Position numbers and translations under genes: made by a program. A DNA stretch of 28,994 nt from positions 1 to 28,994 of the IMG/VR virus record IMGVR_UViG_3300028025_006239, one strand, 5' to 3'. This document shows positions 1 to 28,994 of this stretch, one piece after another. Below the pieces are notes generated by a model. That model searched no databases. It was not told the origin of the DNA and was given only the letters and a program-made list of their open reading frames with translations. The DNA is from a virus. Position 1 is the stretch's first letter. Each line of letters opens with the position of its first letter.

Positions 1-602
1 CTGCCCCAGAGCCAGAGCCAGCACCAGCCCCTAAGGCTGAAGAGGCTCCTAAGGCTCCGGTTTCCGATGAAGACAAGAGCCCACGCTACAAGAGCGGCGT
101 GAGTGACCAGGTGCTTTCGGGCATCAATGGCATTCTTGCTGACCTCACCGACGAGGACCGTTCAGCGGTTCTTGCTGGTCTTAGCGTCCAGAAGGACGGC
201 GAGCCAGAGGCTGAGGCCCCAATTTCTGAGTCCACTGCGGCTGTTGAAGTCGCTGAGGATGTTATCGCCGAGGCTGCCCCAGTGGCCGCCGAGGCTAATC
301 CTGCCGTTGATGCTGCCGCTACTTCTCTGGAGGAAGTCGCTGCCATCGCTAAGTCGGCACTCGATGCAGCCATTGCTGCGCAGCAGGAGGTCATGACCGT
401 AAAGTCGGCTGTGACCGAACTGATCGCAGATAAGGCCAAGGTCGAGGGAGAACTTGCTAAGGCTATTGACCTCGTTGGTCGCTTGATCAACGTGCCAATG
501 GGCCGAAAGCATGTGGCTGTAGAAACAAGTAAGTCCACGAACGGTGATAAGGCCCCATGGCTTGATCCGTTCATCGCGCGTCTTCTTGACGCACAGGAGT
601 AA
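1..602 (+). CDS. Capsid scaffold or prohead protease C-terminal part (5' truncated)
   Basis: The reading frame beginning at base 3 is open from the window edge, so the gene starts upstream; the in-frame GTG at 99 is probably not the start. About 199 residues are visible. They begin with a Pro/Glu/Ala-rich linker (alternating PEP and PAP), followed by acidic Ala-rich helical stretches with coiled-coil character, and end in a short conserved-looking tail with KAPWLDP. Position immediately before the major capsid gene, acidic helical composition and low complexity fit a capsid scaffolding protein, or the scaffold-like tail of a prohead protease fusion. No protease catalytic motif is visible because the N-terminus is missing. 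The stop overlaps the capsid gene's ribosome site (AGGAG, 595-599), so the two are co-expressed. The role is inferred mainly from position. Confidence 0.7.
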   Translation, partial: APEPEPAPAPKAEEAPKAPVSDEDKSPRYKSGVSDQVLSGINGILADLTDEDRSAVLAGLSVQKDGEPEAEAPISESTAAVEVAEDVIAEAAPVAAEANPAVDAAATSLEEVAAIAKSALDAAIAAQQEVMTVKSAVTELIADKAKVEGELAKAIDLVGRLINVPMGRKHVAVETSKSTNGDKAPWLDPFIARLLDAQE

Positions 603-608
603 AAAACT

Positions 609-1844
609 ATGAGCGACACACTTCGCGAGAAGCTGCAGGACGTTCACAAGGGACTTGAGTCCTTGAACGACACCGCAATTGTCTCCCGCACCGCCGGTGC
701 AGAAGACAATCTTGACGTTGCCGAGGCGTATGCTGTCCAGCGCGAACTTCGCAAGAAGTTCGGCAAGATGAGCACGTCGGAGCTCGGTGAGGCACTTGAC
801 ATTCAGGCCGGTCGCGAGACGGGGAAGCAGGCTTCGGCTGATATCCTCAACCGCCTTGCAACCGCTAACCCAAACATTTCTAAGCTTCTTGACAGCAGCG
901 GCGGCGCGGCTCTTATCCGACAGGACCTTGAGCCAATCCTTTATTCGCTGTTCGTAAAGCGCTTCCCAATGTTTGACCGCCTGCGCAAGGAGCCTGCAAA
1001 CGGCCTTGTGCACGCATTCAACCAGCAGACCGCTTACGGTGACGCTGTCTTCCAGACGGAGACCGGCACCGTGACCGATGATTCCAACACGTACGCTCGC
1101 CAGACGACTAACGTCGCCGTGCTTGCTACCCGTCGCGGGATCACGTTGAAGCAGCAGTTCGCCCTTACGGGTGGCGGCTCGCCTTTCAACGGCCTTTCGG
1201 CTGAGCTTGCCGGTGGCGTAACCGCCATCGCACAGAAGCTTCAGAAGCAGGTATTCCAGGGCAACGCGACCGTCACCTCGGGTGCAGGCGCGACCACCGA
1301 GCTCGGCGCGTATGACGCGAACGGGTTTGACGGTCTCCGCAAGCTCCTCGGCGCGACGGGTTCGGGCGTCATTGCGAACAAGGGCACCGCTGCCTACCTC
1401 GCAACGATCAACTCGGCTGTTGCTTCAGTTCTTAACAACGGTGGTAACCCATCGGCTCTCGTTTGCTCGCCAACGGACTACGCTGGCATCGTGAACGAAC
1501 TGACCAGCCTTGTGCGCTACAACGCACCTGCCGCTGATCAGGCCGCTGGCGCAACGTTCGGTCAGGTGGTTACGGCTGCCGGCGCTCTCCCAATCCTTGC
1601 GGTTGCGGGCGACGGAATCGGTTCGTACACCATCGGCGGAGCAACGACCACGAACTATCGCGACATGTACATCATTGACGAGGATACCTGGTCACTGCCG
1701 TACCTTGGCGCTGATAGCATCACGACGCTGGAGATTCCAGTTGGCGTGAACGGCGCCCTGTCCAAGCTCTACATTATGTATGTAATGTTCGGGCTTGCGA
1801 ACAAGGCTCCTCAGTTCAACGCGAAGGTTCGCGTTACCGTCTAA
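609..1844 (+). CDS. Major capsid protein, HK97 fold
   Basis: 411 residues, a usual size for HK97-type capsid proteins. Residues 1-95 are charged and helical (starting MSDTLREKLQDVHKGL), like a delta/scaffold-like domain or an N-arm. From about residue 100 the sequence has the HK97-style order: a helix ending ALIRQDLEPILYSLFVKRFPMFDRLRKE, an E-loop-like section rich in Thr, Gln and Gly (TETGTVTDDSNTYARQTTNVAVLATRRGIT), then P- and A-domain strands and helices, with the SALVCSPTDYAGIVNEL helix and a C-terminal beta section (KLYIMYVMFGL). It has a strong Shine-Dalgarno AGGAG nine bases before ATG, and a strong terminator follows it, as expected for the most abundant virion protein. The family call is by pattern, not by search. 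Whether it is cleaved or cross-linked cannot be told. Confidence 0.88.
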   Translation: MSDTLREKLQDVHKGLESLNDTAIVSRTAGAEDNLDVAEAYAVQRELRKKFGKMSTSELGEALDIQAGRETGKQASADILNRLATANPNISKLLDSSGGAALIRQDLEPILYSLFVKRFPMFDRLRKEPANGLVHAFNQQTAYGDAVFQTETGTVTDDSNTYARQTTNVAVLATRRGITLKQQFALTGGGSPFNGLSAELAGGVTAIAQKLQKQVFQGNATVTSGAGATTELGAYDANGFDGLRKLLGATGSGVIANKGTAAYLATINSAVASVLNNGGNPSALVCSPTDYAGIVNELTSLVRYNAPAADQAAGATFGQVVTAAGALPILAVAGDGIGSYTIGGATTTNYRDMYIIDEDTWSLPYLGADSITTLEIPVGVNGALSKLYIMYVMFGLANKAPQFNAKVRVTV

Positions 1845-1866
1845 TCTCCACTAGGGGAATAGATGC

Positions 1867-1904
1867 GCAGAGGGCTGGCATTTCTGCCAGCCCTCTGCTA
1901 TTTT
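1867..1904 (+). terminator. Rho-independent terminator after the capsid gene
   Basis: A perfect 14-bp stem (1867-1880 with 1885-1898) with a four-base TTTC loop is followed by TATTTT. It lies 22 bases after the capsid stop. The T-rich tail also forms the extended -10 element of the next gene, so terminator and promoter are fused. Confidence 0.9.
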
Positions 1905-1910
1905 ATAGAC
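1896..1910 (+). promoter_or_regulatory. Extended -10 promoter, leaderless start for the 1911 gene
   Basis: TGC followed by TATTTT (1899-1904) matches an extended -10 element. Exactly six bases separate it from the ATG at 1911, so transcription should begin at or next to the start codon. No Shine-Dalgarno is present and the upstream bases are occupied by the terminator hairpin. Confidence 0.6.
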
Positions 1911-2144
1911 ATGGATGACGAGCGGATGTACGAGGCAGCCAAGAAGATCGCCCAGATGGCGGCTAGGAATTACAACCCCATGGAGCGCGTGGCAGTGCGG
2001 GGTCCATTCCAGGGACTAGTTACATTCCCGGACGGGCAGTTCTATACCTTTGCCGATGGGATCGCAATGATCCACCGAAAGAACCTTTCTCAGGCGATCA
2101 ATATGGGGTGCCGCCGAGTAATTAAGAGGTCTCCTCGCTCTTAG
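1911..2144 (+). CDS. Small protein of unknown function (77 aa)
   Basis: I do not recognise this protein. An ATG exists at 1863, but that start would translate through the terminator hairpin. The ATG at 1911, six bases after an extended -10, is preferred and gives 77 residues beginning MDDERMYEAAKKIAQMAARN. The product has an N-terminal amphipathic helix, a central beta-like section with GPFQGLVTFPDGQFYTFADG (a hairpin around PDGQ), and a basic C-terminus (RRVIKRSPRS), suggesting a small soluble fold that might bind nucleic acid or another protein. It is transcribed independently of the capsid gene and is convergent with the glycosyltransferase, with a 23-bp tail-to-tail overlap. No function is claimed. 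Confidence 0.6.
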   Translation: MDDERMYEAAKKIAQMAARNYNPMERVAVRGPFQGLVTFPDGQFYTFADGIAMIHRKNLSQAINMGCRRVIKRSPRS

Positions 2145-2991
2145 CGTTTGCAATCACTTGCAGCGACCCGACATCAAAACTGAAGTGAGTTGTACCGTAG
2201 TGGCGGGTAACCGCATCAACCTTTAGCCAGATCTCTCCGCCGATGCTGGTCCAGTCGTGGCAGAACGTATAGTCCTCGCCAATGAAGTAGTTCTCCGGAT
2301 CGCGTGAGTATCGGAAATACTCAAAGGATTCAATTGGCGGATTGGCCTTAGCCTCTTCCCCAGCGCCATCTGGCTCAAGATAGGTTCGCCCAGGGAATCC
2401 CTCTTGGAACTTCTCAAACACAGAGCGATGCAGGATGACACAGCCAGTGCCAATCTTGGTCGCGCGTACAAGATTCAACTTAAGGGCATCCTCATCAAGG
2501 TCCTTACTGGACCTCTCGTCAACGATAAAGTTTGGTGCGCAGAAATAGGAGCTCAAGAACTCGTGCGGGACGTTTGGCCCAGCGGCAAGCGTGAATTCTT
2601 GCAGGCGCTTTGTGTCCATTGACCGCTTGGAGCATGGGATGCCAACGAACGTCTTGCCGCTTACGACTGCAGCCATGATGTCCTTGGCGTCTACCTCAAT
2701 ATCTCCGTCAAGCATGACAAGGTAGTCATATCCCGATGCCATGAACTGGGAGATGATTTTGTTCCTTGCAAGGGGAAGGATTGAATTACCCCAGACCACA
2801 CGCCAGCCAAACTTCATCCCCCACTTCATGCAGGTCCTCTGCAGGTCAAGGACGGTCTTCACATAGCCCCAGCTCATGTTGCCATCAAGTGATGGGCTTG
2901 AGATATAGATCTTTGGCATTGGTGGCTCTGCCGCTGCGGCTGCCTGGCTTGCCAACTGCTCTTCGCGGTTCTGCCTTGACTTCTTGCTCAT
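2122..2991 (-). CDS. Glycosyltransferase, GT-A (family 2-like)
   Basis: 289 residues. After a charged and Ala-rich N-terminus (1-22), a GT-A core starts with KIYISSPSLDG (27-37), continues through a helix with LPLARNKIISQFMASGYDYLV and reaches DGD at residues 95-97, the position of the DxD metal/nucleotide-sugar motif. Later come GTGCVILHRS (181-190) and GEDYTFCHDW (238-247), the usual acidic acceptor-side motif, and a histidine near RHYGTTHFS. By family it would transfer a sugar from a nucleotide-sugar donor, but the donor and acceptor are unknown; virion protein, DNA or host surface glycan are all possible. It lies antisense within the head operon, with its own Shine-Dalgarno (GGGAGG) and a candidate extended -10 promoter at 3022-3030, so it looks like an independently expressed cargo gene. 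Confidence 0.82.
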   Translation of the reverse strand: MSKKSRQNREEQLASQAAAAAEPPMPKIYISSPSLDGNMSWGYVKTVLDLQRTCMKWGMKFGWRVVWGNSILPLARNKIISQFMASGYDYLVMLDGDIEVDAKDIMAAVVSGKTFVGIPCSKRSMDTKRLQEFTLAAGPNVPHEFLSSYFCAPNFIVDERSSKDLDEDALKLNLVRATKIGTGCVILHRSVFEKFQEGFPGRTYLEPDGAGEEAKANPPIESFEYFRYSRDPENYFIGEDYTFCHDWTSIGGEIWLKVDAVTRHYGTTHFSFDVGSLQVIANAKSEETS

Positions 2992-3014
2992 TTTAGCCTC
3001 CCTATGTATTGCTA

Positions 3015-3035
3015 TGACCCTATATTAGCAGATTG
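3015..3035. promoter_or_regulatory. Candidate divergent promoter pair (glycosyltransferase / connector)
   Basis: On the - strand TGC-TAATAT (3030 down to 3022) is an extended -10, about 30 bases before the glycosyltransferase ATG, with the Shine-Dalgarno GGGAGG in the leader. On the + strand the same bases read TATATT (3021-3026), a good -10 for the connector gene. The two -10 elements share five base pairs, so the two directions would compete for polymerase. Confidence 0.55.
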
Positions 3036-3078
3036 CCTAGCCGTAGACGAAAGGCCTACTATTGAGGACAATCTAGTC

Positions 3079-3993
3079 ATGATTCGTTTGACAATCCCCG
3101 TTTCAGATATCGCCACCCAGATCGCATCTTACAACAAAATTGAGATCGGCAGGGCGAATACCAAGGCAGATGCTGACGCCCGCACTGGGACATGGGCAAG
3201 CATCGGTCAGGTCGTTACCCTTGTACCAAACGTAAGCGCCTATACCTACGACGACGACGGGGCTGCCGACGGGCAGTTTCACACCTACCGCCTGATCAAT
3301 AGCTCAACGAGCGCTGCGAACTCGTGGGCCACGATTGTGGGCAGAGCGCTTGGCTACCTGACGGCAGACGAATTCCGCTCGTATCAAATGGGCGACCTAA
3401 CCTCCCCAGACGGCACCCCGCTTGCTGACGCCACCATTGATTCCTTTATCTCCGTAGCCTCACGACTAGCGGATTCCTACGTTGGGTATTCATTTGCCCT
3501 CAAGCAGACCACCGAGCGGCACAACTGGTCGCAGAAGACCCGCCGTGTGTATCCTCGCGAGAAGCCCATTGTATCTGTTAGCTCGTTTTATGTATACGTC
3601 AGCAACCAGCAGAACGCAGCATTTACGGTCAACGACATCTTTATCAACTCTGACCGTGGCTACCTTGAGGTCACAAGCCTTGCCAACGTGACGTACTCCC
3701 TGTTCCCAGCAATCGTCGCCCTTGGGCTCATTGAGCCAGTTGCGCAGATTACGTACACCCACGGGTACCAATACACCCCAAGCGACGTCAAGGACGCAGT
3801 TGCGTTGATTACGGTTGAACTGCTGGCTCGAGACAGCCTGTCAAAGCAGGGGCTGACTGGGCTTTCCCGACTGCGCGTTGGCGAGATGGAAATGTATTCA
3901 GATCAGCCAGTTGGCGCCGGATCAAGCACGCTGGCGATCCCGTCGGCAGCATGCACCATGTTGGATAACTATCGCTTCCTATCGGTGCGCTGA
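3079..3993 (+). CDS. Head-tail connector (adaptor, HK97 gp6-like) with N-terminal Ig/FN3-like domain
   Basis: 304 residues from the ATG at 3079. An in-frame ATG at 3004 has no ribosome site and lies before the candidate -10 (3021-3026), while 3079 is preceded by GAGG at 3064-3067. Residues 1-90 form a beta-rich Ig or fibronectin-like domain (LTIPVSDIATQIASYNKIEI, then AYTYDDDGAADGQFHTYRL). From about 93 (YLTADEFRSYQMGDL) comes an adaptor-like part: helices around ATIDSFISVASRLADSYVGYSF, a beta section, then VKDAVALITVELLARDSL, the typical gp6/gp15-type connector helix. Adaptors form a ring between portal and tail. The order adaptor, head closure, gp10-like neck supports the call. Its stop overlaps the next ATG by one base. 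The N-terminal extra domain is unusual. Confidence 0.75.
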   Translation: MIRLTIPVSDIATQIASYNKIEIGRANTKADADARTGTWASIGQVVTLVPNVSAYTYDDDGAADGQFHTYRLINSSTSAANSWATIVGRALGYLTADEFRSYQMGDLTSPDGTPLADATIDSFISVASRLADSYVGYSFALKQTTERHNWSQKTRRVYPREKPIVSVSSFYVYVSNQQNAAFTVNDIFINSDRGYLEVTSLANVTYSLFPAIVALGLIEPVAQITYTHGYQYTPSDVKDAVALITVELLARDSLSKQGLTGLSRLRVGEMEMYSDQPVGAGSSTLAIPSAACTMLDNYRFLSVR

Positions 3994-4322
3994 TGGCGCT
4001 GCCGGGATTCAGGACCTCAGTTCAACTCATTAGGACAGGTCAATCTGGTCAGGCCGCCGATGGCACCCCAACGGTGACGACAACTACTGTCTGGACAAAA
4101 CTTGGTCACTACCAGCAACAGCAGGGTATTTTTAAGGGCGCAGAGACTGGGTATTCCGAATATGAGGTATACCGATTCTGGCTTCCGTTCCTTACTGGAA
4201 CTGATCGCCCGCAAATGGCTGACGTACTCCGCGCCGATGGCTATGATTACCAAGTTGTCGGTATTGAGCAGGAGACGCTCAACCATCACATTATTGTAAA
4301 GGCGCACAGGTCAGAAGAGTAA
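3993..4322 (+). CDS. Head closure (stopper) protein, SPP1 gp16-like
   Basis: 109 residues. The start is set by a TGATG overlap with the connector stop, so translation is coupled. Beta-rich: an opening segment with VQLIRTGQSG, a middle section WTKLGHYQQQQGIFKGAE and YEVYRFWLP, then DVLRADGYDYQVVGIEQETLNHHIIVKA. The pattern of a small barrel ending in DGxxYxVxG-(x)n-HxxVxxxR is typical of the head-closure family that plugs the capsid under the adaptor ring. Gene order (after the adaptor, before a gp10-like protein) gives most of the support. An independent promoter is not apparent. Confidence 0.68.
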   Translation: MALPGFRTSVQLIRTGQSGQAADGTPTVTTTTVWTKLGHYQQQQGIFKGAETGYSEYEVYRFWLPFLTGTDRPQMADVLRADGYDYQVVGIEQETLNHHIIVKAHRSEE

Positions 4323-4323
4323 A

Positions 4324-4869
4324 ATGGCCCGCGCAACAATCGGTACACGAGGTGCGATTTCTGGCCTTGAGGGCGTTGTTCGGAAACTTCAAGGTCTTTC
4401 TAAGTCTCTGCGAAGTGACGCTTCGCTCGGCGCAATTGATCGCATGCAGAGCATTGCCTTTGAGAAGCTGGAAGAAGCAGTCTATGGCGTCCAGTACGGC
4501 ACGAGCCTTGCTGAAATCTTCCACCGCACTAGGCCGAAGGGGAGTATGGCGAAGAACGCTGGTACGCCAGTAAAGACTGGTCGCCTCCAGAATGCCCTTG
4601 TTGTGCAGGGTGCTCCGTACAGCATTTTTGAACGAAACCGAGGCAAGAGAGGTCACTTTAGCGTGACCTATGGTGCCGATCCACAAGACCCCAACAAAGG
4701 CAACGAGAGATACTTCCCGCGCGTTGAGGCAAGGTACGGCTTCTTCGCTGATGGTATTAGCGAGTTTGAGCGAACGGAGACAATGAAAAACCTGAGCGCT
4801 GATCTCGCTCAGGTCTTCACTAAAGAGGTCCGAAATCGCCTAGCGCGACAGATCAGGTCGGGTCGCTAG
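4324..4869 (+). CDS. Neck / tail-completion protein, HK97 gp10-like
   Basis: 181 residues starting one base after the previous stop. An N-terminal region with GLEGVVRKLQGLSKSLR is followed by a helix (SIAFEKLEEAVYGVQ), then GTPVKTGRLQNALVV, the characteristic P-xx-TGxLxxS/A-like motif of the HK97 gp10 family. Next is a beta part with YSIFERNRGKRGHFSVTYGADP, and finally an amphipathic helix LSADLAQVFTKEVRNRLARQI. Family members sit at the neck or the head-proximal tail end. It ends the first structural block; its stop overlaps the stop of the antisense metallophosphoesterase gene by four bases. Confidence 0.72.
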   Translation: MARATIGTRGAISGLEGVVRKLQGLSKSLRSDASLGAIDRMQSIAFEKLEEAVYGVQYGTSLAEIFHRTRPKGSMAKNAGTPVKTGRLQNALVVQGAPYSIFERNRGKRGHFSVTYGADPQDPNKGNERYFPRVEARYGFFADGISEFERTETMKNLSADLAQVFTKEVRNRLARQIRSGR

Positions 4870-6074
4870 TCGCAGTTAATAACCTTTAGGTCGTCCCAGC
4901 CGTCTGCCCCAACCGTGAGGGTAAGCAGACCTCCTGGTGACTCAATGCCAGTCATCTCAGTAAACCACTGAGAGCCACCATCAAGCGAGGGCGCCTGAAT
5001 GTGCGTCCTGTGCCCGTGTGTGGCGACCTGCAGCGAGTGGAAGTGCCCCGTAAGCAGTAGCGTGGCATCCCCAGTTGGGCGCTCGCCAAATGCTTGACCC
5101 TTCCACCAGTTTGCGACCTTGGCAATTGGGCCAGCGCCGCCCGACCGTGCCTGATGCCCGTGAGCCAGACCGATGATCGTGCCGTGCACATCAATCGTGA
5201 TAGTCAGATCATTGTCTGGCATCACAAAGGATACGTGCCCGTACGCCTCTGGGTTTGCCGCAAGGATCTCAGCAACCTGCTCAAATACAGCCACGTCATC
5301 GTTATCCCCGAAGGTGGTGTATGCCTTGCCGTTCTTTCGGTTCTCGCCGTGGTTGCCGGGAATGGCAGCGACGATGACCTTAGGGGCGAGTTTTGACCAA
5401 CGCTCTAATGCCTTCACAAGCAATCGGCGCATAACCTTTACCTGCTCGCGGCGGTCTAGGTCCACTTGGAATCCCTGCATGGCATAGTGCCCGTCAGTGC
5501 TTTCCACAAGGTCACCAAGACCAGTCACAACGACTCGGTCAAATGAACGCCCAGACTTTGTGAGTTCTTTGAAGCGCTGCTCAACAAGCCCGATACCACG
5601 GACGAATCGGTCAACAACGCCTGCCGAACCGCCGCCTTCGCCCTTGCCCATCTGCGTGTCGGAGATGGCAATAACGAACGCCCGGTCGCCACTAGAGGTG
5701 ACGGTGATCGGCTTGTGCTTCTTGATCTCGGCAATCAGGGCATTGACGTCAGTGTCGGGACGATTCTGCCGGGTGCGGATCGTTGCTCGATAGTAGTAGA
5801 AGCGCTGAGTGTTTCCGTCGCCGATGTTGGCATCCCACGTTCGGAACTGGATAGTGTCATCCGAGATCTCAAACTCCTCTGGGTCAAATCCCCACTCGCG
5901 GAGGAGGGAGTCCCAGTCTGGGCGTGGACCATTCTGCTTGACGGTGATGTCACCGCTTCGGCTGTTCTGATCCCATCGGACGCCCGGCTCCCAGCCCTCT
6001 GGGTGGTCCTTCTTTGGGCGTCTCGCGTTTTCTTTGGCAGACTGAACTGCCCTGAGCTTTTCTAGTTCGCTCAT
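4866..6074 (-). CDS. Calcineurin-like metallophosphoesterase
   Basis: 402 residues. Residues 1-125 are a phage-type N-terminal region (DWDSLLREWGFDPEEFEI, then a basic RFYYYRATIRTRQNRP strand). The catalytic domain begins at about 130 and has the metallophosphoesterase motifs in order: SDTQMG (D139, Q141), GLGDLVES (D188), PGNHGE (N241, H242), AHGH (H305, H307) and TGHFH (H344, H346). The first motif is DxQ instead of the common DxH. Family members use two metal ions to hydrolyse phosphomono- or phosphodiesters, often DNA or RNA ends or cyclic nucleotides; the substrate cannot be read here. ATGA coupling to the HTH gene (6071-6074) shows co-translation. It is part of an antisense island between neck and tail genes. 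Confidence 0.85.
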   Translation of the reverse strand: MSELEKLRAVQSAKENARRPKKDHPEGWEPGVRWDQNSRSGDITVKQNGPRPDWDSLLREWGFDPEEFEISDDTIQFRTWDANIGDGNTQRFYYYRATIRTRQNRPDTDVNALIAEIKKHKPITVTSSGDRAFVIAISDTQMGKGEGGGSAGVVDRFVRGIGLVEQRFKELTKSGRSFDRVVVTGLGDLVESTDGHYAMQGFQVDLDRREQVKVMRRLLVKALERWSKLAPKVIVAAIPGNHGENRKNGKAYTTFGDNDDVAVFEQVAEILAANPEAYGHVSFVMPDNDLTITIDVHGTIIGLAHGHQARSGGAGPIAKVANWWKGQAFGERPTGDATLLLTGHFHSLQVATHGHRTHIQAPSLDGGSQWFTEMTGIESPGGLLTLTVGADGWDDLKVINCD

Positions 6075-6325
6075 CGCTGTTCACACGAGCACTGGCCGCG
6101 TCGGTGACGGTTGACCGTCCACGAGTTGACTTTGTGACCCTTTGAGTTCAGCCATGTCGCAATAGTGACTGCGTCAATAGTCTCTTCAGCAAATGCCGCA
6201 GAGAGGGCTGCCAGCGCCTCCTTGTCCAGACTGCGCTTGAGCGCACGGACGCTGCAGGAGGCTCCACGGTGCTTTGTCTCCTGCAGTTGGCGAATCTCGC
6301 TCAGCAGGTTATCGCTTGCCGACAT
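6071..6325 (-). CDS. Small helix-turn-helix DNA-binding protein
   Basis: 84 residues from the ATG at 6325. An upstream in-frame TTG (6346) would have the purine-rich ribosome site inside the coding region (AAGGGGAG next to the ATG), so 6325 is preferred. Two helices (NLLSEIRQLQETKH and VRALKRSLDKEALAALSAAF) lead to a likely HTH at about 45-76, AVTIATWLNSKGHKVNSWTVNRHRRG, ending in the CSC motif. From memory, small proteins ending in RHRRG-x-CxC occur in actinophages, sometimes beside a metallophosphoesterase and sometimes annotated as small terminase or HTH proteins. It overlaps the metallophosphoesterase start by four bases. It could regulate its own operon or recognise DNA for the enzyme; which one is not shown. 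Confidence 0.7.
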   Translation of the reverse strand: MSASDNLLSEIRQLQETKHRGASCSVRALKRSLDKEALAALSAAFAEETIDAVTIATWLNSKGHKVNSWTVNRHRRGQCSCEQR

Positions 6326-6371
6326 AATCTCCCCTTCCCCCGTCAATAATATGACGGACTAGATTCCTCAC

Positions 6372-6405
6372 AGGGGGGATCATACCACGGCAATAAGATA
6401 AAACA
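6372..6405 (-). promoter_or_regulatory. Promoter of the HTH-metallophosphoesterase operon
   Basis: On the - strand TGG followed by TATGAT (plus coordinates 6387 down to 6379) is a strong extended -10. A TTGTTT element 16 bases upstream could act as -35. The predicted start lies about 45 bases before the ATG at 6325, leaving a leader with a purine-rich ribosome site. Confidence 0.7.
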
Positions 6406-6428
6406 AGCCCGCGCACACAACTTGTGTG
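6402..6428 (-). terminator. Terminator after the XhlA-like gene
   Basis: On the - strand, just past the stop of the 6437-6736 gene, is a 7-bp inverted repeat CACACAA/TTGTGTG (6414-6420 with 6422-6428). It is followed by a G/C-rich flank and then TTGTTTTATC. The loop is short, so the effective stem is about six base pairs. It separates the membrane-protein gene from the HTH operon promoter. Confidence 0.5.
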
Positions 6429-6436
6429 GGGGAGTT

Positions 6437-6736
6437 TTAGGGGATGAACCTCAAGACGATGGCAAGGACGCCAAGGCCGACAGCGACAGCAACTGTTGCG
6501 TCTGGAAGCAGCCATCGGATTGCACTTTTTGCCTGCTTCTCGGTTGCTTCTTTGGCGTTCATATCGGAGGCAATCTTCTGCACTACCTCATGAATGGTAT
6601 TGACCTTTTCGTCAATATTGCTAACCCTTCGTGAGAGGTCATCCATACGAGCGTCCATGTGTCCCCTCCAATAGGCTAGGGCGACAACCTCCTCCTGGGA
6701 GGTGGCAAGGTCGTCAGGGATTTGTGATTTCGCCAT
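6437..6736 (-). CDS. XhlA-like membrane protein (coiled coil plus C-terminal TM)
   Basis: 99 residues. Residues 12-70 are a charged heptad-like coiled coil (GHMDARMDDLSRRVSNIDEK, then VNTIHEVVQKIASDM). A single transmembrane helix is at about 79-97 (ATVAVAVGLGVLAIVLRFI), ending with a very short tail. This layout is that of hemolysin XhlA/holin-accessory proteins and of many small phage membrane proteins. It may assist lysis or act at the membrane during infection; the true holin candidate lies elsewhere at 21936. There is no Shine-Dalgarno before the ATG. It diverges from the tail terminator gene, with an inverted repeat between them. Confidence 0.68.
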   Translation of the reverse strand: MAKSQIPDDLATSQEEVVALAYWRGHMDARMDDLSRRVSNIDEKVNTIHEVVQKIASDMNAKEATEKQAKSAIRWLLPDATVAVAVGLGVLAIVLRFIP

Positions 6737-6744
6737 AAGGCGGA

Positions 6745-6780
6745 TTGTTACGTAAATCGCGGCTATTGTCTATGTAACAA
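6745..6780. promoter_or_regulatory. Inverted repeat in a divergent intergenic region
   Basis: TTGTTACGTA (6745-6754) and TATGTAACAA (6771-6780) form a 10-bp inverted repeat with one mismatch and a 16-base spacer. It lies between the divergent XhlA-like and tail terminator genes, starting nine bases before the former's ATG. It could be an operator or paired divergent promoter elements. No matching copy was seen elsewhere in the window. Confidence 0.4.
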
Positions 6781-6804
6781 ACATCTGCGTAGAACCAACT
6801 AGGG

Positions 6805-6839
6805 TTGATGATTTAGCGCAAGAGTCGTAAAGTTGCAGC
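6805..6839 (+). promoter_or_regulatory. Promoter with leaderless start for the tail terminator gene
   Basis: TTGATG (6805-6810), 17 bases, TAAAGT (6828-6833), six bases, ATG (6840). Both hexamers resemble the bacterial housekeeping consensus at ideal spacing. The start codon falls at the expected first transcribed base, and no Shine-Dalgarno is present. Confidence 0.62.
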
Positions 6840-7235
6840 ATGGTTGGTGTGTATGAGGCTCTCTTTTCCACGCTTAGCGGCGACGGCTCTCTCCAGGGGC
6901 TTCTAGCCGGCACGGCTACGGACAAGAAGGTCTATCCCATCGCCCGCGTAGGGAAGACAAATACTCCCTCCGTGAGGGTTGCCGTCCTTAACGGCAGAAG
7001 CGATGTAGGTCTAGCGATTGATCGGATTACTGTGGATCTGCTTGTCTCCAGCAGGGTCAGCACCACGGAACTTAATACGATCTCAGCGCGGATTGACACA
7101 TTGCTAAATCGCAAGCGTATCACTACGGGATCAACGGTGATGCATCTACTCCATAAGGTCTATGAGGCCGATGGATACGATGAGCAGACCCTTGAGTACC
7201 AAAGGTTGATGCGGTTTTACATCATCAAGACATAA
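6840..7235 (+). CDS. Tail terminator / tail completion protein
   Basis: 131 residues. An N-terminal helix (VGVYEALFSTLSGDGSL) is followed by strands with YPIARVGKTNTPSVRVAV, VGLAIDRITVDLLVSS, a helix TTELNTISARIDTLLNRK, and a final strand EYQRLMRFYIIKT. The alpha/beta order of the lambda gpU/DUF3168-type tail terminator family, in which a ring caps the tail tube, fits well, as does the position directly before the tail tube gene. It begins a new transcription unit after the antisense island, from a promoter whose -10 is exactly six bases before ATG. Confidence 0.75.
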   Translation: MVGVYEALFSTLSGDGSLQGLLAGTATDKKVYPIARVGKTNTPSVRVAVLNGRSDVGLAIDRITVDLLVSSRVSTTELNTISARIDTLLNRKRITTGSTVMHLLHKVYEADGYDEQTLEYQRLMRFYIIKT

Positions 7236-7252
7236 AGTAAGGAGCACGGAAC

Positions 7253-7870
7253 ATGCTTAGCCTTGGTTCTGGCGTACTGGAAGTCGCATACTGGGTTAGC
7301 GGTCGCGCGAAGGGTACTTCATCGTACTTCTCTTCGGCAAGCGGCGGCTACACCACTGTTTATACGATTGGTCAGATCGCTGGCGATGTCGAGTTTGACA
7401 TCAATTATCAGGAAAAGGAATTCTTCGGTCAGTACAACTTCGCAATTGCGAAGGCCCATTACGGCGGCAAGGTTGAGGCGCGAGCCCGACGTGTTGAGCT
7501 GAACATGGCGAGCCTGAAGAACTTCTTCAATCAGAACAGCACCGCGACGTTCCTCACAATCGGTCAGGGTGAAGGCGGAGCCTTCGTCTTTGATCCGGAT
7601 GTTGACGGCGGCAGCGGTCAGGCAGACACATCGGGCGCGGGTCTCCCGCGTCCTCTGTACGTTCGCTTTACGCACCAGCGCACGGATGACTCGTCCAAGA
7701 CGGTCAAGATCCACCTGCCAAAGGCGTACACGATGAGCCTAAACATCCCATTCACCCGTGAAGACATTATCGTTCAGGATATTGACTTTATGGCGATTGT
7801 GGATACGACCCTCAAGGCAACGAGCGGCGCCACTACGGCGGAGCCAACCGTTGTCCTCATTGAGGCGTAA
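7253..7870 (+). CDS. Major tail tube protein
   Basis: 205 residues. It has an excellent ribosome site (AAGGAG at 7239-7244). Predominantly beta: GSGVLEVAYWVSGRAKG, YTTVYTIGQIAGDVEFDI, then KEFFGQYNFAIAKAHYGGKVEARARRVEL, a helix ASLKNFFNQ, and late strands SSKTVKIHLPKAYTMSLNIP and DIIVQDIDFMAIVD, as in tube-forming proteins. The strong ribosome site, a strong downstream terminator and placement between tail terminator and assembly chaperone genes all fit the tube subunit, which polymerises along the tape measure. Direct homology cannot be shown without a search. Confidence 0.82.
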   Translation: MLSLGSGVLEVAYWVSGRAKGTSSYFSSASGGYTTVYTIGQIAGDVEFDINYQEKEFFGQYNFAIAKAHYGGKVEARARRVELNMASLKNFFNQNSTATFLTIGQGEGGAFVFDPDVDGGSGQADTSGAGLPRPLYVRFTHQRTDDSSKTVKIHLPKAYTMSLNIPFTREDIIVQDIDFMAIVDTTLKATSGATTAEPTVVLIEA

Positions 7871-7874
7871 TAGT

Positions 7875-7930
7875 AAAGCCTAAGGCTTTTCTAAACGGGT
7901 CGGGGGCTTCGGCTCCCGGCCCGTTAAAAC
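7875..7930 (+). terminator. Strong terminator with UUCG loop after the tail tube gene
   Basis: A 14-bp stem (7894-7907 with 7912-7925; two G-T pairs) closes a TTCG tetraloop. A smaller hairpin, AAAGCC/GGCTTT followed by TTTT, precedes it at 7875-7890. Both together should end or reduce transcription after the abundant tube gene. Confidence 0.85.
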
Positions 7931-7945
7931 ACCCAGAAAATAAAT

Positions 7946-7977
7946 AACGCCAACTGGCGTTTTTCTGTTGGTATACT
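7946..7977 (+). promoter_or_regulatory. Second hairpin fused to an extended -10 promoter
   Basis: A 6-bp stem (AACGCC at 7946-7951 with GGCGTT at 7956-7961) runs into a T tract and then TGG-TATACT (TG at 7969-7970, hexamer 7972-7977), a near-consensus extended -10. Transcription should begin near 7984, giving a leader of about 80 bases before the chaperone ATG at 8065. The leader contains a three-codon ATG-CGG-ACT-TAG frame at 8008-8019 whose importance is unknown. Confidence 0.65.
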
Positions 7978-8064
7978 TCATCCGTCCCCGTTGAGGGAAA
8001 CCCCTTTATGCGGACTTAGTTCAAGTTGCGGCTACCCAGCGGTATGTCGCCTAGTGGGAGAAAC

Positions 8065-8361
8065 ATGGCAGATCTAGCAGAACTTAAGGCAAAGCGAGCA
8101 CTCAACCTCAACGACCTAGCGGAGATTGAAGAGCAGTTCGGGCCACTCGACAAGATTGACCTTGGACGATTCGGAGTTGTTCGGAAGATCCTTTGGCTGG
8201 TAATCCGTAAGGAAGAGCCAGCAATCACCGAGCTTCAGGTCGGCGAGCGTTTCAACGTGCAGACGATGCAGACAGAAGTAGACAAGGTGCTCCGAGCCAG
8301 CGGGCTCCTCGGAACCGATGAGGTCGCCGAGGGAAAAGCGGAGGCGGCTGGGGAAGTATAG
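8065..8361 (+). CDS. Tail assembly chaperone, short form (gpG-like)
   Basis: 98 residues from the ATG at 8065, chosen because GGGAG (8056-8060) precedes it; in-frame TTG (8026) and ATG (8044) lack a ribosome site. Helical and charged: ADLAELKAKRALNLNDLAEI, then EEQFGPLDKIDLGRFGVVRKILWLVIRKEEP, with an acidic C-terminus. Position between tube and tape measure, size, and a -1 slippery site near the 3' end identify the gpG-type chaperone, which binds and folds the tape measure before tube assembly. The slippery heptamer is at 8331-8337. Confidence 0.82.
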   Translation: MADLAELKAKRALNLNDLAEIEEQFGPLDKIDLGRFGVVRKILWLVIRKEEPAITELQVGERFNVQTMQTEVDKVLRASGLLGTDEVAEGKAEAAGEV

Positions 8362-8618
8362 ATTGGGGGAACCTGATGGCGTCCTATACAGACGCCTTCG
8401 GGTTCACGCCTGATCAATTCCTCAAACTCACTCTCCCTCAGCTCAAGATGTTCGCAGAGTATGCGGAAAAACGAGATGCTGAGATGGAGAAAAAGAGCAA
8501 GTCGCCAAAGTCCAGCAGTTTCGGGAGCACTTCAGCAAGCACAGGTTCGTCGTTTGAGAGCCTTGTGAACATGTTTGGTACCCCAGAGACGAAAGAAAAA
8601 TTGCTGAATAATGGCTGA
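8065..8618 (+). CDS. Tail assembly chaperone, frameshifted long form (gpGT-like)
   Basis: Predicted product of 8065-8337 joined to 8337-8618, about 184 residues. The second part reads SGGGWGSIDWGNL, then MASYTDAFGFTPDQFLKLTLPQLKMFAEYAEKRDAEMEKK, a Ser/Lys-rich linker, and SFESLVNMFGTPETKEKLLNN. In characterised siphoviruses the T part recruits the tail tube protein to the chaperone-tape measure complex, and the short:long ratio matters. The second frame also has its own ATG at 8376 with GGGGGA upstream (8365-8370), so independent initiation is possible. It overlaps the tape measure start by eight bases. Confidence 0.8.
8331..8337 (+). promoter_or_regulatory. Programmed -1 frameshift site GGGAAAA
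   Basis: In the chaperone frame the heptamer reads G-GGA-AAA, the ideal X-XXY-YYZ pattern. Slipping by -1 puts ribosomes in the frame of the 8376-8618 ORF, which is open across the junction. A GAGG (8320-8323) just upstream could act as a stimulatory internal Shine-Dalgarno, as in dnaX. Lambda uses GGGAAAG at the equivalent place. Confidence 0.85.
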
Positions 8619-11600
8619 CGAAACGACAAAAATTGATCTTGTACTTAAGGCCGAGGCGGAGCTCGGTCAACTTCAGCTTGCCGAACGGCAAATCCTTGCC
8701 CTTATCGCTGCTTATAGGAAGCTTAGCGAAGCATCTGCCTCTGCCGCTAAGGCAGCACAGTCTAGAACTGGCACTGAAAGGGGTGCCGCTGGGGCAAGCC
8801 CAGAGCAGTTTAGGGTTGCCGTAGCCGACGCAAAGGCACAGCTTCAGCAGCTTGAAACACTGGCAGCAAAAGTTCCAAAGGGCGAAACCAGCCGTGTTCT
8901 TAATGATCAAATTTCTAAACTTAAGGATAACATTTCAGCGCTCTCTGATCCAGTTCGCGGTGCGGGAACAATTGGAAAAGTAATCTCAGAGGGCGCATCT
9001 AACGCGAGCAAGCAAGTTGAGTCTTTGGAAAACAAGTTGCGAACCCTTCAGGGGGTTGGCGGCAAGGCACCAAAGATTGGCATGATTGAATCGGCAGAAA
9101 GGAATCTGCGTAATCTTAGAGAAGCCGCCAGCGTTTCTTCTGCACCAAAGGCAGTAACCGACAGGATTGCCGAGCAGGCCATTGACCGGGGCGAGTCGCC
9201 AAGAGCAGCCCAAACAAGGACAGACGTCAAGAGATCTGCCGAGGCTGCTGCAAAGTCTGCGCAAATTGAGTCTGGCGCAAAGCAAGAAACAGCCAAAGCA
9301 TCAAAGGTTGTTGCCGAAGAGACTGGCAAGGCAGCAAAGAATTCCAAGGTTGTAGCCGAGCAGACAACCGCTACAACCAAGGCCGCAACCAAGGTCGCCG
9401 CGCAGGCATCGCCAAAGGCAACGCCATCTGAAATCTCTGCCAGCCTTGGCGGTCCACTGCGCTCACTTCTCAGCCAAGCCTCCCGCGACCCAATGGGACC
9501 AGTCAATCGCCCGACACGCCGAGAACTTGAAGGCGCATCTAACCTTCCAATTGCCAATAGGCTTGCTGGCAGGACTCTGGCTGGTGGCGCTGGCGGTCAG
9601 GGCGGAGACGGCGGCGCAACCAATGCACTTCGTGGCTTGGCGGCTGCTGCCGAACGCGCTTCAGCCGCGCTCTCTCGACTATCAACGAGCACCGCTGGTT
9701 CTGCAAGAGCAGCAGTCGGAGGCGCGGCAGCCCCAGTGGCAGCTCCAGCAGCGGCGCCAAAGAGCGTCATTGCTCAATTGCAGCAAGAGGTTGAGACAAA
9801 CCGACAGGCGGCAGCAGCTCTTCACAAGACGCTTCGCCAGCAGGAGGCACTATCTAACCCTCGCTATAAGCAGGCGGTTCAGGAACGCGCCGCTTCTCAG
9901 GTCACGTACGCCCAGTCAGTAAACTCCGTTGCTGCTGCCTCTAACAATGCCGCTAGGTCCATTGGCGGGATGGCGCGACAGCAGGATGCCATTGCTGGTC
10001 AGATCAAGAACGTACTCGGCATGGCCGCTGGCTACCAAGTTCTTCAAGGTATTGCTGGAGAACTTGGGCAAATCTTTGGGCATCTTAAGGGCGGTATCGT
10101 TGGATTCAACTCGCTGCTTGAGCAGTCAACCGTAGGGTTTACAACGCTCTTTAAAAACCAAGCGCAGCAACTTTTTGCTGCTGGTGAGGGTCTAACACAG
10201 CAGCAAGTCCTCGCCGCTGATGTAAGCGGAAAGATTGACTATATCCGCATAGGCTACAGCACGGCTGCTGGCGCAGCCGAGGGTATGGTCAAGACGATTC
10301 GCGAGTTCGCGAACGTAACACCATTCCGCTTCGCTGAACTCCAAGAGTCGGCGCTTCGCATGCGCGCATTCGGCTTCTCACTTGACGAGGTTCTGCGAAA
10401 GAACCCAGAAACTAAAAAGTTTGAAGGCGGAATCGTAGCGGTTGGTAATGCCGTATCCGCACTTGGCGGTGGTGCGGACGCGTTCCGACGAATCACCTAC
10501 GCCCTTGGTCAGATGAAGCAAGCTGGTCGTGTCTACCAAAACGACATGATGCAGCTCGCAAACGCAGGTATCGGTGGATATAGGTACATCGCCGATCAGT
10601 TGAAGCGAGAAATTACTACTGACGGATCTGGTTCTCGTTTGGCTGTTAAAAAGGGCTACGAGGGCATGTTCAATGAGCTTGAGTCAAACGCTATTGAAGC
10701 GGTACGAAGGCTCACAACAAACGGGAAGATCTCAGGAGAAGCAGCATCGCGAGCAATTCTTGCCGGTCTTGAAAAAGACTTCGCTGGCGGAATGGAAGCA
10801 CAAGCAAGGACATTCACTGGTGCATTCAGTACGGTTGCGGACACATCACAATCGCTCGTTGCTGACGCATTCCTTCCGCTGTATAACTCCATTAGGGACA
10901 CAACGGTTGCGCTTGGGGATTTCCTGCAGCGCGGTGACGTAAGAAAGCGAGCATTTGAATTTGCGAAGGCTGTAACAATCCTTGTTGATGCGCTAACCCA
11001 ACTCGGCACTCAAGTAATGTCTATTGTGCTTAAGTCATTTGGTGACTTCAGCAGCATTATTAATAACCTTGGCAGCAAGACCAAGTCAACTGGGATCATC
11101 TTCCAGTCAGTCTTTGGCGGACTTGCAAACGGCATCAAGACCGTTCTCTCACTCCTTGAAAATGATCTGTTTAGGGCACTGATCTTTGCTGGCGGTCTTA
11201 CGAAGATGCTCTTTGCCTTTACTGCGTCAAACCCGATGCTTACGCAAATCCTTCTGGTTACTACCGCAATTGGCTTGCTCAAGAAAGCCTACGACGAAAA
11301 CTTCGCTGGTGTTGGCGATGCGGTTGATGGCGTTGTTGCCAGCCTTGAGCCAATGCTTCAGGTCATTCGAGATCAAATTGTTCCACTAGCAGCCCAACTT
11401 GGGCAGGCATTCAGCGGGACGCTCTTCGCCATGATCGCAAAGGGATTTGCTGCAATTTCCCCAATCATTCAGGGGGTTGTAACCGCAGTTGAGCTGTTCC
11501 TCCGGGTTGTAAAGATGCTTGAAGGACCACTAACGGCAATCTTTATCGTGCTTGGCGCATCGTTTGTCTTCGGAAAACTAGTTGCTGGATTGGCATCTGT

Positions 11601-14388
11601 TGGCAGGCAAATCGGCCTGCTGATGATCAAGTTTGATCAACTTGCCCAAAAGGCGCGAAACGCTGGCGCCGGAATGGTCACCCTTCCAAACTCCTACGGC
11701 AAGGCAGGAGTCGCGCCGCTTAAGTACGACGGGAAAGCACCGACTGCAGTCTCTAATCTTGCAACGGCGGCGGAGAGGGCCGCCACCGCACTGCTAAAGG
11801 TTGCCGGCGCTGGCTCTGGCACTGTCGCCGGTCGGAGAACTGCAGCAGGGGCTGCTGCATCTAGTACTGCAGGCGTCGTCGCAGCAGGAACACCCGTTGG
11901 CGCAAGTTCTCCACTTGTCACCAGGGGGAGCGTCCTAGGGAGCGTTGCAACCGCCACTGGAGGGGCTGGCATGGCTGCCATGCTCATTGGCGGACTCATG
12001 CAGACTGGCGACGAGGCGACTCAGGCTATTGGACAAACCGTCATGAATGTCGGCATGGGTCTGAGCGCATTTGCCGCCATCAAGTCAATTATCCCACCAG
12101 GAATGTTTGGTCAGATTGCAAGCGGGCTTAAGATGGTGCTTCTGAACGTTAAGGCGCTGGCTATGGCTAATTTCCCTGGTGTTGCTGGTGGTCTAGGAAA
12201 AGTAAAAAGCCTAGCGATGGGCGTTCCGTTAATTGCAAACATTAGCGGAGCGTTCGCTGGGATGCTTGGAGGAATTACGGCAGGTGCAGTTGCCGCAACT
12301 GCCGGTATTGCCTTGCTTGTTGTTGGTGGATTGCTATTGCTCAAGGCATGGAGCGACAAGGTTGCTGAGGAAAAAGCAAAAGCCGCTGGCGAGCGCGCCT
12401 CCGCCAACCAGTCAGCGATGAATGACACCCTTGGAACTAGAGATAAAGCACCAACGCAAGAGGATTACCTAAACCTTTCAAACGCTATCACCGTATCAAA
12501 TAGGTCAATGACAAGTGACCAGGCTAAAGAAAGAGATGCCGCACTTGCTCAAGGAAAGGGGTTCACTGCCCAGATTGACAACGGGTTCTTCGGCATTGGC
12601 ATGGGAAGCGACGAGGAGAAAGAAGCCCGCAGGAAAGAGCAGCAAGACGCTATTGACAGAGTAGCCGCATATAACAAGCGCCTTAATGAGTATCGAGAAC
12701 TCATGTCAAACCCAATGACTCAGAAGTACTACAAGCAGTCGCGCCTTGATGCAGAAGCATTGCTCAAGGCAACCGCAGCAACTTCTCCTTTTGCAAAGAA
12801 GAATGCTGATGCAATGGCGCTCCTTGTCGGATCACAAGAGCAGGCAACGAAGAATCAGGAATACTTGAACTGGTTGCTTGCAAAGGCTAAGGGAGAACTC
12901 GCAGTCGCCCAGACCCTCATGCAGACGATTGCAGAAAAAACCCTTCAGGATATGCTTAACCCAGCCACCAGAACTAACCCATATACGGGGCTAGACGAGG
13001 CCGGGCTAACACTTGAGGAAGTTCTTCAGACAGAGCAGGACATGGGCTTTGCTCAATTTGAAAACGCTCAGGGAATGGTCAGGAACTTTGACGAGTACCG
13101 AGATCTTCTTAACTCAATTCTTCCAATTACCGACAAGGATCTTGTCAATGGAGAACTAAGCCTTCAGGCTGTTCAGGAGCGCCTCAAGATTGACAAGGAG
13201 CGCAAGAAGGAACTAGAGCATATCAAGGCAATCGCTGAGGCTGAATATGACTTTGGCATGGCGCAGTTGTCCATGTACGACGAGTCGGTTGATCCACTGC
13301 AGCGCGGCGTACAGATGCGCCAAGCGCAACTGAAATACACCGAAGATATCAATAAGCTCCAATCTGAAGGTCTTGAGATTGTTCTTGACGAAGCGAAGGC
13401 TTCCAAGGCGTACGTCGCTGCTGGTCGCGCTACAAAGAAGCGTCTTGAGGATATTAAGGCTGGTCAACAGTTGATCATTGACGAAATGAAAAACATGTTC
13501 ACCCAGTACAACACCGACATTGCCAATATCCTCTCTAACCCAGTTCTATCCGCCACCCAGCGAAGGAACGCCATTGAGGCACGAGTAGCGCAGCTCCAGA
13601 CAGACCTGCAAAAGAACTTTGGCATCACTGCAGCGATGATGCAGACCACCCTTACTGCTCTTAATGCCCAGATTGATGGCTCTATCGCCCAGCTCGGAAA
13701 TCCTGCGCTTCCAAATATCAACTGGGGCGGAACGCTTGCCGACAAGATGGAGGCTGGTGGCTTCGGTGTCTTGACTTCATACCTAGCGAAGAAAGCCATT
13801 GAGGTTTCAAACCTTCAGTCTGCCGTATTTGCTGGGCTTGATAGCGACGCAATGGTAAAGAAGCAGGCTGTAAAGAACCGAGATGCGCTTGTCAAGATTT
13901 TTAGGTCCCGAATGGGTGCGGCTGAGGCTTTGTATTTCTCAACAAAGCCATACGGAGCAAAGATTCCACAGTGGAGCTATCAGGCTTCTAGGGGCATTGG
14001 CGATATGATTACAAGTTTTTCTACCATGACCGATTATCAGAAACTTCTTACCCAATCTAACATTATTGACTCGGCAATTAGTAATGCCACTGGCAACAGG
14101 TTTGCTAGGGGCGGAAATATGCAATCAGGGCGAATTGGACTCGTGGGCGAGCAGGGTCCAGAGTTGTTCCTCCCGCGCTCAAGCGGCATGGTGCTAAGCA
14201 ACAGCATCTCTTCGCGCCTGATGGGAATGCTCGGCGGCGGCGGGATGGCAATGGCGGGTGCCAACAATGTTACAATCAATGTCAACAATCCTGTTATCCG
14301 CAATGACAATGACATCCGTAAGCTTGCCAACGAGATCTCCAAGGCTCAGGCAAGCCAGTTCCGAGTCAACGGGGGGAGGCTCTCCTAA
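8611..14388 (+). CDS. Tail tape measure protein
   Basis: 1925 residues, the largest gene here. Residues 1-480 are helical and Ala/Lys/Gln-rich, with a low-complexity part (about 205-275). Around 490-690 lies the conserved tape-measure domain: FNSLLEQSTVGFTTLFKN, MVKTIREFANVTPFRF, ALRMRAFGF, AFRRITYALGQMKQAGRVY and MMQLANAGIGGYRYI. Hydrophobic segments occur near 855-890, 970-985, 1125-1140 and 1220-1243 (IALLVVGGLLLL), of the kind thought to reach the host membrane on DNA injection. The C-terminus has the recurring tape-measure motif GRIGLVGEQGPELFLP and NNVTINVNNPVI. At roughly 0.15 nm per residue the tail would be about 290 nm long. No peptidoglycan hydrolase motif was recognised within it. 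Confidence 0.95.
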   Translation: MADETTKIDLVLKAEAELGQLQLAERQILALIAAYRKLSEASASAAKAAQSRTGTERGAAGASPEQFRVAVADAKAQLQQLETLAAKVPKGETSRVLNDQISKLKDNISALSDPVRGAGTIGKVISEGASNASKQVESLENKLRTLQGVGGKAPKIGMIESAERNLRNLREAASVSSAPKAVTDRIAEQAIDRGESPRAAQTRTDVKRSAEAAAKSAQIESGAKQETAKASKVVAEETGKAAKNSKVVAEQTTATTKAATKVAAQASPKATPSEISASLGGPLRSLLSQASRDPMGPVNRPTRRELEGASNLPIANRLAGRTLAGGAGGQGGDGGATNALRGLAAAAERASAALSRLSTSTAGSARAAVGGAAAPVAAPAAAPKSVIAQLQQEVETNRQAAAALHKTLRQQEALSNPRYKQAVQERAASQVTYAQSVNSVAAASNNAARSIGGMARQQDAIAGQIKNVLGMAAGYQVLQGIAGELGQIFGHLKGGIVGFNSLLEQSTVGFTTLFKNQAQQLFAAGEGLTQQQVLAADVSGKIDYIRIGYSTAAGAAEGMVKTIREFANVTPFRFAELQESALRMRAFGFSLDEVLRKNPETKKFEGGIVAVGNAVSALGGGADAFRRITYALGQMKQAGRVYQNDMMQLANAGIGGYRYIADQLKREITTDGSGSRLAVKKGYEGMFNELESNAIEAVRRLTTNGKISGEAASRAILAGLEKDFAGGMEAQARTFTGAFSTVADTSQSLVADAFLPLYNSIRDTTVALGDFLQRGDVRKRAFEFAKAVTILVDALTQLGTQVMSIVLKSFGDFSSIINNLGSKTKSTGIIFQSVFGGLANGIKTVLSLLENDLFRALIFAGGLTKMLFAFTASNPMLTQILLVTTAIGLLKKAYDENFAGVGDAVDGVVASLEPMLQVIRDQIVPLAAQLGQAFSGTLFAMIAKGFAAISPIIQGVVTAVELFLRVVKMLEGPLTAIFIVLGASFVFGKLVAGLASVGRQIGLLMIKFDQLAQKARNAGAGMVTLPNSYGKAGVAPLKYDGKAPTAVSNLATAAERAATALLKVAGAGSGTVAGRRTAAGAAASSTAGVVAAGTPVGASSPLVTRGSVLGSVATATGGAGMAAMLIGGLMQTGDEATQAIGQTVMNVGMGLSAFAAIKSIIPPGMFGQIASGLKMVLLNVKALAMANFPGVAGGLGKVKSLAMGVPLIANISGAFAGMLGGITAGAVAATAGIALLVVGGLLLLKAWSDKVAEEKAKAAGERASANQSAMNDTLGTRDKAPTQEDYLNLSNAITVSNRSMTSDQAKERDAALAQGKGFTAQIDNGFFGIGMGSDEEKEARRKEQQDAIDRVAAYNKRLNEYRELMSNPMTQKYYKQSRLDAEALLKATAATSPFAKKNADAMALLVGSQEQATKNQEYLNWLLAKAKGELAVAQTLMQTIAEKTLQDMLNPATRTNPYTGLDEAGLTLEEVLQTEQDMGFAQFENAQGMVRNFDEYRDLLNSILPITDKDLVNGELSLQAVQERLKIDKERKKELEHIKAIAEAEYDFGMAQLSMYDESVDPLQRGVQMRQAQLKYTEDINKLQSEGLEIVLDEAKASKAYVAAGRATKKRLEDIKAGQQLIIDEMKNMFTQYNTDIANILSNPVLSATQRRNAIEARVAQLQTDLQKNFGITAAMMQTTLTALNAQIDGSIAQLGNPALPNINWGGTLADKMEAGGFGVLTSYLAKKAIEVSNLQSAVFAGLDSDAMVKKQAVKNRDALVKIFRSRMGAAEALYFSTKPYGAKIPQWSYQASRGIGDMITSFSTMTDYQKLLTQSNIIDSAISNATGNRFARGGNMQSGRIGLVGEQGPELFLPRSSGMVLSNSISSRLMGMLGGGGMAMAGANNVTINVNNPVIRNDNDIRKLANEISKAQASQFRVNGGRLS

Positions 14389-17300
14389 ATGGCAGTTCTA
14401 AGGGTATACATCCAACCCCGGCTTCCTGGGGCAACAGACCAAGGCGCCTTCTATGACTTCAGCAACCACGTGCAGTTTGACACGATGGAGTGGGAGCAGA
14501 ACGACCAAGGGCAGTCTTCCACCCTTCGCGCTGATATCTACACCATCCTCCCTTCGGCAACTACGAACTGGAATTCCTATGCTGGCGCAACTGAGAACCT
14601 ACGGATTGCTGCAGCACTTCAGGACCCAAACTATCGCCTGAAGATTGCTCCCCGTACGGAGATTCAACTCCGAGATGTCTCCGTCAGCCCGCACGTCATC
14701 CTCTGGGGCGGCGTAGTTACGCGCGTCTCCGAGCAGCGAGATGGCGGGGCAATCACCGGCAGTATTGACGCGGTTGACTACACGGAACTGTTGCGCGAGT
14801 CAGTATCCCTGCAGTACACCCCACTTGCCGAATCAACCATCAAGCAGGTATTGACCAGCCAGACATACTCGTTTACACCTTCTCTTGCCGAGCGGACTGA
14901 CGGTATTGCCAAAATCACCGTAAGCAGTATTGCTATCGGGTCTCCGTACAACCGAAACCTGCAAATTGGCGACACCATCGTGGTTAACCTTAGCGACGAC
15001 ACATACGACGGTCCGTTCCACAAGATCATTGCCGTTACAGGGTCTGGCCCGTACCAGTTGACATACCAGCAATATTCAAATGTCGCAGACAGCGTTAGCA
15101 CCGCCGTGACGGGAACCGTCAAGGTGCCGGGCTTCCTGACTACTGATAACGCGAGTGGCTTGGACTCCCGGTTCCGCATCCTTGACGCAAACGTCTATGA
15201 CCTAAACACTCCGTATAAGTGGAGCCCAAAGACTCCAAACGTGAACCGCGTAGTCTCGTTTGCGACTCGAGCGGGCGACATTGCAAGCATTACCCTTTCG
15301 TCTGAGCACAGCTTCTCTGTTGGTCACCCATTCACCATTACGCTCACCAACGGCCCCACTGGCTATGCCGCCCTAAACGGTTCATACGTCATTGCCACCG
15401 TTCCATCATCTCGGACATTTACCTATGTCACCGCTACCTCTGGGACAATCACCTACGGAGCTGCAACTGGAACCGTCAGCGCAGATGGAACCATTACCCC
15501 TACGCCGATCAGCGGTGGGGATATGCGGTCAAACCTTGAGACCGTTATTAAGCCGGGAATCGGCGTGGCATACGCTAACGCGGGCACCCTAGATGGCGGC
15601 GGGAACCTGACGATTGACATCTTTGTCAAGCCGAAGAACCAGATTGACCTAGTTACTAACGGACTATTTGAGGGCGGATCTTCAACTGGCTGGACTCCTG
15701 GGAGTTATACCATCAGTTCCAGCGGAACAACCGGACCGTACGATGTTGGCGACTCTGCTTATTACATCGGCAGCGACCACCAAGACATGGAGATGGCGTC
15801 TGGCTCCCGCATTCCGGTATCTAGCGGCGAGCAGTATTTCTGGTCGTGGCGCCAGAAGGCAAGCCAGCCAAATAAGGCGCATCCTCATATCAAGTTCTAC
15901 AACGGCGCAGGGTCTGTCGTTGGAAATGCTCACGGCTACGACATCTGCAAGACCGACGTAACTGCAAACCAATGGGAGCGAAACTACGGGATCGTTATTG
16001 TCCCAGCAACGGCAGCAACCATGACATTTGTGCTGCACCACGAGTCCTTCTCCTCAAGCCATAGTGTGTATTACACCGACATTCAGGCCACCAAGATTAC
16101 TGGCGACTTTGGTTTTAGCGATAAAGTAATTACCGACCTTGCCTATTGGAACAACGTCACTGTTTCTGGGCTTGACCTTCGTGACTTTGAGAATCCAACT
16201 GCTCCAGAAGAGAGTGGAGAGGCTGCAAACAGAATCTATCTCTATGCGCCATACACGGACGTGGACCCTCTTACTGGCGCGAAGAAGGTAACAACGTACC
16301 GAAATACCTACGACTTCGTGCAGGGGGTTTGGGAGAATGGTGGCAAGCGCATTGAGTCTTCTATCGTCTCAAACGATGCGCTTGATTCAAACCTTGCTCT
16401 TCAGACGGCACGAAACTACTTTAAAGAAAAGGGTCAGGCGCTCAAGTCCTTTGACTTTGAACATATCTCTGGTCCCCTTAGCGTCGGTGACGTTGTTCCA
16501 TTTGTTTGGAATGAACTCAAGGTAGCCGAGGCGCTTATCGTCCGAAAGCAGGTCGGATACCTAGTCGGTCAGGAAATCTATTACCGGGTCCAGCTTGGTG
16601 GAGACCTTGCCTTCCAGCGGAGCACGCTTTATCTCGTTGAGCAGCGCCTAAAGGATATTACGGGTGACTCTTCGTACTTTGCCCCAAAGCCGAGCCCATA
16701 TGCAGGCCAGCCAACTGCTGGCGGAATCGTCACGCCAGCCATCCCAGAGGTCAGCGCTGGCAGCAAGCAAATCGCTGTCTCTTGGGACTATCCAACGAGC
16801 CTCATCAACTCTGTGGCATTTGGCGGATTCCTTGTTCTCAGGACTGAACTAAGCCTTGTTGGCACAGCAACAACCGCAGCAGGCGGAACTGGGTCGGTTG
16901 CTACGATCACCACATCATCTAACCATGGCTTGCTTGCCGGAGATGAAGTGGTCATCCAGAACCTTGTCCCAGACGGATACAACGGGTCATTTACGATTGT
17001 AAGCGTTCCTGCCGCGAATTCATTCACCTATGCAAACCAGACCACTGGCGCACAGACTGGCGCTGGTTCTATTTACAAGATCGGAACTTGGTATAAGGCA
17101 AGCACGAGCGAGCCCATTGCTGGCGCCGTTCAGCCAACCGCCCCAGACGTAGCGACTGCCTCCTACACCGATAACGACCTTGTTCCGGGAACGTTCTACG
17201 CCTACAAACTCGCCGCCATTGACGTCTCAACCTCTGACCCAATCATCACTGGCTACTCAAGTACCAGCACTGCCGTAAGCCCAGAAGACGTGAACGTCAG

Positions 17301-18102
17301 CTTTGACAACGCCTATAGCGGACTCGGCATCAACGTTCCGAAGGTTATCTACACCGTCACGGAAAACACCAGTTCGTTCTACATCACCAGCGGCGGAAGC
17401 GAGACATTCCTTCCGAACGCGCAGTACCCAATCGGTCAGATGGTCTACACGGAAGCCCTTGGGAAACTGTTTAAGTCATCGGAGTTCCAAGACAATCTAG
17501 GCACGACAATTCAGGGCTGGGTGCGAGCCGCCATTGATCGAGTAGACGTCGGCCCAGATGGAGAGGTCAGCATCTCTGCCGACCGAATCAATGTTGGAGA
17601 ACTTGACGCCGCGCTAGTAAACGTCACAAACCTCAACGCTGGAAACATCAAGGCTGGTGACATTGAGTTCACCGCAGACGTAGATAACGGCCTTTCCCAG
17701 ATGACCTTTTACAATGGAGCAGACTCAAATAAAAAGAATGCCGTCTGGGACGTAAACGGGCTAACGCTTAATGACCCAGACACTTATAACACTGGGACAG
17801 GCGTAGCATCTAAGCGCGTTGAGATCATCAATGGTCAGATCAGACTTATCTCTGGGGATGCGACTACTGCAGCCCTTGACGGAGACGGGATCAACGCCTC
17901 TGCCATCACCATTGGCGCAATGCCCGGTGGTGCCAACCTTATCCCAAACTCATCCTTTGAGCTGTCTGACTTCTCCGTTGTTCAGGCGGCCACAAAGAGC
18001 ACAACAGCCGAGCTTGCGGCATGGGTAACTATCTCAACAATCTCCCCAGAGAACGTTAGCGCTACGAACAACCAGTTTGAACTAACCTCATTCGGGTACT
18101 GA
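14389..18102 (+). CDS. Tail hub / tail-associated protein with carbohydrate-binding and FN3 domains
   Basis: 1237 residues, start after GGGGGAGG and adjacent to the tape measure stop. Residues 1-160 resemble a hub barrel (VYIQPRLPG, FSNHVQFDTMEW, ILWGGVVTRVSEQRDGGAITG, VDYTELLRES). Hub-like sequence continues to about 425 with two inserted FTY modules (173-246 and 298-364). About 425-575 looks like a CBM4/9-type carbohydrate-binding sandwich (LFEGGSSTGW, AYYIGSDHQDMEM, YFWSWRQKAS, VYYTDIQAT). Hub strands resume (LRDFENPTAPEESGEAANRIYLYA). FN3-like sequence from about 790 contains a third FTY module (837-897). The C-terminus (1080-1180) has stalk-like repeats, and 1180-1237 reads like the first third of another carbohydrate-binding domain (NLIPNSSFELSDF) that stops early. 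It probably sits at the tail tip and contacts host glycans. Confidence 0.8.
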   Translation: MAVLRVYIQPRLPGATDQGAFYDFSNHVQFDTMEWEQNDQGQSSTLRADIYTILPSATTNWNSYAGATENLRIAAALQDPNYRLKIAPRTEIQLRDVSVSPHVILWGGVVTRVSEQRDGGAITGSIDAVDYTELLRESVSLQYTPLAESTIKQVLTSQTYSFTPSLAERTDGIAKITVSSIAIGSPYNRNLQIGDTIVVNLSDDTYDGPFHKIIAVTGSGPYQLTYQQYSNVADSVSTAVTGTVKVPGFLTTDNASGLDSRFRILDANVYDLNTPYKWSPKTPNVNRVVSFATRAGDIASITLSSEHSFSVGHPFTITLTNGPTGYAALNGSYVIATVPSSRTFTYVTATSGTITYGAATGTVSADGTITPTPISGGDMRSNLETVIKPGIGVAYANAGTLDGGGNLTIDIFVKPKNQIDLVTNGLFEGGSSTGWTPGSYTISSSGTTGPYDVGDSAYYIGSDHQDMEMASGSRIPVSSGEQYFWSWRQKASQPNKAHPHIKFYNGAGSVVGNAHGYDICKTDVTANQWERNYGIVIVPATAATMTFVLHHESFSSSHSVYYTDIQATKITGDFGFSDKVITDLAYWNNVTVSGLDLRDFENPTAPEESGEAANRIYLYAPYTDVDPLTGAKKVTTYRNTYDFVQGVWENGGKRIESSIVSNDALDSNLALQTARNYFKEKGQALKSFDFEHISGPLSVGDVVPFVWNELKVAEALIVRKQVGYLVGQEIYYRVQLGGDLAFQRSTLYLVEQRLKDITGDSSYFAPKPSPYAGQPTAGGIVTPAIPEVSAGSKQIAVSWDYPTSLINSVAFGGFLVLRTELSLVGTATTAAGGTGSVATITTSSNHGLLAGDEVVIQNLVPDGYNGSFTIVSVPAANSFTYANQTTGAQTGAGSIYKIGTWYKASTSEPIAGAVQPTAPDVATASYTDNDLVPGTFYAYKLAAIDVSTSDPIITGYSSTSTAVSPEDVNVSFDNAYSGLGINVPKVIYTVTENTSSFYITSGGSETFLPNAQYPIGQMVYTEALGKLFKSSEFQDNLGTTIQGWVRAAIDRVDVGPDGEVSISADRINVGELDAALVNVTNLNAGNIKAGDIEFTADVDNGLSQMTFYNGADSNKKNAVWDVNGLTLNDPDTYNTGTGVASKRVEIINGQIRLISGDATTAALDGDGINASAITIGAMPGGANLIPNSSFELSDFSVVQAATKSTTAELAAWVTISTISPENVSATNNQFELTSFGY
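14905..15126 (+). repeat. FTY beta module, copy A (divergent)
   Basis: Residues 173-246 of the hub protein. Pattern: IAKITVSS, a polar turn, LQIGDTIVVNL, DGPFHKIIAV, PYQLTYQQY, ending TGTVKV. It is the most divergent copy but keeps the GD-x-[IV]-V-[VIL] strand, the polar-G-x-[FY] turn and the final small-residue strand. Confidence 0.5.
15280..15480 (+). repeat. FTY beta module, copy B
   Basis: Residues 298-364 of the hub protein: IASITLSSEHSFSVGHPFTI, LTNGPTGYAALNGSYVIATV, RTFTYVTATSGTITYGAATG. It matches copy D closely (NGPTGYAALNGSY against SGPTNFAQLNGLY, and SGTIT shared). Confidence 0.75.
16897..17079 (+). repeat. FTY beta module, copy C, within an FN3 domain
   Basis: Residues 837-897 of the hub protein: VATITTSSNHGLLAGDEVVI, DGYNGSFTIVSVPAANSFTY, ending GAGSIYK. 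FN3-like sequence lies on both sides (FLVLRTELS before, WYKASTSEPI and YTDNDLVPGTFYAYKLAA after), so the module seems inserted in an FN3 loop. Confidence 0.7.
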
Positions 18103-18105
18103 TAA

Positions 18106-20973
18106 ATGGCAACAAAAACCTTTCTAACCTCTAAGGACGCAGTCGTTGTTCTGCGGAACAGTGATAGCGGCAGTCTTGGCGCTGGTAAGGATTACCACAT
18201 CTACGTTGGAAACAGCGGAGACTACACGATTCGTGGACTTGTTCAGTTCAACCTTGACTTCAGCGACGTTACCTCAATCACAAGCGCAACTCTGTACTTC
18301 ACCACCGCCAGATCAAATGACGGAACCGTTGATGGATACCTGCGGGATACGCACGGTACGTATTCCTCGGCGGCAATGCACATCAGCCGAGTTACTTCTG
18401 CCTGGACCGAAGGTACCTACGGTAACGATGAAGCCTTTAACGGCTCTAACTCCGTTGAATGGAGCAACCAGCCATCTACCACAACCGAAGACCGTGTCTC
18501 GTTCACTTCTCGATCATCTCGTCCGTCTTCGCCCACGCTGGACTCAATGGATATTACTGGGATTGTCACCGACTGGTTCAATGGCTCAGCAAACTACGGT
18601 ATTCAGGTTAAGTTCCAAAGCGAAGTTGGATCACGATTCACCGAGTGGTACAGCCGAGAGGGGGACGCAAGTTCAATCTCTGGGGCTGTGGCGCCATACA
18701 TCGTCCTTACTTACTCAACAGTTACTAATCCAACTGGTACGCCAACAAGCCCAAGCGGCACAGTTGCAAAGGTCACTAACCTTTCCGATCTAACTGAGTG
18801 GACAAGCACTAGCCAGCACGCCATGCCGGAGTTTAATTGGTCCTATACGACTGGCGGTGGCGGCGTCCAGACAAAGTGGCGTCTGCGCATCTACAACAAC
18901 AATAGCAAGACAACGACATTCTATGACTCTGGAATTGTGCTTGATGCCTCACACGCTGCTGATTTGACATTTTCTCCAGTAAAGAATGCGGACAAGCAAG
19001 CTTGGGTTCCTGGGGCTGGCTGGTCAACGATTACAGGTCTTGTGAACGGCACCGAGTATTTCTGGACGATTCAGGTCTACGACGCCCTGGGAAATGTTTC
19101 TACAGAGTCTACGCCTGTAGGATTTAAGGTTCGCTGGGGACAGGCAGTCTACGAGTGGGACGCGGGTGTCGGCTACGCCGCAACAGGCTCATGGTCAATT
19201 GCGCATGCTCAGCCGCCAGCAAACACCCAAGCGGTTGTCCAATATCGAGTAGCAGCGTCTTCTGGCGCGACAACTGGGGCTTGGTCATCCGAGATTGGGC
19301 CGCTTATCGCCACGCAGCGCTACCTTCAGACGCTCGTGCGAGTGTCCACAGACGTTGGCGGAACAAAGCCGTACATTACTGATATCACCTTCTCCTATGT
19401 CAGCAGCGCTGTACCACCAGACAACTGGTATGTTACTAGCGGATCATTGATTCTTGACGATACCGAGCGTCGCTTCGGAACAAAGTCCGCCCTTTGGAAA
19501 CCTTCTACCACTGGCGCTTCTTCTGTTCAGCCGCTCAGAAACACTGGTGAGTACGATATTCCCGTTCTGCACAATACTCGATACACGTTCTCAGCGTATG
19601 TAAAGCCGGTATCCATTGCCGGACGAACGCTCAAGCTTCGCGTGTACAAGTCAAGTGGTCTTACTTCTTCAATTACTGGGTCAGAGATTGCCGACATTAA
19701 CGGTGTTACCTCATCCCAAAACTACTCACTATTCCCAGAGGACAACGAAGGATGGTATCGCCTTACCTACACCTTTGAGACGGACTCCAGCACAGACTTT
19801 GTGAAGCCGCTTATTTACCTGTTTGGAACTGGCCTTGCAACTGACTCCGTTTACCTAGACGGCGTGCAGTTTGAAGAGGGAACGGTTGTGCGCTCGTGGA
19901 CCCCAGGCTTTGTAACCCAGGCGATGACCTTTGAGGGCGCTGGGCTATCCATTGACGGCAGTCGTGGGGGGTCGCTGCGTTTGCGTGGATCTGGCGGTGG
20001 CGAAAGAGATATTGTTGAGCTTGGTGCAGACGGACTATCGTTCGGTGGAACAACAAGCCCAGCAAACCTTTACTCTCCCGGAGCAGATGTTCTTGCCTCT
20101 GACCAGCAGATCCGATCCTACTTCTCTCCGGCATTTAGGGCAGAAACTGGAACCTCAACAGGAACTGCGCTTAGGACTTTGACCACAGGGGACACTGATG
20201 CAAGGTTCAACATTAGAACAGACGGCGTCTTGGATTGGGGAACCGGTGCGGCGGCGGCTGACACCAACCTATACCGAAGTGAAGCCAGCGTCCTTAAAAC
20301 TGACGATTCTCTGTGGGTTGCCGGGAACACCCTCAGCTCAGTTGATAGGAGTGGCTCAGCAGACAGCACTACCATTACATATAACACAGAGTATTATGCG
20401 CTCACAAACGCAGAAACCTCTTTTACCCCAACGTTTGTTGGTCAAAGATGGCTCTTGACGCTAACTGGGTACGTATCTTTGAATACCACAACTATCCAAT
20501 ATGCTTTTGTTCGCGGTGCGGTTCATAACTCGGCGGTTGCTGTTTCTACCGCAGCAAGATCTAGCACAACCGCGACAATCAACACCTCAACCGCACACGG
20601 AATGGTTGCTGGAGATACGTTTGTCATTGCCCTCACAAGCGGGCCGACAAACTTTGCGCAACTGAACGGTCTGTATACGGTTGCAACTGCCCCGACAACT
20701 ACCTCATTCACGTACGTTGCACCATCAAGCGGGACAATCACCTCTGGGGCGGCGGTTGGAAGTGTTTATAAGCAACTGGCAAACATGGGGTTCAGCAGGG
20801 CGGACAACTACGGCACCACCGGCAGGGGCGGGACCGTTGCGCTTACAAGGGTATATACAGCAACTACTGCTGGGGTTCCGCTAGTGTTTAAGTTTACGGG
20901 CACAACGCAAACAACCGCTGGCCTAACGCTTTCACTCGCATATACCCAAATCAATGCATACCCATTGGGATAA
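18106..20973 (+). CDS. Multidomain tail adhesin (DNRLRE, FN3-like, CBM-like, fibre-type C-terminus)
   Basis: 955 residues, three bases after the hub stop. Residues 1-205 resemble a DNRLRE-type beta sandwich (KDAVVVLRNSDSG, RGLVQFNLDFSDV, SATLYFTTARSND, ISRVTSAWTEGTYG, VTDWFNGSANYGIQVK), a fold used for carbohydrate or matrix binding. About 210-345 is FN3-like (GTEYFWTIQVYDALGNVS), and 440-600 is CBM4/9-like (FGTKSALWKPS, YTFSAYVKPV, GWYRLTYTFETDSS, DSVYLDGVQFEEG). A short stalk (SLRLRG) and a fibre repeat at 698-739 (RTDGVLDWGTG, DTNLYRS) lead to a C-terminal beta domain (755-955) into which the fourth FTY module is inserted. Likely a receptor- or polysaccharide-binding tail-tip fibre; no enzyme active site was recognised. 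Confidence 0.75.
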   Translation: MATKTFLTSKDAVVVLRNSDSGSLGAGKDYHIYVGNSGDYTIRGLVQFNLDFSDVTSITSATLYFTTARSNDGTVDGYLRDTHGTYSSAAMHISRVTSAWTEGTYGNDEAFNGSNSVEWSNQPSTTTEDRVSFTSRSSRPSSPTLDSMDITGIVTDWFNGSANYGIQVKFQSEVGSRFTEWYSREGDASSISGAVAPYIVLTYSTVTNPTGTPTSPSGTVAKVTNLSDLTEWTSTSQHAMPEFNWSYTTGGGGVQTKWRLRIYNNNSKTTTFYDSGIVLDASHAADLTFSPVKNADKQAWVPGAGWSTITGLVNGTEYFWTIQVYDALGNVSTESTPVGFKVRWGQAVYEWDAGVGYAATGSWSIAHAQPPANTQAVVQYRVAASSGATTGAWSSEIGPLIATQRYLQTLVRVSTDVGGTKPYITDITFSYVSSAVPPDNWYVTSGSLILDDTERRFGTKSALWKPSTTGASSVQPLRNTGEYDIPVLHNTRYTFSAYVKPVSIAGRTLKLRVYKSSGLTSSITGSEIADINGVTSSQNYSLFPEDNEGWYRLTYTFETDSSTDFVKPLIYLFGTGLATDSVYLDGVQFEEGTVVRSWTPGFVTQAMTFEGAGLSIDGSRGGSLRLRGSGGGERDIVELGADGLSFGGTTSPANLYSPGADVLASDQQIRSYFSPAFRAETGTSTGTALRTLTTGDTDARFNIRTDGVLDWGTGAAAADTNLYRSEASVLKTDDSLWVAGNTLSSVDRSGSADSTTITYNTEYYALTNAETSFTPTFVGQRWLLTLTGYVSLNTTTIQYAFVRGAVHNSAVAVSTAARSSTTATINTSTAHGMVAGDTFVIALTSGPTNFAQLNGLYTVATAPTTTSFTYVAPSSGTITSGAAVGSVYKQLANMGFSRADNYGTTGRGGTVALTRVYTATTAGVPLVFKFTGTTQTTAGLTLSLAYTQINAYPLG
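20569..20772 (+). repeat. FTY beta module, copy D, within the adhesin C-terminal domain
   Basis: Residues 822-889 of the adhesin: TATINTSTAHGMVAGDTFVI, SGPTNFAQLNGLYTVATAP, TSFTYVAPSSGTITSGAAVG, ending SVYK. The surrounding beta domain (YAFVRGAVHNSAV before, ANMGFSRADNYGTTGRGG after) reads as one fold interrupted by the module. Confidence 0.72.
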
Positions 20974-20982
20974 GGGGACTAT

Positions 20983-21102
20983 ATGTGGATTTTGATTTGC
21001 GAATTAGAAAATTGCCCAGTTGACAGGGCTGAGCAGGAAGCAGAAGGATCTTCATACGCCTGCATGGGCTGCGGGGCAATATACGAGCGTCCAGCCGCCT
21101 AG
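20983..21102 (+). CDS. Zinc-ribbon microprotein (39 aa)
   Basis: 39 codons, start ATG five bases after AAGGGG (20972-20977), a good ribosome site placed right at the adhesin stop. The cysteines C6, C11, C27 and C30 give a C-x4-C ... C-x2-C pattern (ICELENCP and ACMGCG), a likely structural zinc site. The centre is acidic (VDRAEQEAEG). It resembles the 58-residue protein at 24462-24638 in cysteine layout. Function unknown: a protein-binding or nucleic-acid-binding zinc knuckle is possible. The ribosome site, position and cysteine pattern support a real gene. Confidence 0.65.
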   Translation: MWILICELENCPVDRAEQEAEGSSYACMGCGAIYERPAA

Positions 21103-21119
21103 CCGCAGAACCCCCTGCC

Positions 21120-21150
21120 ATAGACCTTAGCACCAGATCGGGATAAAATG
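21120..21150 (+). promoter_or_regulatory. Candidate promoter of the lysis genes
   Basis: TAAAAT at 21144-21149 lies 36 bases before the endolysin ATG. A poor -35-like TAGACC (21121-21126) is 17 bases upstream. A consensus ribosome site AAGGAGG (21174-21180) follows in the leader. Confidence 0.4.
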
Positions 21151-21184
21151 TGGAAGCCTTTTGGCAATCACATAAGGAGGTTTC

Positions 21185-21925
21185 ATGGCACTCAAGTTCA
21201 GGGTCAAGTCTCAGCTTGACCACGAGGAAAAGGGCGGAATCCTAGACGACTGTGGCCCATCAAGCATGGCTGCATGCGTGTCTTGGGTGTTTCAGTACGC
21301 CCCAGGCAAGGACTTCTCCGCTGCTGACGGCATCAAGGCCAAGACCAAGGCAACGGGAAAGATTGACAAGCAGGGCGTGTCCGACAACGGGTCTACGCTT
21401 GCGGATCTTATTAAGACGGCAAATGTCCTCGGCGCACGAGCACGCTGGGCAAAGGACTGGAATGACGTCATCGCAAGCGCCAAGGCTGGTTCAGCAATTG
21501 GCGTGTGGGTTGAGCAGCCAGCCGGCTACCCGAAGGATCTTGAAGTGTCTGAGTGGCACGAAAAGTGGAAGCGTTGGTGGTGGGTCAAGCAGAAGCAGCC
21601 TACTCGAACCTACGGACACATGACTGCCGCTGTCTGGGATAAGGATCTCGGCTGGCAGTGGGCATGCCCAACCCGCAGTGGTAAGGGTAAGGAGCAATTC
21701 GGAGTCCTCATTAGCGAGGAGACCTTGCTAAAGCTTGCCGACAGCAAGCGTGTGTCTAAGAAGCACGTTGCTCCAGCATTTAAGCATGTTATTATTATCT
21801 CTGCCCCTGCGGGATGGGTCGCCCCAGCCCCAGTAGCAGCTCCAGTAGTAGCCCCGGTGCCACAGCCTGTTGCGCCGGTTCAGCCAGCGGTCTGTCCGAC
21901 ATGCGGTCAGTCCGTCAAGAAGTAA
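21185..21925 (+). CDS. C39/papain-like cysteine peptidase, endolysin candidate
   Basis: 246 residues with a consensus ribosome site. The N-terminus has DDCGPSSMAACVSW (catalytic Cys at 23), a C39-type box; a Gly/Lys-rich turn and a helix (STLADLIKTANVLGARARW) follow. The catalytic His is probably H145 in RTYGHMTAAVWDKD, followed by an Asp (152 or 154). A Trp-rich insertion (WHEKWKRWWW, about 124-133) lies before the His. About 205-235 is an Ala/Pro/Val-rich linker, ending in CPTCGQSVKK, half of a zinc site. Directly followed by a holin gene, it most likely cleaves peptidoglycan cross-bridges as an endolysin; other peptidase substrates cannot be excluded. No other cell-wall binding domain was recognised. 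Confidence 0.72.
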   Translation: MALKFRVKSQLDHEEKGGILDDCGPSSMAACVSWVFQYAPGKDFSAADGIKAKTKATGKIDKQGVSDNGSTLADLIKTANVLGARARWAKDWNDVIASAKAGSAIGVWVEQPAGYPKDLEVSEWHEKWKRWWWVKQKQPTRTYGHMTAAVWDKDLGWQWACPTRSGKGKEQFGVLISEETLLKLADSKRVSKKHVAPAFKHVIIISAPAGWVAPAPVAAPVVAPVPQPVAPVQPAVCPTCGQSVKK

Positions 21926-21935
21926 GAGGAGTATC

Positions 21936-22328
21936 ATGAACGCACTTATCAATAAACTTAAGTGGATTATGGACAACACGGGCATTGACGAAATGCTCCT
22001 TGAGGCCGGTCGCGCCTTCCTCGGAACGTCCATCGCGGTTGCCCTTGGTCTTGGAATCCCACTCCTTGACATCTCTGGCGGCGACTTCCGCACCGTAGTC
22101 TCGGCTGGCCTTGCTGCCTGCTTGCAGATCATCGTGCGCGCCTTGAACCCAGAAGATGCCAAGTTCGGCGTTGGCAAGGCTAAGGTTGCCCGCGAAGAGG
22201 CAGCAAGCACCGCTCACATCACCGGAAGCGCCATTGACACCGATGGCGACGGCATCGCCGACGAGCTCGCCGGAAGCCTTTCCGGGGAAGTAGTCCCAGA
22301 TGACGCTGACGAGGAAGAGACGAAGTAA
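21936..22328 (+). CDS. Holin, two TM segments, with acidic DxDxDG tail
   Basis: 130 residues from the ATG at 21936, set by AGAGGAG just upstream; an earlier in-frame start at 21870 would overlap the endolysin gene by 56 bases. An amphipathic N-terminus (NALINKLKWIMDN) precedes TM1 (24-46, AFLGTSIAVALGLGIPLL) and TM2 (52-70, TVVSAGLAACLQIIVRAL), as in r1t/actinophage-type holins, which form membrane lesions that release the endolysin. The soluble tail (71-130) contains DTDGDGIADE (101-110), a Ca-binding loop of the EF-hand or thrombospondin type 3 style, and ends in a strongly acidic stretch. The endolysin-holin order and shared operon support the role. Confidence 0.78.
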   Translation: MNALINKLKWIMDNTGIDEMLLEAGRAFLGTSIAVALGLGIPLLDISGGDFRTVVSAGLAACLQIIVRALNPEDAKFGVGKAKVAREEAASTAHITGSAIDTDGDGIADELAGSLSGEVVPDDADEEETK

Positions 22329-22346
22329 TCTCTCCTAGAAGCAATA

Positions 22347-22376
22347 AGAAGACCCACCCTTCGGGGTGGGTCTTCT
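22347..22376 (+). terminator. Terminator of the lysis operon (UUCG loop)
   Basis: A perfect 13-bp stem (22347-22359 with 22364-22376) with TTCG loop. The 3' side ends in TCTTCTGTT, which runs directly into an extended -10 promoter. Confidence 0.9.
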
Positions 22377-22390
22377 GTTATACTGCAAAT
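22376..22390 (+). promoter_or_regulatory. Extended -10 promoter, leaderless start for the FmdB-type gene
   Basis: TGT-TATACT (hexamer 22379-22384), six bases, ATG 22391. Near-consensus extended -10 fused to the terminator's right arm; no ribosome site before the ATG. Confidence 0.68.
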
Positions 22391-22594
22391 ATGGCTAGAT
22401 ACGATTTCCGATGCGAGCCTTGTGACCTCGTAGTAGAGGTGACTCGCCCTATGTCCGATGACTCTAAGGTTATCTGCGAGAAGTGCAGCGGAGAAATGCG
22501 AGTGACATTCTCTGCCCCGAAGGTCGTTTACAAGGGCTCGGGCTGGGCTTGGCAGGAGAAGATTCCTCAGAACACCGATATCGTTATCGGCTAA
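22391..22594 (+). CDS. FmdB-family zinc ribbon protein
   Basis: 67 residues. ARYDFRCEPCDLVVEVTRPM, then VICEKCSGEMRVTFSAPKVV: four cysteines (8, 11, 29, 32) in two CxxC knuckles with the FmdB spacing, and the family's ending (AP-x-V-x-x-KGSGW). FmdB-type proteins are small putative regulators of unsettled function. In phages they are common as single genes near structural or terminase genes. It has its own leaderless-type promoter and abuts, tail to tail, the antisense 66-residue membrane protein without a gap. Confidence 0.85.
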   Translation: MARYDFRCEPCDLVVEVTRPMSDDSKVICEKCSGEMRVTFSAPKVVYKGSGWAWQEKIPQNTDIVIG

Positions 22595-22795
22595 CTACTC
22601 CTCGTCGTCGCCCCACGAGAGGCGAAGCGGCATCGTCACCAGCCACGCGAGCGACAGGGACGCCAGCACCACTCCAACAAAGTCTCGGGTCTCGCCGTCT
22701 GGAAGGACAATCCAACCCACGAGCAGACCGAAGATGGTCCACGACTGCGAAACAAGTTCATTAACGATCTGCGATCCAATGCTCTTCCAGTTCAT
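22595..22795 (-). CDS. Small two-TM membrane protein (66 aa)
   Basis: 66 residues. TM1 at about 17-33 (SWTIFGLLVGWIVLP), TM2 at about 38-57 (DFVGVVLASLSLAWLVTMPL), a short acidic end (WGDDEE). Its start is coupled to the Pro/Thr-rich gene by a TGATG overlap, with GGAG inside that gene's last codons. The topology is holin-like, but a real holin candidate lies 270 bases away and this gene belongs to the opposite-strand operon. It may be an anti-holin, or a membrane partner of the secreted protein encoded just upstream. Confidence 0.65.
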   Translation of the reverse strand: MNWKSIGSQIVNELVSQSWTIFGLLVGWIVLPDGETRDFVGVVLASLSLAWLVTMPLRLSWGDDEE

Positions 22796-24360
22796 CAGCG
22801 GTTTCTCCTATTGAATGGCTTGGGGGCCGACTTTCCTGCTGGGGACTTCCCAGCAGCCCGATTTCCTGAACTACGTGCTGGGCGCTTACCGCCCTTTGGC
22901 TTTCCGCCACCGTCGCCACCGCTAAATCCACCACCACTACCACCGCTATTGCCACCTCGGGCAGCCGACGCAGCAGCGGCAGCAGCCTGGGCAATCTGGG
23001 TCATGATGACGGCAGGGCCGACAACGGTACGGGCGTCTTCACGCTCTTCTTCAGTGATATCTTTACCGAGATTGGTGACTTTGTCTACTGCTGCGCCTAC
23101 TGCCTCCGAGACCGCTTCAACAGCAGCTCCAACTGCCTCTCCAACTGCCGCAACCGCCTCTCCAGCCGCCTCAATCGGATTCTCAGGATCAGGAGATGGG
23201 CTAGGTTCAGGAGATGGTTCCTCCGTTGGAATCGGGGTTTCTAGGGGCGTTTCTGTTGGATCTGGGGTAGGAGAAGGGGTTGGGGGTAAACTCGGCTCTA
23301 CGGGGCTTGGAGATGGCTCTACGGGCGTGCTAGGACGTGGTGTAGGCTCAGGGCTAGGAGTATTAGAAGGAACAGGTTCAGGCGTAGGAGTTGGGGTAGG
23401 CTCCACGGTCGGCTCGGGCGTCGGCTCGGGTGTGGCAGTCGGGTTCGGTGTTGGCTCAATGGATGGTACCTCCGTAGGGGTAGGGATTGGGCTTGGCTCA
23501 GGCTCTGGGATAGATGGCACGAACACGGAAATTCTTGGTGATGTGGCTGAGTACACGTTTCGGGTGTCGTTGTCTGCTCGAATCCAGAATGTGTAGGTAG
23601 CATCAACTCCTCCATTCAAAATAAATACGCTGTTGGAGATTGTCATGTTGGTCTCTGGCGATGAGGCGCCCCAGCCGGGCAGGTCTCCTGTAGTCCAGAA
23701 CACGCTGTAGCGCTCAATGTCAACGTTGCTTACCTCGGGCGCATCCCAAGTCAAGGACACGTTGCCATCGGAGTACACCGTCACCATCAGGCCAGTAGGC
23801 GCGTTGAGGTACGGCTCTGGCTCTGGGGTTGGGGTTGGTTCAGGAGTTGGCGTTGGAGTCGGCTCCGGCGTTGGAGTGGGGGTAGGCTGCGGCGTTGGTG
23901 TCCATGTTGCCGATGGAGTTCCGGGGGCAAGCTCGGCACTAAAGTTGCTAATCATGTAGTAGTGATTGCCGTAGAAGCGGTCAGCCGTTGGGTCCCCACA
24001 GCAAACACCAGCGCGCACTCGGTAATCGCCAGCAGGCAATGTGATGCGAATTGTTGAGGCTAGTGAATACCCGCCAGTGTGCTCGGTAAAGGAGTCATCA
24101 TTGGCTGCGAGAAGGGTTCCTTGTCCGTCATAGAGCCAAAGCATAGAGTCAACGGTTCCGGGGCACCAAGGTGCCGTGGTGTCATCACATAGATCGGTCC
24201 AGAGATGAAGCTCACCCTGCTCTGGAAGATTAATCCAGAAGTCCTGCGTGCGGTCTACGTAATTGTTTTGAGCGCCATTAACTGGCGAAACAATAATGGA
24301 ATAGACAAGCGTTGTGGCAATCAGCCACAGAGTACAAGCGACGATAAAGAGTTTATTCAT
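22795..24360 (-). CDS. Secreted/anchored Pro-Thr-rich protein with PPC-like and FN3 domains
   Basis: 521 residues from the ATG at 24360 (GAGG five bases before it; the GTG at 24366 is less likely). Residues 2-28 are an N-terminal signal or anchor (NKLFIVACTLWLIATTLVYS), with a possible cleavage near NGA. About 33-145 resembles a PPC-type beta sandwich (MLWLYDGQGTLLAANDDS, RITLPAGDYRVRAG). Next come a Thr-Pro repeat linker (about 150-184), one FN3 domain (187-282; VSLTWDAPEV, TYTFWIRADN), a long Pro/Glu/Thr/Ser linker (284-405), Ala-rich amphipathic helices (AVAAVGEAVGAAVEAV), another Ala run, and a Gly-rich then strongly basic tail (GGKRPARSSGNR). I know no phage protein with this whole order. 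Surface display is inferred; it may modify the infected cell or be part of the virion. Confidence 0.7.
   Translation of the reverse strand: MNKLFIVACTLWLIATTLVYSIIVSPVNGAQNNYVDRTQDFWINLPEQGELHLWTDLCDDTTAPWCPGTVDSMLWLYDGQGTLLAANDDSFTEHTGGYSLASTIRITLPAGDYRVRAGVCCGDPTADRFYGNHYYMISNFSAELAPGTPSATWTPTPQPTPTPTPEPTPTPTPEPTPTPEPEPYLNAPTGLMVTVYSDGNVSLTWDAPEVSNVDIERYSVFWTTGDLPGWGASSPETNMTISNSVFILNGGVDATYTFWIRADNDTRNVYSATSPRISVFVPSIPEPEPSPIPTPTEVPSIEPTPNPTATPEPTPEPTVEPTPTPTPEPVPSNTPSPEPTPRPSTPVEPSPSPVEPSLPPTPSPTPDPTETPLETPIPTEEPSPEPSPSPDPENPIEAAGEAVAAVGEAVGAAVEAVSEAVGAAVDKVTNLGKDITEEEREDARTVVGPAVIMTQIAQAAAAAASAARGGNSGGSGGGFSGGDGGGKPKGGKRPARSSGNRAAGKSPAGKSAPKPFNRRNR
23200..23500 (-). repeat. Degenerate Pro-Thr/Glu-Pro coding repeat, longer array
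   Basis: Irregular 6- and 12-base repeats encode PTP, PEP and PSP units. On the + strand they appear as runs of GGxGTxGG and create a long false open frame. A shorter array lies at about 23808-23910. Such arrays change length easily by slippage. Confidence 0.8.
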
Positions 24361-24392
24361 GAACACCTCGCTGCGGTTTGGTGGGCAGCAAG

Positions 24393-24421
24393 ATTATCTC
24401 GTAATTGCCTCAGGCAATCAA
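24393..24421 (-). promoter_or_regulatory. Promoter with palindromic spacer for the Pro-Thr-rich gene
   Basis: On the - strand TTGATT (24421 down to 24416), 17 bases, GATAAT (24398 down to 24393). A perfect 6-bp inverted repeat ATTGCC-TGA-GGCAAT (24404-24418) fills most of the spacer and overlaps the -35, an arrangement expected of a repressor operator. The hairpin has no T tract, so it is not a normal terminator. Confidence 0.62.
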
Positions 24422-24461
24422 CATATTAGCGCTCTGCGTTATTTATTTGCTCTTGTCAGAC

Positions 24462-24638
24462 CTACTCAGGTTCTTCATCGCCCTCATTTGGATTTGGGAT
24501 CAAATCAACCTGGCAAGGCCCACACACATAGTGCGGCAAGTCTCCGCTCTCAGTTAACTTAAGGATTGCGTTGGCAGAGATGCCATTGTTTGGACATCCA
24601 ACCGTTTCGCAACTTACTTCAATGCTAACAAATTCCAT
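24462..24638 (-). CDS. Zinc-ribbon small protein (58 aa)
   Basis: 58 residues from the ATG at 24638, fixed by GAGG that overlaps the stop codon of the collar-fibre gene (TGAGG). Cysteines C10, C15, C39 and C42 make a C-x4-C ... C-x2-C site (SCETVGCPNN and YVCGPCQ), the same arrangement as the 39-residue protein at 20983. The C-terminus is acidic (NEGDEEPE). It is the last gene of the - strand fibre operon. Function unknown; perhaps a fibre-assembly or regulatory accessory. Confidence 0.68.
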   Translation of the reverse strand: MEFVSIEVSCETVGCPNNGISANAILKLTESGDLPHYVCGPCQVDLIPNPNEGDEEPE

Positions 24639-24645
24639 TTTTACC

Positions 24646-25905
24646 TCAAGTCTTAATAATGAAGTTGAGCAACGTAGACTTAGGTGCAATTGTTCCGTTT
24701 GCACTCATAGCCGAAGAGGTAACTGATGTCGCCCCAAGAGACGTTACGCCACCAGTGACGGTGTGGGTAAGGTTGGTGCTTTCTGCGCCAGATGTTGTTG
24801 CGGCAATGTTGGTGGAGTGCGTATGAACAGAGTTTGGTACTGATACGTTTGATCCAGATCCTCCATATGAAAGTAGTACGGTCGTGCTCGGACCGCCAGA
24901 AGTTGTAGCCGCTGGGTCAACGCTGTGCGTATGGTCGCCGTGCGTGGAAACGGCAATGGTGTCCGCGTGTCCGTGGGCGATATCTGCGGTATGTGTGTGC
25001 GCAATGCTGTTTGCCGCATTCGGGCCAAATGTTCCAGAACTATTTGCCCAACCAAGGGCCGTGTCCGACCTACCAGCCGCAAACCTGTCGCGCATATCTG
25101 GAAGTGCAAATGTTCCAGATCCCACACCAAATACTGCTGCAAGTGCTGGGTATGTTGCTTGGCTGATTGTTGATCCATCAAGAAACAGCCATCCCGATGG
25201 TGCCGTACCAGTCATCCACATAACAACGGAGCCAGTCGGTGGAATTTGACTCGTTAGTGCAACTGTTCCAGTAAGATCTGGCAGGCTAATTGTGTTGTCG
25301 GCAGTCGGATCTATAACAGTAAGGTCGGTCTCAAATCCGTCGTCAGTTGTTCCCTCAAAAACAATTTTCTTTCCTGCTGGGAGATATAGGCCAGAAGAGG
25401 TAACTGATGCGGCGACTGCTCCGCTAGCACTAAAGTCCAACTGCCCTGGATTAATAATGTCTCCGCCGACAGTAAGGCTCTGTCCAACGTCAAAATTATC
25501 GTCAGTTGCTAAGGTATTTGCTGCGGACCTATACAGGTTGGTGTCTCTGGAGGCTGTCCCATCTCCCCATGCTTGGAACCCATCTGCACGAACACCCCAT
25601 CTGGTATTGGCCTCACCATCAACTCTGGTGGTTACTTGAGTGTTTGATGTTGACGTTGCGCCAAATACAGCAAGCGAACCAGTGTTGGAAATAGTAAGCG
25701 TTCCAGTAAGTGTGTCACCAGAGTCTGCAAGGTATTGTCCGTGGCTGTGTGTTGATAGGCTTACGTCAACCCCCTCAACCGCAAGCGTTCCCGCAGCAGA
25801 TCTAGAAAGCGTAGTGTCAGTTGCGTGGCCAAGTTCAATCGTGCCGCCAACCGTAAGGTCGTCGGTTGAAGTTGAGAGGCTTACGTCGGAAAGAATCTTT
25901 ACCAT
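24646..25905 (-). CDS. Tail fibre with phage tail-collar domain and HxH-rich tip
   Basis: 419 residues. A fibre stalk (1-100) contains THSHGQYL and leads to a repeat at 101-140 (RADGFQAWGDG, DTNLYRS). A typical tail-collar domain spans 222-280 (PPTGSVVMWMTG, GWLFLDG, ALPDMRDRFAAGRSD). After it comes a tip with HTH (303-305), HGH (311-313), HTH (325-327) and HTH (361-363) motifs, then the usual ending (APKSTLLNFIIKT). In related fibres and spikes HxH pairs bind iron along the trimer axis, and the tip recognises the receptor. There is no ribosome site; TAAAAT lies exactly six bases before ATG, and the upstream fibre stop lies inside this hexamer. It is probably both read through from upstream and started independently. 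Confidence 0.86.
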   Translation of the reverse strand: MVKILSDVSLSTSTDDLTVGGTIELGHATDTTLSRSAAGTLAVEGVDVSLSTHSHGQYLADSGDTLTGTLTISNTGSLAVFGATSTSNTQVTTRVDGEANTRWGVRADGFQAWGDGTASRDTNLYRSAANTLATDDNFDVGQSLTVGGDIINPGQLDFSASGAVAASVTSSGLYLPAGKKIVFEGTTDDGFETDLTVIDPTADNTISLPDLTGTVALTSQIPPTGSVVMWMTGTAPSGWLFLDGSTISQATYPALAAVFGVGSGTFALPDMRDRFAAGRSDTALGWANSSGTFGPNAANSIAHTHTADIAHGHADTIAVSTHGDHTHSVDPAATTSGGPSTTVLLSYGGSGSNVSVPNSVHTHSTNIAATTSGAESTNLTHTVTGGVTSLGATSVTSSAMSANGTIAPKSTLLNFIIKT

Positions 25906-25940
25906 GGGGGTATTTTACCCTAGGACGACGACTCTGTATG
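25906..25940 (-). promoter_or_regulatory. Candidate leaderless promoter of the collar-fibre gene
   Basis: TAAAAT (25917 down to 25912), six bases, ATG at 25905. The hexamer overlaps the stop codon of the previous gene. GGGTA-ttt-TACCC symmetry surrounds it (25908-25920). The -35 region is poor (CATACA at 25940-25935). Confidence 0.42.
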
Positions 25941-27534
25941 TCCCCGCAAGGCTAATTGTGACCGTCAGCGTGTTAGTCGTGGCAGTTACCACATCGCAGA
26001 AGACCTGAGCATCCCCAGAATCGTACACAGCAACGGTAACGTCCTTTGTTCCAAGGCTATGAGTTACGGTCTTGCCCTCCCCAGCGGTCCATGTTGCGCT
26101 AGTTGAGTAACGAGTCATGAAGCCGAGGTTGGTCTTTGCCCCAGCAGCAGTGCTTGCGCCAGTACCGCCATCGGCTACAGCAATGTCGGTACCGTTCCAT
26201 GTGCCAGCGGTAATCGTCCCAACAGTGACAATGCTGTCATCGCCAGAATAGGTTCCGCCAGCCACTGCGGCAAGAGTTGCGTTGTACGCCTGAACGTCCG
26301 TGCCAATCGCAAGACCAAGGTTTGTCCTAGCGGTTGAGGCATCAGAGGCGCCAGTTCCACCGTCTGCGATGGCGATGTCGGTGCCGTTCCACACACCAGT
26401 GGCAATGGTGCCAAGGGTTGTGATGCTTGATTGACCGGCGTATGTGCTTGCAATCGTTACAGCGTCGGCAGATACAGCGATCTTGTCTGCGGTGCCAACG
26501 ACATTGAGCGTGTTGCCAGTCTTCGTAAGACCGTCGCCAGCGGTGATCTGACCAGCCCCAGAGAACTGGACGAAGGCAATCTCGGTGGTTCCGACAACGA
26601 TTGAGCCGTTTGTTGAAAGTACCCAGCCGCTATCGCCGTTTGCCGTGCCCTCTTCAACGAACGTGAACATCCCTGACGTAACTTCTGCATCAACGTCAGC
26701 GTCGGTAGCCCTAGACCAAGCACCGGCAGCAACGACGTAGATGCCGTTGTTCTGGGCAGAGGTCTGATTCTTTACAAGGATTCTGTCGCCTGCGACAAGC
26801 GTCACTCCGTCAACGGTAATCTCACCAGACAGCGAGGTGAGATTTGCAGTGGTTGCTACTCGAACACTTTGCTTGACATCAAGCCCGCTCCGGGCAGCGT
26901 CAACATATGCCTTTGTGGCGGCATCTTGTGGGTTTGCTGGATCTGCAAGGCTGACAATCTTTTGGCTATTGAGCGAGAGGTTGCTTGTCGGGGCGGCCAT
27001 CTGATCAAGGCGACTTGAGCGAACCTGCGTATCAAAGTCAGAGATGGTGCTGGATGCCTGTGTGCCAGTGTGGTTTGCTCGAGAAAGGTAGTAGGAAGCA
27101 TTCTGGCTGTTGAGGGCTGATGCGTTTGAGGCAGTTCCAGTCAGGGATGCGGTAACGGTTCCAGCGGAGAAGTTTCCGCTGGCATCTCGCTTAACGATAG
27201 CGCTGCTCGTATTTGCATCAGTCGCGCCATCAACAAGGCTGTAGTGCGCCGCAGACATTGAGCCTGCCGCAGATCCGCTTGCAGCGCTGATAGAAATGGC
27301 TGGGGTTGACCCGCCGCTTGAAACGATTGGGGCTGTCCCAGTAACTGACGTTACGGTTCCGCCACCAGTTGAGAGCGAAACCCAAGCAGCGCCGTCGTAA
27401 ACCTTAATGACGTCGGTTGCGGTGTCGTAATAAACCTGACCCTGCACTGGGCTGGATGGGGCAACCGCTAGATTCTGAATAACCGCGTTCTGGATCTCAT
27501 TCTTCTGAAGGTCAAGAACCGTTAGAAACTTCAT
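25915..27534 (-). CDS. Long tail fibre with tandem NGTDIA-GGTGAS repeats
   Basis: 539 residues with an excellent ribosome site (AGGAGG). The N-terminus (MKFLTVLDLQKNEIQNAVIQNL) and QGQVYYDTATDVIKVYDGAAW are typical of fibre attachment/shaft proteins. Then come TVTSVTGTAPIVSSGG, NASYYLSRANHTGTQ, SLADPANPQDAATKAYVDAA and two copies of a 31-residue repeat (WNGTDIAIADGGTGASDAST, ARTNLGL). The C-terminal domain (about 475-539; KTVTHSLGTKDVTVAVYDSG) resembles the C-terminus of the collagen-like fibre next door. A virion receptor-binding fibre is likely; it lacks the collar domain, which is on the next gene. Confidence 0.85.
   Translation of the reverse strand: MKFLTVLDLQKNEIQNAVIQNLAVAPSSPVQGQVYYDTATDVIKVYDGAAWVSLSTGGGTVTSVTGTAPIVSSGGSTPAISISAASGSAAGSMSAAHYSLVDGATDANTSSAIVKRDASGNFSAGTVTASLTGTASNASALNSQNASYYLSRANHTGTQASSTISDFDTQVRSSRLDQMAAPTSNLSLNSQKIVSLADPANPQDAATKAYVDAARSGLDVKQSVRVATTANLTSLSGEITVDGVTLVAGDRILVKNQTSAQNNGIYVVAAGAWSRATDADVDAEVTSGMFTFVEEGTANGDSGWVLSTNGSIVVGTTEIAFVQFSGAGQITAGDGLTKTGNTLNVVGTADKIAVSADAVTIASTYAGQSSITTLGTIATGVWNGTDIAIADGGTGASDASTARTNLGLAIGTDVQAYNATLAAVAGGTYSGDDSIVTVGTITAGTWNGTDIAVADGGTGASTAAGAKTNLGFMTRYSTSATWTAGEGKTVTHSLGTKDVTVAVYDSGDAQVFCDVVTATTNTLTVTISLAGTYRVVVLG
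26127..26412 (-). repeat. Two fibre-shaft repeats about 93 bases long
   Basis: The copies lie at about 26127-26220 and 26321-26412 and encode WNGTDIA[IV]ADGGTGAS followed by x-A-x-T-NLG. They are clearly related at the DNA level, with scattered differences. Confidence 0.75.
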
Positions 27535-27542
27535 TTTTCCTC

Positions 27543-28103
27543 CTAGTTAAGGTATGCCTTGCCGCCAAAGGATGCCGCGAACGTAATCCTGAGGGTATCG
27601 TTGTCAATATACTCAATTTCCCCATAAACGACACTACTGGCGCTATCTACAACGGAAACAGAGGGGAAGCAGTTTAGGTTGTGCGTAATTGTCCAAGTTG
27701 CCGATGCCGTGCTCTGAGTGTGGGTATAGGTTGAATGCGAAGGTCCCGGCTCACCTTGGATGCCTTGGATGCCCTGAATCCCTTGGATTCCTTGGATTCC
27801 TTGGTTGCCCTGGGCGCCAGTGTCTCCCTTTGCGCCAGTTGCGCCCGTGTCTCCTTTGGGACCAGTATTACCAGTGTCGCCCTTCGGTCCCTGCGAGCCT
27901 GTTGCCCCAGTTGCTCCAGTTGCTCCCGTGTCTCCCTTTGGTCCTTGCGGCCCTTGTGGTCCAGCTTGGGAAATAGAAATAGTGCCAGCAGGGGCAGTTG
28001 TGGTTGTAAGGTTATTATTGCCCCCAGATACCGAAACATTTACTGCCGAGGAATCAGATACGGAAATAGACCCGCTATCTGGCTGGGTAACGATTGGGCT
28101 CAT
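27543..28103 (-). CDS. Collagen-like fibre protein
   Basis: 186 residues. Residues 1-47 are a Ser/Val/Thr-rich head, and 48-121 carry 24 uninterrupted Gly-x-y triplets ([12 protein letters not shown], several GAT, then five GIQ, ending GEPGP), a collagen-type triple helix that makes a thin rod. A globular C-terminal domain at 125-186 ([22 protein letters not shown]) probably starts trimerisation or binds the target; the next fibre ends in a similar domain. The ATG overlaps the stop of the upstream gene by four bases (ATGA), so translation is coupled. Collagen-like rods are common in phage fibres. Confidence 0.86.
27754..27807 (-). repeat. Six 9-bp tandem repeats encoding Gly-Ile-Gln-type triplets
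   Basis: Six consecutive 9-mers of the form CCTTGGATN (+ strand reading), with two to three differences at most. They encode the GIQ/GNQ triplets at the end of the collagen rod and are a likely site of slippage changing rod length. Confidence 0.85.
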
Positions 28104-28447
28104 CGCGTTACTTCAGCGGCAACCGTAAATGTTCCACCAATGAGCTTGACGGATGATCCGCTGGCAAGGACAACCTCAAGATCATAGGTATATTGCCCAG
28201 CAGGAACCGCAGAGAGGGCGGCTGCTGAAATGCTAATGGCGACGGTTCCGAGCGCTCCCCCTAGGGTCAGTCCGTTGCTAACACCAAGCGTTAGTTGCGC
28301 CTCTGGGCTCCCAGTAAATCGTCGCACCTTCAATGAAGCGGACGCGCCAACAAGGGATACCGGGGCGCCAAGGCTGTCGTTATAGGTAACAGTTGCAGCA
28401 TAGGTGCTGCCCTGTTCGGCTGCAATGTTGTAGGTGTTTAGTGCCAT
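28100..28447 (-). CDS. Ig/BppU-like virion protein, first gene of fibre operon
   Basis: 115 residues. [20 protein letters not shown], then [54 protein letters not shown]: a compact beta sandwich like the N-terminal Ig-type domain of BppU baseplate proteins and similar short proteins of other phages (QG-x-TY-x-x-x-V opening, GxYxYDLEV strand). It probably links fibres to the tail. There is no usable Shine-Dalgarno, but TAGAAT is exactly six bases before ATG. Its stop overlaps the collagen-like gene. Confidence 0.68.
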
Positions 28448-28482
28448 GCCCCTATTCTATGGTAAATCCCTGCGCTGCTCCA
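28448..28482 (-). promoter_or_regulatory. Candidate leaderless promoter of the fibre operon
   Basis: TAGAAT (28459 down to 28454), six bases (AGGGGC), ATG at 28447. A weak -35-like TGGAGC is 17 bases further up. The AGGGG next to the ATG is too close (one base) to act as a normal ribosome site. Confidence 0.45.
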
Positions 28483-28494
28483 CAGGGGCATCTT

Positions 28495-28994
28495 CTACGG
28501 TTTTGGCTGCTCTTGACCAGCCCTCATTGTCTCGGCAAAGCGGGAAATAGCCTTACCGTGCGCCTTACTTTGCTCTTTAGACCTGCTATTTAGAGCCTCT
28601 TTGGTTGCGGCGGCAACCTTTGCACGGTTTTCTGGGTTAGCAAAGTATGCTTTTGCCCAGTTGGAGCGCTTTAGTTTGTCTTCTTCTGACATCTGTCGCT
28701 TGCCAACTGGCACTTGCATGTTTGGCTCGGCAAAAGGTAGTGGTGTGAATGGCGCTAGGAAACATGAAGAATTTCGGCACGCTCCAGATTCGCCAAACTC
28801 GCAATCGGTCACACAGTAGTTCGCAATTGCGTTAAAGACGGGGATCTCTTTCTTTGGGCGCATCCCGGTTTTCCTGATCATCTTGGCGCACTCTGAGCCG
28901 CACGTCTTTGCTGGGCCGCGCTTGGAAGATGTCGTAACGAACTTCTTGCCACAGAACTCGCACGTCCGCTCTAAGGCGGAGATACCGATACGCT
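28495..28994 (-). CDS. Cys-rich zinc-finger protein of unknown role (5' truncated)
   Basis: The frame stays open past an internal ATG (28881) to the window edge, so the N-terminus is missing; about 165 residues are visible. They start with a treble-clef-like finger (TCEFCGKKFVTT, then TCGSECAKM), followed by a basic stretch (IRKTGMRPKKE) and a second cysteine group (NYCVTDCEFG, ACRNSSCFLAP). The end is a charged, helical region (SEEDKLKRSNWAKAYFANPE, then RAKVAAATKEALNSRSKEQS) resembling NUMOD-like DNA-binding repeats of homing endonucleases. A DNA-binding function is plausible. No nuclease motif is visible in this part, and the gene could be the tail of an HNH-type protein. It is directly upstream of the fibre operon. 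Confidence 0.6.
   Translation of the reverse strand, partial: RIGISALERTCEFCGKKFVTTSSKRGPAKTCGSECAKMIRKTGMRPKKEIPVFNAIANYCVTDCEFGESGACRNSSCFLAPFTPLPFAEPNMQVPVGKRQMSEEDKLKRSNWAKAYFANPENRAKVAAATKEALNSRSKEQSKAHGKAISRFAETMRAGQEQPKP

Follow-up and report, generated by a model that had tools for sequence, protein, structure and literature searches.

The window analyzed here, a virus record of 28,994 bases, encodes an SU10-like major capsid protein. Downstream of the tape measure protein lie two adjacent tail genes, a hub and an adhesin, which host four copies of a small predicted β-barrel module that we call A, B, C, and D (Table 1). Neither full protein had a close match by tblastn among 50,697 isolated phage records, and the same search of isolated phages with module D and with its joined flanks returned nothing. 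Relatives of the hub and adhesin were found in IMG/VR only: two near-identical contigs (L001 and L002) at 84%, with other hubs and adhesins more distant. In L008, L010, and L089, two or three overlapping ORFs make up the hub reading frame, a split that may be an assembly error or a programmed frameshift. On the opposite strand, positions 24646–25905 of the window encode a phage Tail Collar domain protein (PF07484, E 4.7e-17).

Table 1. Tail genes, modules, and adhesin tip of the window
Feature	Position	Strand	Evidence and distribution
Tail hub protein gene, 1237 aa, hosts modules A, B, and C	14389..18102	+	ORF; orthologues L001, L006, L007, L008, L010, L011, L040, L089
Module A, probable divergent FCCH-like barrel, hub aa 164–249	14878..15135	+	20.7 / 10.9 bits; in 9/9 hubs seen
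Module B, predicted FCCH-like barrel, hub aa 289–368	15253..15492	+	62.8 bits; in 9/9 hubs seen
Module C, predicted FCCH-like barrel, hub aa 828–903	16870..17097	+	65.9 bits; PF12195 E 6.8e-6; AlphaFold2 model; VIA Z 11.3 to UBA6 FCCH; absent in five orthologues
Tail adhesin gene, 955 aa, hosts module D	18106..20973	+	ORF; orthologues L001, L006, L014, L015, L017
Adhesin tip cassette, aa 736–955: sandwich domain, one loop of which holds module D	20311..20970	+	90–94% identical to L017
Module D, predicted FCCH-like barrel, adhesin aa 813–892	20542..20781	+	72.8 bits; absent in L041, L042

We built a profile HMM of 76 positions, seeded with the four segments and their L001 orthologues and iterated over the ORFs of the fetched loci. 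It detected 136 module copies in 80 ORFs and, in the window, exactly the four segments in two adjacent genes that an earlier note had described as related. With a model from which the whole hub/adhesin family was left out, B, C, and D scored 62.8–72.8 bits (E 1e-18 to 1e-21), where the best of 1000 shuffles per protein reached 8.1 bits. Judged by sequence, these three are certain members of one family. Module A scored 10.9 bits (E 0.055) with that model and 20.7 bits when only A copies were left out; it has a 7-residue insertion and none of the His, NG, or FTY features. We are fairly confident that it is a true, divergent member. The relatedness claimed in the earlier note therefore stands firmly for three copies and less so for A. 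Its printed motif fits B and C only, as D has IN for IT and H, NG, and FTY are all missing from A.

Related modules are not confined to hubs and adhesins; they are present too in head, tube, sheath, and baseplate-wedge proteins. A tblastn search with module C matched 242 isolated phage records, chiefly cyanophages, and matches in BFVD were mostly uncultured phage proteins, with annotations including baseplate, sheath, fibronectin, and endosialidase. Scanning bacterial genomes with a B/D-type module gave one match, in a MAG. Many overlapping partial module matches fill the C-terminal half of one further ORF (L058:1625–4288, aa 421–888), possibly a degenerate tandem array.

Next, we considered the fold. 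Alignments that mixed empty-site orthologues with modules were misaligned and were replaced by alignments of the N-terminal halves only. An AlphaFold2 model of hub aa 1–975 from 8 sequences had a mean pLDDT of 45 and was set aside as too poor. A model of hub residues 690–986, from an input of 44 sequences, shows module C as a self-contained six-stranded barrel at pLDDT 84–96, with the halves of the host domain on either side at pLDDT 30–60. Structure prediction, a check proposed in the earlier note, hence bears out the separate barrel and leaves the host halves around it poorly modeled. Using VIA-align, residues 131–210 of the model superposed best on the FCCH domains of the ubiquitin E1 enzymes UBA6 and UBA1 (PF16190), with Z scores of 10–11.3 and an rmsd of 1.8–2.4 Å over 75–78 residues. 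The β-barrels of phage endosialidases (PF12195) showed the same fold over 76–79 residues at 20–24% identity, with a Z score of 10.2 for phi92 (PDB 4hiz) and 8.3–8.8 for K1F EndoNF (PDB 1v0e/3gvj). Foldseek returned UBA1 and endosialidase NF as the best matches of the module C model, and a PDB search with the module profile ranked endosialidases at the top, with UBA1 as a weaker match. In Pfam, 7 of 42 modules matched PF12195 (End_beta_barrel), the best being C at 26.4 bits (E 6.8e-6) under a gathering cut-off of 35 bits. Another 7/42 count was obtained for PF16190 (E1_FCCH; best E 4.2e-5, gathering cut-off 29.5 bits), with no such match reported among the window's own modules and 21.1 bits, below the cut-off, for the L038 protein. 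No module tested reached the gathering cut-off of either family. Taking the model and these comparisons together, the module very probably has the E1 FCCH/endosialidase β-barrel fold, with six strands and about 76 residues. The likeness to E1 FCCH domains may come from descent or from convergence. An endosialidase carries a catalytic β-propeller around its barrel; neither the hub nor the adhesin gave a propeller or sialidase match in Pfam, so these proteins are not endosialidases by that measure.

Site C is empty in five hubs (L006, L007, L008, L011, and L040), and both flanks align. At this site, the L007 hub reads GGFVVLRSGDAG and then NWVKAST, and the part of the window's hub unaligned to the empty-site orthologues spans aa 819–903 (16843–17097). 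Site D is empty in the adhesin homologues L041 and L042, which read VRADVTDTSNTQIAVLG where the window has VRGAVHNSAV, the module, and KQLANMG. The flanks of D, window versus L041/L042, are 77/55% and 74/52% identical, and the unaligned part is adhesin aa 807–892 (20524–20781). The net insertion is 75 residues at C and 77 residues at D, or one module each, and net insertions overall range over 73–85 residues, again one module. Natural orthologues with an empty site have thus retained both flanks. The earlier note had placed D inside the C-terminal sandwich of the adhesin, which agrees with the empty loop. It had also placed C inside an FN3 domain; the interruption is real, and the FN3 label has no backing from Pfam, as no fn3 match was found in the hub or in three of the empty-site orthologues of C and only a weak Ig_Rha78A_N match (E 0.11) was found in L006. 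The note had held that integral strands of larger domains, or orthologues that never lack the segments, would speak against insertion; at C and D, we found empty-site orthologues and, for C, a self-contained predicted barrel.

Presence or absence in the same loops, which the note had likewise proposed to check, was seen at nine sites in related phages besides C and D. Both flanks were aligned at eight sites: C, D, hub sites E and F, one site each in L014 and L038, and sites 1 and 2 of a ~560-aa tail protein. Three further sites are alignment-based: a tandem in the L006 adhesin, site 3 in L044, and the C-terminal module of the L006 hub. Hub site E is filled in L007, L008, and L011, and hub site F in L010, L011, and L040. 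The domain at hub aa 420–566 (15646–16086) has weak matches to the carbohydrate-binding families NTTRR-F1 and CBM_4_9; in L007, L008, and L011, module E interrupts it directly after an NGLF motif. The L014 protein carries a module where its 71%-identical relative L015 is empty, and the filled/empty site of the L038 adhesin lies within an Ig-like domain. The L006 adhesin (L006:9687–13106) has three modules in tandem at aa 428–661, with none in five relatives, and the L006 hub (L006:5977–9678) has one at its C-terminus, aa 1155–1224 (hub G). In the ~560-aa tail protein family, a module occupies the first loop in L029-type members, the second in L024-type members, and the third in L044, and each group is empty at the loops used by the others.

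Aligning the hub with the ~560-aa tail protein using hhalign matched only the modules. The module occurs in non-homologous proteins (hub, adhesin, ~560-aa tail protein, and others) and is present or absent among orthologues at the same site, which is how a mobile phage β domain is recognized. We conclude from these alignments that it has very likely been gained or lost at loops, including C, D, and the other sites, with the surrounding protein undisturbed. Modules A and B are present in 9 of 9 hub orthologues seen. When we scanned further for hubs lacking A or B, a single additional hub turned up (L089), in which both are present, and bacterial genomes gave none. A and B may be long-fixed insertions or integral parts of the hub.

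A larger exchange is visible at the end of the adhesin. The tip formed by the sandwich and module D is 90–94% identical between the window and L017, and the rest of the protein is 44–66% identical. Similarly, the L001 and L015 adhesins share an S74-chaperone-type tip at 93–100% identity on bodies that are 45–56% identical. On these identities, the adhesin tip is exchanged as one cassette, with the changeover near aa 735.

The explanation that we favor, and consider likely as a whole, is that FCCH-like barrels have been put by recombination into exposed tail loops, adding contact surface. A barrel would be inserted into exposed loops of hub and adhesin domains and leave the host flanks unaltered. 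Its ends would lie close together, so that it could plug into a β-hairpin; for module C, this closeness is taken from the E1 and endosialidase analogy because the host halves around C are poorly modeled. Either homologous or illegitimate recombination could bring a barrel in, and copying between sites of the same genome would be one such route. Once on the tail tip, the barrel may add or retune contacts with the host surface, such as glycans, or with neighboring tail subunits. That surface or glycan contact is the selected function is a proposal we would put just short of an even chance. It draws on the K1F endosialidase, which binds polysialic acid at three sites, the barrel among them, and in which mutations of the barrel loops (e.g., S460, S468, and G504) alter host discrimination, these loops tuning the range of E. 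coli K1 strains infected (PMC12632334). Two loops join the E1 FCCH domain to its host domain, and it contacts ubiquitin (PMC12355090).

The main rival is a structural role, because modules occur in head, tube, and sheath proteins and because their conserved residues look structural. Here, the barrels would be neutral or structural spacers, tolerated in loops or packed on tail-tip neighbors with no host binding, and gain and loss would reflect tolerance and not selection for contact. The conserved H, G, NG, and FTY positions all have this structural look, and no ligand residues were identifiable among them. Host contact is not required in head, tube, sheath, or baseplate-wedge proteins, the K1F barrel is mostly permissive to substitution (PMC12632334), and the tail-tube ring of YSD1 is stabilized by an inserted β-sandwich (PMC8718954). 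However, the window's copies sit in a hub and an adhesin, the adhesin tip that holds D is itself a swapped cassette, as expected of a host-contact region, and the solved endosialidase relative binds glycan. We regard the spacer role as a serious contender that nevertheless falls below an even chance.

For the history of the copies, we turned to a tree of the modules. The earlier note had named B and D as the closest copies, which holds within the window (~50% identity, versus 37–39% for C and D) and fails overall: L028-type modules are closer to D, and L029-type modules to B, than the two copies are to each other. Since each is nearer to modules in tail proteins of other phages, B and D appear to have been drawn independently from a common pool rather than copied one from the other. 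Both are placed with the modules of the ~560-aa tail protein, L014, and L038, and a single clade was not rejected (p-AU 0.53). Members of this B/D-type sub-clade are spread over about seven non-homologous loops in several tail-protein families, with identities between loops that reach 75%. The L006 adhesin modules group with the L006 hub module (support 99/98), with one long-branch L038 module included, and hub module E is sister to hub module F (support 100/99). Sister modules in one genome (L006) or one gene (E and F) point to copying within a genome or gene. Module G+C equals that of the host gene, and the module DNA pairs checked were only 65–77% identical, so no recent transfer is visible. 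Nor were there signs of an autonomous mobile element: the insert is the in-frame barrel only, and no repeat was apparent in the junction DNA read at three sites. The modules are shuffled domains and not a mobile element. The loop-inserting mobile domain envisaged in the earlier note stands for C and D, given their empty-site orthologues, in the sense of domain shuffling, and its suggestion that surface contacts are diversified is an inference.

This kinship also bears on the rival view that every one of these loops held a barrel in the ancestor, the differences being due to many losses rather than to gains. Modern copies give no direction of change at a two-state site, and the presence of A and B in every hub orthologue seen suggests that at least these two are old. 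Yet the nearest kin of a module can be at another loop of the same gene or genome (E with F, and the L006 tandem copies with hub G), B/D-type modules are as much as 75% identical across about seven non-homologous loops, and in one tail-protein family the single module occupies a different one of three loops depending on the member. Had all loops been filled at first and then emptied by repeated loss, neither the cross-loop kinship nor the alternative loops would be expected, which counts against this reading, and we consider it improbable. Least probable of all is that the segments belong to larger domains as ordinary strands, made alike by convergent Thr/Ser/Gly-rich β sequence, for although the proteins are Thr/Ser-rich and A is weak without its own family (10.9 bits), shuffled proteins reach only 8.1 bits, and the idea is refuted for C and D by the empty-site orthologues and for C also by its prediction as a separate barrel.

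Insertion of FCCH-like barrels by recombination, the explanation favored above, has parallels in several known systems. The endosialidase barrel likewise belongs to a phage tail protein, and its Pfam family is the best one for module C. It too sits inside a larger domain, there a catalytic one. Our modules differ in that they score under the Pfam cut-off, have no sialidase alongside them in the hub or adhesin and no known ligand, and are present or absent at many loops of hosts that include hub, Ig-like, carbohydrate-binding-like, and sandwich domains. The E1 FCCH domain, the highest fold match with weak sequence matches, is also an insertion on two loops and is reduced to only a loop in SUMO E1 (PMC12355090). 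Unlike that domain, the phage modules accompany no ubiquitin enzyme, and none of those tested passes the Pfam cut-off. Ig-like phage domains (Big_1, Big_2, and FN3) are, according to Fraser et al. 2006 as cited in PMC8718954, likewise small β domains that are promiscuous among unrelated structural proteins and often dispensable. They have a different fold, and the tail-tube Ig-like domains are C-terminal additions (PMC8718954), whereas the barrels are nested in loops of other domains. Finally, domain shuffling is ongoing across phages, with tail fibers and spikes as its hotspots (Smug et al. 2023, PMC10684548); that work is a statistical survey whose main text does not feature an FCCH-like module, and here we followed an individual module through resolved loops.

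Domain shuffling in phage tails, promiscuous Ig-like domains, and the barrel fold are therefore known already. In the open-access literature that we searched, we did not find the FCCH barrel linked to tail fibers or virions, and papers naming both the FCCH domain and phage concern, by title, E1 or ubiquitin enzymes. As far as that literature reaches, an FCCH-like barrel acting as a nested loop module, repeatedly gained or lost with its empty sites resolved, appears to be new. A broader and, in our estimation, unlikely proposition is that FCCH-like barrels are one homologous family of loop insertions with phage tails as the main reservoir, from which the E1 and endosialidase insertions would come as well, and that in phages they would serve as an exchangeable contact module on pre-existing tail domains.

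The fold link to E1 enzymes bears on the origin of the E1 insertion domain. The mosaic makeup of phage tail proteins hampers their annotation, and the short module signature ATxTT...H-G/S-[LF]..G[D].V..NG....F-T-Y gives a means to parse such proteins and to locate insertion-tolerant loops. Furthermore, natural filled/empty pairs (the window hub versus L040, and the window adhesin versus L042) make the effect of the module on receptor contact, host range, and tail stability directly testable.
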